DNA from: Herpetosiphonaceae bacterium
GTDB lineage: Bacteria; Chloroflexota; Chloroflexia; Chloroflexales; Kallotenuaceae
NCBI GenBank assembly: GCA_036374795.1
Contig: DASUTC010000287.1
Coordinates: 1-53,748 of the forward strand
DNA: 53,748 nt
Reading direction: 5' to 3'
The notes under the pieces were generated by a model. That model was not told where the DNA came from. It did no database searches and saw nothing but the letters and a program-made list of their open reading frames with translations. Numbering within the stretch: the first letter of the stretch is position 1; each line of letters begins with the position of its first letter. Position numbers and translations under genes: made by a program. This document shows positions 1 to 53,748 of this stretch, one piece after another.

Positions 1-51
1 CCTTGCTGAAAACATATCTCAATCCCGTATTCGCCAGATCACGTGCTGAAT

Positions 52-80
52 TTGACGCTGGATCGGTTATTGCGTATAGT
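52..80 (+). promoter_or_regulatory. Sigma-70-type promoter of metal ABC operon
   Basis: TTGACG (52-57) and TATAGT (75-80) are separated by exactly 17 bases, a close match to a housekeeping promoter. The predicted start of transcription falls near 87, inside the palindrome at 82-100, so a bound repressor would block initiation. Confidence 0.7.
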
Positions 81-81
81 T

Positions 82-100
82 CTTGATACTAAATATCAAG
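82..100. promoter_or_regulatory. Palindromic operator over the transcription start
   Basis: CTTGATA (82-88) and TATCAAG (94-100) form a perfect 7-bp inverted repeat with a 5-base spacer, directly downstream of the -10 box and 15 bases before the start codon. The position suits a metal-responsive repressor controlling the uptake operon. Which family binds it (DtxR/MntR or Fur/Zur) cannot be read from the site, which matches no consensus I know well. Confidence 0.55.
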
Positions 101-114
101 AGTGAAGAAAGACT

Positions 115-918
115 ATGCTTCATCCACGTGCGGCGATACAACCGGCCTCGATCGGCGCTCCATCGGCAGCCGCCGCGATCGAATTGGAAGATGCGACGGT
201 GGCCTACGGCGCGCATGTCGTGCTCGATCACATCACGCTGAAGGTACCAGCGGCGCAGATTATCGGGCTGATCGGGCCGAACGGCGCGGGCAAGACCACG
301 CTGCTCAAGGCGATCGTCGGCGCGACGCGGCTGCTGAGCGGGCGGGTGCGCGTGCTTGGACAGCCGATCGAGTCGGTGCGCCAGCGGGTGGCGTACGTGC
401 CGCAGCGCCGCGATGTCGACTGGAGCTTTCCGCTAAGCGTGCTGGATGTGGTGCTGATGGGGCGCTACGGGCGGCTCGGCATCTGGAAGCGGCCCCGCAG
501 GCATGATCGCGAGATTGCGCTGCATGCGCTGGAGCAGGTGCGGCTCGGCGGGCGGCGCGACTGTCAGATCGGAGAGCTGTCGGGCGGGCAGCAGCAGCGC
601 GTGTTTCTGGCTCGTGCCCTGGCGCAGGAGGCCGATCTGCTGCTGCTGGACGAGCCGTTCAACGGCATCGACACCACAACCCAGAGCGTGATCTTCGACC
701 TGCTCTGCGAGCAGCGCAACCAGGGCCATACGGTGCTGCTCTCCACGCACGACCTGCACTCCGTCGAGCAAAACTGCGATCAACTGGTGGCGCTCAATCG
801 CGGCATTGTCGCCTTCGGCCCCGTCGATCAGGTCTTTACCGCGCCGATCCTGCGCTCGACCTTCGGCTCGCAGGTGGCGGTCGTCGGCGATGAGCAGGCG
901 GTGATTGTCAATCGGTAG
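115..918 (+). CDS. Metal ABC transporter, ATP-binding subunit
   Basis: A 267-residue ABC ATPase that powers import of a divalent metal, probably manganese, zinc or iron. Walker A GPNGAGKTT lies at residues 54-62, the signature LSGGQQQR at 155-162 and Walker B LLLLDEPF at 175-182. The stretch DWSFPLSVLDVVLMGRYGRL after the Q-loop is typical of the Mn/Zn/Fe uptake subfamily. About 20 Ala-rich residues precede the ABC core, so a later start is possible, but ATG 115 fits the promoter. Two permease genes follow. No solute-binding protein lies in the window; it may be upstream. The exact metal is not determined. Confidence 0.9.
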   Translation: MLHPRAAIQPASIGAPSAAAAIELEDATVAYGAHVVLDHITLKVPAAQIIGLIGPNGAGKTTLLKAIVGATRLLSGRVRVLGQPIESVRQRVAYVPQRRDVDWSFPLSVLDVVLMGRYGRLGIWKRPRRHDREIALHALEQVRLGGRRDCQIGELSGGQQQRVFLARALAQEADLLLLDEPFNGIDTTTQSVIFDLLCEQRNQGHTVLLSTHDLHSVEQNCDQLVALNRGIVAFGPVDQVFTAPILRSTFGSQVAVVGDEQAVIVNR

Positions 919-953
919 AAGAACCAAGAACCAAGAACAGAGGACAAAGAACA
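919..953 (+). repeat. Heptad repeat locus 1 (AAGAACC type)
   Basis: Directly after the ATPase stop codon the sequence is a degenerate 7-base tandem repeat of the form AAGAACC, AAGAACC, AAGAACA, GAGGACA, AAGAACA. It is purine-rich and unlike the GC-rich genes around it. It lies inside the transporter operon, between ATPase and first permease, and is related to five other intergenic loci in the window. Confidence 0.7.
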
Positions 954-1019
954 AAAGCGGAGGAATGGGAGGAATCGCTGGGCTTTGTTCCGCTGTGTGG
1001 CTGGTGAGATTCTGTTGGT

Positions 1020-1877
1020 ATGCCGAACTGGTTCGATCTCCAAACCTATCTTGAGCCGCTGAGCCTGGGCCTGGTGCAGCGCGGCATCCTCGCGGCGATC
1101 ATCGTCGCGATCGTCTGTGGCGTGATGGGCACGTTCATCGTCGTGCGCGGCCTGGCGTTCCTGGGCGATGCGCTCGGCCACGCGGTGTTTCCGGGCGTTG
1201 TGGTCGCCTACCTGCTCAACTTCAACCTGCTGCTCGGCGGCCTGATCGCGGGCATCATCACCACGATCGGCATCGGCCTGGTGGCGCAAAACCGGCAGGT
1301 CCGCGAAAGCACCGCGATCGGCATCTTCTACACGGTGGCGTTCGCCCTCGGCGCGCTGCTGCTAAGCCGCAGCCGCTCTGCCAGCCGCGCGCTCAGCGAG
1401 CTATTGATCGGCAACGTGCTTGCGGTGCGGCCCCAGGATCTCCTTTTGACGGCGATCATCGGCGGCGGCGTGCTGCTGGCGGTCGCGCTGATGTACAAAG
1501 AACTGGTGCTGATCGCGTTCGATCCGGCGCTGGCCGCCGCGCAGGGCCGCAACGTCGCGCTCCTGAGCGCGGTGCTCTTCACGCTGCTGGCCCTGACGAT
1601 CGTGGCCGCGCTTCAGACCGTCGGCAACGTGATGGTCGTCGCGCTGCTGGTAGTACCGGCGGCAACCGCGCGGCTGCTGGTCGCGTCACTGCCCTCGATC
1701 ATGGCGCTGGCGGCGGGCCTCGGCAGCATCAGCACGATCGTCGGCGTGTATGTCTCGTACTACGCCAACATCGCGTCGGGCGGCGCGATCGTGCTCTGCG
1801 CCTGTCTCATCTTTTTTGGCGTGCTGGCGGCGCGCTCGGCCCGGAGCCGCTGGCCTGTCGCGGCGGCGAGGCCCTAG
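1020..1877 (+). CDS. Metal ABC transporter permease (ABC-3 family), copy 1
   Basis: A 285-residue integral membrane protein of the ABC-3 family, which forms the channel of Mn/Zn/Fe importers. It has about eight hydrophobic segments and the family's typical VRGLAFLGDALGHAVFPGVV region near the N-terminus and KELVLIAFDPALAAAQG in the middle. It is a clear paralogue of the permease at 2691: both start with nearly the same sequence (NWFNLQTYLEPL versus NWFDLQTYLEPL) and share the central motif. The pair probably forms a heterodimer, although two homodimers with different partners cannot be excluded. Confidence 0.9.
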   Translation: MPNWFDLQTYLEPLSLGLVQRGILAAIIVAIVCGVMGTFIVVRGLAFLGDALGHAVFPGVVVAYLLNFNLLLGGLIAGIITTIGIGLVAQNRQVRESTAIGIFYTVAFALGALLLSRSRSASRALSELLIGNVLAVRPQDLLLTAIIGGGVLLAVALMYKELVLIAFDPALAAAQGRNVALLSAVLFTLLALTIVAALQTVGNVMVVALLVVPAATARLLVASLPSIMALAAGLGSISTIVGVYVSYYANIASGGAIVLCACLIFFGVLAARSARSRWPVAAARP

Positions 1878-1973
1878 GAATGTGCTCGTCAGAATTCTTG
1901 CACAGAAATGCAGCATTCTGCCAGACAAAATCCCTATGCTATACTGAGCTATCAAGCGATGGAGGATAGAGGA

Positions 1974-2192
1974 ATGGTTTCGATGACACATCAATACCGC
2001 GATCAAGTGCTTGCGGAAGTGGATGCCTTACCGCCCGAATACCTACCACTCCTGCTCCAATTGATGCGGACGTTTCGAGAAACGATCATCCTCAAGCCAG
2101 CAGTAGCAAGCTTCCAACAAGGATGGCAGGAAGCGCAACGAGGTGAGATCATGCCCGCAGCCGAGCTGTGGAGTGATATTGATGCCGAATGA
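1974..2192 (+). CDS. Putative type II antitoxin
   Basis: A 72-residue acidic protein. ATG 1974 is chosen because GGAGGATAGAGG (1961-1972) precedes it; an in-frame ATG at 1908 lacks such a site. A TATACT hexamer at 1940-1945 is a possible -10 box. The chain (VLAEVDALPPEYLPLLLQLM, then a polar tail ending ELWSDIDAE) resembles small antitoxins paired with RelE toxins. Its stop overlaps the start of the toxin gene by 11 bases, the usual coupled order. Identification rests mainly on context. Confidence 0.65.
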   Translation: MVSMTHQYRDQVLAEVDALPPEYLPLLLQLMRTFRETIILKPAVASFQQGWQEAQRGEIMPAAELWSDIDAE

Positions 2193-2553
2193 CGCTCCGA
2201 CCCCGGTTCAGGTGTACTTTACCCCAGAATTTAAACGGAACGTTCGGCAGCTTGCAAAAAAGTATCGGCATATCAAGACAGATATTCAACCGTTGATTGA
2301 TCAACTGGCCCAGCGTGAAACACCAGGTGATCGTATTGCTGGCGTGTCCTATCGCGTGTTCAAGGTACGAGTCAAGAATTCAGATCTAGGCAAGGGTAAA
2401 AGCGGCGGCTATCGCGTTATCTACTATCTGGTACGAGAAGACTCGGTAGTGTTAGTGACGCTGTATTCAAAGCCTGAACAAGGCGATATTGCTGCTGATG
2501 AAATCAGACGGATTATTACGAACCTTGATATGAACGAGGAACAAGTACAGTAA
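2182..2553 (+). CDS. RelE/ParE-family toxin
   Basis: A 123-residue basic protein of the RelE/ParE superfamily; RelE members are ribosome-dependent mRNA endonucleases. Family features are an N-terminal FTPEFKRNVRQLAKKY, the core YRVFKVRVKNSD..GGYRVIYYL, and the C-terminal strand LVTLYSKPEQGDI. ATG 2182 is preceded by GGAG at 2170-2173 and lies inside the antitoxin gene, so the two are translated together. The pair sits between two paralogous permease genes and interrupts the metal operon. Whether it cleaves mRNA or, like ParE, hits gyrase is not determined. Confidence 0.8.
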   Translation: MPNDAPTPVQVYFTPEFKRNVRQLAKKYRHIKTDIQPLIDQLAQRETPGDRIAGVSYRVFKVRVKNSDLGKGKSGGYRVIYYLVREDSVVLVTLYSKPEQGDIAADEIRRIITNLDMNEEQVQ

Positions 2554-2614
2554 TCTGGGTAAAGGAGTAGCCGACAAAGCGTTGCAATGGCATAGCCGTG
2601 GTCGCGCGAAATAC

Positions 2615-2631
2615 CTGCACTTTTCGTGCAG
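2615..2631. other. Short hairpin between toxin and second permease
   Basis: CTGCAC (2615-2620) and GTGCAG (2626-2631) form a perfect 6-bp inverted repeat around TTTTC. There is no T-run, so a terminator is unlikely; an operator or processing site for the downstream permease is possible. No other signal was seen in the 137 bases after the toxin. Confidence 0.3.
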
Positions 2632-2690
2632 TATCCTATCGCCATCCTGCTACTGCATCCACCTGGTTGTTCTGTTTAGCTTGACCGAAT

Positions 2691-3581
2691 ATGCTCAACT
2701 GGTTCAATCTGCAAACCTATCTTGAGCCGCTTCAGTACCCGTTTATGCAGCGGGGCCTGCTGGCTGTCGTGCTTGTCGGCGTGCTGTGCGCGCTGGTCGG
2801 CTCGTTCGTGGTGCTGCGCGGGCTGGCGTTCATGGGCGAGGCGATGCGTCACGCGCTCTTTGCCGGAGTCGTGATCTCGTTTTTGCTTGGCGGCAGCCTG
2901 ATGGGCGGCGCGCTCATCTTCGCGCTGATCGTCGCGTGGCTGATCGGCGTGGTTGGACGGCAGCAGGGCATCGGCGAAGATACCGCGATCGGCGTGTTCT
3001 TCTCCGGCTCGTTCGCGCTGGGCATCGTGCTGCTCAACTTCGCGCGCAGCGGCGTACGCGACCTGGCGACGATTCTGCTGGGCGACGTGCTCGGCATCTC
3101 GACGTTCGATCTGGTGCTGACGGCGGTGGTCGTGGTGGTGGTGGCGGCACTGATCGGCTTCTTCTACAAAGAGCTGGTGCTGATCGCGTTCGACCCGGCG
3201 CTGGCCGCCGCGCAGGGCCGCTCGCTGGCGCTCTGGGACGGCCTGCTGCTGGTGCTGCTGGCGCTCGCGCTGACCACCGCGTTTCAGACGGTCGGGAATC
3301 TGCTGGTGCTGGCGCTGCTGCTGGCACCGGCGGCGACCGCTCGCCTGCTGACACAGCGGATGATCACGATGCTGCTCCTGGCGGCTGGCCTGGCCGTCAC
3401 AGCCGGTGTCGTCGGGCTGTACATCTCCTACTGGCGTAACCTGCCGTCCGGCCCGACGATCGTGCTGCTGAGCGGCGCGCTCTTTGGCCTGGCGCTGCTG
3501 TTCGCGCCGCGCAGCGGCCTGGCGCAATCGTTCCGGCAGCGGCGACGCTTAAGGAAAGCTGCGCGGAGCAGCGCCGCGTAG
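2691..3581 (+). CDS. Metal ABC transporter permease (ABC-3 family), copy 2
   Basis: A 296-residue membrane protein, paralogous to the permease at 1020. It has the same opening NWFNLQTYLEPLQ, the VLRGLAFMGEAMRHALFAGV region and KELVLIAFDPALAAAQG in the middle, with about eight transmembrane segments. Its C-terminal tail is Arg-rich (QRRRLRKAARSS), consistent with a cytoplasmic end. It should work with the ATPase at 115 in divalent metal uptake. The gene is cut off from its partners by the toxin-antitoxin pair but points the same way, so it is either read through or has its own promoter, which I could not identify. Confidence 0.88.
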   Translation: MLNWFNLQTYLEPLQYPFMQRGLLAVVLVGVLCALVGSFVVLRGLAFMGEAMRHALFAGVVISFLLGGSLMGGALIFALIVAWLIGVVGRQQGIGEDTAIGVFFSGSFALGIVLLNFARSGVRDLATILLGDVLGISTFDLVLTAVVVVVVAALIGFFYKELVLIAFDPALAAAQGRSLALWDGLLLVLLALALTTAFQTVGNLLVLALLLAPAATARLLTQRMITMLLLAAGLAVTAGVVGLYISYWRNLPSGPTIVLLSGALFGLALLFAPRSGLAQSFRQRRRLRKAARSSAA

Positions 3582-3598
3582 CAGCGCACGGCAGCCGC

Positions 3599-5209
3599 TT
3601 ATTCGGCAACCTCGCGGAACTCGAGGCGCGGATGCTCGCGCAGACAATAGTTCAGCTCCCACTCCGACGAAAAGATCACCACCAGCCGATCGGCGCGATC
3701 GTAGGTGCGGATGCTCTGCATCGGCCAGCGCACCTGCTCCAGCACCGCCGGGTCGCCCGCAACCCAGCGCGCCGTGACATGCGGCAGCCGCTCGATCGTC
3801 GTCTCGACCTTGTACTCGGCTACGAGCCGCGCCTGCACGACATCGAACTGTAGGTCGCCGACAGCGGCCAGAATCGGCGCGCGGCGCTGGGTATCCCGAT
3901 CGTGCAACACCTGGATCACGCCTTCCGCCTCAAGCTGCTCGACGCCTTTGTGAAACTGCTTATAGCGGGTTACATCACGCAGATGGAGCACGCCAAAGCG
4001 CTCCGGCGTAAAGCGTGGGATCGCCGTAAAGTGCAGGCCATCGCAGGTGCTCAGCGTATCGCCGATCGCCAGCAGGCCGGGATTGGACAGGCCGACCACA
4101 TCGCCGGGATAGGCTTCCTCGACGGTTTCTCGCTCGCGCGCAAACAGGCGATGCGGACGATTCATCCGGATCGCGCGGCCCAGGCGGGGATGATGCACGA
4201 GCATATCTTTCTGGAAGCGTCCTGAGCAGACCCGCAGAAACGCGATCTCGTCGCGGTGCCTGGGGTCCATATTGGCTTGCAGCTTGAAGACAAAGCCGCT
4301 AAACGCCTCGTCTGTCGGCGCGATCGATCCCTGGCTGCTCACGCGCGGCCCTGGTGCCGGGGCAAGATCGAGCAGCGCGGCCAGAAACGGCTCGACGCCA
4401 AAGTTGTTGAGCGCGCTGCCAAAGAAGACCGGCGTGACATCGCCCGCCAGAAACCGCTCGCGATCGAACGTCGCGCCCGCGCCCGCCAGCAGCTCGATCT
4501 CTTCGCTCAAACGGGCGTGCGCATCATCGCCGAGAAGCTGCGCCAGGCGCGGATCGTCCAGCGCGCTGACATGCACGGGCGCACGATGCTGCCCATGGGT
4601 CGTCTTCTCGAAGCGCAGCACGGATTGCGTGCGCAGATCGTACACGCCCTGGAAGCTCGGCCCGCTGCCGATCGGCCAGTTCATGGGCACCGCGCTCAGC
4701 CCCAGCACACGCTCGATCTCATCCAGCAGATCGAGCGGATCGCGGCCATCATGATCGAGCTTGTTGATAAAGGTCAGGATCGGAATCTGGCGCAGGCGAC
4801 AGACCTCGAACAGCTTTTTGGTCTGCGGCTCGATGCCCTTGGCGCTGTCCAGCACCATGATCGCGCTATCGACCGCCATCAGCACGCGGTACGTATCCTC
4901 GCTGAAGTCGCGGTGGCCGGGCGTATCCAGCAGATTCAGCCGGTAGCCCTGATAGTCGATCTGAAGCACCGTCGAGGTAATCGAAATGCCGCGCTCCTGC
5001 TCAAGCTCCATCCAGTCGGAGGTGGCGCGGCGGCGATTGTCGCGCGCGCGGACGGAGCCCGCGAGATCGATCGCGCCGGAGTAGAGCAAGAATTTTTCGG
5101 TAAGTGTGGTTTTGCCCGCATCGGGATGCGAGATAATGGCAAACGTTCGGCGGCGCGCAACCTCGTGGTGCAGTTCCGCCGACATGCTCTGATCAACAGC
5201 TTGGGTCAT
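3599..5209 (-). CDS. prfC: Peptide chain release factor 3
   Basis: A 536-residue translational GTPase that recycles release factors 1 and 2 from the ribosome after termination. The G1 motif SHPDAGKTTLTEKF sits near the N-terminus, followed by DTPGH (G3) and NKLDHDGRDPLDLL (G4), then domain II and the RF3 C-terminal domain with the HLRDVTRYKQF and GDLQFDVVQARL regions. ATG 5209 gives an N-terminus (HHEVARRRTFAIISHPDAGK) matching the E. coli protein, whose length is about 529. An in-frame ATG at 5239 is less likely. A good promoter lies upstream at 5253-5281. Confidence 0.95.
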   Translation of the reverse strand: MTQAVDQSMSAELHHEVARRRTFAIISHPDAGKTTLTEKFLLYSGAIDLAGSVRARDNRRRATSDWMELEQERGISITSTVLQIDYQGYRLNLLDTPGHRDFSEDTYRVLMAVDSAIMVLDSAKGIEPQTKKLFEVCRLRQIPILTFINKLDHDGRDPLDLLDEIERVLGLSAVPMNWPIGSGPSFQGVYDLRTQSVLRFEKTTHGQHRAPVHVSALDDPRLAQLLGDDAHARLSEEIELLAGAGATFDRERFLAGDVTPVFFGSALNNFGVEPFLAALLDLAPAPGPRVSSQGSIAPTDEAFSGFVFKLQANMDPRHRDEIAFLRVCSGRFQKDMLVHHPRLGRAIRMNRPHRLFARERETVEEAYPGDVVGLSNPGLLAIGDTLSTCDGLHFTAIPRFTPERFGVLHLRDVTRYKQFHKGVEQLEAEGVIQVLHDRDTQRRAPILAAVGDLQFDVVQARLVAEYKVETTIERLPHVTARWVAGDPAVLEQVRWPMQSIRTYDRADRLVVIFSSEWELNYCLREHPRLEFREVAE

Positions 5210-5252
5210 GCTTGTGTGTAAAACCTCATCGTAGCGCAATATATGCAGCGTA

Positions 5253-5281
5253 ACTATACAGGCGTAAGCGCCGACTGTAAA
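5253..5281 (-). promoter_or_regulatory. Promoter of prfC
   Basis: On the minus strand TTTACA (5281-5276) and TATAGT (5258-5253) are 17 bases apart. The predicted transcript starts near 5246, giving a leader of about 37 bases before ATG 5209. Confidence 0.65.
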
Positions 5282-5326
5282 GGAAATGCATCGATCTGCG
5301 CAGGGCGGCGTGTGTACGACGAGCCG

Positions 5327-5335
5327 TGCTACAAT
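5327..5335 (+). promoter_or_regulatory. Extended -10 promoter of ABC-2 exporter
   Basis: TGC followed by TACAAT (5330-5335) is an extended -10 element. No convincing -35 box is visible. The start codon is at 5371, leaving a leader of about 30 bases. The same TGC-TAnnnT form recurs before several genes in this window. Confidence 0.5.
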
Positions 5336-5370
5336 GCCAGTACGGTATCATCCAACCGATGGAGCGGAGC

Positions 5371-6144
5371 ATGAACAACGGCAGCGCGCAGCCAATCATC
5401 GCGGCGCATGGCCTGCGCAAAGAATTCAACCAGACCGTCGCCGTCGCGGGCGTCGATCTTAGCGTCTGGGGCGGCGAGATCTTTGGCTTTCTGGGGCCGA
5501 ACGGCGCGGGCAAGACCACGACGATCAAGATGCTGATCGGCCTGCTGCGCCCCACAGCCGGGCACGCCTACATCGGCGGGCATGATATACAGGCCAATCC
5601 GATCGCCGCAAAATCCCTGCTGGGCTACGTGCCGGACGAGCCGTATCTGCCGGAGAAGCTGACGGCGCGCGAGTTTTTGCAGTTCATCGGCGGGCTGTAT
5701 CGCATCCCGCGCGCGGATATTCAACGGCGTGGCGAGGAGCTGCTCAAGCTCTTCGATCTGCAAGAGCACGGCGACGAGCTGATCGGCGGGTTTTCGCACG
5801 GGATGCGCCAGAAGACCGCGCTGGCCGGAGCGCTGCTGCACGATCCGCGCGTGCTCTTTCTGGACGAGCCGACCGTCGGCCTCGATCCGCGCAGCGCCCG
5901 GCTGATCAAAGACATTTTGCGGCAGCTCGCGGCGCGCGGCACTGCTGTGTTTCTTACCACCCATATCCTAGAGATTGCCGAGCGGCTCTGCGATCGAGTC
6001 GCGATCATCTCCGGCGGGCGCGTCATCGCGGCGGGCACGATGAACGAGCTGCGCCAGGGCAGCACCGGGCAATCGCTCGAAGATATTTTCCTGGCGCTGA
6101 CGGGCGGCGCGGAGTACGCCGAGATCGCCGAGGTGCTGGCGTAG
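5371..6144 (+). CDS. ABC-2 type exporter, ATP-binding subunit
   Basis: A 257-residue ATPase of the ABC-2/drug-exporter group. It has Walker A GPNGAGKTTT, a signature replaced by GFSHGMRQKTALAGALLHDP (the degenerate form common in this group), and Walker B VLFLDEPTVGLDP. ATG 5371 is preceded by GGAGCGGAG at 5361-5369; in-frame codons from 5326 overlap the promoter and are unlikely to be used. The permease at 6232 follows in the same direction, so the two form a two-component exporter. The substrate is unknown. Confidence 0.9.
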   Translation: MNNGSAQPIIAAHGLRKEFNQTVAVAGVDLSVWGGEIFGFLGPNGAGKTTTIKMLIGLLRPTAGHAYIGGHDIQANPIAAKSLLGYVPDEPYLPEKLTAREFLQFIGGLYRIPRADIQRRGEELLKLFDLQEHGDELIGGFSHGMRQKTALAGALLHDPRVLFLDEPTVGLDPRSARLIKDILRQLAARGTAVFLTTHILEIAERLCDRVAIISGGRVIAAGTMNELRQGSTGQSLEDIFLALTGGAEYAEIAEVLA

Positions 6145-6149
6145 GGACG

Positions 6150-6217
6150 AGAACGAAGAACCAAGAACTCGGAACTTGAAACTTGAAACTTGAAACTTGG
6201 AACCTGGAACTCGAAAC
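6150..6217 (+). repeat. Heptad repeat locus 2 (AACTTGA type)
   Basis: The gap between exporter ATPase and permease starts with GAAGAACCAAGAAC and continues as a 7-base tandem series AACTTGA, AACTTGA, AACTTGA, AACTTGG, AACCTGG, AACTCGA. It lies inside an operon and ends about 10 bases before the permease start. The unit matches heptad locus 5 (37.2 kb). Confidence 0.75.
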
Positions 6218-6231
6218 AGATTGGAGTGCGT

Positions 6232-7929
6232 GTGACGATAGCAGGGCCATCGGTCATCGGCGGAGCGTGGACGATCCTGCGGGCGCGCTGGCAGGTGGCG
6301 CGCAATAGCTTCTGGCGCGGCAAGCTGACCCGCAAGCTTTCGACGCTGATCGGCGTGCTGGTGATCCTGGCGCTTTCGTACGGGCTGTACATCTTTAGCA
6401 GATTCATCGTGCGTGGCCTGCTGGATCTTGAGCGGATCGCGCCTGAGCTAAGCGCACAGTTCGGCAGCTTCGATCGCTTCTTTGCCGCGGTTCCGAGCAT
6501 TGTGCTGAGCATCTTCGCGTTTCCGCTGCTGCTGAGCAGCATCTCGTTCGTGCTCTCCACGCTCTACCTATCGCGCGATTTGGATACGCTGCTGGTGACG
6601 CCCGTGCCGGTACGCTCGGTCTTTCTGGCGCGCTTTCTGGAAGGCTTGTTCACCACCTACCTGCTCTTCTTCGCGCTGCTGGCTCCGGCGCTGGCCGGCT
6701 ATGGTCAGGCGTTGGGCTATGGCATCGGCTTCTACCTGGCGCTGCTGGTGGTGCTCGCGCTGCTGCCGCTGCTGCCGGTCAGCATCGGCGCGCTGCTGAC
6801 CATGCTGCTGGTCCGATTCATCCCCGCCAAGCGGCTGCGCGACGTGCTGACGATCATCGGCGGCCTGTTTGGCCTGGCGATCTACATCGGCTCGCAGCTA
6901 CTCACCCGAACGGTGGACGACATCGCCACGCCGCAAAACGCCGAGCGGCTGCTTCAGTTCGATATTCCCTGGCTGCCGACCTCCTGGGGCGCGCGCGTGC
7001 TGGTGGCGGCGGGCACCGGCGATCTGCAAACGCTGCTGATCTTCGGCGGGCTGTACCTTCTGGCGACGCTGGGACTGTTTGCCGTGTGCGTCGTGCTGGC
7101 CGAGTACCTGTACTACAGCGGCTGGGTCAGCATGGCAGGCACGGGCGGTGGTCGGGTGCGCCGCCGGGCGCGGCGGGTGCTCAGCGCGAGCGCCGGACGC
7201 AGAGCGGGCAGCCGCTACGGCGCGATCGTGCGCAAAGATCTGCAAATCCTGCCCCGCGATCTGCAACAACTGTCGCAGCTCCTCTTTCCGCTGGCGATCT
7301 CCGTCTTCTGGATCTGGCAAGTCGTCACCGATACGCAGCTTAGTGAAACGCGGCTCGGCTCGGAGCGCTTTGCCGACTCCGGGCTGATCGCGATGGGCCT
7401 CTTCGTCTGTATGCTGATCGCCAGCCATATCGGCATGACCGGGCTGAGCCGCGAAGGCACCACGATCTGGCTGCTCAAGCTCGCGCCGCTCGACACCTGG
7501 ACAATCCTGTGGGCAAAATGGACCCTGGCCTGGCTGCCCTTTCCGCTGATCGGCAGCGCCTTCGTCGTCGTGCTTGGCATACTCAAGCAGATCCCGCCGC
7601 TCCAGCTTGCGGAGAGCTGGCTGCTGGTCTTGCTGACCGGCGCGGGCGTGGCGGGCATCACCACCGGCTTCGGCGCTGCGTTTCCCAGGTTCGACTGGCA
7701 GCAGCCGCGCAAGATGACGAGTACCCGCGCGGGCTGCCTGGGCACGCCCACCTACCTGGCGTACGCCGGGCTGATGCTGATGCTGACGACCGGCGCGGAG
7801 TTTGCCGCACCGATCTGGGGCGGCTGGGTCTATGCCGTGGGCTGGAGCCTGGCAGTGCTGCTCACGGCCCTGGCGCTCCTGCTGCCGATGCTGATGGGCG
7901 CGACCCGCCTGCGGAACACCGAGCTGTAG
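6232..7929 (+). CDS. ABC-2 type exporter permease
   Basis: A 565-residue polytopic membrane protein with two hydrophobic halves of about six segments each, separated by a charged Arg-rich linker (RVRRRARRVL) near the middle. This matches the large permease subunits that pair with a single ABC-2 ATPase. GTG 6232 is chosen because GGAG (6223-6226) lies 5 bases upstream; an in-frame GTG at 6226 overlaps that site, and the ATG at 6190 lies within the heptad repeat and would encode repeat sequence. The substrate cannot be inferred. Confidence 0.85.
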   Translation: MTIAGPSVIGGAWTILRARWQVARNSFWRGKLTRKLSTLIGVLVILALSYGLYIFSRFIVRGLLDLERIAPELSAQFGSFDRFFAAVPSIVLSIFAFPLLLSSISFVLSTLYLSRDLDTLLVTPVPVRSVFLARFLEGLFTTYLLFFALLAPALAGYGQALGYGIGFYLALLVVLALLPLLPVSIGALLTMLLVRFIPAKRLRDVLTIIGGLFGLAIYIGSQLLTRTVDDIATPQNAERLLQFDIPWLPTSWGARVLVAAGTGDLQTLLIFGGLYLLATLGLFAVCVVLAEYLYYSGWVSMAGTGGGRVRRRARRVLSASAGRRAGSRYGAIVRKDLQILPRDLQQLSQLLFPLAISVFWIWQVVTDTQLSETRLGSERFADSGLIAMGLFVCMLIASHIGMTGLSREGTTIWLLKLAPLDTWTILWAKWTLAWLPFPLIGSAFVVVLGILKQIPPLQLAESWLLVLLTGAGVAGITTGFGAAFPRFDWQQPRKMTSTRAGCLGTPTYLAYAGLMLMLTTGAEFAAPIWGGWVYAVGWSLAVLLTALALLLPMLMGATRLRNTEL

Positions 7930-7993
7930 GATTCGCGCCGCCAGGCCGGGGCGGGTGCCACGGCGCGGGATTCCCCCAAAACACCCCTTTCTG

Positions 7994-8038
7994 ATGCAGA
8001 ATCGAACACGTTCCCAAAAAGGTACCTTGATTCTGCAT
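7994..8038. promoter_or_regulatory. Inverted repeat upstream of sigma factor gene
   Basis: ATGCAGAATC (7994-8003) and GATTCTGCAT (8029-8038) are a perfect 10-bp inverted repeat separated by 25 bases. It lies between the exporter and the sigma gene, just upstream of a TTGACA hexamer at 8064-8069 that may be the -35 box of the sigma gene (the -10 is poor). It could be a dyad operator or a stem with a large loop. Confidence 0.4.
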
Positions 8039-8174
8039 GAGGTGGCCGCAGATACGGCGAGCGTTGACAGCGCGGAACAAGAGGGGTTATCCTGCCCGTA
8101 TACCGCAACGCGGCGTAGCCAGCAGCGCGCTGCGCATGGTGAACACCGACGATCACCCACCGGAAGGAGCAGAC

Positions 8175-8753
8175 GTGGACGATCCGACGGCATCGTCTCT
8201 GGCGATCGATGATGCAGCACTGCTCGGCCTGCTGCGCAATCGGGAACCGCACGGCCTGGCCGTGCTCTACGATCGCTATGGCCGGTTGGTCTACAGCATG
8301 GCGCTGAGGATCGTCCAGGATCACGGGATCGCCGAGGAGATCACCCAGGATGTCTTTCTGCGCTGCTGGAATAATATCGCCAGCTACCAGCCGGGCCACG
8401 GCAGCCTGGTATCATGGCTGCTGGGCATCGCGCATCACCGCGCGATCGACGAGCTGCGCAGCCGCCGCAACAAGCACCGCAGCCGCGAGGTTTCGACCGA
8501 GCAGCTCCACTACCTGACCACGCCCGACGCCAGCTTCGACGAGGCGCTGATGCGCGACGAGATCCGCACGACGCTTGAAAGTCTGCCGCTGCCACAGCGC
8601 GAGGCGATCGAGATGATCTTCTGGCGCGGCTTTACCCGGCGCGAGGCCGCCGAGCACCTGGGCGTGCCGATCGGCACGCTGCATACGCGGCTGCGCCTGG
8701 GCATGGAGAAATTGCGGGCGGTGTATGAGCGGCTGTTTGGGGATGAAGGATAG
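8175..8753 (+). CDS. ECF-type sigma-70 family RNA polymerase sigma factor
   Basis: A 192-residue sigma factor with region 2 (VLYDRYGRLVYSMALRIV, then EEITQDVFLRCW for -10 recognition) and region 4 (LPLPQREAIEMIFWRGFTRR followed by EAAEHLGVPIGTLHTRLRLG, a helix-turn-helix). Regions 1 and 3 are missing, as in the ECF class. GTG 8175 is chosen because AAGGAG (8164-8169) lies 5 bases before it; ATG 8136 and 8037 lack a comparable site. No anti-sigma gene is adjacent, which is unusual. A ZAS-domain membrane protein at 12886 is the nearest candidate partner. Confidence 0.9.
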   Translation: MDDPTASSLAIDDAALLGLLRNREPHGLAVLYDRYGRLVYSMALRIVQDHGIAEEITQDVFLRCWNNIASYQPGHGSLVSWLLGIAHHRAIDELRSRRNKHRSREVSTEQLHYLTTPDASFDEALMRDEIRTTLESLPLPQREAIEMIFWRGFTRREAAEHLGVPIGTLHTRLRLGMEKLRAVYERLFGDEG

Positions 8754-8758
8754 AGTCC

Positions 8759-8796
8759 AGGCGCTCACCCGGTCGATTGCGACCGGGGGAGCGCCT
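8759..8796. terminator. Bidirectional terminator between sigma and cyclophilin genes
   Basis: AGGCGCTC (8759-8766) pairs with GAGCGCCT (8789-8796), and inside it CCCGGTCG (8768-8775) pairs with CGACCGGG (8780-8787) around ATTG. This near-perfect 16-bp stem lies between two convergent genes. Confidence 0.8.
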
Positions 8797-8802
8797 CTCC
8801 GT

Positions 8803-9525
8803 TTATTCCTCCGCGATCGTAATATTCGTGATGCGCACATCCTCGGTCGGCGTCGAGCCCTCGGCGCCCGTCGTCGGCGTGTTCGCGATGGCGTCCAGCG
8901 TTTCGAGGCCCTCGGTCAGCTTGCCGAAGATGGTGTAGTTCTTGGGCAGCGGATAGTCGGCGTGGACGATAAAGAACTGCGAGCCGTTGGTGTTCGGCCC
9001 GGCGTTCGCCATCGCCAGCGTGCCGCGCTGGTAGCTCAGGCTGTCGGGGATCGGCTCGTCCTCGAAGCGATAGCCGGGACCGCCCGTGCCGGTGCCGGTC
9101 GGATCGCCGGTCTGGACCATAAAATCTTTGATGATCCGGTGAAACTTCACGTTCTGATAGAAGTTTTCGCGCGACAGAAACACGAAGTTATTGACCGTCT
9201 TGGGCGCTTCTTTGGCGAAAAGTTCGGCCTTCATCGTGCCCTTGGTCGTCTCGATCGTCGCGATATACTTCTTGTTCGGGTCGATCTGCATGGCTGGCGC
9301 GGCGGAATATTTGTTGTTGCGCTCCGACGGATCGGCTGCTGCGTCTCCAGCTTGATTCCCGGACGCAGGGCTGGCCGACGCCGCAGGAGCCGCACTTGCC
9401 GACGCCGCAGGAGCCGCGCCGGTGCTGCCGGTGCTATCGGATGGGACCGTGTTGTCGGTGGGCTGGCCGCATGCCGCCAGGGCCAGCAGCGGGAGCGCGA
9501 GCAGCCCCAGGTGAATGAAACGCAT
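8803..9525 (-). CDS. Lipoprotein cyclophilin-type peptidyl-prolyl isomerase
   Basis: A 240-residue protein catalysing cis-trans isomerisation of proline bonds outside the membrane. A signal peptide ends in a lipobox (LALAAC, Cys about 19), followed by an Ala/Ser/Thr-rich linker to about residue 70. The cyclophilin domain shows FHRIIKDFMVQTGDPTGTGT with the catalytic Arg, then GTLAMANAGPNTNGSQFFI. An AAAGGA site lies upstream of ATG 9525. It probably folds exported proteins at the membrane surface. The gene stands alone, facing the sigma gene. Confidence 0.92.
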   Translation of the reverse strand: MRFIHLGLLALPLLALAACGQPTDNTVPSDSTGSTGAAPAASASAAPAASASPASGNQAGDAAADPSERNNKYSAAPAMQIDPNKKYIATIETTKGTMKAELFAKEAPKTVNNFVFLSRENFYQNVKFHRIIKDFMVQTGDPTGTGTGGPGYRFEDEPIPDSLSYQRGTLAMANAGPNTNGSQFFIVHADYPLPKNYTIFGKLTEGLETLDAIANTPTTGAEGSTPTEDVRITNITIAEE

Positions 9526-9563
9526 GTGTGTCGTCCTTTCAATTATGGGAGGTGTCCCCCGAT

Positions 9564-9592
9564 ACGGTACCGAACAGAAGCCGGTTCGTCAA
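9564..9592 (-). promoter_or_regulatory. Possible promoter of cyclophilin gene
   Basis: On the minus strand TTGACG (9592-9587) lies 17 bases from TACCGT (9569-9564). The -35 is good and the -10 matches only 3 of 6, so this is tentative. Confidence 0.35.
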
Positions 9593-9707
9593 ATATGTAT
9601 GTACCATGATGCCCGCTGGCCCTCAGCTTGCGTAACTTCGTCACCTGTGGGAACATCAACCTAGTACATAGATGTGCTCTAACGCGGCAAAGGAGGCGCG
9701 GTGTTGT

Positions 9708-12506
9708 ATGGAAGATGAGGACAACGCCATGCTGAGGACAGGCACCCGCGAGCCACTCTCCGAAACGATCCATCTCCTTGGCGACATGCTTGGCTCGGTG
9801 ATCCGCGAGCAGGCCGGAGAGGCCGCGTTCGCCCTGGAAGAACGTGTGCGCGAGCTAGCCAAGCTTGCGCGCGAGGACGAGCGCGCGGCAGATCCGGCAG
9901 CCCAGGAGTTGGCGCGACAGATCGAGGCGCTGGACCTGCCGCAGATTCACATTCTGATCAAAGCCTTCACCACCTACTTCGGCCTCGTCAATCTCGCCGA
10001 GCAGCACGAGCGGCTGCGGGTCTTGCGCGAGCGCGAGCGCACCAACCCGCCCGTCGCCGAATCGCTGGACGAGGCCATCGCCCGCCTGCGCGAGAGCGGC
10101 TACAGCGCGCACGACGTGCAGACGCTCCTCGATCGGATGGTCGTCAAGCCCGTCTTCACCGCGCATCCCACCGAGTCGAAGCGCCGGACGATCCTTGAAA
10201 AGCTGCGCAACATCTCGGCCCTGCTGACGCGCATGGAATCGACCGATCTCCTGCCACGCGAGCAGCAGCAGATCGAGCAGGCGCTCCGCAGCGAGATCGT
10301 CGGGCTGTGGCAGGCGCATGAGATCCGCGATGTGCGGCCCATGGTGATCGACGAGGTCAAGAAAGGGCTGTACTTCTGCGAAGAAACGCTGCTGCCGATC
10401 GTGCCGCTGATCTACCGCGATCTTCAGGCAGCGCTGCGCGAGTACTATCCCGACCACGAGTGGCGCGTGCCGTCGCTGCTGCGCTTCGGCTCGTGGATCG
10501 GCGGCGACCGCGACGGCAACCCGTTTGTCACGCCTGAGGTGACACTTGAAACCGTGCGGCTGCTGCATACGCGGGCGCTCAACCACTACGTCCACGCAAT
10601 CGAGGACCTGGCGCACAACATGACCTCATCGGCGCACGCCACGCCCTACAGCGACGAGCTGCGCGCTACGCTGGCGCTGCACGAGCAGCGCTTCCCTGAT
10701 GTGGCCCAGAACGTCACGCAGCGCATCCCGTTCGAGCCGTACCGCCAGTTTTGTACCTATATCCGCGAAAAGCTGCTGCTCAGCCGACAGCACGCCCAAA
10801 CCTTCCAGCCGGTCTGGGGCGCGGACGCGGTTGATACCGGCGGCAGATGGTATCTGAACAATGTCGAGCTGCTGCACGATCTCAGGATCATCGACCGCAG
10901 CCTGCGCGCGCATGGTGGAGCCGCCATCGCCGACGGGCTGCTGGCCGACGTGATCCGGCAGGTGGAGGTCTTTGGCCTGCATCTGCTGAGGCTGGATATT
11001 CGTCAGCACTCGGAGCGACACACCAGCGCGCTGGCCGAGATCTTCGCATTCGCCGATGTCTGCGCCGACTACGCCGCTCTGACCGAGACGGAGCGCGTCG
11101 CGCTGCTCAGCCGGGAACTCCAGACCAATCGCCCGCTGATCCCGGCGCGGCTGAGCTTTGGCGACGAAACCAACGAGACGATCGCGACCTTCCGGCTGCT
11201 GCACGCGATCCTTGAGCAGTTGAGCCCAAACGCCACCCACACCTACATCATCAGCATGACCACGGGCGCGAGCGATCTGCTGGCGGCGCTGCTGCTGGCG
11301 AAAGAGGCGGCGCTGTACCGGCGCGGCGAGTACAGCCGCTTCGATATTGTGCCGCTCTTCGAGACGCGCGAGGACCTGACGCACGCGCCACGGATCATGG
11401 CCGATCTCTTTGCGCTGCCCGCGTATCGCGAGCATCTGGCGCTGCGCCACAACCACCAGGAGGTGATGGTCGGCTACTCCGACAGCAACAAGCTCGCCGG
11501 ATTCTTACCGGCATCCTGGGCGCTCTACACGGCGCAGCGCGCGCTGGTGGAGGTGGCGGATCAGGCGGGAGTCTCGCTTGAGCTGTTCCACGGGCGCGGC
11601 GGCGCGATCGGGCGGGGCGGCGGTCCGGCCAACGCCGCGATCATGGCGCAGCCAGCCGGAACCGTGCGCGGGCGGCTCAAGCTCACCGAGCAGGGCGAGG
11701 TCATCTCGGATCGCTATGGGCAGCGGGGCATCGCCGCGCGACATCTCCAGCAGGTGCTCAACGCCGCACTGATCGCCAGCACGCCGTACGTCACGCCGAC
11801 GATCCCGCCGGAGTGGGAGGCGGCGCTCGACGCGCTGGCCGACCAGGGCTTCTGCGCCTATCGCTCATTGGTCGAGCATCCCGATTTTCTGCCCTACTTC
11901 CACGGCGCGACGCCGATCGACGAGCTGAGCAACCTCAAGATCGGCTCGCGGCCTGCCCGCCGCAAGCAAAGCGACCGCCTGGAAGACTTGCGCGCGATCC
12001 CGTGGGTCTTTGCCTGGATGCAAAGCCGCCATACGCTGCCGGGCTGGTACGGCCTGGGCACCGCCGTCGAGCAGTATCTGGCCGAGGATCGCGCCGGGCG
12101 GCTGGCGCTGCTCCAGACGATGTATCGTGAGTGGCCGTTCTGGCGTACCACGCTCGACAACGCGCAGATGGTGCTGGCGAAAGCCGATCTGCATATTGCC
12201 GAGCGCTATACCTCGCTGGTGCCCGATGCTGGCGTGCGCGAGCGGATGTGGAAGCTGATCGCGGACGAGTATCGCCGCACGGTGCAGGCCGTCTGCGCGG
12301 TCGCCGGGATCGACCACCTGCTGGATCAGTGGCCGACGTTGCAGCGCTCGATTCGTCGGCGCAATCCGTATGTCGATCCGCTGAGCTACATCCAGGTTGC
12401 GCTGCTGCACCGGCTGCGCGCGTCCCACGATCCCGATCCGCTGCTTGAGCAGGCCGTGCTGCTGACGGTCAACGGCGTTGCGGCGGGGCTGCGCAATACG
12501 GGGTAG
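9708..12506 (+). CDS. ppc: Phosphoenolpyruvate carboxylase
   Basis: A 932-residue enzyme that carboxylates PEP with bicarbonate to oxaloacetate, refilling the TCA cycle. The catalytic His lies in VFTAHPTESKRR (His about 153), followed by GSWIGGDRDGNP, the catalytic Lys in GYSDSNK (about 595), FHGRGGAIGRGGGP, and the C-terminal NTG that ends nearly all members. Length fits the bacterial family (about 880-940). AAAGGAGG at 9689-9696 is 11 bases before ATG 9708, a little far; in-frame ATG 9672 is upstream of that site and less likely. Monocistronic, with a terminator after it. Confidence 0.96.
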   Translation: MEDEDNAMLRTGTREPLSETIHLLGDMLGSVIREQAGEAAFALEERVRELAKLAREDERAADPAAQELARQIEALDLPQIHILIKAFTTYFGLVNLAEQHERLRVLRERERTNPPVAESLDEAIARLRESGYSAHDVQTLLDRMVVKPVFTAHPTESKRRTILEKLRNISALLTRMESTDLLPREQQQIEQALRSEIVGLWQAHEIRDVRPMVIDEVKKGLYFCEETLLPIVPLIYRDLQAALREYYPDHEWRVPSLLRFGSWIGGDRDGNPFVTPEVTLETVRLLHTRALNHYVHAIEDLAHNMTSSAHATPYSDELRATLALHEQRFPDVAQNVTQRIPFEPYRQFCTYIREKLLLSRQHAQTFQPVWGADAVDTGGRWYLNNVELLHDLRIIDRSLRAHGGAAIADGLLADVIRQVEVFGLHLLRLDIRQHSERHTSALAEIFAFADVCADYAALTETERVALLSRELQTNRPLIPARLSFGDETNETIATFRLLHAILEQLSPNATHTYIISMTTGASDLLAALLLAKEAALYRRGEYSRFDIVPLFETREDLTHAPRIMADLFALPAYREHLALRHNHQEVMVGYSDSNKLAGFLPASWALYTAQRALVEVADQAGVSLELFHGRGGAIGRGGGPANAAIMAQPAGTVRGRLKLTEQGEVISDRYGQRGIAARHLQQVLNAALIASTPYVTPTIPPEWEAALDALADQGFCAYRSLVEHPDFLPYFHGATPIDELSNLKIGSRPARRKQSDRLEDLRAIPWVFAWMQSRHTLPGWYGLGTAVEQYLAEDRAGRLALLQTMYREWPFWRTTLDNAQMVLAKADLHIAERYTSLVPDAGVRERMWKLIADEYRRTVQAVCAVAGIDHLLDQWPTLQRSIRRRNPYVDPLSYIQVALLHRLRASHDPDPLLEQAVLLTVNGVAAGLRNTG

Positions 12507-12515
12507 GTCGATTGG

Positions 12516-12556
12516 GGGCGTATGTGGCTTCTGCTAATACGAAACTACATACGCCC
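12516..12556 (+). terminator. Terminator after ppc
   Basis: GGGCGTATGT (12516-12525) pairs perfectly with ACATACGCCC (12547-12556) around a 21-base loop, 10 bases after the ppc stop. Only a short T-run follows, so it may be weak. Confidence 0.6.
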
Positions 12557-12559
12557 TTC

Positions 12560-12885
12560 CTCAGATCTCGTCAACAGCTACGCCATCTTTACAGCGTTTA
12601 AATTGACAGATGTACTATACTATGTAGCAACGGAGGGAAGCAGATCCCCCCCTGCTCCGCCGCCAACGACTCCACAACAATCCTAAATGTCTTTAGACAC
12701 AGCCTCATACCAACAACCCAACGACATCATCGCCTGACGCTCTTATCGACCTGCGCACAAAAAACCGTGCTTGTATGCGGTCAATTTGAAAAACGGCCTT
12801 TGGCAACGAAGGAGGTGCTTCTGCATCCCACAGATCACGTCGTGCGTCGGCTGCGTGTGTAAGGCTCTTGAAAGGAGTGTATCCT
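12560..12885 (+). other. Long leader region before the LysM gene
   Basis: This non-coding stretch is more AT-rich than the genes on either side. TTTACA (12588-12593) lies 17 bases from TGTACT (12611-12616), with TATACT overlapping at 12616-12621, so transcription may begin near 12625 and leave a leader of about 260 bases. I compared it by eye with c-di-AMP and c-di-GMP riboswitch cores, which often precede wall genes, and found no convincing match. A strong AAGGAGG at 12809-12815 is not followed by a usable start codon. Confidence 0.4.
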
Positions 12886-14007
12886 ATGGACTGTCGTGAA
12901 GTTCGCCGTCTGCTGAACCAGGGTGTGACGCCCAGCTCATACGACGCTCTACGCGCTACGATGGGCTTTCACCTCGCCATGTGCTCTGATTGCCGCACGT
13001 ATCGTGTCAAACAAGCTTATCGACGCTGCAAGGACCAACAACTGCTGGCTGCGCTCCTGTCGCAGCAGCCACCCATCCGCTCCCAACAGGTCTTTGCAGC
13101 CAACCGCTTCGCGCGCCGCACACCACGCCGACAGTCGCATCGCGGGCTGCACGCTGCCGGTGTCAGGGTGCTGCTGGGAAGCCTGCTGGCTTTGAGTCCG
13201 CTTGGCGGCAGTGCAGCGCCCGCACCTAGCCCCGCTCCCCAGCCGGCATCTGCTCCTGTACAGACAAACGACGATGCGATCCTGGTCGAGCGCCAGCAGT
13301 ATCGAGCGCCTGAGCGGGCAGCCATCGGCGCGGCTGCTGCCAGCCAGGAGCAGAGCGCTCCGCCATCCATCGAGCCAGGGCAGACGCTGCTGATCCCCGC
13401 TGTGCAGGATGCGCCATCCGCCGATCGTGCCCAGCAGACGGGAGCGACCGTCTACACCGTGCAATCGGGCGATACGCTAACGGGCATTGCCTGGAGGTTC
13501 TACGGCAACGCGAATCTCTGGACTACGATTTATGACGCAAATCGGAATGTGATCGGAGCCAATCCCCACATGATTTACCCAGGTCAACGGATCGTGATCC
13601 AGAGCATGTCTACACCAGCGCCAGCGCCAGTACCGCCACAGAGCGGCGAAGTACAAGGATTACACACCGTTCGGTCCGGCGAGTCGCTCTGGTCGATCGC
13701 GCAGCAGGCGTATGGTAATGGCACGGGCTGGAACACTATCTATCAGGCGAACCAGCACCAGATCGCCAATCCAAGCATGATCTTTCCTGGGCAGGAGCTT
13801 ACCATTCCCCGCCAACTATCACATGATCCCGGAGCGATTGTTGACGGCTCAGGAAGCTACACGGTGCAGCCCGGCGACTCGCTCTGGTCGATTGCGCAGC
13901 GCTATTACGGCGATGGCACGCAGTACTGGCGCATCTATCAGGCGAACCAAGGCCAGATTGCCAACCCGATTCTGATCTATCCGGGGATGACGCTCACAAT
14001 TCCCTAG
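12886..14007 (+). CDS. Anti-sigma-like zinc finger protein with three LysM domains
   Basis: A 373-residue protein of unusual architecture. The N-terminus MDCREVRRLL...H29-x3-C33-x2-C36 matches the ZAS zinc-binding anti-sigma domain. One hydrophobic segment lies at about 90-110, then a Pro/Ala-rich spacer, then three LysM domains (peptidoglycan or chitin binding) beginning near residues 188, 263 and 325, each opening as YTVQSGDTLTGIA or similar and ending in YPGQ/YPGM. This predicts a cytoplasmic sigma-binding head and an outside glycan-binding tail. ATG 12886 follows AAAGGAG at 12871-12877. The sigma partner is not shown; the orphan ECF gene at 8175 is a candidate. Confidence 0.85.
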   Translation: MDCREVRRLLNQGVTPSSYDALRATMGFHLAMCSDCRTYRVKQAYRRCKDQQLLAALLSQQPPIRSQQVFAANRFARRTPRRQSHRGLHAAGVRVLLGSLLALSPLGGSAAPAPSPAPQPASAPVQTNDDAILVERQQYRAPERAAIGAAAASQEQSAPPSIEPGQTLLIPAVQDAPSADRAQQTGATVYTVQSGDTLTGIAWRFYGNANLWTTIYDANRNVIGANPHMIYPGQRIVIQSMSTPAPAPVPPQSGEVQGLHTVRSGESLWSIAQQAYGNGTGWNTIYQANQHQIANPSMIFPGQELTIPRQLSHDPGAIVDGSGSYTVQPGDSLWSIAQRYYGDGTQYWRIYQANQGQIANPILIYPGMTLTIP

Positions 14008-14032
14008 CTCTGGCTACCGTACAATACGGCGC

Positions 14033-14581
14033 TCAGGAGACTCGCCGCAGATACTCCGGCGGCACGTGATCCACCAGCCAGACGCCGTTGCCGGAGCGGA
14101 AGAAGCGAAAGCCCGCCTGCTGCATCGCGGCGGCGTCTACCGCCAGGATCACCGGCTGCCCGCGCCGCGCCCCGACCTTTGTCGCGGTCGCCAGGTCGCC
14201 TGAGAGATGCACGTGATGGCGCTGCATCTTGAGCAGACCGTCGCGCAGGATCGCCGCAAGGAAGCGCTCGACGGTGCCGTGGTAGAGCATCTGCGGCGGC
14301 GTGGCGGCCTCAAGTTGCAGATCGACCTCGACGCTGTGGCCTTGCTGCGCGCGGATCGACGCGCCCGACGGATCGAACGCGAAGCGCTGCTTATCGTTCT
14401 GCGATACGACTTCCTCCAGCTCGGCGCGGCTGATCGGAAAGTTGTTTCGCGCACAGGCGGCCAGCAGCTCGTCCACTGCTACCCAGCCGCCCGGCGCGAG
14501 CGTCAGGCCAAGCCGCTCAGGCTGATGGCGCAGATGCTTGCTGAGATATTTGCTGATGCGGACCAGCCGCGCTTCGTTCAT
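14033..14581 (-). CDS. kptA: RNA 2'-phosphotransferase (KptA/Tpt1)
   Basis: A 182-residue NAD+-dependent enzyme that removes an internal 2'-phosphate from RNA, the last step of tRNA splicing in eukaryotes; its bacterial role is not established. Family motifs are LSKHLRHQPERLGL at the N-terminus, the winged helix region (WVAVDELLAAC), LYHGTVERFLAAILRDGL, HHVHLSGDLATATKVGARRG and VDAAAM. ATG 14581 is preceded by AAGGAA; an upstream TTG at 14599 is not needed. It lies 24 bases after an M16 peptidase gene in the same direction, so it is probably the third gene of that operon. Confidence 0.9.
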   Translation of the reverse strand: MNEARLVRISKYLSKHLRHQPERLGLTLAPGGWVAVDELLAACARNNFPISRAELEEVVSQNDKQRFAFDPSGASIRAQQGHSVEVDLQLEAATPPQMLYHGTVERFLAAILRDGLLKMQRHHVHLSGDLATATKVGARRGQPVILAVDAAAMQQAGFRFFRSGNGVWLVDHVPPEYLRRVS

Positions 14582-14605
14582 GATGTGGTTCCTTATCAAC
14601 GTTGC

Positions 14606-15835
14606 CTACGACGCCTCGGCCAGCGGCCCCAGCCCGACCAGCGTCAGGTTATCGAATGGCTTGCCGCGCAGCAGCGCATCCACGTCGTCGCCCGTCACCG
14701 CCAGCAGCCGATCGACCTGCTCGCTGACCGGCTCGATCCGCCCGCGATAGATCCAGTCGAAGCCGACCGACGTCAGGCGGCCCATGGGCGTCTCGGAGTG
14801 CAGCACCAGCCCCGACGCAAGCTTGCGCCGCGCGCGCGCCAGCTCGTCGTCGGTAATGCCCTCGGCCTGTACCGTATGCAGCGTCGCGCGGGTCAGATCG
14901 ATCACCTCGCGGGTACGCGACGGATCGCACGAGACGAACATATAGAACGCGCCCGCGCCGTCCTGCTCGGCGTAGCTGATATCGGCGCTATGTGCGATGC
15001 CGGGATAGACCAGCGCCCAGTAGAGCCGCGATCCGCGACCGCCGCCGATCACCTGGGCCAGCACATCCGCCGCGTACCGCTCGTCGTCCTGCGCCGAGGG
15101 GCCGGGAGCGACCGCCGCCAGATAGATTCGATCGCGCTGCGGATCGGCCCGCATATGCTCCTGCGGGATCGGCTGCGGCTCCCAGAGCGCGCGCGGCGTC
15201 TCGGCGGGCTGCCACGCGCCGCACACGCGCTCGATCTGCGCCACCGCAGCATCCCAGTCGTACCTGCCCGTCAGCGTCACGACCATGTTGTTGGGCGCGT
15301 ACCGCAGGTTGAAATACGCCATCATCTGATCGCGCTGCAACGCGGAGATACTCTCGGTGGAGCCCAGCACGCTGTTGCCGAGCGGATGCCCGTGATGATA
15401 GACCTCGCGCGCAAGCTGATAGACCGAGTAGGCCGGACGATCTTTGTACATCGCGATCTCTTCGAGGATCACCTGCTTCTCGGTATCGAAATCCTCCTGG
15501 CGCAGGCTGGGACGCAGCATATCCGCCAGCAAGTCGATCAGATGCTCCTGAAATTCGGGCAGCACCGCGCCATAGTACACCGTGTTCTCATTGGAGGTGA
15601 AGGCATTGTAGCTCGCGCCCATCTCGGCAAACTCGCGATCGACATCTTCCGCCGAGCGGCGGGCGCTGCCTTTGAACATCATATGTTCGAGAAAATGGCT
15701 GACGCCGGAGATTTCGGGCGTCTCATCCCGCGAGCCGGTACGAGCAAAAAAGCCGATCGCCACCGACTGTGCCGCCTCGTTATACTCGCCAACAATCGTC
15801 AGGCCATTTGCCAGCGTATGGTGATCGTAGCGCAT
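14606..15835 (-). CDS. M16B zinc peptidase, catalytic subunit
   Basis: A 409-residue member of the M16 (insulinase/processing peptidase) family. It carries the inverted zinc motif HFLEH in GVSHFLEHMMFKGSARR and the second Glu in DTEKQVILEEI. It starts at ATG 15835, two bases after the stop of the upstream M16 gene, with CAGGAG inside that gene's end as ribosome site. A longer open frame to 16459 only overlaps the neighbour out of frame. With its inactive partner it should form a heterodimer that degrades peptides or processes exported proteins. Confidence 0.92.
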   Translation of the reverse strand: MRYDHHTLANGLTIVGEYNEAAQSVAIGFFARTGSRDETPEISGVSHFLEHMMFKGSARRSAEDVDREFAEMGASYNAFTSNENTVYYGAVLPEFQEHLIDLLADMLRPSLRQEDFDTEKQVILEEIAMYKDRPAYSVYQLAREVYHHGHPLGNSVLGSTESISALQRDQMMAYFNLRYAPNNMVVTLTGRYDWDAAVAQIERVCGAWQPAETPRALWEPQPIPQEHMRADPQRDRIYLAAVAPGPSAQDDERYAADVLAQVIGGGRGSRLYWALVYPGIAHSADISYAEQDGAGAFYMFVSCDPSRTREVIDLTRATLHTVQAEGITDDELARARRKLASGLVLHSETPMGRLTSVGFDWIYRGRIEPVSEQVDRLLAVTGDDVDALLRGKPFDNLTLVGLGPLAEAS

Positions 15836-15837
15836 AT

Positions 15838-17085
15838 CTACTCCTGATGGTTGTTGAGGTCGATCGGCGCGGGGCCGAGCGTTATCACCGTAAAGGTCTG
15901 CGGCGTGTGCTGCGCCAGATACTCGTTTAGAGCATCGATCGTCACCGCCTCGACCGCGCCGCGAATATCTTCGAGCGTGCGAGGCCGATCGATCAGGAAC
16001 ACGTCGCCGGCTAGCGCAGCCGCGCGCGCCGTGCTGGACTCGCCCTGCATCACCAGCGCCGACAGCAGGCCGGTACGGGCACGATTCAGCTCCTCCGCCG
16101 TCACGCCCTCGCCAAGCCGCCGCAGCTCGCCCAGGATCACCTCGACCGTCTCCTGCGCGCGGCCCGGCTGCGTTCCGGCATAGCCCAGCACCAGACCAAG
16201 ACCTCTGTACAGGCGCGGCGTTGCGTAGACCGTGTACACCAGGCCGCGCTTGACGCGCACCTCGGTGAAGAGCCGCGAGGCCATGCTGCCAGACAAGACA
16301 TTCAGCGCCAGGCGCTCGTGGTAGTAGTGCGGATCGCCCAGCGGCAACGACTGGTAGGCCACGGCGATCTGAGTCTGCGCCGTCTCCTGCTGGAGATGAT
16401 GGTACAGCGGTCCGCTCCTGGCCTGCGGCTGCGGCCATGTGGGCGGCGCTCCCTGCCAATCGCCAAAGAGCCGCTCCGCCGTGTCGCGCGCCTGCTCCGG
16501 CTCGACGCCGCCGGCAATCGCCAGCACGCCCCCGGCTGGCCGGTAGCGCGCCGCATGGTCGGCTTGCAGCGCTGCCGGATCAATCTGATCCAGCTCGTCG
16601 GGCTCGCCAAGCGTCGAGCGCCCGAACGGGCCGGGAAAATAGATCTTGTTGAACTCGTTGAATAGCCGCTGCACCGGATTATCGTTGAGCGACTGGATCG
16701 ATTGCAGCGTGAGCGCGCGGACCGCATCCAGCTCGGCGGGGGGCAAGTGCGGGCGGCGCACGACATCGGCATACAGCGCTAGCGCCGCATCGAAATCCTC
16801 GGCCAGCAGCGCGCCGCTAAACGTCGTGTACTCGGTGCCGACGCCGCCGCTGCGCTGCACGCCCAGCTCATCCAGTGCGTTCGAGAGCGCCCGCGCGTCG
16901 CGCTCGCCCGCCCCGCGAAAGACCATGCCGTTGAGGAGCTGCGCCGCGCCGCTCTGCCCTGCGGGATCGTTTGCCGATCCGGCGTGCAGCAGCAGCGTCC
17001 AGGCGACAGACCGGACGTAGGGCATCGGCTCGACAACCACCGTCAGGCCGTTGTCGAGGCGAAATGTATGAATCGATTGGGGCAC
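15838..17085 (-). CDS. M16B peptidase, non-catalytic partner subunit
   Basis: A 415-residue M16-fold protein lacking the HxxEH zinc site: the matching stretch reads GAAQLLNGMVFRG, with Gln, Asn and Gly where His, Glu and His are needed. Its second half keeps the Arg/Tyr substrate-binding pair in RLFTEVRVKRGLVYTVYA. This division (active alpha, R/Y-bearing partner) is known from bacterial M16B heterodimers and mitochondrial processing peptidase. GTG 17085 follows a strong AAGGAGGAG. First gene of an operon with the catalytic subunit and kptA; promoter at 17119-17147. Confidence 0.9.
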   Translation of the reverse strand: MPQSIHTFRLDNGLTVVVEPMPYVRSVAWTLLLHAGSANDPAGQSGAAQLLNGMVFRGAGERDARALSNALDELGVQRSGGVGTEYTTFSGALLAEDFDAALALYADVVRRPHLPPAELDAVRALTLQSIQSLNDNPVQRLFNEFNKIYFPGPFGRSTLGEPDELDQIDPAALQADHAARYRPAGGVLAIAGGVEPEQARDTAERLFGDWQGAPPTWPQPQARSGPLYHHLQQETAQTQIAVAYQSLPLGDPHYYHERLALNVLSGSMASRLFTEVRVKRGLVYTVYATPRLYRGLGLVLGYAGTQPGRAQETVEVILGELRRLGEGVTAEELNRARTGLLSALVMQGESSTARAAALAGDVFLIDRPRTLEDIRGAVEAVTIDALNEYLAQHTPQTFTVITLGPAPIDLNNHQE

Positions 17086-17118
17086 GACTCCTCCTTACAT
17101 ATCGCGATCACTCTCTGT

Positions 17119-17147
17119 AGTATGGCGCGATTTAGAGCGTGCGTCAA
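17119..17147 (-). promoter_or_regulatory. Promoter of M16-kptA operon
   Basis: On the minus strand TTGACG (17147-17142) and CATACT (17124-17119) are exactly 17 bases apart. The start codon GTG is at 17085. Confidence 0.6.
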
Positions 17148-17171
17148 CGGGGGCAAAGAGGGCCTTGCGGA

Positions 17172-18818
17172 TCATTCCTGCCGCGTCACGCCGCGATCGG
17201 CAAGCTGCCGCGCCAGTTGCGCGAAGGTAATCCCATGCTGCTCGGCGATCGTCGCGGCATGCGAGCGCGCGGCTGGCGTGCCTGGCCGGATCACATAGGT
17301 GCGCGCGGCATCCTCGGCCACGCCCGCGATCCAGCTCATGATCGTCGCGCCGCCGTCCGCGCCGTTGAGCAACTCAAGCTCATATGCCAGCGCGTGCAGA
17401 TGCGTGACATAGACCGTCCGCGCTCTCAGCAGCCGCAGCGCGCGCAGCACATCGCCCGCCAAAACCTGCGCCTCGCGCTCGCCCGTGCTGGTCAGCGGCT
17501 CGTTGAAGAGCAGCAGGCTGTTGGGCGTTGCCTGGGCAAACATCTCGCGCAGCCGCCGCGCCTCGTCGTCCAGGCGGCCAGCGCCCAGCTCCACGCCCTC
17601 GACCGGCGGAAAATGCGTCAGGATCGCGTCGGCGGGAACCATCCGCGCCTGAGCTGCCGCGACATAGGCCCCGGCCTGGAACAAGACCTGATTCAGGCCC
17701 ACTGCGCGCAGATAGGTCGTCTTACCGCCGCGATTGGGGCCGGTCAAAAACACAATCCGCCCCGGCTCGAAATCGATCGGATTGAGCACGAGCGGCAGGG
17801 CACCGGCCTGGTGGCCGTTGCCCGACGGCGCGGCAAGCTGGATCGCCAGGCTCGGATTGTACGCCTCGGCCAGCCTATGCTCGCGCGCGTCGATCACCGG
17901 CAGGCAGACGGGCAAGCCCTGCGCGGCGCGGCGTGCAGCGAAGCGCACCGCGCTCAAGAAAAAGGCCAGCTCCTGCTCCAGCGCGGCCAGCGGACGCACC
18001 TGAACGCGACCATAGCGCTCAAGCGCCGCCGCGACCGGCTGCACCACCTCCGACAAGATCTGCTGCAAATCGCGCGACAGCGGATCGACCTCCGGCGGGC
18101 GCTCGGCGATCTGGCGCAGGATCGTCGCGCCGGGAAGCGTGGCGGGCGTCGAGCGGCCCAGCAGCCGTTGCACCAGCGAGCGCGGCCCGACAAACGGCTC
18201 GCGGTTGATCGAAACCAGTGTCGCCGCGACCGGACGCAGATCGCGATCGAGGTTAACGCCAATCGTGACGCTGGCAGCCTGATCGAGCTGCGCGCGCAGC
18301 TCCGGCAGCTCGGCGGCGAGCGCCTGAAACTCCTCGCTCGTCCGCGTAGCCCGCACATAGTCGAGCAGGCCGCGCCAGCCCGCCGCATGAAGCCCATCCT
18401 CATCGCTGAGCGCCGCGTGTAGCTCGTCGATACAGGCGACGTAGTGCTCAAGATCGCTGAGACGCGGCGGCACTGTCAGCAGTGGCGACTCGTGGCCCCA
18501 GCCCGCGCTGCGCGGCTGCGCCAGCTCCGCCAGATGTGGCAGCAGCGCCGCCAGCGCCGCACAGAGCCGCTGCCTGCCCGCCAGCTCCACGACGATCGCC
18601 TGGCGGTAGGCGATCACCGCCGGATCGGCGACCAGCGCCAGCAGCAGGCTGCGGACATGCTGCCCGTGACGACCATCCCAGTCCAGCTCGCGGACCAGCA
18701 CGTCCAGGCCCAGATCGAGCGCCTGCTGCGCGGTCAGCCCCGCGCTGCCGCTATCGCGCCCATGACCTGGCGGCCACAGCAGGCTCGGCACCGGCACACG
18801 ATCGTCAGGCTGGTTCAT
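17172..18818 (-). CDS. MutS-family ATPase (no mismatch-recognition domain)
   Basis: A 548-residue protein with the MutS C-terminal ATPase: Walker A LTGPNRGGKTTYLRAV, then LLLFNEPLTSTGEREAQVLA in place of the usual Walker B DE (here NE), and YVTHLHALA. The first 300 residues resemble the MutS core (lever/clamp) but there is no N-terminal mismatch-binding domain and no Smr nuclease domain, so it is neither MutS1 nor MutS2. Such proteins are annotated only as MutS-related. ATG 18818 is chosen over 18857, whose extra residues come from the flanking heptad repeat. Confidence 0.82.
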   Translation of the reverse strand: MNQPDDRVPVPSLLWPPGHGRDSGSAGLTAQQALDLGLDVLVRELDWDGRHGQHVRSLLLALVADPAVIAYRQAIVVELAGRQRLCAALAALLPHLAELAQPRSAGWGHESPLLTVPPRLSDLEHYVACIDELHAALSDEDGLHAAGWRGLLDYVRATRTSEEFQALAAELPELRAQLDQAASVTIGVNLDRDLRPVAATLVSINREPFVGPRSLVQRLLGRSTPATLPGATILRQIAERPPEVDPLSRDLQQILSEVVQPVAAALERYGRVQVRPLAALEQELAFFLSAVRFAARRAAQGLPVCLPVIDAREHRLAEAYNPSLAIQLAAPSGNGHQAGALPLVLNPIDFEPGRIVFLTGPNRGGKTTYLRAVGLNQVLFQAGAYVAAAQARMVPADAILTHFPPVEGVELGAGRLDDEARRLREMFAQATPNSLLLFNEPLTSTGEREAQVLAGDVLRALRLLRARTVYVTHLHALAYELELLNGADGGATIMSWIAGVAEDAARTYVIRPGTPAARSHAATIAEQHGITFAQLARQLADRGVTRQE

Positions 18819-18837
18819 CGTATCACCGCTATCGTAG

Positions 18838-18894
18838 AGCAAAGAACAAGCAAACAAAGAACAAAGGGCTTCATCGGCTGTTCTTTGTTCTTTT
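18838..18894 (-). repeat. Heptad repeat locus 3, with hairpin
   Basis: Between the oxidoreductase stop and the MutS-like start. AAAGAACAAAG (18856-18866) and CTTTGTTCTTT (18883-18893) form a perfect 11-bp inverted repeat; on the minus strand a T-rich stretch follows, so it can act as terminator for the lut/oxidoreductase transcript. Bases 18851-18868 are identical to 33997-34014. Confidence 0.7.
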
Positions 18895-19857
18895 CTATGC
18901 CGCCTTCCGCAGCGCCTCGATCACCCGCATATTGGCGACCGCATCCTGAGGCGGGTAGCGCAGCGGGCGATCTTCAAGCGCCGCGCGGGCAAACTCATCG
19001 ACCATAAGCTGATATTGATCGACGGTATCGGTGAAGATGCGCGAAACCTCGCCATTCTGGTGCACCTGGATCTCGCCCTCTTCGTTCGCTTCGGGCCGGA
19101 AGCCCTGCCGCACAAAGATCCGTCCGCTGCTGCCGATCAGCTCGTAGCGCGTATCGCCCGCCGCCTTGAGGCTGACATCGATCTCCGCGACCACGCCGTT
19201 GGGAAAGCGCATCACGCCGATGAACGACTCGTCCACGCCAGACGGGCCGTAGACCGCCACCGCCGCCACCGCCTCCGGCTCCGTGCCCACCGCGAGCCGC
19301 GCCAGATTCACGCCGTAGCAGCCGACATCCATCAGCGCGCCGCCGCCCAACTCCTTGCTCAGCCGAATATTGCTGTCGGCGACGATGCCAAACGAAAAGG
19401 TGCCCCGGACGATGCGCAGCTCGCCGATCATACCGCCGTGCAGCAGATCCAGAATATCCTTTACGATTGGATGGTGCCGGTACATAAACGCCTCGGCCAG
19501 CTTCACACCCGCGCGCTCAGCCGCCGCGACCATCTCCTCAGCCTGCTGCACGGTCAGCGCCAGCGGCTTCTCGCACAAAATATGCTTGCCCGCCTGCGCC
19601 GCCGCGATTGTCCAGCGATAATGCTCGCTGTTCGGCAGCGGAATATACACGGCGTCGATCTCGGAGCTGTTGAGCAGCGCGGTATAGTCGTCGAAGACCT
19701 GCGCGATCTTGGCATCCTGGGCAAGCTGCTCGGCCCGCGCCCGGTCGCGGCTGGCAATCGCGACGACCGTGCCGTAGGTCGACGCCTGAATCGCTGGGAT
19801 CACCTTCTTCCGTGCAATATTGGCAGCTCCGAGAACTCCCCATCGTAGCTTCGTCAT
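18895..19857 (-). CDS. Gfo/Idh/MocA family oxidoreductase
   Basis: A 320-residue NAD(P)-dependent sugar or polyol dehydrogenase. The N-terminal Rossmann fold opens with LRWGVLGAANIARKKVIPAI, followed by the EKP motif (HILCEKPLAL) near residue 95 that contacts the nicotinamide and active site, then the mixed C-terminal sheet domain. AAGGAG precedes ATG 19857. It starts 42 bases after lutC, so it is probably the last gene of the lut transcript. The substrate cannot be told from sequence. Confidence 0.88.
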   Translation of the reverse strand: MTKLRWGVLGAANIARKKVIPAIQASTYGTVVAIASRDRARAEQLAQDAKIAQVFDDYTALLNSSEIDAVYIPLPNSEHYRWTIAAAQAGKHILCEKPLALTVQQAEEMVAAAERAGVKLAEAFMYRHHPIVKDILDLLHGGMIGELRIVRGTFSFGIVADSNIRLSKELGGGALMDVGCYGVNLARLAVGTEPEAVAAVAVYGPSGVDESFIGVMRFPNGVVAEIDVSLKAAGDTRYELIGSSGRIFVRQGFRPEANEEGEIQVHQNGEVSRIFTDTVDQYQLMVDEFARAALEDRPLRYPPQDAVANMRVIEALRKAA

Positions 19858-19899
19858 AGAACGCGACTCCTTAGCTGATGGTGCCCTGTTGATTCTGGC

Positions 19900-20604
19900 T
19901 CAGCGAATGACGATCACATGAACTTCTTTTGGGCCGTGTACACCCAGCGTTAGGCTCAGCTCGATGTCGGCGGTGCGCGAGGGGCCGCTGATGATCGCGA
20001 GATTAGAACGATTGCGAAACATACCATCGCCAAGCTGCTCCCGCAGCAGCGCAAACGCATCGGGCAGCGTCCGCATGATCCGTTCCGCTGGTAGCAGCGC
20101 GATATGCATCGGCGGCAGCAGCGACGCCAGCCGTCCGCGACCGTCGTCGCTCAGCAGCAGCAGGCTGCCGCTCTCGGCGATGGCCGCATCCGCGCCGGTA
20201 ATCCCGATCGGGATCGTCTCAAGCCCACCCAGCCGCGACTCGCGATCGTCATCGCCGAGCACCTGCGGCGCGACCCGCGCGATACCCAGGCCATCCAGCA
20301 GCGCATCGACGCCAGGTATCGGCAGATCCTCAAGATTCCACGCCAGCACCTGGCGCGCTCCGATAGATTCCAGCAGCGAGCCGAGCTGCTCCAGCGCATC
20401 CCCCGGACCGTCGCAGACATACACATGACCATGGAGCGCTGTCAGCTCCGCCTGGAACTGGTCGAGCACATCGAGGTCCGTCGCCACGAACGGACCATGC
20501 GGATGCGGCGCGGGATACTCGTCGGCCTGCGCCTGCAACATCGGCTGGTTGACCTGCAAGCCGGATCGAATGTGTGCAAGGATGCGAGATCGCGAATCGT
20601 TCAT
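19900..20604 (-). CDS. lutC: Lactate utilization protein C (LUD domain)
   Basis: A 234-residue LUD-domain protein, third component of the LutABC L-lactate oxidation system. Family features are GITGADAAIAESGSLLLLSD in the second half and the C-terminal DIELSLTLGVHGPKEVHVIV. ATG 20604 lies 7 bases after the lutB stop with AGAGGT before it; the open frame extends upstream to 20685 only inside lutB. Order lutA-lutB-lutC matches the Bacillus operon. Confidence 0.9.
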   Translation of the reverse strand: MNDSRSRILAHIRSGLQVNQPMLQAQADEYPAPHPHGPFVATDLDVLDQFQAELTALHGHVYVCDGPGDALEQLGSLLESIGARQVLAWNLEDLPIPGVDALLDGLGIARVAPQVLGDDDRESRLGGLETIPIGITGADAAIAESGSLLLLSDDGRGRLASLLPPMHIALLPAERIMRTLPDAFALLREQLGDGMFRNRSNLAIISGPSRTADIELSLTLGVHGPKEVHVIVIR

Positions 20605-20611
20605 AATACCT

Positions 20612-22024
20612 CTAGGCTTGCTTCTTGCGCCTGGTCCAGCGCTCGTGGAAGCTCTCGGCGGCGAATGGCGGAAAATCCCGCCCATGAGTCCAGGCGTCCA
20701 GCGGCGGCGGCAGGCGGCGGATACGTCCGCGCCGCGCCAGCATCCTAAGCCCCACCCGCGATAGTTTGCCGCCCGCCCTGTACAGACCGCGCGAGGTCAT
20801 CCCGATGCGCCATGCCTGCATGCCCAGCCGCTCCGCCAGCGGTGCGCCCACCTGCTGCACCACGTCGCGGCGCAGCTTGAGCAGGTAATCGGGCAGCGGA
20901 ATCCGCACCGGACATGCCTCCTGACACGCGCCGCACAGGCTGCTGGCGTAGGGCAGCCACTTGTTATCGGCGTCGAGGCCATCGAGCAGCGGTGTGAGCA
21001 CCGCGCCGATCGGGCCGGGATAGACCGAGCCATATGCATGGCCGCCGATCTCGCCATAGACCGGGCAGACATTCAGACACGCGCCGCAGCGGATGCAGTA
21101 CAGCGCCTCGACGTACTCCGAGCCCAGGATACGCGACCGCCCGTTGTCGAGCAGCACGAGGTGAAACTCCTCCGGCCCGTCGAACTCGCCCGCCCGTCCG
21201 GGGCCGGTGACGAAATTGGTATAGACGCTCATCTTCTGGCCGCTGGCCGAGCGCGCCAGCACTTGCATCAGCGGCATCAGATCGTCCATCGTCGCCACGG
21301 TGCGCTCGATGCCCATCAGCCCGACATGAATGCGCGGCGCGGTCGAGGTCAGCCGTCCATTGCCCTCGTTCTCGACCAGCACGATCGTGCCGGTTTCGGC
21401 CACGCCAAAGTTGACGCCGGTAATGCCCATGTCGGCGCGCAGATATTCCAGCCGCAGCGCCTCACGCGCCGCAGCCGTCAGCGCGGTCACTTCGTCGGTC
21501 GGAGCCATGCCCAGCTTCTCGTGGAACAGCCGCGCGACCTGCTCTTTGGTCCAGTGGATCGCGGGCGCGAGGATATGCGACGGCGTCTCGCCCGCAAGCT
21601 GGATGATATACTCGCCCAGGTCAGTCTCGACCACGCGCAGGCCCGCCGCTTCGAGCGCATGGTTGAGGTGGATCTCCTCGGAGGCCATGCTTTTGCCCTT
21701 GACGATGCTGCGCACGCCCCTGGTCCGCGCCAGATCGAGGATGATCTGCCGCGCCTCCTCGCCATCGTAGGCCCAGTGAACATGCCCGCCCGCCGCCTCG
21801 ACGTTGGCCGCGAGCTGCTCCAGGTAGCGATCCAGATGCGCCAGCGCCCGTGCGCGCGCCGCCCGCGCCCGATCGCGCACCTCGTCGCTGTTGAGCAGCT
21901 TATCGATCGCGGCGGCGCGCTGGGCGATAAAGCGCACCGTCGCCCGATCGAGCGCCGTTTTCAACTGAGCATCGTGCAGTGCCGCGTCGGCACGTTCGTA
22001 GAATGTGAGAGGTTGAGCTGCCAT
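20612..22024 (-). CDS. lutB: Lactate utilization iron-sulfur protein B
   Basis: A 470-residue iron-sulfur protein with an N-terminal LUD domain (TGVNFGVAETGTIVLVENEG) and two 4Fe-4S ferredoxin motifs, CIRCGACLNVCPVYGEIGG at about 309-327 and CGACQEACPVRIP about 50 residues later. It passes electrons during oxidation of L-lactate to pyruvate. AAGAAGGA lies before ATG 22024. It starts 11 bases after the lutA stop. Confidence 0.93.
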   Translation of the reverse strand: MAAQPLTFYERADAALHDAQLKTALDRATVRFIAQRAAAIDKLLNSDEVRDRARAARARALAHLDRYLEQLAANVEAAGGHVHWAYDGEEARQIILDLARTRGVRSIVKGKSMASEEIHLNHALEAAGLRVVETDLGEYIIQLAGETPSHILAPAIHWTKEQVARLFHEKLGMAPTDEVTALTAAAREALRLEYLRADMGITGVNFGVAETGTIVLVENEGNGRLTSTAPRIHVGLMGIERTVATMDDLMPLMQVLARSASGQKMSVYTNFVTGPGRAGEFDGPEEFHLVLLDNGRSRILGSEYVEALYCIRCGACLNVCPVYGEIGGHAYGSVYPGPIGAVLTPLLDGLDADNKWLPYASSLCGACQEACPVRIPLPDYLLKLRRDVVQQVGAPLAERLGMQAWRIGMTSRGLYRAGGKLSRVGLRMLARRGRIRRLPPPLDAWTHGRDFPPFAAESFHERWTRRKKQA

Positions 22025-22035
22025 TACATTCCTTC

Positions 22036-22821
22036 TTAATCACGGGAAGCGGCAGATGTATCGCCGGGCGTTTGCAGCGCGCCCAGGGGACCGCCCGCCA
22101 ATACCTGCGCGATATGCAGTGTCCGGCAGACCACGCCCTCGCGGCTGAGCCGACCGTTGATCTGCGTCATACAGCTTGCGTCGCAGGTGACGGCGTAGCT
22201 CGCGCCGGTCTGCTTGATCGCCGCCACCTTGTCGCCGACCATCGCCTCTGAGATGTGCCCAAGCTTGACCGCGAACAGGCCGCCGAAGCCGCAGCAGCGC
22301 TCCGCATCGACCATCTCGACCACCTGCGCATCCGCGACATGCGCCAGCAGCTCGCGCGGCTGCGCTTTGAGCTTCAGCTCGCGCAGGCCGTGGCAGGCAT
22401 CATGGATCGTCAGCGTCGCCGGGAAGTGCGCGCCTACGTCGGTGACACCCAGCACATCGACCAGATACTCGGTAAACTCGTAGGTCCGGCTCGCCAGCTC
22501 CAGCGCCGCCGCGTGCAGCTCAGGATGGTCGCCGAACAGCTCAGGATAATAGTGCCGGATCATCGTCGCGCACGAGCCCGACGGCGTGACCACATCGCCG
22601 CAGCCGCGCAGCACCTCGATGTTGCGCCCGGCAACCGCGCGCGATTCGTCGCGAAAGCCGGAGTTAAAGGCCGGTTGGCCGCAGCAGGTTTGATCGAGCG
22701 GAAACCCCACCTCGACGCCAAGCCGCTCCAGCACTGTCACCACGGCCTCGCCGATTTCGGGGTAGATCTGATCGATGATGCAGGTGATGAAGAGCGTCGC
22801 TCGGCGAGTTGTATCTGCCAT
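22036..22821 (-). CDS. lutA: Lactate utilization protein A (CCG-domain oxidoreductase)
   Basis: A 261-residue protein with two cysteine-rich CCG domains: DQTCCGQPAFNSGF in the first half and DAERCCGFGGLFAVK in the second. These domains bind iron-sulfur centres in LutA, GlcF and heterodisulfide reductases. First gene of lutABC; promoter at 22867-22875 and possible operator at 22841-22855. The C-terminal tail after residue 245 is short and Ala/Ser-rich. Confidence 0.93.
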   Translation of the reverse strand: MADTTRRATLFITCIIDQIYPEIGEAVVTVLERLGVEVGFPLDQTCCGQPAFNSGFRDESRAVAGRNIEVLRGCGDVVTPSGSCATMIRHYYPELFGDHPELHAAALELASRTYEFTEYLVDVLGVTDVGAHFPATLTIHDACHGLRELKLKAQPRELLAHVADAQVVEMVDAERCCGFGGLFAVKLGHISEAMVGDKVAAIKQTGASYAVTCDASCMTQINGRLSREGVVCRTLHIAQVLAGGPLGALQTPGDTSAASRD

Positions 22822-22840
22822 AGGAAAAGGCTCCTTGATG

Positions 22841-22855
22841 TCGCATCACGTGCGA
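22841..22855. promoter_or_regulatory. Possible operator before lutA
   Basis: TCGCA (22841-22845) and TGCGA (22851-22855) form an inverted repeat with a 5-base spacer between the -10 element and the lutA start codon. The position would suit a repressor, but the arms are short. Confidence 0.35.
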
Positions 22856-22866
22856 GGATACGGCTC

Positions 22867-22875
22867 ATTGTAGCA
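22867..22875 (-). promoter_or_regulatory. Extended -10 promoter of lutABC
   Basis: On the minus strand TGC-TACAAT forms an extended -10 element about 45 bases before the lutA start codon. No good -35 box is present. Confidence 0.5.
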
Positions 22876-22958
22876 TGGAGCAGCGGGCCGCACCAACCAT
22901 GTCCAGGCTTGGAGTTGCGGCCCTCATCCCGGCCTCGCGGCACGTTGTTCTCGCCTCC

Positions 22959-23828
22959 CTACCCCCGCACCACGGTATTGCGCAGCACCCCGATCCGATC
23001 GACCTCGGCCTCGATCACGTCGCCCACCTGCAAGAACTCCGGCGGTCGGCGGCCCATGCCCACGCCGCTGGGCGTGCCCGTGGCGATGATGTCGCCCGGC
23101 TCCAGCGTCTGGCCCCGCGACAGGATCTCGATGATCGTCGGAATATCGAAGATCAGATCGGAGACGAAGGCCTGCTGCTTGATCTCGCCGTTGACCCGCA
23201 GCCGCAGCCCAAGCTGCGACGGATCGGCCACCTCGTCGGCGGTCAGGATGCACGGCCCCATCGGGCAGTAGCCGTCGAGGCTCTTGGCCTTGTAAAACTG
23301 CTGGTGGCGCGTCTGAAGATCGCGCGCCGAGATGTCGTTGACGATGGTATAGCCCCACACGTGGCGCATCGCGTCTTGCCGCCTGATGTTCTTGCCGCCC
23401 ACGCCGATGATCAGGGCCAGCTCAACCTCCCAGTCGAGCTGCTCGGTGATCGACGGATCGAGCGGCACGCCGCCGTCGGGATGGTTGACCGACGTGGTCG
23501 CCTTGGTGAAGAAGACCGGATGCTCCGGCAGCGTTTCGGGGAGGCCCTTGAAGCGCGCCGACTCACGGGCGTGCTCGGCGTAGTTCATGCCCAGGCAGAC
23601 GATGTTTTTGCGCGGATTCGGCAGCGGCGCGTAGAGCCGCGTTCGATCGAGCGGCACGAGATTGTGCGGCATCGCTTCGGCCACGATCTGCGCCGCTCGT
23701 CGCAGCCCCGACGGTCCCATTTCGATCAACGTCTGCATATCGGGCGCAACGCTATCCAGCATTATCACATCGTTGTCGCGTAAGGCTCCGATCATCATTC
23801 CCCGGTGAAAGAATGTTACGAGGCGCAT
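22959..23828 (-). CDS. Fumarylacetoacetate hydrolase family protein
   Basis: A 289-residue enzyme of the FAH superfamily (hydrolases, decarboxylases and isomerases acting on acylpyruvates and related 2-oxoacids). The metal-binding acids appear in LDWEVELALIIGVGGKNI, and the C-terminus has the typical LEPGDIIATGTPSGVGMG and GDVIEAEVDRIGVLRN. ATG 23828 follows AAAGGAG by 8 bases; a GTG at 23837 directly abuts that site and is rejected. Monocistronic; substrate unknown. Confidence 0.9.
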   Translation of the reverse strand: MRLVTFFHRGMMIGALRDNDVIMLDSVAPDMQTLIEMGPSGLRRAAQIVAEAMPHNLVPLDRTRLYAPLPNPRKNIVCLGMNYAEHARESARFKGLPETLPEHPVFFTKATTSVNHPDGGVPLDPSITEQLDWEVELALIIGVGGKNIRRQDAMRHVWGYTIVNDISARDLQTRHQQFYKAKSLDGYCPMGPCILTADEVADPSQLGLRLRVNGEIKQQAFVSDLIFDIPTIIEILSRGQTLEPGDIIATGTPSGVGMGRRPPEFLQVGDVIEAEVDRIGVLRNTVVRG

Positions 23829-24096
23829 GCCAGCCACTCCTTTATCGACGATTCATGCGGACGCTTCTCGAAACGCCCGATCGCGCGCCTGTCGCGTGCT
23901 GCTGCATCTTAAACCATGTTGCAAAAAAAACAAACCGCACTCTCGGATGCGCGTAACCTGCACGGCGTAACGTCCTATGCACCTGATATGTGTATGAGCG
24001 GCAATACAGCCGCCCGTCAGCTTTTTTTGGCGTGCGCGGCACTACAATAGCAGCACATGCCGCATCAGCATCGCACCTGTCATAGAAAGGATCGTT

Positions 24097-25899
24097 ATGT
24101 CTTCGTATATGCTATCTCGGCCGCGCCGCGCAGCCGCTATGCTGGCGATCATCGTCGCGCTCTGCGCTGCCGCGCTCCCGGCCCATGCCGCACCCTGGGC
24201 GGGCAACCGCACTGCGTTTGCCTCGCCGCGCTTCGAGCAGGTCTGGCGTAACGCCGATCGCGCCGTGCAGCAGGGCCAGACCAATCGATCGTGGACCTGG
24301 GGGCCGCAGCCCTGGTTCGACTACAAAGAGGTGTACAGGCAATCGCCGAATGGCCTGCGCCTGGTCCAGTACTTCGACAAGGCGCGTATGGAGATCAACG
24401 ATCCCGGCAACATCGCCGGGCCGCTCGGCGGCGTCACCAACGGCCTGCTGACGGTAGAGCTGGTTTCAGGCCGGATCAAGCTGGGCGACGGCATCGGCCC
24501 GGATCAGAATCAGCAGGCAGCGCCCGCCGAGATCCCGGTCGCGGGCGAGGCCACTCCCGCAAGCAATCCCGGCCCGACCTACGCCAGCTTCCGCAGCATC
24601 GCCACGATCGACAACGGCTACCGCGACCCGAACAGGGTCGGGCAGCGCGTCGGCACGACCTTTCAGCGCGATGGTCGGATCGGCTTTCGCCAGGATCTCG
24701 CCCATCAGCCCGGCACAGAGATTGTGGCCTATGAGCCAGTGACCGGCCATAACATTCCAAAAGTCTTCGACGACTTCCGCAGCGCCGGTCCGGTGCCTGC
24801 CATCGCCGCCTTTGGCTATCCGATCACCGATGCCTACTGGACGACCGTGCAGCTCGGCCCGACCCAGACCGATGTGCTGGTGCAGCTCTTCGAGCGGCGC
24901 ACGCTGACCTACACGCCCTCGAACCCGGCGGCCTTCCGCGTCGAGATGGGCAACGTCGGCCAGCACTACTTCCAGTGGCGCTACCAGGGCATGGGCTACC
25001 CGTGGGCCGCGCCCGACCCGCAGTGGTCGATCGTGTTTGCCTCCAAGACCAACGGCCAGTCGTTCGACATGTACCTGATGGAAGCGCCCGGCAGCACCCC
25101 GCAGCGCATCATGACTCCGCAGGTCGTGCCCTCCTCGATGGCGCGCTCCTGGCTGCCGCACGCGCCCACGCAGCCGTTGATCTTCGGCGAGGCGACGATC
25201 GCCAGCGGCAATCGGCAGATCATCACGCTGGTACCCGGCGCGAAACAGCCACAGCGCTTCAGCAACAATACTGCCAACGAGTACGATGCCGCCGTCTCGC
25301 CCGATGGCAAGCAGGTCGCGTTCATCTCGGACCGCGACGGCAACCCTGATCTGTATCTGGCGCTCGACGCGAATACCGTCGCCAATCCGATCCGGTTGAC
25401 GGAGTCCACAGCGTGCAGCATCGGGCGTCCCTCGTGGCTGCCGGACGGCTCCGGGCTGATCTATGAGAGCAACTGCCTCGACAACAACTGGGAGATCTAT
25501 CGCGCCAATCTCAGCTACACGGTCGTAGGCGACGCGCAGATCAGAGTCAGCATGCTGGTTTCGCCCGTCACCGGCCTTGCCGAGCGCCTGACCACAACCA
25601 GGGCCGACGAGCGCTGGCCGCGTGTCTCGCCCGACGGCTCGCAGATCGCGCTCTTCTCGAACCGCGACGGCAACACCGAGATCTATTCCATGAGCATCAG
25701 CGGCGGGCAGCAGACGCGCCTGACCAACAACGCCAGCCGCGACGAAGCGCCGGTCTGGTCGCCTGACGGCTCGCTGATCCTGTTCAACAGCGACCGCGAC
25801 GGCGATCACGAGCTGTATGCGACGAATCTGAGCGGCAGCACGCTGGTGCAGGTGACGCATAACAGCGTCGACGATGGATATGCGGTGTGGGGGCCGTAG
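24097..25899 (+). CDS. Secreted PD40/TolB-like beta-propeller protein
   Basis: A 600-residue exported protein. A signal peptide ends at AHA-AP (about residue 31). Residues 35-310 form an uncharacterised domain with Trp- and Tyr-rich motifs (RSWTWGPQPWFDYKEVY, YFQWRYQGMGYPW). The C-terminal half has PD40 blades, each with VSPDGKQVAFISDRDGN or a variant: DLYLALDANT, EIYSMSISGGQQTRLTNN and ELYATNLSGSTLVQVTHN mark successive repeats. It probably binds a polymer or protein at the cell surface. SD is AAAGG before ATG 24097; TACAAT at 24043-24048 is a possible -10 box. A strong terminator follows. Confidence 0.82.
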   Translation: MSSYMLSRPRRAAAMLAIIVALCAAALPAHAAPWAGNRTAFASPRFEQVWRNADRAVQQGQTNRSWTWGPQPWFDYKEVYRQSPNGLRLVQYFDKARMEINDPGNIAGPLGGVTNGLLTVELVSGRIKLGDGIGPDQNQQAAPAEIPVAGEATPASNPGPTYASFRSIATIDNGYRDPNRVGQRVGTTFQRDGRIGFRQDLAHQPGTEIVAYEPVTGHNIPKVFDDFRSAGPVPAIAAFGYPITDAYWTTVQLGPTQTDVLVQLFERRTLTYTPSNPAAFRVEMGNVGQHYFQWRYQGMGYPWAAPDPQWSIVFASKTNGQSFDMYLMEAPGSTPQRIMTPQVVPSSMARSWLPHAPTQPLIFGEATIASGNRQIITLVPGAKQPQRFSNNTANEYDAAVSPDGKQVAFISDRDGNPDLYLALDANTVANPIRLTESTACSIGRPSWLPDGSGLIYESNCLDNNWEIYRANLSYTVVGDAQIRVSMLVSPVTGLAERLTTTRADERWPRVSPDGSQIALFSNRDGNTEIYSMSISGGQQTRLTNNASRDEAPVWSPDGSLILFNSDRDGDHELYATNLSGSTLVQVTHNSVDDGYAVWGP

Positions 25900-25923
25900 C
25901 AGATCCAACAAGCAACACACAGA

Positions 25924-25957
25924 CGCGGCCTCAGCAAGAGGCCGCGCGTTGTTTTTT
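25924..25957 (+). terminator. Rho-independent terminator
   Basis: CGCGGCCTC (25924-25932) pairs perfectly with GAGGCCGCG (25938-25946) around AGCAA, followed by a T-run ending at 25957. This is the clearest intrinsic terminator in the window. Confidence 0.9.
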
Positions 25958-26073
25958 ACCAAGTAATCATCGGAGAACGAGATCTGATTATGCGGACTAC
26001 GCGATCTACAAAAAATATGTGCTAAACTCTCGACTATACTACCCGCAACCCAAGCTTCAAAGGAACTGATGCA

Positions 26074-26313
26074 ATGCCGAAAAATCCCCTCGCCGAAGTC
26101 TTCGGCTATCCCGTCAGCAACATGTCGGCGGAGGCCATTAATCACCGTGAGGGGCGATTATGTCCATTCCACGTGATCGTCGCGCTCGATGAGCAAGACC
26201 AGATCATCGATTTTGGTGCGTTAGAGGTTCAAGCCGTTTATATTTCGGGCAATGTCAGTAAAGCGTTTAAAGAGTATATGAAAGATCCCGCTGCAAATTA
26301 TGCAATGAAGTGA
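26074..26313 (+). pseudogene. Internally deleted NotI-family restriction endonuclease remnant
   Basis: A 79-codon frame in two parts. Residues 1-32 (NPLAEVFGYPVSNMSAEA...RLCPF) match, from memory, the N-terminus of NotI-family type II endonucleases; residues 34-75 (VIVALDEQ, IDFGALEVQAVYISGNV, KAFKEYM) match a block from the middle of the same family, which includes part of the nuclease core. Roughly 100 or more residues that should lie between are missing, joined in frame, and the C-terminus stops early. AAAGGA precedes ATG 26074. It should not cut DNA. A Pro/Glu-rich frame without start codon follows to 26439. An adenine methyltransferase lies next door. Confidence 0.62.
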
Positions 26314-26449
26314 GAACGCCGCCGCAGCCTGAGGTACCGCCAGAGATCGAGCCACTACCTGAGGTCTTTGGAGAGCAGACGCAGCCTGAAGACGACGGAT
26401 ACACGCACGAACATGACGACATTTCAACACAAGATTAAGAGATACGCTC

Positions 26450-27328
26450 ATGTGGCAGCACTCTTTATTCGATGATACGGATCGGATTATCAACGTCGCA
26501 GCCGTCCCGCAACGCAGCCCCTTCAGGTATCCTGGCGGAAAAACCTGGCTAGTGCCGCGCATTCGGCAATGGCTCGTTACGCTCCCGCACCGACCAGCGG
26601 AATTTATCGAGCCGTTTGCCGGTGGCGCGATCGTAAGCCTCACCGTTGCGGCTGAGAGCCTTGCTCAACATGTAAGAATGGTCGAGCTTGATCCCTTCGT
26701 AGCGGCAGTTTGGGAAACCATCGTACATGATGATGGTGGTGGTGAGTGGCTCGCTAATGCGATTATGGCCTTCGACTTAACCAGCGCTACGGTTAAGCAA
26801 GAGCTTGCCAAAAACGATCTCTCTGGCCGAGAGCTGGCCTTTCAGACGATCCTCAAAAATCGGGTCAATCGCGGCGGCATCATGGCTCGCGGAGCGGGGC
26901 TGATCAAAACCGGCGAGGGAGGCAGAGGCTTGCACTCACGCTGGTATCCAGAGACGCTCAAGCGCAGAATCCTTGATATTGTCAAGATACGCGAACGCAT
27001 TACATTCTTGCACAGTGATGGCCTGACCGTTATGCGCCAGTATGCTGAGCGTGATGATGTCGTGTTTTTTATCGACCCACCCTACACCGCCTCGACGAAG
27101 CGCGCAGGCAGCCGCCTCTATACCCATCCAAATATCGACCACAAGCAGCTATTCAAGATCGCAGATGCTTTGGCGGGTGACTTCCTGATGACCTATGACG
27201 ATGCCGAAGAGGTGCGCGTCCTCGCCCGTGCCTACAACTTCGATACGCAGACGATAGCGATGAAAAATACGCATCACGCGACGATGAGCGAGCTGCTGAT
27301 CGGGCGCAATCTGGACTGGATCAGATAG
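26450..27328 (+). CDS. D12-class DNA N6-adenine methyltransferase
   Basis: A 292-residue Dam-like enzyme that methylates adenine in a short DNA site. Motif X is FRYPGGKTWLVPRIRQW near residue 24, motif I FIEPFAGGAIVSLT (AdoMet binding) near 48, and motif IV DPPY in VVFFIDPPYTASTKR, the catalytic motif. It ends in MSELLIGRNLDWI. The restriction gene next to it is broken, so this is an orphan methyltransferase that may protect against or mark sites of the lost system. The recognition sequence is not predictable. The 136 bases before it hold no clear promoter. Confidence 0.9.
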   Translation: MWQHSLFDDTDRIINVAAVPQRSPFRYPGGKTWLVPRIRQWLVTLPHRPAEFIEPFAGGAIVSLTVAAESLAQHVRMVELDPFVAAVWETIVHDDGGGEWLANAIMAFDLTSATVKQELAKNDLSGRELAFQTILKNRVNRGGIMARGAGLIKTGEGGRGLHSRWYPETLKRRILDIVKIRERITFLHSDGLTVMRQYAERDDVVFFIDPPYTASTKRAGSRLYTHPNIDHKQLFKIADALAGDFLMTYDDAEEVRVLARAYNFDTQTIAMKNTHHATMSELLIGRNLDWIR

Positions 27329-27417
27329 TAACAGCCACATCAATCCAACCAGCCTCGACGCGCGTACTCTCTGATGCACACTCATATCCATACATACACA
27401 GTCATGGGGAGCAACCT

Positions 27418-27708
27418 ATGTCAAAAGCTATCTGGAACGGAGCGGTTCTCGCCGAGGCCCCACGCGATGCCTGTCAGATTGTCGAGGGCAACCTCTACTT
27501 TCCGCCCGATGCGATCAACCGCGAGTACTTCCGCGAGAGCGACAATCACACCGTCTGCTCGTGGAAAGGCACCGCCAGCTACTACGACGTTGTGGTCGGC
27601 GATCAGGTCAACAAAGACGCCGCCTGGTACTACCCGCAGACCAAAGATGCCGCCAAGCACATCGCCGGATACATCGCCTTCTGGCGCGGTGTTCAGGTCG
27701 ATCTATGA
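27418..27708 (+). CDS. DUF427 domain protein
   Basis: A 96-residue protein of the DUF427 family, small beta-rich proteins of unknown function. Typical features are the opening SKAIWNGAVLAEA, LYFPPDAINREYF, SDNHTVCSWKGTASYYDVVV and the C-terminal YYPQTKDAAKHIAGYIAFWR. GGGGAG lies 7 bases before ATG 27418. It ends just upstream of the leuS promoter. No function can be assigned. Confidence 0.88.
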   Translation: MSKAIWNGAVLAEAPRDACQIVEGNLYFPPDAINREYFRESDNHTVCSWKGTASYYDVVVGDQVNKDAAWYYPQTKDAAKHIAGYIAFWRGVQVDL

Positions 27709-27730
27709 GCGGGCTGCCTCTTTCGGCCTA

Positions 27731-27759
27731 TTGACAGCGGCGCGCGCGCTTGCTATGCT
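27731..27759 (+). promoter_or_regulatory. Strong promoter of leuS leader
   Basis: A consensus TTGACA (27731-27736), 17-base spacer, and TATGCT (27754-27759), which is also preceded by TGC (extended -10). Transcription should start near 27766, about 26 bases before the leader peptide and 308 bases before leuS. Confidence 0.8.
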
Positions 27760-27791
27760 TGCGCTACGAATGTATTTCTGATGCAACAGCT

Positions 27792-27881
27792 ATGAATCGA
27801 CTGTCTCACAGCCAGCTTCTCCTCGTCCGGCGGCTCCTCCTCGTGAGGGGCTTCGTGGCATGGGGAGCGGCGACAGCGTAG
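27792..27881 (+). CDS. Leu-rich leader peptide of leuS
   Basis: A 29-codon ORF that begins about 26 bases after the predicted transcription start and ends at TAG 27879-27881. Seven of 29 codons are Leu, mostly in two runs LLLV-RR-LLLV at codons 9-18. This is the hallmark of ribosome-mediated attenuation: ribosome stalling at Leu codons when leucyl-tRNA is scarce. No clear ribosome site precedes the ATG. Together with the terminator at 27908-27933 and the alternative pairing 27859-27867 with 27911-27919, it forms a complete attenuator for leucyl-tRNA synthetase. Confidence 0.75.
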   Translation: MNRLSHSQLLLVRRLLLVRGFVAWGAATA

Positions 27882-27919
27882 CACAGTCGCCAGCGCAGCC
27901 GCCGAGGTGCCTCCCCATG
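27859..27919 (+). promoter_or_regulatory. Antiterminator pairing of leuS attenuator
   Basis: CATGGGGAG (27859-27867, within the last codons of the leader peptide) is a perfect 9-base complement of CTCCCCATG (27911-27919), the left arm and loop of the terminator. The two structures exclude each other. Upstream, GCTCCTC (27833-27839) can pair with GAGGGGC (27845-27851, one G-U) across the second Leu run, a plausible sensor hairpin. Confidence 0.65.
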
Positions 27920-27933
27920 TGGGAGGCATTTTT
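27908..27933 (+). terminator. Attenuator terminator before leuS
   Basis: TGCCTCCC (27908-27915) pairs with GGGAGGCA (27921-27928) around CATGT and is followed by a T-run to 27933. It lies 140 bases before leuS and 27 bases after the leader peptide stop, so it would stop transcription before leuS unless the antiterminator forms. Confidence 0.8.
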
Positions 27934-27954
27934 GATTCCAGAAAGGAGCCGAGC

Positions 27955-28188
27955 ATGTCCTGCCTTCTCGTTCGCGCGCGCCGCCACACCGCGCTATCCA
28001 GCCAGGTTCGACGAAGCCTTCGCGCGACACTCATCGTCGCGCCAGATCCCAACATCGATCAGGAGGTAGCAGCATGTCAGAGCGATACGATCCCCAGGCT
28101 GCCGAGGCGAAATGGCGGCAGCGCTGGGAGGCCAGCGGCCTGTACCGCACCAACCTGGACCAGGCCCGCCGCCCGTTTTATAACATGA
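27955..28188 (+). CDS. Possible small ORF overlapping leuS start
   Basis: A 77-codon frame with a near-ideal ribosome site (AAAGGAG, 27942-27948, 6 bases before ATG 27955). It opens with MSCLLVRARR, runs through the leuS ribosome site and overlaps leuS by 115 bases out of frame. It is Arg-rich and the overlapped part reads like a shadow of leuS. It might be a second regulatory uORF whose translation affects leuS initiation, or chance. I do not recognise it. Confidence 0.3.
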   Translation: MSCLLVRARRHTALSSQVRRSLRATLIVAPDPNIDQEVAACQSDTIPRLPRRNGGSAGRPAACTAPTWTRPAARFIT

Positions 28189-30494
28189 TGGAGTTTCCCT
28201 ATCCCTCAGGCGAGGGCCTGCACGTCGGCCACGTCTACACCTACTGCGGCGCGGATGTCTTCGGGCGATTGCGCCGGATGCAGGGCTACGATGTCTTCCA
28301 GCCGATCGGCTTCGACGCCTTCGGCATCCACTCCGAGAACTTCGCGCTGAAGCTGGGCCGGCATCCGGCGGAGGTCGTTCCGGCCAATATTCGCCGCTTC
28401 CGCGAGGAGCAGATGAAGCTGCTGGGCTGCCAGTTCGACTGGTCGCGCGAGGTCGATACGACCAGCCCCGACTACTACCGCTGGACGCAGTGGATCTTCG
28501 TGCAGTTGTTCAGGGCCGGGCTGGCCTACCAGGCCGCAGCGCCCGTCAACTGGTGTCCCAAAGACCAGACCGTCCTGGCGAACGAGCAGGTGATCGATGG
28601 GCGCTGCGAGCGCTGCGACACGCCGATCGAGCAGCGCGTGATGCGCCAGTGGTTTTTCGGCATCACACGGTACGCCGATCGCCTGCTGGATTTCAGCGGC
28701 GTCGAGTTTCCTGATGCCTCGATCAAGCGTCAGACCGCCTGGATTGGACGCAGCGCGGGCGCGGAGATCGACTTTGCGGTTGTCGGTACCAACGCCACGA
28801 TCACCACCTTCACCACACGGCCCGACACGATCTTCGGTGCGACCTGCATCGTGCTGGCTCCTGAGCATCCGCTGGCGACAACGATCGCCACGCCGCAGCA
28901 GCGCGTCGCCGTCGCCGGGTATGTCGAGCAGACGCAGCGCAAGCTGGAGCGTGACCGGCTGATCGGCGCGGAGAAAACGGGCGTTTGGACCGGCGCGTAC
29001 GCGATCAATCCGGCCAGCGGCGCGCGCATCCCAGTCTGGATCGCCGACTATGTGCTGGTGCGCTACGGTACGGGCGCGATCATGGCGGTGCCTGCCCACG
29101 ACGATCGCGATCATGCCTTCGCCGTGGCCCACAGCCTGCCGATCGTGCCGGTGATCGCGCCGACGCATGCCGAAGCAGGGACGATGCCCTACGTCGCGGA
29201 TGGCATGCTGATCGACTCGGCGCGGTTCAGCGGCATGGAGAGCGCCGCAGCCCGGCCCGCGATCGTGGCGTGGCTGGCCGAGCGCGACGTCGGTCGCGCC
29301 CGGACGACGTATCGGCTGCGCGACTGGCTGATCTCGCGGCAGCGCTACTGGGGTCCGCCGATCCCGATCGTCTACTGCGAGCGCTGCGGGACGCTGCCCG
29401 TGCCGGAGGATCAACTGCCGGTGCTGCTGCCGCCGACCGCCAACTTCCGGCCTACCGGCACCGCGCCGCTGGCGGCGATCCCTGAGTTCGTCAACACCAC
29501 CTGCCCGCAGTGCGGCGGCGCGGCCCGGCGCGAGACGGATGTCAGCGATAACTTTCTGGACTCGGCCTGGTACTTTCTGCGCTACCTGTCGACCGAGCAG
29601 CACGATCGACCGTGGGACGTGGAGCGGGTGCGGCGCTGGCTGCCCGTCGATCACTACGCGGGCGGCCCTGAGCACACCACGATGCATCACCTGTACGCGC
29701 GATTCGTCGTCAAGGCGCTGTACGATCTGGGCCACCTGCCCTATGAGGAGCCGTTCAAGCGGCTGCGGCTGCACGGCATGATCACCAAAAACGGCGCGAA
29801 GCTGTCCAAAAGCCGGGGCAACGTAATCTCGCCCGACGGTTACATCGACCGGTACGGCGCGGACATTTTTCGTATGTACATGCTCTTCCTGGGGCCGTGG
29901 GAGGATGGCGGCGACTTCACCGACGCCGGGATCAGCGGCGTGGCGCGCTTCGTCGGGCGGCTGTGGGAGCTGATCAGCGGCCCGCGACCGAGCGGCGACG
30001 GCGACGCCGCGCTGTCGGACGAGGCCGAGCGGCGACGCAACCAGACGATCGCGCGCGTGACGGAGGGCATCGACGGGCTGCGCGCCCACGTGGCGATTGC
30101 GGCGCTGATGGAGGAGGTAAGCTGGCTGCGCGGCCACGCGCAGCGGCTGCGCGACCGGCAGTGGCGGCGCTCGATCGAGACGCTGGCGCTGCTGATCGCG
30201 CCGCTAGCGCCGCATCTGGCCGAGGAAGCCTGGGAGCGACTGGGACAGCCGTTCAGCGTCCACCAGCAGCCGTGGCCGGAGGCCGATCCGGCGATGCTGG
30301 CCGCCGCGACGGTCGAGATTCCGGTGCAGGTCAACGGCAAGCTCCGCGACCGGATCGTGGTTGCCGCCGATGCCGCCGAGGCAGCCGTGACCGCCGCCGC
30401 GCTGGCTAGCGAGCGCGTCCAGTCAGTGTTGGGCGGCGTGCAGCCCAGGCGGATTGTCGTCGTGCCGGGCCGCGCGGTCAACATCGTCCGCTAG
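28074..30494 (+). CDS. leuS: Leucyl-tRNA synthetase
   Basis: An 806-residue class I synthetase that charges tRNA-Leu. The HIGH motif is HVGH at residues 50-53 and the KMSKS motif is KLSKS at 576-580. Between them lie the editing (CP1) domain with TTFTTRPDTIFGATC and GTGAIMAVPAHDDRDHAF (editing Asp), and Cys pairs CERC...CPQC of the zinc-type insertion. Length is slightly below the usual 820-860. ATG 28074 follows AGGAGG at about 28061-28066. Expression is probably controlled by the leader peptide attenuator. Confidence 0.97.
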   Translation: MSERYDPQAAEAKWRQRWEASGLYRTNLDQARRPFYNMMEFPYPSGEGLHVGHVYTYCGADVFGRLRRMQGYDVFQPIGFDAFGIHSENFALKLGRHPAEVVPANIRRFREEQMKLLGCQFDWSREVDTTSPDYYRWTQWIFVQLFRAGLAYQAAAPVNWCPKDQTVLANEQVIDGRCERCDTPIEQRVMRQWFFGITRYADRLLDFSGVEFPDASIKRQTAWIGRSAGAEIDFAVVGTNATITTFTTRPDTIFGATCIVLAPEHPLATTIATPQQRVAVAGYVEQTQRKLERDRLIGAEKTGVWTGAYAINPASGARIPVWIADYVLVRYGTGAIMAVPAHDDRDHAFAVAHSLPIVPVIAPTHAEAGTMPYVADGMLIDSARFSGMESAAARPAIVAWLAERDVGRARTTYRLRDWLISRQRYWGPPIPIVYCERCGTLPVPEDQLPVLLPPTANFRPTGTAPLAAIPEFVNTTCPQCGGAARRETDVSDNFLDSAWYFLRYLSTEQHDRPWDVERVRRWLPVDHYAGGPEHTTMHHLYARFVVKALYDLGHLPYEEPFKRLRLHGMITKNGAKLSKSRGNVISPDGYIDRYGADIFRMYMLFLGPWEDGGDFTDAGISGVARFVGRLWELISGPRPSGDGDAALSDEAERRRNQTIARVTEGIDGLRAHVAIAALMEEVSWLRGHAQRLRDRQWRRSIETLALLIAPLAPHLAEEAWERLGQPFSVHQQPWPEADPAMLAAATVEIPVQVNGKLRDRIVVAADAAEAAVTAAALASERVQSVLGGVQPRRIVVVPGRAVNIVR

Positions 30495-30532
30495 CGGTAC
30501 GAGCCAGCGCTCACTTTTGTCCGGCAACAAAC

Positions 30533-30564
30533 ACCGGAGCCTGCTCGATTGAGCAGGCTCCGGT
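30533..30564. terminator. Bidirectional terminator between leuS and M23 gene
   Basis: ACCGGAGCCTGCTC (30533-30546) and GAGCAGGCTCCGGT (30551-30564) make a perfect 14-bp stem with loop GATT between two convergent genes. T-rich sequence follows on the minus-strand side. Confidence 0.85.
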
Positions 30565-30587
30565 CGATCTTGAGGTGATCGGCGAGC

Positions 30588-31541
30588 TTAGTAGTAGCAG
30601 CCGGTCGTCGGCAGCGTTGACGGATGCGGAACCGCCGTGCCGTCGTAGATCGCCAGCAGCAAGCGCTGCGGGCAGCGGCTAACGCCGCCGTACTTGATGC
30701 CGAAGTGCAGGTGCGGGCCAGTCGAGTTGCCGGTGTTGCCGGAGTAGCCCAGGAGCTGGCCGGTGTTGACGGTGGTGTTGCCCGCCACAAAGCTGTTGAG
30801 GTGGCAGTACACATAGGTCGCGCCGTCGTTACCAGCGACGCTGTAGCCATAGCCGCAGGAGCTGCCGCTCACGCGGGTCGCGCTGCCGCCGCGAGTCGCA
30901 TAGACCGGGGTGCCGGTCGGGACGGGCAGGTCGATCGCCGGGTAGTCGTGGTGCGGGTCGTCGTACTCGCTGCGGGGCAGGGCGCTCCTGGGCAGCGGCA
31001 GCGAGTAGCCGCCGGTGCCGCCGCCGCTGGCGGAGCCAACCAGATGCTCCCAGGTGATCGGGCCGACGATGCCGTCCGCGCTCAGGCCGTGGGCGCTCTG
31101 GAAGTTCACGACCGCCGACTTGGTGCCGGAGCCGAAGATACCATCGACCGCCACGCTGCGACCGTTCTTGACCAGCAGCGTCTGGACGCCTCGCACGGCG
31201 TCGCCGGTGCTGCCTTCGCGCACGGTGATGATCAGCTTGCCCCAAGTGTTAGGACCGACAATACCGTCGGCGACCAGGCCGTTAGCTTGCTGGAAGGCCA
31301 CTACCTTGGATTTGGTGATCGGCCCGAAGTCGCCATCAGCCTCAAGGCTGTAGCCGCGCTGGCGCAGCAGGTATTGAATGGCCTTCACGTTGGGTCCGGC
31401 ATCGCCCTCACTCTCAATGGTCCAGCTTGCAGCACCCGCCGATGCTGGTGTGCTTGTACCAAGCACCGACGCGATGACGAACAGCAGGGTCAGCATGACG
31501 GAAGCGAGCCGACGGTGAGACGATTGGAAGGTTGCGGTCAT
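30588..31541 (-). CDS. Secreted M23 endopeptidase with two peptidoglycan-binding domains
   Basis: A 317-residue exported protein. A signal peptide ends near SAGA (about 37), then two PG_binding_1 repeats ([13 protein letters not shown]...DGIVGPNTW and [13 protein letters not shown]...DGIVGPITW), then an M23 LytM-type domain with zinc ligands in [15 protein letters not shown] and PHLHFGIK. It should cut peptide cross-links of peptidoglycan. ATG 31541 follows GGAGAG; the frame extends further upstream to 31613 without a ribosome site. Paralogous in its first half to the gene at 31682, including 42 identical bases. Confidence 0.92.
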
Positions 31542-31650
31542 AACACTCTCCACGACTTGTACGATCTTCCAGCAACAGGCGAACGGTGGATAGGGTGAAT
31601 ACAGCAGCAGCAACGGCTGCGCGATTCAAAAATCCAGAAGCGCCGGAACG

Positions 31651-31673
31651 ATGGTTAACATCGGTCAACCATT
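31651..31673 (-). terminator. Weak hairpin after the DPBB protein gene
   Basis: ATGGTTAAC (31651-31659) and GTCAACCAT (31664-31672) pair with one mismatch around ATCG, downstream of the minus-strand gene ending at 31682. No T-run; could be a weak terminator or an operator for the next gene. Confidence 0.3.
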
Positions 31674-31681
31674 CGCCGCGC

Positions 31682-32497
31682 TTAGTTGTAGTTCCAGTAC
31701 ACGGTGCGCACGCCAAAATCGGAGGCGCTGGCATAGCCCATCTGCTTGACGGTAGCCTCGGTCAGATCAAACTCGCGGTCGGAGACATACGGCCCGCGAT
31801 CGATCACGTTGGCATACACGATCTGACCCGATCGGCCCTGGAATTTGAGCCGTGTGCCACAGGCCATCGTCCGATGAGCAACGCCGATCGTAGTGGTGTA
31901 CAATGTCTGTCCACAAGCGGTCGTTCTGCCCCACAGGCCAGGGCCGTATGCTGATGCTCTCGCGGTGCGCCAGGTGGTGCTGCCGTTGCCGGAGCCTGCC
32001 AGCTCTTGCCAGGTCATCGGCCCGACGATGCCGTCCGCGCTCAGGCCGTGGGCGCTCTGGAAGCTCACCACCGCCGACTTCGTGGCGGGGCCGAAGGCAC
32101 CATCAACTGCGATATTGTGCCCATTCTTGACCAGAAGCGTCTGCGCCGCTTTGACCGCCTCGCCGCTGCTGCCCTCGCGCACGGTGACGATCAGCGCGCT
32201 CCATGTCTGTGAGCCGACGATGCCATCTGCCGTGAGGCCGCGCGACTGTTGGAAGCTGATCACCGCCGACTTCGTGGCGGGACCGAACACGCCGTCTGCC
32301 GCGATGCCGCTGCCGTGCTGTCGCAGCAAGTACTGCACCGCCTTGACGTTTGAGCCGGTGTCACCTTCGCGCACGGTCGGCCAGCTTGCCAGCGCTGCTG
32401 CCGGTATGGCCGTGCCAAGTAGAGCCATGAGGACAAAGAGCAGCGTTAGAGCCGTCGCGGACAGGCGGTGACGTGAAGAGCGTGCGGATCGAAACAT
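31682..32497 (-). CDS. Secreted protein with two PG-binding domains and RlpA-like barrel
   Basis: A 271-residue exported protein. Signal peptide to about residue 37, two PG_binding_1 repeats (NVKAVQYLLRQHG...DGIVGSQTW and [13 protein letters not shown]...DGIVGPMTW), then a double-psi beta-barrel of RlpA type: ASAYGPGLWGRTTACGQ, CGTRLKFQG, and VIDRGPYVSDREFDLTEATV. The Asp in DRGP..REFDL is the usual key residue of lytic DPBB domains, but Trp-Tyr-Gly is here AYG. ATG 32497 follows AGGAAG. Probably binds or trims peptidoglycan with its neighbour. Confidence 0.88.
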   Translation of the reverse strand: MFRSARSSRHRLSATALTLLFVLMALLGTAIPAAALASWPTVREGDTGSNVKAVQYLLRQHGSGIAADGVFGPATKSAVISFQQSRGLTADGIVGSQTWSALIVTVREGSSGEAVKAAQTLLVKNGHNIAVDGAFGPATKSAVVSFQSAHGLSADGIVGPMTWQELAGSGNGSTTWRTARASAYGPGLWGRTTACGQTLYTTTIGVAHRTMACGTRLKFQGRSGQIVYANVIDRGPYVSDREFDLTEATVKQMGYASASDFGVRTVYWNYN

Positions 32498-32780
32498 GGT
32501 CGCTTCCTGTTGTTAGCCGAAACGGTACGATCAGGCGTGCGGAAAAGCTTCACGGCTCAGCGATTGAGGTGTCGCTGTGGTCGACGAGTGAATGCGCTGC
32601 CAGGTTGGGGGGAGGCCGGCGAAAAGTTCCCTCAGATATTAAGAATAATTTACTCTTGCGGCCCATCTTATCGGAAACAGATCGGTTTGTCAAACCCTGG
32701 TTAAAAAAATGAGTAATAAGCAGCGTGGAGCAAGCGGGCGCGTGCCAACAATCTGGCGTTTGCGCGCGGAGCGCTCCTTG
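32498..32780. other. Gap between cell-wall gene and dehydrogenase leader
   Basis: This AT-richer stretch lies between divergent transcription units. It must hold the promoter of the minus-strand gene at 32497, but I see no clear -35/-10 pair. Nothing else recognisable. Confidence 0.4.
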
Positions 32781-32789
32781 TGCTACACT
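32781..32789 (+). promoter_or_regulatory. Extended -10 promoter of dehydrogenase operon
   Basis: TGC followed by TACACT (32784-32789). A weak TTTGCG lies 19 bases upstream. Transcription should begin near 32796, three bases before the ATG of a 31-codon ORF. Confidence 0.5.
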
Positions 32790-32798
32790 GAAAGCACC

Positions 32799-32894
32799 AT
32801 GAAACCACACGAGCCGTCAACGAAGATGGGTGCGGTTCTCCTTCACCGCGCGCGCGGTGAGGGAATAGCCGCTTTTAAAAAGGTCCTTGCTTAG
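32799..32894 (+). CDS. Possible leaderless leader ORF before E1 alpha
   Basis: A 31-codon frame that begins at or within a few bases of the predicted transcript start, so it would be translated without a leader. It contains the 18-base perfect palindrome at 32843-32860 (TCACCGCGC and its complement) and its stop codon touches the hairpin at 32894-32919. The peptide (ending AAFKKVLA) is not rich in one amino acid. A regulatory role is inference; no homologue recognised. Confidence 0.35.
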   Translation: MKPHEPSTKMGAVLLHRARGEGIAAFKKVLA

Positions 32895-32919
32895 CGCCTC
32901 GGCTGCTCGCCGCAGGCGC
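32894..32919 (+). terminator. Hairpin in the leader of the dehydrogenase operon
   Basis: GCGCCT-CGGC (32894-32903) pairs with GCCG and AGGCGC (32909-32919, one bulged C) around TGCTC, followed by TCTTTCATTT. It looks like an intrinsic terminator or attenuator 32 bases before the E1 alpha start. Confidence 0.5.
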
Positions 32920-32950
32920 GTCTTTCATTTCATACGTGGAGAATTGGCTT

Positions 32951-33982
32951 ATGACCAACGTGCAGCCGAGTGGTGTTTCGGCCAGCCTCGAACGCGACGA
33001 TCTGCTGGCGATCTACGAGCTGATGCTGCTTTCCCGCTTGCTCGACGAGCGCCAGTGGATCTTGAATCGTCAAGGAAAAGCGCCGTTTGTGATCTCCTGC
33101 CAGGGCCATGAGGCAGCTCAGGTCGGCAGCGCCTACGCGCTCAAGCCCGGTAAAGACTGGGTGTTGCCCTACTACCGCGATCTGGGCGTGGTGCTGACGC
33201 TGGGCTTTACGCCTACCGAGGTGATGATGGGTCTGTTCGCCCGCGTGGGCGATCCCAACAGCGCCGGACGGCAGATGCCTGCGCACTACGGCCACCGCAA
33301 GCTCAATATCATCTCACAGTCGTCGCCGACGGGCACCCAGGTACCGCACGCCGCCGGCGTCGGCCTGGCAATTAAGATCCGGAATGAGGTAGCGGGCAAG
33401 ATCGTCGATGACGCCGTGGCCTGGGTTTCCTTCGGCGAGGGCACCAGCAGCCAGGGCGAGATCCACGAGGCGATGAACCTGGCGGGCACCCATAAGCTGC
33501 CGGTGATCTTCGTCTGCGAGAACAACGGCTACGCGATCTCGGTGCCGCAGCGGCAGCAGATGGGCGTTGAAGATGTCGCCGACCGCGCGGCAGGCTACGG
33601 CTTTCCCGGCGTCGTCGTCGACGGCAGCGATCCGGTCGCGTGCTTCGAGGCAACCCAGGCGGCGGTTGAGCGCGCGCGGCGTGGCGATGGCCCGACCCTG
33701 ATCGAGTTCAAGTGCCTGCGTCTCACGCCTCACTCATCCGACGACAACGACCGGACCTATCGCTCGCCCGACGAGATCAAAGCGATGAAGCAGCACGATC
33801 CGGTGATAATGTTCGAGGCGCATCTCAAGGCCGAGGAGATTCTGACCGACGAGAAAGAGGCCGAGATCCGCGCGCGGATCAAGCAGCAGGTCAACGAGGC
33901 CACGGCCGCCGCCGAGGCCGCAGCCCATCCCGATCCGAGCACGCTGTTCGATCATATCTATGCTGACAACCTGAAGAGATAG
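32951..33982 (+). CDS. 2-oxoacid dehydrogenase E1 alpha subunit (branched-chain type)
   Basis: A 343-residue thiamine diphosphate enzyme subunit that, with E1 beta, decarboxylates a 2-oxoacid and transfers the acyl group to lipoyl-E2. The ThDP/Mg motif reads GEGTSSQGEIHEAMNLAG ending in CENNGYAIS. The phosphorylation-loop-like region (LTPHSSDDNDRTYR) resembles the branched-chain enzyme more than pyruvate dehydrogenase. ATG 32951 is preceded by GGAG. First main gene of the operon E1alpha-E1beta-E2. Confidence 0.92.
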   Translation: MTNVQPSGVSASLERDDLLAIYELMLLSRLLDERQWILNRQGKAPFVISCQGHEAAQVGSAYALKPGKDWVLPYYRDLGVVLTLGFTPTEVMMGLFARVGDPNSAGRQMPAHYGHRKLNIISQSSPTGTQVPHAAGVGLAIKIRNEVAGKIVDDAVAWVSFGEGTSSQGEIHEAMNLAGTHKLPVIFVCENNGYAISVPQRQQMGVEDVADRAAGYGFPGVVVDGSDPVACFEATQAAVERARRGDGPTLIEFKCLRLTPHSSDDNDRTYRSPDEIKAMKQHDPVIMFEAHLKAEEILTDEKEAEIRARIKQQVNEATAAAEAAAHPDPSTLFDHIYADNLKR

Positions 33983-33983
33983 A

Positions 33984-34062
33984 ACGACGAAATACGCAAA
34001 CAAAGAACAAAGGGATATGAAAAGCTATTTTTGGTTCTTTGTTCTTTGTTCTCTGTTCGCAA
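33984..34062 (+). repeat. Heptad repeat locus 4, with 14-bp hairpin
   Basis: Between E1 alpha and E1 beta. AACAAAGAACAAAG (33999-34012) pairs perfectly with CTTTGTTCTTTGTT (34037-34050); the right side continues as the 7-base series TTCTTTG, TTCTTTG, TTCTCTG. Bases 33997-34014 are identical to 18851-18868. Inside an operon, so it may reduce or tune downstream expression. Confidence 0.75.
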
Positions 34063-34077
34063 CGAGGCACACGATAT

Positions 34078-35064
34078 ATGGCAGAATTATCGCTAATCGA
34101 AGCGCTCCGCGCCGGGATCGATGAGACGATGGCGGCAGATGAGCGGGTGTTTGTTTTCGGCGAAGATGTCGGCAAGCGCGGCGGCGTGTTCCGCGTCACC
34201 GAGGGATTGCAGGATAAATACGGGCCGTGGCGGATCATGGACTCGCCCCTGGCGGAGGGCATTATCGTCGGCGCGTGCATCGGCGCGGCGGTCAACGGGA
34301 TGCGTCCGATCGCCGAGATTCAATTTGCCGACTTCATCTGGCCGGCCATGAACCAGATCGTCAGCGAGGCCGCGCGCATGAACTACCGCTCCAATGGCGC
34401 GTGGAACGTGCCTCTGGTGATTCGCGCGCCCTATGGCGGCGGTATTCACGGCGCGCTCTACCACTCACAGTCGGTCGAGGCGTTCTTCGCGCACGTTCCC
34501 GGCCTGAAGGTGGTGGTGCCAGCCACGCCCTACGACGTGAAGGGCATGATCAAAAGCGCCATCGCCGATCCCGACCCGGTGCTGTTCTTCGAGCACAAAA
34601 AGACCTACCGCATGATCAAGGGCGAGGTGCCCGACGGCGACTACACGGTGCCGATCGGCGTGGCCGATGTCAAGCGCAACGGCGACGACGTGACGATTAT
34701 CACCTACGGCATGATGCTGCACCTTGCGCTGGAGGCCGCCGAGCTGGTGGCGCGTGAGGACGGCGTCGAGACTGAGGTGATCGATCTGCGCACGGTCCGA
34801 CCGCTCGACACCGAGGCGATCCTCACCAGCGCGCGCAAGACCGGCAAGGTGCTGATCATCCACGAGGATAACCTGACCGGCGGCATCGGCGGCGAGATCG
34901 CGGCGCTGATCGCCGAGCACGCCTTCGAGTATCTCGACGGGCCGATCATGCGGCTGGCAGGTCCCGACGTTCCGGCGATGCCGTTCGCACCGACGCTGGA
35001 AGATGCCTTTATGCCCAACACCGCCAAGATCGTCGCCAGGCTGCGCGATCTGGCGGCGTACTGA
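34078..35064 (+). CDS. 2-oxoacid dehydrogenase E1 beta subunit
   Basis: A 328-residue transketolase-fold subunit. It shows FVFGEDVGKRGGVFRVTEGL, the region around SPLAEGIIVGACIGAAVNGM, RAPYGGGIHGALYHSQSVEA and VIDLRTVRPLDTEAI, all typical of E1 beta, and a C-terminal domain ending in GPDVPAMPFAPTLEDAFMP. ATG 34078 lies after the repeat; frames starting at 34039 would encode repeat sequence. Forms the alpha2-beta2 E1 with the previous gene. Confidence 0.95.
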   Translation: MAELSLIEALRAGIDETMAADERVFVFGEDVGKRGGVFRVTEGLQDKYGPWRIMDSPLAEGIIVGACIGAAVNGMRPIAEIQFADFIWPAMNQIVSEAARMNYRSNGAWNVPLVIRAPYGGGIHGALYHSQSVEAFFAHVPGLKVVVPATPYDVKGMIKSAIADPDPVLFFEHKKTYRMIKGEVPDGDYTVPIGVADVKRNGDDVTIITYGMMLHLALEAAELVAREDGVETEVIDLRTVRPLDTEAILTSARKTGKVLIIHEDNLTGGIGGEIAALIAEHAFEYLDGPIMRLAGPDVPAMPFAPTLEDAFMPNTAKIVARLRDLAAY

Positions 35065-35194
35065 TCACAGCAACGGGTTGATCCAGCGCGTATCGCGCAC
35101 ACTCACGTGCAGAATCAAAGAAGCTTTGCAGGGGAGCGTAGGGCCACCCGGCCCGACGGCGCACGAGCAACAACAGAATCCGAGATGGAGCAAT

Positions 35195-36544
35195 ATGGCG
35201 CTTGAATTTAAGATGCCAAAGTTGGGAGAAAGCGTTACCGAGGGCACCATCGGGCGCTGGCTCAAGCAGCCCGGCGATAAGCTCGAACTCTACGAGCCGA
35301 TGCTTGAGGTGACGACCGATAAGGTCGATACCGAAGTCTCCTCGCCGATCGACGGCACACTGGTCGAAATCCTGGTATCCGAAGGCGAAACCGTCGCGGT
35401 CGGCACGGTGATCGCCCGTCTTTCCGAGAACGGCGAAGTTTCCAACAGCGACGCTGCTACCGAGGCAGCAGTAGCCGCGACGCCAGCGACCGCCGAGCAG
35501 CCGGCGGCGAGCCAGGGCAAAGGCTCGTATATCTCTCCGGCGGTCGCGCGTCTTGCCGCCGAGCACGATGTCGATCCGCGCATGATCAAAGGCACCGGCG
35601 CTGGCGGACGTGTCACCAAGAAAGATATCGAGGCGTTTGTCGCTTCGGGCGGCGCGAAGGCCGTAGCTCAGGCGCAGCAGCCCGTCGACACAGCCGCGCC
35701 CGCCCTGGCCGAAGCGCCTGCCGCTCCGTCGCCACAGACGACAGCCCAGATACCGCAGGCGTTCGAGTCTGGTCCGCAGGTGCAGGAGCCGACAACTACG
35801 GGCACGAAAGCATCCGCAGCGCCGACGGCTCAGCCGCAGCCGGTGCCCGGCCCCGACGACGAGCTGGTGCCGCTCAACACGATGCGCCGCGCCATTGCGG
35901 ATCATATGGTCCGCTCCAAGCGCACCGCGCCGCACGTCACGACGGTGATGGAGGCCGATCTGAGCCGCATCGTCGCGCACCGCGAGCGCAACAAGGCCGA
36001 CTTCGAGCGGCAGGGCGTCAAGCTGACCTTCATGCCGTACTTCGTCCAGGCGACTGTCGCGGGGCTGCGCGAGGTGCCGATCGTCAACGCGACCTTCACC
36101 GACGAGGGCATCCTGATGCACCATCGCATCAACGTCGGCATGGCCGTGGCGATCCCCGACGGGCTGATCGTGCCCGTGCTCAAAGACGCCGACGACAAGA
36201 GCCTGCTCGGACTGGCGCGCGCCGTCAACGATCTGGCGGATCGGGCGCGGACGCGGCGGCTCCAGCCCGACGAGACGCAGGGCGGCACGTTTACGATCAC
36301 CAATCACGGCGTGTCGGGATCGCTCTTCGCCATGCCGATTATCAACCAGCCCCAGGCAGCGATCCTGGGCATCGGCGCGATGCAGAAGCGCGCGGTCGTC
36401 ATCTCGGAGAACGGCTTTGATGCGATTGCCATTCGCCCGATGTGCTACCTGAGCCTGACCTTCGACCATCGTCTGATCGACGGCGCGACCGCCGATGGCT
36501 TTCTGTCGATCGTCAAGCGCGCGCTCGAACAATATCCGGGCTAG
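35195..36544 (+). CDS. 2-oxoacid dehydrogenase E2 (dihydrolipoyl acyltransferase)
   Basis: A 449-residue core enzyme with one lipoyl domain (residues 1-78; lipoylated Lys in EVTTDKVDTEV, about 43), an Ala/Pro linker, a peripheral subunit-binding domain (YISPAVARLAAEHDVDPRMI to KKDIEAFV), a second Ala/Pro/Gln linker, and the catalytic domain ending in the active-site FDHRLIDGATADGF. GGAG precedes ATG 35195. Completes the E1-E2 operon; the E3 gene is 2.4 kb further on. Confidence 0.95.
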   Translation: MALEFKMPKLGESVTEGTIGRWLKQPGDKLELYEPMLEVTTDKVDTEVSSPIDGTLVEILVSEGETVAVGTVIARLSENGEVSNSDAATEAAVAATPATAEQPAASQGKGSYISPAVARLAAEHDVDPRMIKGTGAGGRVTKKDIEAFVASGGAKAVAQAQQPVDTAAPALAEAPAAPSPQTTAQIPQAFESGPQVQEPTTTGTKASAAPTAQPQPVPGPDDELVPLNTMRRAIADHMVRSKRTAPHVTTVMEADLSRIVAHRERNKADFERQGVKLTFMPYFVQATVAGLREVPIVNATFTDEGILMHHRINVGMAVAIPDGLIVPVLKDADDKSLLGLARAVNDLADRARTRRLQPDETQGGTFTITNHGVSGSLFAMPIINQPQAAILGIGAMQKRAVVISENGFDAIAIRPMCYLSLTFDHRLIDGATADGFLSIVKRALEQYPG

Positions 36545-36570
36545 CCCAGTCTCGGCACAGCGTCAACGGC

Positions 36571-36597
36571 AAGGCGGTATCTGCGCGATGCCGCCTT
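36571..36597 (+). terminator. Terminator after E2
   Basis: AAGGCGGTAT (36571-36580) pairs with ATGCCGCCTT (36588-36597, one G-U) around CTGCGCG, 26 bases after the E2 stop. Confidence 0.6.
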
Positions 36598-36648
36598 TGC
36601 GCTGTATATTTCGACCATCCCAAAACTTCCGGAAGAGGAGATACCGTC

Positions 36649-37194
36649 ATGAGCTACTTTAGACGACTCTTGCCCGCGCTGCTGCTTGTTGGAGCGATCG
36701 GCGGTCTGCTTGCGGGCTGTGGCGCAACCACGCCCTCCGCGACAACCACAGCAACACCCGACGCAACACAATCTCCCGCGACCACGACCAGCGACATCGA
36801 TCAGGCGCGCGCCGCGCTCACCAACTTCTTCGCCGCGCTCCACGGCAAGCGCTACGACGACGCCGCGCGGCTGTACGGCGGCTCCTACCAGGAGCTATTC
36901 GGCTTCAACCCACGGGTCGCCGCCGACGATCATGTGAAGCTGCTGGAGGAGGCTTGCACCGTCAACGGCTTCCAATGTCTTGAGATCAACGAGATCGTCC
37001 GTGCGGAAGCCGTCTCGCCCACCGAGTTCCACTTTATGGTCGAGTTCAAAAACGAGGATGGCTCGCTCTTCACGCGCGGCCCAACCAGCGGCGCGACCGC
37101 AGCCGAGCAGCCGTCACAGTCGCAGTGGCCGTACACCGTCAAGAAGGTCGGTGACGCATTTCTGGTCCAGGAGCTACCCGTGTACGTGCCCTAA
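36649..37194 (+). CDS. Small lipoprotein, NTF2-like candidate
   Basis: A 181-residue lipoprotein. The signal peptide ends in LLAGC (Cys about 24), followed by a Thr/Ser/Ala-rich linker to about residue 45. The mature part (IDQARAALTNFFAALHGKRY, DDAARLYGGSYQ, then strands to the end) has the pattern of DUF4878/NTF2-like lipoproteins. Function unknown. GGAAGAGGAG lies before ATG 36649. Confidence 0.75.
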   Translation: MSYFRRLLPALLLVGAIGGLLAGCGATTPSATTTATPDATQSPATTTSDIDQARAALTNFFAALHGKRYDDAARLYGGSYQELFGFNPRVAADDHVKLLEEACTVNGFQCLEINEIVRAEAVSPTEFHFMVEFKNEDGSLFTRGPTSGATAAEQPSQSQWPYTVKKVGDAFLVQELPVYVP

Positions 37195-37303
37195 ACGCAA
37201 GAACAAGGAACCAGGTGCCCGCTGGGCGCGCAAGAGAACAAGCGAGAACCAAGTTCCAAGTTCAAAGAACTCGAAACTCGAAACTTGGAACTTGGAACTT
37301 TCC
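37195..37303. repeat. Heptad repeat locus 5, with 14-bp inverted repeat
   Basis: Between two convergent genes. CCAAGTTCCAAGTT (37249-37262) pairs perfectly with AACTTGGAACTTGG (37282-37295). The right half is a 7-base series AACTCGA, AACTTGG, AACTTGG, AACTTTC, and GAACAAGGAACC-type units lie to the left. It probably also ends transcription from both sides. Confidence 0.75.
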
Positions 37304-37312
37304 TATGATCGC

Positions 37313-38749
37313 CTACCCCATCCAGCGCAGCCCCTTCGGATAAAAGTTCTTGACCACGCCGCCGACACGACGACCCCAGCCCAGCGGCCAGCCGTTGACC
37401 GTGATCAGCGCCCAGCCGTCCGCGCCCTGGTGCTCGAACGTTTCGCCGCGCAGGTAGCGCTCGGCCTCGCCAGTTTTCAGCGACACCGTCAGCCGAACAT
37501 CGTCGGCCAGCAGCGCCAGCGCCAGCGCATGCGACGGCTCGAAACGTCCCGGTTTGGCCGTTCCCAGCCACAGGCCGGAGCGCACCACGCGCAGGCCGGA
37601 CAGATCGGGGGCGGCATCCGGCGCGAGATAGACCTGATCGCTGCTGGCGACTAGCTGCTTCGCGGGCAGGCTGGTCGTAAGCATCGCGCGCTCGAAGCCG
37701 TGCCACGCCGCCAGCGCGGTATCGCCAGCCTCGTGAGTGCGATCGTCGCGCCGCGCGCCGCGACGCTGCCGCTCGCGCCCGGCATCTCGCCCGAGCCAGG
37801 CGGGCAGCAGCGGACGCTCGCCCCGCGCGCGATTCCGCAGCAGCGCGATGAAGTGGCCCTCGCCTTCCACCCGCTGCGGCCACAGCCGGACCGCGCGGCT
37901 AAGCTGCGGCGTCGGGATCGCGGCGGCCCACTCCGGCTGCGCGGCCATAAAGCCGTGACGCTTGGGAATATCGATCAGCTCCCAGTCGGCGTGCTCGGCC
38001 AGAAACGCCGCGATCCGCTGCTCGTTCTCCTCAGGCGCGAAGGTGCAGGTGCTATAGACCAGCCGCCCGCCCGGCGCGACGAACTGGGCGGCCTGATCCA
38101 GAATCCGCGCCTGCCGCGCCGCGCAGCCCGCGACATGCTCCACGCTCCACTCGGCGCGCGCGCCCGCGTTCTTACGAAACATGCCTTCGCCGGAGCATGG
38201 CGCATCCAGCAGCACCCGGTCGAAGAACCCGCCCAGGTGCGCGGCGAGGCGCTCCGGCGTCTCGCTGGTGATGACGACGTTGCGCGCGCCCCAGCGCTCA
38301 AGGTTTTCGCCAAGCGCCTTGACGCGGCTGCCTTCGACCTCATTCGCCACGAGCAGGCCCTGGCCGTCGAGGTGGGCCGCGATATGCGTGGCCTTGCCGC
38401 CGGGCGCTGCCGCCAGATCGAGCACGCGCATGCCGGGCCGTACATCCAGCGCCTCGACCACCGCCATCGCCGACGGCTCTTGCAAATAGTACAGCCCCGC
38501 CGCGTGGTACGGATGCTTGCCGGGCCGCTCGCCCTCGCGCACCCAGTAGCCGGACGGGCACCAGGGCACCGGCTCGATCTCCCAGGGCGAGATGCGCTCG
38601 AAGTGTTCGGGGCGCAGCTTGAGCAGGTTGACGCGCAGCCCCGTCGACGGGCTGTGATCCAGCGCCGCGATCAGCGCGTCGGCCTCCGCGCCGAGCAGCG
38701 CGCGCATCCGCTCGATAAATGCTGGCGGTATCGCCGGTTCCATGCTCAT
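37313..38749 (-). CDS. RsmF/NOL1-type RNA m5C methyltransferase
   Basis: A 478-residue AdoMet-dependent enzyme of the NOL1/NOP2/Sun group, which methylates C5 of cytosine in rRNA. It has the N-terminal substrate region (STGLRVNLLKL), AdoMet motif VLDLAAAPGGKATHIAA, first catalytic Cys region DAPCSGEGMFRK, and second in VYSTCTFAPEENE. The C-terminal 130 residues form a PUA-like RNA-binding extension as in RsmF. ATG 38749 follows GGAG by 5 bases. The target base is probably in 16S rRNA, by family analogy. Confidence 0.9.
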   Translation of the reverse strand: MSMEPAIPPAFIERMRALLGAEADALIAALDHSPSTGLRVNLLKLRPEHFERISPWEIEPVPWCPSGYWVREGERPGKHPYHAAGLYYLQEPSAMAVVEALDVRPGMRVLDLAAAPGGKATHIAAHLDGQGLLVANEVEGSRVKALGENLERWGARNVVITSETPERLAAHLGGFFDRVLLDAPCSGEGMFRKNAGARAEWSVEHVAGCAARQARILDQAAQFVAPGGRLVYSTCTFAPEENEQRIAAFLAEHADWELIDIPKRHGFMAAQPEWAAAIPTPQLSRAVRLWPQRVEGEGHFIALLRNRARGERPLLPAWLGRDAGRERQRRGARRDDRTHEAGDTALAAWHGFERAMLTTSLPAKQLVASSDQVYLAPDAAPDLSGLRVVRSGLWLGTAKPGRFEPSHALALALLADDVRLTVSLKTGEAERYLRGETFEHQGADGWALITVNGWPLGWGRRVGGVVKNFYPKGLRWMG

Positions 38750-38861
38750 CTTAGCTCCAAGAGATCTCACGTCGTGATTGTACCATCGACCGGCAGCGCC
38801 GATCATCTCCGCCCACGCCCGGCGTAGGCGAAACGGCGCAGCAAGGGCGACCGGACGGCTA

Positions 38862-38870
38862 TGGTATCAT
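38862..38870 (+). promoter_or_regulatory. Extended -10 element before E3 gene
   Basis: TGG-TATCAT lies about 100 bases before the E3 start codon. No matching -35. Tentative. Confidence 0.35.
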
Positions 38871-38968
38871 AGGATCAGCGTCACCGGCAGCCGCGCGGCA
38901 ACGACCATGCAGCGCCGGTGCTCCGTACACAGGGCGATTCTCGCGTTGGGAGATACTTGGAGGATTCG

Positions 38969-40369
38969 ATGGCTGATACACAGTATGATCTCGCGATCAT
39001 CGGCTCAGGGCCGGGCGGTTATGTCGCTGCGATTCGCGCCGCGCAGCTTGGCATGAAGGCCGCGATCGTCGAGAAGGATGCCATGGGCGGCGTCTGCCTC
39101 AACGTCGGCTGCATCCCCAGCAAGGCGCTGCTGCACACCTCAGAGCTGCTGGAGCACGCCCGCGACGGCAAGCGCATCGGGTTTGTCGCCGAGAACGTGC
39201 GGCTGGACTTTCCCGCGCTGATGGGCCACAAAGAGCGTGTGGTCAAGCAGATGAGCGGCGGCGTCGGCAGCCTGATGAAAAAGAATAAAGTCGATGTGTA
39301 TAAAGGCTTCGGTCGCGTCGCCGGGCCGAACAGTGTCGCCGTGCAGGGCGACGGCGGCGAGCAGACGATCAGCGCCAAGAACATCATCATCGCCACCGGC
39401 TCGACGCCCAAGTCGCTGCCGTTCGCTAAGATCGACGAGGAGCTTATTCTGTCGAGCACAGGCGCGCTCGCGCTCAAAGAGGTGCCGAAGCGGCTGGTAA
39501 TTATCGGCGGCGGCGTGATCGGTGTCGAGATGGGCACGGCCTACCACTCGTTCGGCTCCGAGGTGACGATTCTGGAGGCGCTGCCGCGCATCGTGTCGCT
39601 GGCCGACGAGGAGATCAGCGCCGAGCTAGCCCGCGTCTTCCAGCGCAAGGGCATCAAGGTGCAGACCGGCGTCAAGATCGGCGGCGTCGATCCGACCGAT
39701 GGCGGGATCGCGGTGATGTACACCGACGCCGAGGGCAAGGAGCAGCGCATCGAGGGCGATAAGCTGCTGCTCTCGGTTGGGCGCGCGCCGCTGACGCAGA
39801 ACATGGGCCTTGAGGAGGCGGGCGTCGAGCTGGACGAGCGCGGATTTATCAAGGTCAATGCGATGATGCAGACCAACGTGCCGTCGATCTTCGCGATCGG
39901 CGATTGTGTGCCGACGCCCGCGCTGGCGCATGTCGCCTCCGCCGAGGGTATTCTGGCGGTCGAGTTCATGGCGGGCCAGCACGTCACGCCGATCAACTAC
40001 GATCACGTGCCGTCGCCCTACTGGTCGTCGCCGGAGATCGGCCATGTGGGCCTGACCGAGGCCCAGGCCCGGGAGCGCGGCTACGATGTCAAGGTCGCCA
40101 AGTTCCCCTTCTCCGCCAACGGCAACGCGACGATCCACATGGAGCGCAACGGCTTCGTCAAGATCGTCGCCGACAAGCAGTACGATGAGATCCTGGGCAT
40201 TCATATCATCGGGCCGAAGGCGACGGAGCTGCTCTCCGAGGCCGGGCTTGCGCTCTCCCACGAGGCCACCGCCGAGAGCCTGGCCCACACGATTCACGCC
40301 CATCCCACGCTCTACGAGTCGATCGTCGAGGCGGCGCACGGGCTGATCGGCGGCACGATCAACTTCTAA
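38969..40369 (+). CDS. lpdA: Dihydrolipoyl dehydrogenase (E3)
   Basis: A 466-residue FAD flavoprotein that reoxidises lipoyl groups of 2-oxoacid dehydrogenases with NAD+. The FAD motif is [13 protein letters not shown], the redox-active disulfide C43-LNVG-C48, the NAD motif [16 protein letters not shown]-binding FAIGDCV, and the catalytic HAHPTLYE near the C-terminus. GGAGG lies 5-6 bases before ATG 38969. Probably serves the E1-E2 genes upstream, from which it is separated by a lipoprotein gene and a minus-strand methyltransferase. Confidence 0.95.
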
Positions 40370-40392
40370 GCGAGCATCTCGAAGCGCGAAGT

Positions 40393-40420
40393 ACCCCGGT
40401 CAGCACTGCCTGGCCGGGGT
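40393..40420. terminator. Terminator between E3 and DUF5615 genes
   Basis: ACCCCGGTCAG (40393-40403) pairs with CTGGCCGGGGT (40410-40420, one G-U) around CACTGC, between two convergent genes. Confidence 0.7.
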
Positions 40421-40457
40421 GTGTATGTTGGGCTATCGGTGTCCGCTCAAGGTTTGC

Positions 40458-40826
40458 TCAACGGCGGATCGGCAGAATTCGTGCGCGGGATGTATGCTCG
40501 TCGATCGTAATCAGCGCACCTGTTTCTAGGAGTTCAGCAAATTGGTGGAGAGCCGCGACGATAAGGGTCTGGACATGCGTGGAAAGCAAATCTTGGGTAC
40601 GGATTTGCAGCACACTCGGTCCTTCGGCTCGTGTGACGGCGAGAATTGTGCCAAAATCAAGATCGTGTGTGATGATAACATAGCCGTTTAGTCTTGCATA
40701 ATCCATGAGCACGCGATCAGTTGCTCGCGGATCGCCAATGCTTGACCAATGAGCGGTATGCCATCCCGATCGTTCTAACCACTCTACCCAAGCGGGCGGC
40801 AGATTCATATCAATGAGGAGTTTCAT
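40458..40826 (-). CDS. DUF5615 PIN-like protein (putative toxin)
   Basis: A 122-residue protein of the DUF5615/Mut7-C-like PIN group. It opens MKLLIDMNLPPAWVEWLER (first acidic residue), then DPRATDRVLMDYARLNGYVI and ITHDLDFG (second acidic pair), as expected for a metal-dependent PIN-like nuclease. It overlaps the DUF433 gene by 4 bases. The DUF433-DUF5615 pair is a common predicted toxin-antitoxin arrangement. Confidence 0.8.
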   Translation of the reverse strand: MKLLIDMNLPPAWVEWLERSGWHTAHWSSIGDPRATDRVLMDYARLNGYVIITHDLDFGTILAVTRAEGPSVLQIRTQDLLSTHVQTLIVAALHQFAELLETGALITIDEHTSRARILPIRR

Positions 40827-41056
40827 GCAGCAGAACTCAGGGGTACATCAAGTTCCTCGACGCGCCAGGCTGCATATGCCAGCGCTTCACGCACATCCTC
40901 CACCTCCAGATACGGGTAAGCACGCAAAATATCTTCCGTCGAGTAACCAGCCGCGACCAGACCGACAACCGTACCGACCGTGATTCGTAGCCCACGGACA
41001 CAGGGCTTTCCACCCATCACCTCAGGGTTAAATGTAATTCGTGTAAAGTCTTTCAT
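40823..41056 (-). CDS. DUF433 protein (putative antitoxin)
   Basis: A 77-residue DUF433 helix-turn-helix protein with the typical ITFNPEVMGGKPCVRGLRIT and VGLVAAGYSTEDILRAYPYL. ATG 41056 is chosen because a TATAAT box at 41087-41092 overlaps the upstream in-frame start at 41095. It precedes and overlaps the DUF5615 gene; probably the DNA-binding antitoxin. Confidence 0.82.
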   Translation of the reverse strand: MKDFTRITFNPEVMGGKPCVRGLRITVGTVVGLVAAGYSTEDILRAYPYLEVEDVREALAYAAWRVEELDVPLSSAA

Positions 41057-41086
41057 TGCTCTACCCCCATCACCTGGACTTGATCC

Positions 41087-41092
41087 ATTATA
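41087..41092 (-). promoter_or_regulatory. -10 box of the DUF433/DUF5615 pair
   Basis: A perfect TATAAT on the minus strand 30 bases before ATG 41056. No good -35 at 16-18 bases. Confidence 0.45.
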
Positions 41093-41301
41093 CATGAACG
41101 GCTTGGTCAGGCTATCAGTTTTGGTGCAGCATCGCCCCGCCGCCGCTTGTGATCAAATCTCCATCCGGCGGTATCAACCCGTTTCCGCCGGACAAGCCCT
41201 GAGCGTCTAGCATGCGCTTGTTGGCACGCACGTTGTACATGGCGATCCTGTTGGCGAGCAAAGGTGGTTGTATCATTGGCGTATCTACGAAAGGAACAAT
41301 C

Positions 41302-41817
41302 ATGCGACATACGTCAGACCACGTTGCCATCGATCTGATCGCCCTTGCTATCATCCGTGATGCGGACAAGATTGTGCTGGTCCAGCAGCAGCATCGCGCT
41401 GATCTACCCCCGTACTGGGTGCTGCCCGGTGGCCTGGTTGAGGCGGGCGAGCTCGTCACCGAGGCCCTGATCCGCGAAGTTGCGGAGGAGGCGGGCGTGC
41501 ATGTCGATGCGCTCTCGCACCTCGCGTGTTTGTCTCACATTGACCGCCCGGCGCAGCGTGCCCAGAGCATTGCCTTTATCTTTGAGGCTGAAAGATGGCA
41601 CGGGGAACTCGCGAGCTGCGATCCCGATGCCGAGGTGCTTGGCGTCGAACTCGTGCCCCTGACGGAGGGCATCAGCAGGCTACAGTCGAACGGCGGCTGG
41701 TCCGGCATCCAAACGCCCGTGCTGGCCTATTTACGCGGTGAGCGGGCGGCAGGCGCTAATTGGTTCTACCGCGAGGACGGCGACGGGCAGCAATGGATTG
41801 CCTGCATGCCTGGGTGA
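41302..41817 (+). CDS. Nudix hydrolase
   Basis: A 171-residue Nudix enzyme that hydrolyses a nucleoside diphosphate linked to another group. The Nudix box is complete: GGLVEAGELVTEALIREVAE followed by EAGV. AAAGGA lies before ATG 41302; an in-frame ATG at 41212 lacks a site. The substrate is unknown. It lies upstream of the P-type ATPase but separated by that gene's own promoter. Confidence 0.85.
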   Translation: MRHTSDHVAIDLIALAIIRDADKIVLVQQQHRADLPPYWVLPGGLVEAGELVTEALIREVAEEAGVHVDALSHLACLSHIDRPAQRAQSIAFIFEAERWHGELASCDPDAEVLGVELVPLTEGISRLQSNGGWSGIQTPVLAYLRGERAAGANWFYREDGDGQQWIACMPG

Positions 41818-41859
41818 TCAGGATAGCCGCTGGTGACGGCCAGCGCGGAGGGTAGACCA

Positions 41860-41888
41860 TAGACCGACCTGATAACCTGTGCTATACT
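41860..41888 (+). promoter_or_regulatory. Promoter of P-type ATPase
   Basis: TAGACC (41860-41865) and TATACT (41883-41888) are 17 bases apart, and TGC precedes the -10 (extended form). Transcription should start near 41895, at the edge of the Fur-like box. Confidence 0.65.
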
Positions 41889-41895
41889 CAATAAA

Positions 41896-41910
41896 TGAGA
41901 ATAATTATCA
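41896..41910 (+). promoter_or_regulatory. Fur-family operator (Fur-like box)
   Basis: TGAGAAT-A-ATTATCA is a 7-1-7 inverted repeat that differs at one base from the classic Fur consensus TGATAAT-N-ATTATCA. It covers the predicted transcription start, ideal for repression or for metal-dependent switching. A Fur-family protein (Fur, Mur or a relative) is the likely binder; Zur and PerR consensus sites fit less well. Confidence 0.7.
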
Positions 41911-41929
41911 CTTTCAATTAGATACTGTT

Positions 41930-43768
41930 ATGCACCATAAACTACGCACATTCATGCGCGACAACCCGATCCCGTTCATCGCGCTGCTCGGCCTGCTGGG
42001 CGGCGTGATCGCGCGCTGGGGCGTTGGACAGCCGCAGATCGCCAGCTGGATCTGGATGGCTACGCTAGCGCTCGGCGGCGCGCCGCTGGTCTGGGAGACG
42101 CTGCGGGGTATGCTGCGCGGGCAGTTTGCCTCCGATGTCGTAGCGATGCTGGCGATCAGCACCGCCGTGGTGATGGGCGAATATTTCGCGGGCATCGTGA
42201 TCGTGCTGATGCAGAGCGGCGGCGAGGCACTCGAAAACTACGCGCTGCGCCGCGCGTCGTCCTCACTGGATCGGCTGCTGGCGCGCGCGCCGCGTGTGGC
42301 TACGCGCAAAACCGACGAGGGCTTGCAGGAGATCGACGTAGCCGAGGTGTGCGTCGGCGATACACTGATCGTACGGCCCGGCGATCTGATCCCGGTCGAC
42401 GGGTCGCTGCTCTCGGAGCGCGCCGACATCGACGAGGCGGCGCTGACGGGCGAGGCGCTGGCGGAGGGCAAGCAACCGGGCGATCGGCTGCTGAGCGGCA
42501 GCGTCAACGTGGGCAGCGCGTTCGAGATGCGCGCCGACAAGCTCAGCGAGGAAAGCCAGTACGCCAAAATCGTCCAGCTCGTGCGAAAGGCACAGGAGGA
42601 AAAACCGGCGATTCAGCGCCTCGCCGACCGATACGCGGTCTGGTTTACGCCGCTGACCCTGGCGATGTGCGGCGTCGCCTGGGCGCTGACCGGCGATCCC
42701 CGCACGATTCTATCGGTATTGGTCGTCGCCACGCCCTGCCCGCTGATCCTGGCGACACCGATCGCGATCATCGGCGGCATTAACCGCGCGGCAGAGGCCG
42801 GGATCATCGTCAAGGGCGGCGTGGCGATCGAGCAGATCGGCCAGGCGCGAACAGTCGTCTTCGACAAAACCGGCACGCTCACCTATGGCACGCCGGTCAT
42901 CGAGCGCGTGGTACCCTTCAACGGCGTAGCGCCGGATGGGCTGCTCTACAAGGCGGGCAGCGTCGAACAGCTCTCGTCGCATGTGCTGGGGCGGATACTG
43001 GCGCAGACCGCGCAGGAGCAGTGCGGGTCGCTGGCACTGCCGACCAACTTCCGCGAGACGCCGGGGCGCGGCGTGGAGGGCGAGATCGAAGGGCAGCACG
43101 TGATGGTCGGTTCGCCGCGCTTTCTGGCGGAGCGGCTGGGTACTGGCGAGCTTCGAGCGAGCGATAAGGCGGGTTTCGGTCATGGCCTGACCGCGCTGAT
43201 CGCGATCGACCGGCAGCCAGCGGGCGCGATCCAGTTCAACGATCAGATCCGGCCCGGCGTTCCCGAATTGATGCATCGGCTGCGCGAGCTGGGCGTGCGG
43301 CGCACCGTGATGCTGACCGGCGATCACGTTGAGAACGCCGAGGTCATCGCGCGCGCGGCGGGCATCGATCAGAGCCAGGCGAACCTGCTGCCTCAGGATA
43401 AGGTCGCGGCGCTCGAAGCGCTCAAGCAGCGCAGCGCGCTGATTGTGATGGTCGGCGACGGCATCAACGACGCGCCCGCGCTGGCGACAGCGACCGTCGG
43501 CGTGGCGCTGGGCGCGCACGGCACGGGCATCTCCGCCGAAGCCGCCGACATCGTGCTGCTGGTCGATGACGTGACCAAGGTCGGCGATGCGGTTGCGATC
43601 GGGCAGCGCATGCTGCGGATCGCCAAACAAAGCATCTACGTCGGGCTTGGCCTGAGCTTTGCCTGCATGGTCGTCGCCAGCTTTGGGCTGATCCCGCCGA
43701 CCATCGGCGCGCTGCTGCAAGAGGCGATCGATGTCGCGGTGATCTTGAACGCGCTGCGGGCGCGCTAG
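41930..43768 (+). CDS. P1B-type metal-transporting ATPase (TPC motif)
   Basis: A 612-residue heavy-metal efflux ATPase. It has the actuator loop LTGEALAEGKQPGD, phosphorylation site DKTGTLTYG (Asp about 312), MLTGDH and VGDGINDAPAL. The membrane metal site reads TPCPLILATP (268-277), i.e. TPC with X5-P, not CPC or SPC; from memory this marks subgroup P1B-5, linked to nickel and iron export. There is no N-terminal metal-binding domain. ATG 41930 has no clear ribosome site. An upstream GTG at 41879 lies within the promoter. The Fur-like box supports an iron-related (or manganese) substrate. Confidence 0.88.
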   Translation: MHHKLRTFMRDNPIPFIALLGLLGGVIARWGVGQPQIASWIWMATLALGGAPLVWETLRGMLRGQFASDVVAMLAISTAVVMGEYFAGIVIVLMQSGGEALENYALRRASSSLDRLLARAPRVATRKTDEGLQEIDVAEVCVGDTLIVRPGDLIPVDGSLLSERADIDEAALTGEALAEGKQPGDRLLSGSVNVGSAFEMRADKLSEESQYAKIVQLVRKAQEEKPAIQRLADRYAVWFTPLTLAMCGVAWALTGDPRTILSVLVVATPCPLILATPIAIIGGINRAAEAGIIVKGGVAIEQIGQARTVVFDKTGTLTYGTPVIERVVPFNGVAPDGLLYKAGSVEQLSSHVLGRILAQTAQEQCGSLALPTNFRETPGRGVEGEIEGQHVMVGSPRFLAERLGTGELRASDKAGFGHGLTALIAIDRQPAGAIQFNDQIRPGVPELMHRLRELGVRRTVMLTGDHVENAEVIARAAGIDQSQANLLPQDKVAALEALKQRSALIVMVGDGINDAPALATATVGVALGAHGTGISAEAADIVLLVDDVTKVGDAVAIGQRMLRIAKQSIYVGLGLSFACMVVASFGLIPPTIGALLQEAIDVAVILNALRAR

Positions 43769-43774
43769 AACAGG

Positions 43775-44437
43775 CTAGCGGCTACGGGTAACGCCGACGC
43801 GGGCACAGTACGCCGCGACCGGACAGATGCTACAGCGGGGCGATGTCGGATGGCAGATGTTCTGGCCGAGCGTCACGAGCAGGCCATTGATCGCCGTCCA
43901 GTGCTCAGGCGGCAGCGTGTCGCGCAGCGCGAACTCTGTCTCCTCCGGTGTTTTGGTCTGGATATAGCCCCAGCGATTGGTGATCCGATGCACATGCGTG
44001 TCCACGCAGATGCCCGGCAGATCGAAGCCCATCGTCAGCACCAGATTGGCCGTCTTACGGCCCACGCCCGGCAGCGCCAGCAGAGCATCCAGATCGGCGG
44101 GCACCTTGCCGCCGTGGTGCGCCAGCAGCAGCGCGCAGACCTCGCGGATCGAGCGGGCCTTGGTGCGATAAAAGCCCACGGGATAGATCAGCTCGGCGAT
44201 CTGCTCCTCGCGCAGCGCCAGCATCGTCTCCGGCGTATCGGCGGCGGCGAAGAGACGCGGCGCGACGACCGCCGTCAGCGTGTCCTTGGTGCGTAAGCTG
44301 AGGATCGTCGCGATCAGGATGCGAAAGGGCGTCTGGCTATTGGCGTTCGTCCCATCGATCAGCGGCGCGGGATAGTCGGGCATGGTCGCATGAAGCGCCT
44401 GCATGGCCGCGTGAATATCAAAATCGGATCTGTGCAT
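43775..44437 (-). CDS. nth: Endonuclease III
   Basis: A 220-residue DNA glycosylase/AP lyase that removes oxidised pyrimidines. The helix-hairpin-helix is LPGVGRKTANLVL with catalytic Lys128, catalytic Asp146 lies in CVDTHVHRI, and the 4Fe-4S cluster ligands are C-x6-C-x2-C-x5-C at the C-terminus (CHPTSPRCSICPVAAYC). ATG 44437 lies 7 bases after a TACAAT box, suggesting a leaderless transcript. It overlaps the end of the upstream lipoprotein gene by 20 bases. Confidence 0.95.
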   Translation of the reverse strand: MHRSDFDIHAAMQALHATMPDYPAPLIDGTNANSQTPFRILIATILSLRTKDTLTAVVAPRLFAAADTPETMLALREEQIAELIYPVGFYRTKARSIREVCALLLAHHGGKVPADLDALLALPGVGRKTANLVLTMGFDLPGICVDTHVHRITNRWGYIQTKTPEETEFALRDTLPPEHWTAINGLLVTLGQNICHPTSPRCSICPVAAYCARVGVTRSR

Positions 44438-45653
44438 GCCTCTGATTGTACCAGCCGCCCGCGCCCGATGGGACAGTCGCGGCACGTGCGGGCGCCGACA
44501 GATCGCTCCAGAGCAGGTGCCAGTCGCCTTTTTGCGCCACCGAGTCGTTGACCCAGATCAGGTAGTGCCCGGCGGTGAAGGCCCTGCCGCCGCCCTGATC
44601 GAGCGCCTCGACGCGGCCTGTGTCGGGATGATACAGCTCGATCCGCTCGTTGCGCGAAGAGATCCAGGTAACGCCCTTGCCGCCGATGCTCGGCATATCG
44701 TAGCCCAGCGGGACGGGGCTGGCGTTGGGATCGGCCTTCGCAACCTCTTTGCCGGAGCCGGTCGTGAGATCGTGGAGATACACGCTGCCGTAGGCAAAGC
44801 GCGTCGCCGTGGTTTTCCAGACGACGTAGCGATCGTGGACCTGCGGCATCGAGGCGCGGCCGTTGGTCGAGAGCGCTTGCAGCTTGTCGGATGCGAGATC
44901 ATAGGCATAGACGTTGCTGGTGACATTCGCCATATCGCTGGTATCGACCTGGCTCCAAACAATCGTCGCGCCGTCGAAATCGATCTGATCGACGACGAAC
45001 GCAGGCTCCAGCGTGGTCAGCGCGCGATTGGTCCGCGCTTCGAGATCGAAAAGCATCACCGTCTCGACTCGTCGCTTATCTGCCGTCTCGGCCTCATCCA
45101 CCCAGACGATCTGCGAGCCGGAGATTGCGAAGGCCAGCCCCACCGGATTGCCGGTTGTGCCCGCGCTGATCGTGCCAGCCTGAACCTTCTCCTTCGTCAC
45201 GGTGTTGATCGCCATGACGCGCTGCGGAGTATCCAGGCGGCTATACACGGCCCACGCGCCATTGCCAGCGACGCTGCCTAGCCTCGCGTTGTCGGCGCGA
45301 GGATCGACCAGGAATGTCTCGCTGCCGGTCGCGGGATCGATCATGCAGACTCCCGTCGCCTCGCTCTGCTTCTGCACGCCACACGAGAGATAGATCCGAC
45401 CATCGTCGGCAACCACTACGCCGGAGTAGCCGGTCGTCGGCTTTAGCGCCAGGGTGCGATAGGGCTTGCCGCTGACGGGAATGACATTCAGCGGCTGCTG
45501 CCCAGGCGACACGCTATCGGCGCTGACAGCGCTGGTGGTGGGCGAGGTCACGGCAGCTTTGGGCACCGGCGGGTTAGCTGCGGTACAGCCGCCGAAGAGC
45601 ATCGCCACGAGGAAACCGGCAAGCGCGGAGCGCAGCATGGTTGTAGGCATCAT
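44418..45653 (-). CDS. Beta-propeller lipoprotein
   Basis: A 411-residue lipoprotein. The signal peptide ends MLFGGC (Cys about 23), followed by a Pro/Ser/Thr-rich linker. The rest is a series of four-stranded repeats with motifs such as IVWVDEAETADKRRVETVML, IVWSQVDTSDMANV, YVVWKTTATRFAYGSVYLHD and VTWISSRNERIELYHPDTG, a TolB/WD40-like propeller. Function unknown; likely binds a surface ligand. The last 20 bases overlap nth. Confidence 0.78.
   Translation of the reverse strand: MMPTTMLRSALAGFLVAMLFGGCTAANPPVPKAAVTSPTTSAVSADSVSPGQQPLNVIPVSGKPYRTLALKPTTGYSGVVVADDGRIYLSCGVQKQSEATGVCMIDPATGSETFLVDPRADNARLGSVAGNGAWAVYSRLDTPQRVMAINTVTKEKVQAGTISAGTTGNPVGLAFAISGSQIVWVDEAETADKRRVETVMLFDLEARTNRALTTLEPAFVVDQIDFDGATIVWSQVDTSDMANVTSNVYAYDLASDKLQALSTNGRASMPQVHDRYVVWKTTATRFAYGSVYLHDLTTGSGKEVAKADPNASPVPLGYDMPSIGGKGVTWISSRNERIELYHPDTGRVEALDQGGGRAFTAGHYLIWVNDSVAQKGDWHLLWSDLSAPARAATVPSGAGGWYNQRHAQIRF
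44445..44453 (-). promoter_or_regulatory. Extended -10 before nth (leaderless)
   Basis: On the minus strand TGG-TACAAT ends 7 bases before the nth ATG, inside the 3' end of the lipoprotein gene. Transcription would begin at or next to the start codon. Confidence 0.45.
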
Positions 45654-45674
45654 AGAGTTTTTCTTCTAATGCTC

Positions 45675-45717
45675 AGTAAAAAGGAAAACCAGGGAAGAGC
45701 CAGCGACTCCTCCCTGG
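45675..45717 (-). terminator. Terminator after papain-like protein gene
   Basis: CCAGGGAAGAG (45689-45699) pairs with CTCCTCCCTGG (45707-45717) with one mismatch; on the minus strand it is followed by TTTTCCTTTTTAC (45688-45675). It lies between the papain-like gene and the propeller lipoprotein gene. Confidence 0.75.
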
Positions 45718-45733
45718 CGCACACATCTGGAGA

Positions 45734-46573
45734 CTACCAGATCAGGTTGTAGCGGGCGGTGGTGCAGCTTCCGCTGCCATCCTTGTAGTAGATCGCATCG
45801 GCAAAGTTGTTGGTATTTGCCCAGTGCTGATCGGCAGGATTGTACCAGCTATCGCGGTAGTAGATCCTGGCCGAGGCGTCCGTGCCGTTGTAGACGCCGT
45901 CGTAGCCGTTGATCGTCAGATAGTGGCCGACGCTGGTGCTGCCGCCGCACCAGCCGGGGAGGCAGTAGGGCGTGCCGTCCGGCGGGTTCGGGTTGACCAG
46001 CGCGATCAGCGGCATGCGATAGGTGCCGACCGTGTTCTTGGTCTTGGCTTCCAGATCCTTCGCCGCCCAGTACAGCGAGTCGTGGTTGAGGCGAATGGCC
46101 TCGTAGAAGCCGGCCCAGGGCAGGCCGGGCGTGCGCGCGTTGAGCGTATCGCGGATCGGGAGCAGACACGTGCCGTAGGGATTGCTGCATCCGACGTTGC
46201 CGGGATTCTCCCACGAGCGGATCTGGTCGAGCGAGTAGCCGTACTGGCCCTTGTAGTAGAAGACCGACTGTGTGGCAGCCTGCGCGCAGTACGCGCCGCA
46301 GGGATGCTGGCTCACGCCCGGCACCGACAGAACAACGGCCTGAGCGGTGACATCGCCGCGCGCCTTGCGGGCCTCGGCCTCGCGCATCTTGCGCTCGTGC
46401 GAGCGCTGCTGCTCCTTCTCGTACAGGTCTGGCGTGATCAGGCCCTCGGGAACAATATTGTTGACTTCGCTGGGCTTGTCGGGGCCACCGCCTGCGAATG
46501 CAGCGCGTGGAAGGCTGGCGAGCGCGATCATCATGACCAACAGGGCAAGCATGCTGAGCCGTTTAGAAAACAT
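45734..46573 (-). CDS. Secreted papain-like (C39-like) peptidase
   Basis: A 279-residue exported protein. A signal peptide ends at AFAGGG (about 28), followed by a charged, helical propeptide-like stretch (KEQQRSHERKMREAEARKAR) and a papain-like fold: catalytic Cys in SVPGVSQHPCGAYCAQAATQ, catalytic His in SVGHYLTINGYDG, and a further polar residue in YYRDSW. It resembles C39-like peptidase_C39_2 domains, with extra Cys that may form disulfides. ATG 46573 follows GGGGAG by 7 bases. It overlaps the small ORF at 46563-46649. Confidence 0.75.
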   Translation of the reverse strand: MFSKRLSMLALLVMMIALASLPRAAFAGGGPDKPSEVNNIVPEGLITPDLYEKEQQRSHERKMREAEARKARGDVTAQAVVLSVPGVSQHPCGAYCAQAATQSVFYYKGQYGYSLDQIRSWENPGNVGCSNPYGTCLLPIRDTLNARTPGLPWAGFYEAIRLNHDSLYWAAKDLEAKTKNTVGTYRMPLIALVNPNPPDGTPYCLPGWCGGSTSVGHYLTINGYDGVYNGTDASARIYYRDSWYNPADQHWANTNNFADAIYYKDGSGSCTTARYNLIW

Positions 46574-46649
46574 ACCAAGTCTCCCCAATGAAGATGTCCG
46601 ATCCCGATGCGCGAGCGTAGGTGGCGGTTCCCAGCCGATGCTCCGGCAT
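46563..46649 (-). CDS. Small ORF overlapping the papain-like gene start
   Basis: A 28-codon ORF with an ideal ribosome site: AAGGAGG (46660-46654) is 4 bases before ATG 46649. It begins MPEHRLGTATY and ends IFIGETWYVF, and its stop codon overlaps the first codons of the peptidase gene by 11 bases in another frame. The site is stronger than that of the peptidase, so translation is probably coupled. It may be a coupling leader or a small secreted or processed peptide. No homologue recognised. Confidence 0.5.
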   Translation of the reverse strand: MPEHRLGTATYARASGSDIFIGETWYVF

Positions 46650-46844
46650 CGCACCTCCTTGGTAGCGCAATCCAGGCGAACAGGCCGACAAGCTGGCTGG
46701 GAATGGTTGGGCACAAACTAAAGGCTGCCGGTAGGGGGGACTACGACAGGGCAAAAGGTTAAATTTGGTTTACCAGTAGCCTAGCATTATCGTCTGCGGC
46801 TGTCACTGTCATTCAAGGCAATGTTATTTGCCACTTTTGGCAAT

Positions 46845-46913
46845 CTACGAAAGAACAAGCGAACAAGGGAACAACCAAAGGCGTATCCCTTGTTCGCCTG
46901 TTCCCTGCTCTGC
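46845..46913 (-). repeat. Heptad repeat locus 6, with 17-bp hairpin
   Basis: Downstream of the response regulator gene. AACAAGCGAACAAGGGA (46854-46870) pairs with TCCCTTGTTCGCCTGTT (46886-46902) with one mismatch; GAACAAG/GAACAAG units repeat every 7 bases. It probably ends the regulator transcript. Confidence 0.7.
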
Positions 46914-46916
46914 GGC

Positions 46917-47591
46917 TTAGCGCTTATCGAGGCCGTGATGAATGGCCCAGGCCAGCGCCTCGCTGCGACCCGACACGTGCAGCTTGTCGTAGATGTTGCG
47001 CAGGTAGTAGCGTACCGTGCGCTCGCTCATGTCGAGCGCCAGAGCGATCTCGTGGTTGCTCTTGGCCTGCGCCAGCACCCGCAGCACCTCCAGCTCACGG
47101 GCGGAGAGTGCCAGTGTGGGCGATGTCGCGGCGGAGAGGGTATGATCCACCACACCGGCGGCGATAGCGGGGCTCAAGCTGCGCTCGCCGTGGGCCACGC
47201 TGCGCACGGCGGCTGAGATCATCTCCGGATCTTCGTCTTTGAGCAGATAGCCGGTGACGCCAATATTTAATAGCGCCAGCACCGCCTCGATCTCGCTGTG
47301 CGCCGTCAAGATCAAGATGCGCGGCGGAGAGGGCAGCGCGCGCGTCTGACGGACCACATCGACCGTGCGCAGCCCCGGCATGCTCAAGTCCAGCACAAGC
47401 ACCTGCGGCTGGAGCGTCCGGGCAAGATGAAGGGCCATATCTCCATTCTCAGCCGCGCCAAGCACCTGGATATCCGGCTGTCGCGACAGCTCGTACACGA
47501 TTCCAGAGCGGACGACCGGATGATCGTCGGCGACGACCACGCTGATGCGCTGCTGGCTCATTTCGGGGCCTTTTGCGGCTACCACAGCCAT
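46917..47591 (-). CDS. NarL/LuxR-family response regulator
   Basis: A 224-residue two-component regulator. The receiver domain has VVVADDHPVVRSG (acidic pair), phosphorylated Asp in VLVLDLSMPG, and GYLLKDE with the conserved Lys. The C-terminal LuxR helix-turn-helix reads LSARELEVLRVLAQAKSNHE, IALALDMSERTVRYYLRNIY. AGAGGAAA before ATG 47591 supports that start; ATG 47561 is possible. No histidine kinase lies in the window, so its signal is unknown. Confidence 0.92.
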   Translation of the reverse strand: MAVVAAKGPEMSQQRISVVVADDHPVVRSGIVYELSRQPDIQVLGAAENGDMALHLARTLQPQVLVLDLSMPGLRTVDVVRQTRALPSPPRILILTAHSEIEAVLALLNIGVTGYLLKDEDPEMISAAVRSVAHGERSLSPAIAAGVVDHTLSAATSPTLALSARELEVLRVLAQAKSNHEIALALDMSERTVRYYLRNIYDKLHVSGRSEALAWAIHHGLDKR

Positions 47592-47789
47592 ATAAGTTTC
47601 CTCTCCGGGGTGCAAGCAGAAGCGATACTCCGAGACAGGACCGGAAGCCTACGAACGCACACAAGAACACCTGGGCCGCGATCGCCCTGACTGAGCCTGG
47701 AAGGCAGATCCGCTATTTTTCAGCGCCATTATACCGCTCTGCCGAAAGCTTGCCCACCGACCGCGCCTGCCGGTCGAGTTGCTCGCCTA

Positions 47790-47798
47790 TGCTATGCT
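47790..47798 (+). promoter_or_regulatory. Extended -10 promoter of TAXI-TRAP genes
   Basis: TGC-TATGCT (-10 at 47793-47798), overlapping another TATGCT at 47788. No good -35 box. The start codon is at 47853. Confidence 0.45.
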
Positions 47799-47852
47799 AG
47801 CGCCACATCCGAACGCCCACATCGTTTGCTGGCAATGGAAGGAGGAACCATT

Positions 47853-48977
47853 ATGGTTTCACGTCTGACCACGCTGATCTGCGGACTCCTGATGCTCGTA
47901 CTCGCCGCCTGCGGCACGCCCGCAGGCGAAACCTCAACCGGAACGACCGCCAGCCCCGCCGCCGCAACCAGCAGCGCGGCCACCCAGACGACAGCCACAC
48001 AGAGCGCTACAACTGCCCCAGCCGCAGGCGCGGCAGGCCAAGGCCCATGCACGCCCGAAGCCGCAAGCGCGCCCGCGCCCGACCCGCCGATCCTGGTGAT
48101 CGGCACGGGCAACACCGGCGGCGTGTTCTTCCCCTACGGCGGCGGTATCGCCCGCGTGCTCACGGCCAAGCTGCCCAAGGCGCAGGTGACGGTCGAGGAG
48201 ACTGGCGGCTCGGTCGATAACATGAAGCTGATCAAGGCGGGCGATGCCGACCTCGGCCTATCTACGGTGGACTCGGCCTACGATGCGCTGCTCGGCCAGG
48301 GCGCGTACACCGACACCGGCCCGATCCCGGCGTGTACGCTGATCGTGCTCTACCAGAGCTTCGTGCATGTCGTGGCGCGCGACGGCACCGGGATCAGCAC
48401 CGTAGAAGACATGAAGGGCAAGACCGTATCGGTCGGCTCGGCGGGCAGCAGCACCGAAGGCGCAGCCGACCGCATTCTGGAGGCTGCCGGGCTCAATCCC
48501 AAGGGCGACATCACCCGCGAAAACCTCAGCGTCGCCGACTCCGTTGCGGCGATGAAGGACGGCAAGATCGATGCGTTCTTCTGGATCGGCGGCCTGCCCA
48601 CGGGCGCGGTAACGGACCTGGTGAACACGCCCAACGTCAAGGTCGCGTTCATTCCCACCGAGCAATATGTCAAGTCGCTGACCGACAAGTACGGCCCAGT
48701 CTATACCAGCTTCGCGCTGCCCGCAGGCACCTACGCGGGCTTCGATCAGGACGTGCCCGGCATCGGCATCGGCAACATTTTGTTCGCCAACGCCAGCATG
48801 AACGAGCAGCTCGCGTACGACATCGTCAAGACGCTCTTCGACAACCTGGCCGACGTGCAGACCAGCCATCCCGAAGCGAAGAAGCTGGCGCTGGAGGCTG
48901 CGGCGGTCGGCTCGTCGATCCCGCTGCATCCCGGCGCGATCAAGTTCTATCAGGAGAAAGGTGTGTACAAGCCGTAG
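47853..48977 (+). CDS. TAXI-family TRAP transporter solute-binding lipoprotein
   Basis: A 374-residue lipoprotein. The lipobox is LVLAAC (Cys about 20), followed by an Ala/Thr-rich linker to about residue 75. The TAXI family fold opens with ILVIGTGNTGGVFFPYGGGI, then VEETGGSVDNMKLI, VSVGSAGSSTEGAADRILEA and DGKIDAFFWIGGLPTGAVTD. It captures a small acid, often a dicarboxylate or glutamate-like compound, for the fused permease at 49098. AAGGAGG precedes ATG 47853. Confidence 0.93.
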   Translation: MVSRLTTLICGLLMLVLAACGTPAGETSTGTTASPAAATSSAATQTTATQSATTAPAAGAAGQGPCTPEAASAPAPDPPILVIGTGNTGGVFFPYGGGIARVLTAKLPKAQVTVEETGGSVDNMKLIKAGDADLGLSTVDSAYDALLGQGAYTDTGPIPACTLIVLYQSFVHVVARDGTGISTVEDMKGKTVSVGSAGSSTEGAADRILEAAGLNPKGDITRENLSVADSVAAMKDGKIDAFFWIGGLPTGAVTDLVNTPNVKVAFIPTEQYVKSLTDKYGPVYTSFALPAGTYAGFDQDVPGIGIGNILFANASMNEQLAYDIVKTLFDNLADVQTSHPEAKKLALEAAAVGSSIPLHPGAIKFYQEKGVYKP

Positions 48978-49097
48978 CGCTCAGGTCGCCGCCCGCGCCG
49001 TTGGTTGGGCACGCCTGAGACGAGATGCCGCAGCGCCTCGCAGGGCGTGCCCCGCCCGGCAGAAGCCCCCGATTTGAGCCTGGAAGGATGCGCCTCC

Positions 49098-51347
49098 ATG
49101 ACAAAGGTCTATGATCCTGCTGCGTCCGATCCCGCCGATGTGATCGAGCCGATCAGCGAAGAAAAGGTAAGCCAGATCATCGAAGAGTTCGAGAGCGAGT
49201 CACAGACGCGCCAGATCGGCGGGGCGTGGCGTGTGCTGGCCGGAATTTTGGCGGCGGGGCTGTCGGTCTATGCGCTCTACTGGACCCAGTTCAACATTAC
49301 CACGCAGGTCTATCGCGCCAGCTTCTTGATGCTCGCGCTGGTGCTCTCGTTCATCTTCTACCCGACCTTCAAGCGCGCGCCCAGAGGCTTTGCCGTGCTC
49401 GACGGCGTGCTGGCGCTGCTGGCAGTAGCAAGCCTGACCTTTTTGATCCTGAACTACGAGGCGGCGCTCCAGCGCACGGTCAATCCCACGCCGATGGAGA
49501 TCTGGATGGGCGGCATCCTGATCCTGCTGGTTCTTGAGGCGACGCGCCGCACCACGGGCTGGATCTTGCCCGCGACGGCGATCATCTTTCTGCTGTACGC
49601 CTACTTCGGCAGATCGTTTCCGCCGCCGTTCCAGCATCGCGGCCAGACGATCGCGCGGATCATCGGCAAGAACTACCTGACGCTTGAGGGCGTCTTCGGC
49701 GTGCCGCTCGACGTGGCGGCAACCTTTATCGTGCTCTTCACGATCTACGGCGCGGTGCTTGAGTACAGCGGCGCCGGCAAATTCTTCCTCGACTGGTCGT
49801 TTGCGGCGCTCGGTAAGTCGCGCAGCGGCGCAGGGCCGGGACGCACGGTGACAGCCGCCGGATTTTTGCTCGGCACGGTTTCCGGCAGCGGCGTGGCAAC
49901 CACGGTAACGCTCGGCTCGCTGGCGTGGCCGATGCTGCGCAAGGCGGGCTACGACCGCAACACGGCGGGCGGCATCCTCTCGGCGGCAGGCATCGGCGCG
50001 CTGCTCTCACCGCCGACGCTGGGCGCGGCAGCCTTTCTGATCGCGGAGTATCTCGAAGTCTCCTACCTGCGCGTGCTGATCTTCGCGACGATCCCGACGG
50101 TGCTGTACTATCTCTCGTGTCTGCTGATGATCGAGGCCGACTCGCGGCGGATGCATACGCAGCCGGTGCCGTTCGAGTCGCTGTCGCTGTGGGAGCTGAC
50201 GCGCAAGTACGGCTACCATTTCAGCTCGCTCTTTACGATCGTGGTGCTAATGGCGATCGGCATGACGCCGTTTATGGCGGTCTTCTGGTCGATCGTGGTC
50301 GCGTTTGCGCTGAGCTTTTTGCAGCCGGAGACGCGCCTGACGTCGCTGCGGGCGCTGGCGGCGGGCGGCGCGGTGGCAGCGGCGCTGTACCTGCTTCAGA
50401 TGTTCGGCGCGCTGCCGCTGCTGGGCGTGCCCGCGCAGCGCCTCTCGACGGTTGCCTTTTGGGGCGTGATCGCGGCGGCGGTCGTCTCGACGCTTCAGGT
50501 GATTCGCTCGCGGCTCAGCCGCAGGGATGCGCTGGAGACGAGCGTGGCGGGACAGCACGCGATCGGCGTCGGCGCGATCGGCGTGCTGGCGACGGCGGGC
50601 GGTCAGGAGCAGAGCCGCCTGCTGCAAGCGCTTGAGGCGGGCGGCAAAGGCGTGCTGTCGATCGCCGCGACGACCGCGACCGCCGGGGTGATTGTGTCGG
50701 TGGTGACGCTGACCGGGCTGGGGATTAAGATCTCCGGCATCATCGTCGATCTGTCGGCGGGCTATCTCTTCCTGACGATCCTGTACGCGGCGCTGGCCGT
50801 GTGGGTGCTTGGGCTTGCGGTGCCGGTCACGGCCTCGTACATCATCGCGGCGGTGATGATCGTGCCCGCGCTGACGAGCGTCGGGGTCAACGAGGCGGCG
50901 GCGCATATGTTCATCTTCTACTACGCGGTGCTGGCGGATGTGTCGCCGCCCACTGCGCTCGCGCCCTTCGCCGCAGCCGCGCTGACCGGCGGCAATCCGT
51001 TCAGGACGACGATGCTGGCCTGGAAGTATTGTCTGCCCGCGTTTCTGGTGCCGTTTATGATCACGCTCAGCCCTGAGGGCGCGAGCCTGCTGATGATCGG
51101 CGATGCGTCGGTGATCGGCTGGACCTTCTTCACGGCCTGTCTTGCGGTGGCGGGGCTGGCGGTGGCCTTCGGCGGCTACTTCGTGCGGCAGGCCAATATC
51201 GTGGAGCGGGCGCTGGCGGGCCTGGGCGGTCTGGCGCTGCTCTACGCCGATCTGCGCTTCGATGCGGTCGGGCTGTCGCTGCTGGTTGTGATGGCGGCGC
51301 TTCATCTGCTGCGCGTGCGACGCACGGCGGCTCCGGTGCAGGTGTAG
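49098..51347 (+). CDS. TRAP transporter fused permease (4TM-12TM)
   Basis: A 749-residue membrane protein in which the small and large TRAP permease subunits are one chain, as is usual for TAXI-type systems. A charged N-terminus of about 45 residues precedes about 17-18 hydrophobic segments. DctM-type motifs include GTVSGSGVATTVTLGSLAWP, AAGIGALLSPPTLGAAAFLI and AVLADVSPPTALAPFAAAAL. Transport is driven by a sodium or proton gradient. GGAAGGA lies about 10 bases before ATG 49098. Forms a two-gene transporter with the TAXI protein. Confidence 0.93.
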   Translation: MTKVYDPAASDPADVIEPISEEKVSQIIEEFESESQTRQIGGAWRVLAGILAAGLSVYALYWTQFNITTQVYRASFLMLALVLSFIFYPTFKRAPRGFAVLDGVLALLAVASLTFLILNYEAALQRTVNPTPMEIWMGGILILLVLEATRRTTGWILPATAIIFLLYAYFGRSFPPPFQHRGQTIARIIGKNYLTLEGVFGVPLDVAATFIVLFTIYGAVLEYSGAGKFFLDWSFAALGKSRSGAGPGRTVTAAGFLLGTVSGSGVATTVTLGSLAWPMLRKAGYDRNTAGGILSAAGIGALLSPPTLGAAAFLIAEYLEVSYLRVLIFATIPTVLYYLSCLLMIEADSRRMHTQPVPFESLSLWELTRKYGYHFSSLFTIVVLMAIGMTPFMAVFWSIVVAFALSFLQPETRLTSLRALAAGGAVAAALYLLQMFGALPLLGVPAQRLSTVAFWGVIAAAVVSTLQVIRSRLSRRDALETSVAGQHAIGVGAIGVLATAGGQEQSRLLQALEAGGKGVLSIAATTATAGVIVSVVTLTGLGIKISGIIVDLSAGYLFLTILYAALAVWVLGLAVPVTASYIIAAVMIVPALTSVGVNEAAAHMFIFYYAVLADVSPPTALAPFAAAALTGGNPFRTTMLAWKYCLPAFLVPFMITLSPEGASLLMIGDASVIGWTFFTACLAVAGLAVAFGGYFVRQANIVERALAGLGGLALLYADLRFDAVGLSLLVVMAALHLLRVRRTAAPVQV

Positions 51348-51400
51348 GGCGATGCCGCGATATATCACGCCCCAACGGAAACGCATCGATGCACGCCGAA

Positions 51401-51668
51401 CTACCGCCGGGCGATGAGCGGATCGCGCTCGCGGGGCAAGGCGTACCACACATCGTCGCAGGCGCGCAGATCGTCGTCGTCCAGCGTTAGATCGACGCCG
51501 CGCAAACTATCCTCAAGCTGCTCCGGCTTGCTCGCGCCGATGATATGCTTGCGGCTGAGGCCCTGGTCGTTCGGCCCCGTGCCCATCGCACCGCCGCACT
51601 TGGTCGCCAGCACGATCCGCTCGCGGGCACCGCGCTCCCTGAGCCACCGCTCAACTGCTTGATCTTCA
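51401..51668 (-). pseudogene. Aldo-keto reductase remnant
   Basis: In one minus-strand frame, RWLRERGARERIVLATKCGG and GPNDQGLSRKHI (early part of the AKR barrel) run straight into GASKPEQLEDSLRGVDLTL and DDDDLRACDDVWYALPRERD (C-terminal part). The first 70 or so residues and the whole middle of the barrel, including the catalytic Tyr and the His region, are missing. The join is in frame at the Ile-Ile of SRKHIIGASK. The N-terminal side runs into the repeat at 51687-51865. Not functional as a reductase. Confidence 0.7.
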
Positions 51669-51686
51669 TGTGTTGCGCCCTGTGAG

Positions 51687-51865
51687 GCCCTCACCCCCTG
51701 CCCCCTCTCCGCTGCGGCAGGCGAGGGGGAACCTACCAGCCCGCACGCTTGTGCCTTCTCCGGCAGCAATAGGCGACAACAGGAGAGGGGGTGGCTCACA
51801 CTCATCCCCTCTCCTATGCCGCAGGCGATGGGAGAGGGATGGCGCGCAAGCGCCGGGGTGAGGGC
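51687..51865. mobile_element. MITE-like repeat element with 11-bp terminal inverted repeats
   Basis: GCCCTCACCCC (51687-51697) and GGGGTGAGGGC (51855-51865) are perfect inverted ends of a 179-base element. It is filled with CCCCTCTCC/GGAGAGGGG units (for example near 51700, 51780 and 51830) that can fold extensively. It encodes no transposase. Its ends abut an aldo-keto reductase remnant and the STAND gene, whose stop codon lies 2 bases beyond it. Confidence 0.65.
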
Positions 51866-51866
51866 T

Positions 51867-53748
51867 TCACTCCCCATCGCCAAGCTGCGCCAGCAGCCTG
51901 CCCGCCTCCTCATACGCGACCTTGTACGTGTAGTCCGGCGGCCCGTCGCACGTCGCCAGCCTGCGCGCCTCGTGGGCGTGATTGAGCGCCGTTGTCCTGT
52001 CGCCCGCCTCTGGCGCCATCTGTGCCAGGAACAGATTGACATCCGCGCCTTGCAGCACGTAGCCGCTCCGCTCAGTGATCATCAGCGCCTCGTTAGCGAG
52101 ACTCAGTGCTTCCTCACGGTGCTCCTGCGCCGTTCGCAGCTTGGCGAGTTCGAGGAGAATGTCGGCCTCAGTTTCTACAAGGTTGATGGTTCGGCAACGA
52201 GTCAATGCCTCAGTTAGGTGTTGATCGGCTTCTGAAAAATTACCATTGACCCGATGTGCCGCACCGAGTAGCCAGTAGGCACGGATATAGTCGCGTTCGG
52301 AAGGATACAAAGTCTTGGCTGTTTCATTAGCGAGTTCTAGTGCATGTTGTGATGCACAAAGAGCAGTTTCAAGGTCATTTATTAACAAAGCCATTTGAGC
52401 ACGGTAAGCCCAAACAATGCAAAGGGATTGAGGTTCTTGGCGCGTCTCAAAGCCTCGCAAAGCCATATCGAACTCACCTTTTGCAGCTTTCCAAGTACCC
52501 CGGTAAGCTGATAATCGTCCTAAATACTGATACCCAACTGCTTCACCAAATTTATCCTTGATCTCCTGACTTAAGGTAATACTACGTCGCAGATTCACTT
52601 CTGCCTCACGAAATGCACCGATCTTCAACTGATCATCAGCCAAGTTAGTAAGACCAACAACAAGATTCCTCTTTCGCCCTTGCTTGTCACGAATCGCGAT
52701 CTGCTTCTTAGAAAGTGGAATTGCATGATGGGATTGTCCTATCAGGGCATAACTATTCCCCAATTCGTTCAACGCCCACGCCTGATCGCTCTTGCGCCTC
52801 ACACGTGGAAGCGAATCCTCGCCATCAGGAAATAATCTGCGCAGTAGTTCAATCCGTAACTGATATGCACCAAATTGATAGAAAGTAGCTCGGTTGATCT
52901 GTTTATAAAACAGATCACAAGCTGCATCATACTGCCTTGCCTGTACCATGTGATGATATAGCTCGATTACTGGCGAAAGTTCCTCAAGCCGTTGTACTCG
53001 CTCTGGTAATGGTATCGCTGCAAAGTGATCTTGTAATTGGTTATGCGTTGCAATACGTTCATCATTATTCAGCCGATCGTAGGCGTAGCGCCGCACGATT
53101 GGGTGCAAGTCAAAGAGATTTTTCTGCTGATCGCGCTGCAACAGACCACGAGCGATGAGATTATGAAGGTCGTCGTCAAATCCGTGATCATTCTCGGCTG
53201 CCAGAACGTGCAGAGCTTTGTATTCCATCGCTCCGCGAAAACATGCAATCCGGCTCAGCAGCTTTCGGCGCTGTGGCGTCAGGCTGCTGTACGCCTGCTC
53301 CAGCACATGATGCTGGCGCTGCTTGAGATCGCCGCTTACGTCAAGGCGTTGGGCGGCGGCAATATCGCCGGGCTGCTGGAAATCGTTGACGACAAGGCCG
53401 GCCAGCAGGCGCAGGCTCAGCGGGTGATAGCCGTAGCGCTCGCATGCCTGCTCGATCTCGGCGCGGGTGCCGCGAATGCCCTGAGCGCGGAAGAAAGCGA
53501 CGGCATCGGCACGCTCCATCGCCGTTAGCTCCCGCTCGCGGCAGCCTTGCAGCATTCCGCCGTGGCTCTCAAGCACACGCGGACGCAGCCGGGTTGTCAT
53601 CAGCACCTTGCCGCGTATGGCGGGCAGCGTGGCAACGCTGCGCAGAAAATGCTCGGCAATCGGGCTGACGCAATCGCGCTCGCTGGTCTGATCGTCGGGG
53701 CGGGCTTCCTCGTCGCCCTGGTAGGCCGCGCCCATACCGCTGAACGCC
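51867..53748 (-). CDS. STAND ATPase with TPR repeats (5' end beyond window)
   Basis: At least 626 residues; the frame stays open through the window end, so an N-terminal part (sensor and P-loop) is missing here. The visible part starts in the NB-ARC-like ATPase (AIRGKVLMTTRLRPRVLESH), passes through a winged-helix region (SSLTPQRRKLLSRIACFRGA, FDLHPIVRRYAYDRL), and ends in a TPR array (about residues 320-600, e.g. LNELGNSYALIGQSHHAIPL, AYWLLGAAHRVNGNFSEADQ). Such proteins act as signal switches, some in phage defence. The TPR-coding bases from about 52170 to 53060 are clearly lower in GC than both flanks. A possible internal start is ATG 53735. Confidence 0.82.
   Translation of the reverse strand, partial: AFSGMGAAYQGDEEARPDDQTSERDCVSPIAEHFLRSVATLPAIRGKVLMTTRLRPRVLESHGGMLQGCRERELTAMERADAVAFFRAQGIRGTRAEIEQACERYGYHPLSLRLLAGLVVNDFQQPGDIAAAQRLDVSGDLKQRQHHVLEQAYSSLTPQRRKLLSRIACFRGAMEYKALHVLAAENDHGFDDDLHNLIARGLLQRDQQKNLFDLHPIVRRYAYDRLNNDERIATHNQLQDHFAAIPLPERVQRLEELSPVIELYHHMVQARQYDAACDLFYKQINRATFYQFGAYQLRIELLRRLFPDGEDSLPRVRRKSDQAWALNELGNSYALIGQSHHAIPLSKKQIAIRDKQGRKRNLVVGLTNLADDQLKIGAFREAEVNLRRSITLSQEIKDKFGEAVGYQYLGRLSAYRGTWKAAKGEFDMALRGFETRQEPQSLCIVWAYRAQMALLINDLETALCASQHALELANETAKTLYPSERDYIRAYWLLGAAHRVNGNFSEADQHLTEALTRCRTINLVETEADILLELAKLRTAQEHREEALSLANEALMITERSGYVLQGADVNLFLAQMAPEAGDRTTALNHAHEARRLATCDGPPDYTYKVAYEEAGRLLAQLGDGE

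Follow-up and report, generated by a model that had tools for sequence, protein, structure and literature searches.

In Escherichia coli the synthetase genes pheST are subject to leader-peptide attenuation through the cognate codons of pheM. The enzyme is a housekeeping one and the phylum a different one from that of the locus described here, an accessory leucyl-tRNA synthetase (LeuRS) gene, leuS2, of a Herpetosiphonaceae bacterium (Chloroflexota). The accessible part of a comparative study names pheST as an attenuated system and predicts attenuators for leuS and trpS in Streptomyces (PMC1262725). By its description, the Streptomyces leuS region resembles ours in having a leader ORF with Leu codons, an antiterminator and a terminator upstream of the gene; however, it is a comparative prediction only and comes from another phylum, and that part of the study describes neither a paralogue-specific sensor nor a second leader ORF (PMC1262725).

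Two further systems involve additional synthetase copies. The auxiliary, antibiotic-resistant trpRS1 of Streptomyces coelicolor is described as controlled by ribosome-mediated transcriptional attenuation (Vecchione and Sello 2010, as reported in PMC4787780). Like leuS2, it is an accessory copy under a leader peptide with cognate codons, but it encodes a TrpRS, is actinobacterial and has been studied experimentally. In Bacillus, hisS duplicates carry a His leader peptide and the parent hisS carries a T-box, so that, as with leuS1 and leuS2 below, the copies of a duplicated synthetase have different sensors; the enzyme there is HisRS, the phylum Firmicutes, and the portion of the report available to us mentions no second leader ORF (PMC2965389). 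Finally, in the LEU element upstream of actinobacterial leuA, Leu codons that form a run within a leader ORF base-pair with the gene's Shine-Dalgarno (SD) sequence (PMC1262725, as far as its accessible text goes). A search of the open-access literature found no report of leader-peptide attenuation of a synthetase in Chloroflexota, which is not proof of absence.

Two LeuRS genes in one genome

The window, the whole 53,748-nucleotide stretch that we analysed, encodes on its forward strand, to which all window coordinates below refer, an 806-amino-acid LeuRS (leuS2, 28074–30494) that matches TIGR00396 with 879.8 bits and contains Pfam editing and anticodon domains. Another leuS, leuS1, which the first-pass annotation had overlooked, is located on contig 168 of the same genome; the two are 50% identical, and both proteins match the bacterial LeuRS model. 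In the tree the window leuS2 forms a clade (100/98) with genes of G001, G030, G002 and G046, with LeuRS from other families of the class as the sister group; one mis-framed row (L172) sits on a long branch that has no contact with the leuS2 clade. A gene in G065, read by eye over 370 codons until its frame or contig ends, resembles the leuS2 type. In G030 (contig 10, L198), about 6 kb separates leuS1 from leuS2, and both are on the same strand. The neighbours of leuS2 (a D12 DNA methylase, a DUF427 protein and peptidoglycan-binding proteins) were considered as operon partners or a pathway link and rejected.

Parts of a probable attenuator upstream of leuS2

A consensus promoter, a Leu-rich leader ORF, a terminator with a T-run and an alternative nine-base pairing had all been proposed from the first inspection of this leader, and each proved to be present. 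The promoter is of the sigma-70 type (TTGACA-17-TATGCT with a TG before the -10 element, 27731–27759, 10/12 matches to consensus); TTGACA, the 17-bp spacer and TA(T/C)(A/G)CT are retained upstream of leuS2 in G030 and G002. It is followed by ORF1 (27792–27881), whose 29 codons encode MNRLSHSQLLLVRRLLLVRGFVAWGAATA, with seven Leu residues and the motif LLLV twice. The first Leu run, CTT CTC CTC at codons 9–11 (27816–27824), provides putative sensor codons; the second, CTC CTC CTC at codons 15–17 (27834–27842), contains a CTCCTCC that is retained in G002 and G030. Of 20,000 dinucleotide-shuffled versions of the leader, 3 contained an ORF with two LLL runs; ORF1 apart, none of the window's 562 short ORFs has two.

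The two runs consist of CUC and CUU codons throughout (six of six), which makes tRNALeu-GAG the probable sensor tRNA. Across five window genes, such CUY codons account for 21% of Leu codons; part of the bias in ORF1 could reflect selection for pairing. The second run also contributes to a hairpin with its downstream arm (GCTCCTC/GAGGGGC, 27833–27851), possibly a pause hairpin, of which two pairs are altered on both sides in G065.

The intrinsic terminator, TGCCTCCC-CATGT-GGGAGGCA-TTTTT (27908–27933), lies between ORF1 and leuS2. It was overlooked by a simple terminator scanner, in our reading because G-U pairing lengthens the stem into the T-run. Within the end of ORF1, the antiterminator 5′ strand CATGGGGAG (27859–27867) is a perfect 9-bp complement of the 3′ strand CTCCCCATG (27911–27919), which comprises the terminator 5′ arm and loop. 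A 9-bp complement arose in 205 of 20,000 dinucleotide shuffles (about 1%). The lack of a clear ribosome site before ORF1, which the first inspection had named as a weak point, holds for the window (SD hybrid energy -2.4 kcal/mol) but not for G002 (-5.8) and G065 (-6.0), in which the SD sequence is good.

Conservation of the leader

Five leuS2 loci, those of the window, G030, G002, G046 and G065, have readable upstream DNA; the leaders of G001 and G003 were left out, their contigs ending inside the gene. Comparison of leuS upstream regions had been set as the refuting test of the attenuator reading. Compared at the level of sequence, all five loci keep the Leu-run ORF, the antiterminator strand and the terminator hairpin. 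The orthologues of ORF1, each closed by a stop codon, encode MIDKRYNTLLLSLRLLLARGSLAWGA in G030, MNATCSNQLLGRELLRMRSYLAWAV in G002, MLLLTNSEEPFYAGRWQMC in G046 and MPAAHHNQLLLALLLGLAPGSFAWEEA in G065. At every locus a strand near the end of ORF1 is complementary to the 5′ arm of the terminator, and this strand ends 1–11 nucleotides upstream of the ORF1 stop codon. The leuS1 upstream regions lack this arrangement.

When an RNA model (R1) built from three of the loci, G065 not among them, was run against 158 genomes of the class, it recovered the G065 leader (E-value 5e-7). When four sequences are aligned, hairpin 1 and the terminator together show four pairs that are changed on both sides, a count reached by 3 of 500 shuffles. 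For the antiterminator the corresponding count is two pairs, which with four sequences is not above that of shuffles. One of its A-U pairs in the window is G-C in G030, a change that the terminator cannot explain since the column sits in the terminator loop. The G046 leader was aligned by eye, and the comparison comprises five sequences in total.

Predicted operation of the switch

We modelled the position of the ribosome by folding truncated RNA thermodynamically, with a footprint reaching about 17 nucleotides upstream and 14 nucleotides downstream of the A site. With a ribosome on the Leu run and the terminator 3′ arm not yet synthesised, the predicted antiterminator probability is 0.98, 0.99, 0.73–0.77, 0.85 and 0.68–0.87 at the five loci; with the ribosome at the stop codon it is 0.00 at all five. 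In the window, folding with no ribosome at all and with the 3′ arm still to be synthesised likewise favours the antiterminator (0.80, predicted), and basal control would therefore depend on ORF1 translation. In most leuS2 sequences the terminator, once complete, is predicted to exceed the antiterminator in stability. The switch must therefore act during transcription, as it does in known attenuators.

We infer the following sequence of events. An ample supply of Leu-tRNA for CUC and CUU, most likely tRNALeu-GAG, would let the leading ribosome reach the ORF1 stop codon and cover 27859–27867, which would allow the terminator at 27908–27933 to fold. When this Leu-tRNA is scarce, the ribosome would stall on a Leu run and leave 27859–27867 free to pair with 27911–27919 before the terminator 3′ arm is made; with the antiterminator formed, RNA polymerase would read through into leuS2, and expression would be induced. 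A ribosome-mediated transcription attenuator very probably controls leuS2. The leader-peptide attenuation originally suggested for this locus is supported, with the specification that the gene under control is the accessory one of two leuS genes.

A second leader ORF

Between the terminator and leuS2 lies a further ORF that the first-pass annotation had missed. ORF2 (27955–28188) begins MSCLLVRARR, has 77 codons, overlaps leuS2 out of frame, carries Leu codons at positions 4–5 (27964–27969) and is preceded by the SD sequence AAAGGAG (27942–27948, hybrid energy -7.9 kcal/mol). In the mechanical ORF list this frame opens at an earlier GTG (27907–28188) and passes through the terminator; of the two starts, the ATG at 27955, which an SD sequence precedes, is the more likely. 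An SD-led ATG ORF with Leu-Leu within its first 16 codons is present at all five leuS2 loci, a count not corrected for relatedness, and the two Leu residues are codons 4–5 at four of them. Upstream of 38 other Chloroflexota leuS genes there is none: an SD-led out-of-frame start occurs in 10, never with Leu-Leu. ORF2 begins MQAIISGNYRHSLLLVVGHR in G046 and MFCLLVHERR, MRYLLAAYND or MDWLLTRVGR at the other three loci. In G065 it starts 209 nucleotides from leuS2, compared with 119–133 elsewhere, and since it thereby fell outside the ORF2 scan it was read by eye. We take ORF2 to be a genuine, conserved element whose function is putative.

Its retention, which singles out the leuS2 loci, would fit control on two tiers, an extension of the ORF1 attenuation rather than a replacement for it: ORF1 would attenuate transcription, and the ORF2 Leu codons would hold the leuS2 SD sequence, AGGAGG at 28061–28066, until a stalled ribosome frees it. 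G046 fits this proposal best, with a perfect 11-bp pairing between the Leu codons and the SD sequence that none of 2000 shuffles equalled and that is predicted at 0.81 and lost upon stalling. The same pairing is predicted at 0.66 in the window but is not significant for the window sequence alone (P = 0.11 against shuffles), and it is weak at the three remaining loci (P = 0.30, 0.71 and 0.09). Moreover, masking the Leu codons in the window leaves the leuS2 SD sequence paired elsewhere (unpaired 0.23), and both the length of ORF2 and its overlap with leuS2 vary between loci. SD sequestration by the Leu codons is not supported as a general mechanism, pairing being above shuffles in G046 only, and we regard the two-tier scheme as a tentative possibility rather than a probable one. 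With less confidence than for ORF1, we infer that ORF2 may add a further level of control, on translation: ribosomes that stall at its early Leu codons would change how accessible the leuS2 start is.

The good SD sequence of ORF2 would also suit tandem leaders that boost leuS2 by ribosome loading or re-initiation and shield the leader from Rho, with no sensing of leucine; that ribosomes re-initiate at bacterial leaders is an existing proposal (PMC4833913, in its accessible part). We consider this very unlikely, however, because the CUY Leu runs of ORF1, the terminator and the conserved antiterminator would be left unexplained.

T-boxes at other leuS genes

The expectation that synthetases of Gram-positive bacteria are usually controlled by T-boxes fits Chloroflexota as well: a motif scan found T-box core motifs upstream of 28 of the 38 other leuS genes, and the leuS1 operon of the window genome also has a T-box. 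Rfam adds a T-box at one more of the 38 (L167) and one outside them, in Dictyobacter (L081). On contig 168 of the window genome a T-box (42859–43093; L197:560–794, G000) scores 80.7 bits with an E-value of 6e-17, below the gathering score of 93 bits. It precedes a series of methyltransferase-like, ADP-ribosylglycohydrolase-like and leuS1 genes, and its specifier position is CUC by alignment. Upstream of the G096 leuS (L050), which lacks a T-box motif, there are a tRNA gene, a short ORF encoding MLLSSCCVLMYPRLAFHVL and a possible hairpin with a T-rich tail; this arrangement may be another T-box replacement.

That related leuS genes are under T-boxes, and that CUCCUC can pair with GAGG strands, might suggest that the leuS2 terminator serves an RNA switch that binds protein or tRNA, T-box-like or for LeuRS autoregulation, with the Leu codons as incidental C-rich pairing partners. 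Yet the window has no Rfam match, to T-box RF00230 or any other family, Rfam detects no T-box at leuS2 of G030, G002 or G046, and the T-box motif is absent from every leuS2 locus. Furthermore, all five loci keep the Leu runs in frame in an ORF that ends just past the antiterminator strand, and in G065 and G002 this ORF has a good SD sequence. Such a switch is most improbable, and so is a chance or constitutive terminator with no regulatory role, given conservation at five loci, the out-of-sample match in G065 and the base-pair changes.

Similar leaders before other genes

The R1 search also returned leaders of the same layout, rich in branched-chain amino acids (BCAA), before ilvB in G098 and G097 and, more weakly, in G101, while R2 matched leaders before ilvD in genomes presumed to be Herpetosiphon-like. 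Because of these matches, leader-peptide attenuation seems to be used within Chloroflexota. Weak R1 and R2 matches were rejected, those in G014 and G029 as CRISPR-like repeats and others as lying within coding DNA. An ORF scan added ilvB leaders in G002, G003, G004 and G026. ilvB was assigned by TIGR00118, and the other gene names come from reading the sequences.

In several Chloroflexota, Val/Ile/Leu-rich leader ORFs lie upstream of ilvB at L206, L207, L208, L240, L241, L244 and L246, with terminators in those inspected; these are apparently undescribed leader-peptide attenuators. Before an ilvD-like gene (L266, L269) there are a leader encoding MNNRPAFIIISNLLSLVIVVITRSLLCGRG (beginning MS in L266) and a terminator. 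The leader models also found, before a citramalate-synthase-like gene, an Ile-rich leader ending in VTIIIEIIEPRVPGHLALGGIL with a terminator (L273; G109 contig 210:4383–4491). On contig 4 of G225, two BCAA-rich leaders with terminators lie about 0.9 kb apart (L265 and L274), the second directly before a ThDP-enzyme-like gene. The leuS2 attenuator may descend from an ilv leader.

Discussion

Our results suggest that the leuS2 leader is a case of classical ribosome-mediated transcription attenuation, with a possible second tier. The principle is a known one; what appears to be new is its use beside a main leuS wired to a different sensor, together with ORF2. The pairing between Leu codons and an SD sequence that is significant in G046 only recalls the LEU element, which differs from ORF2 in forming a pseudoknot and in preceding leuA. 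It is conceivable, though we think it somewhat improbable, that the full arrangement comprises three RNA sensors that respond to a single amino acid and probably to a single tRNA species, with leuS2 under two tandem Leu-sensing leaders, one transcriptional and one translational, and leuS1 under a T-box with a CUC specifier.

These findings would extend leader-peptide attenuation of synthetases to Chloroflexota. The duplicated leuS copies would listen to different signals, uncharged tRNA through the T-box for leuS1 and ribosome stalling through the leader peptide for leuS2. By analogy, a role of LeuS2 in resistance would be plausible. We propose a backup-enzyme design, in which leuS2 would be switched on once the main LeuRS fails, for example under a natural LeuRS inhibitor; ORF2, if functional, would make this a rare double lock on a single gene.
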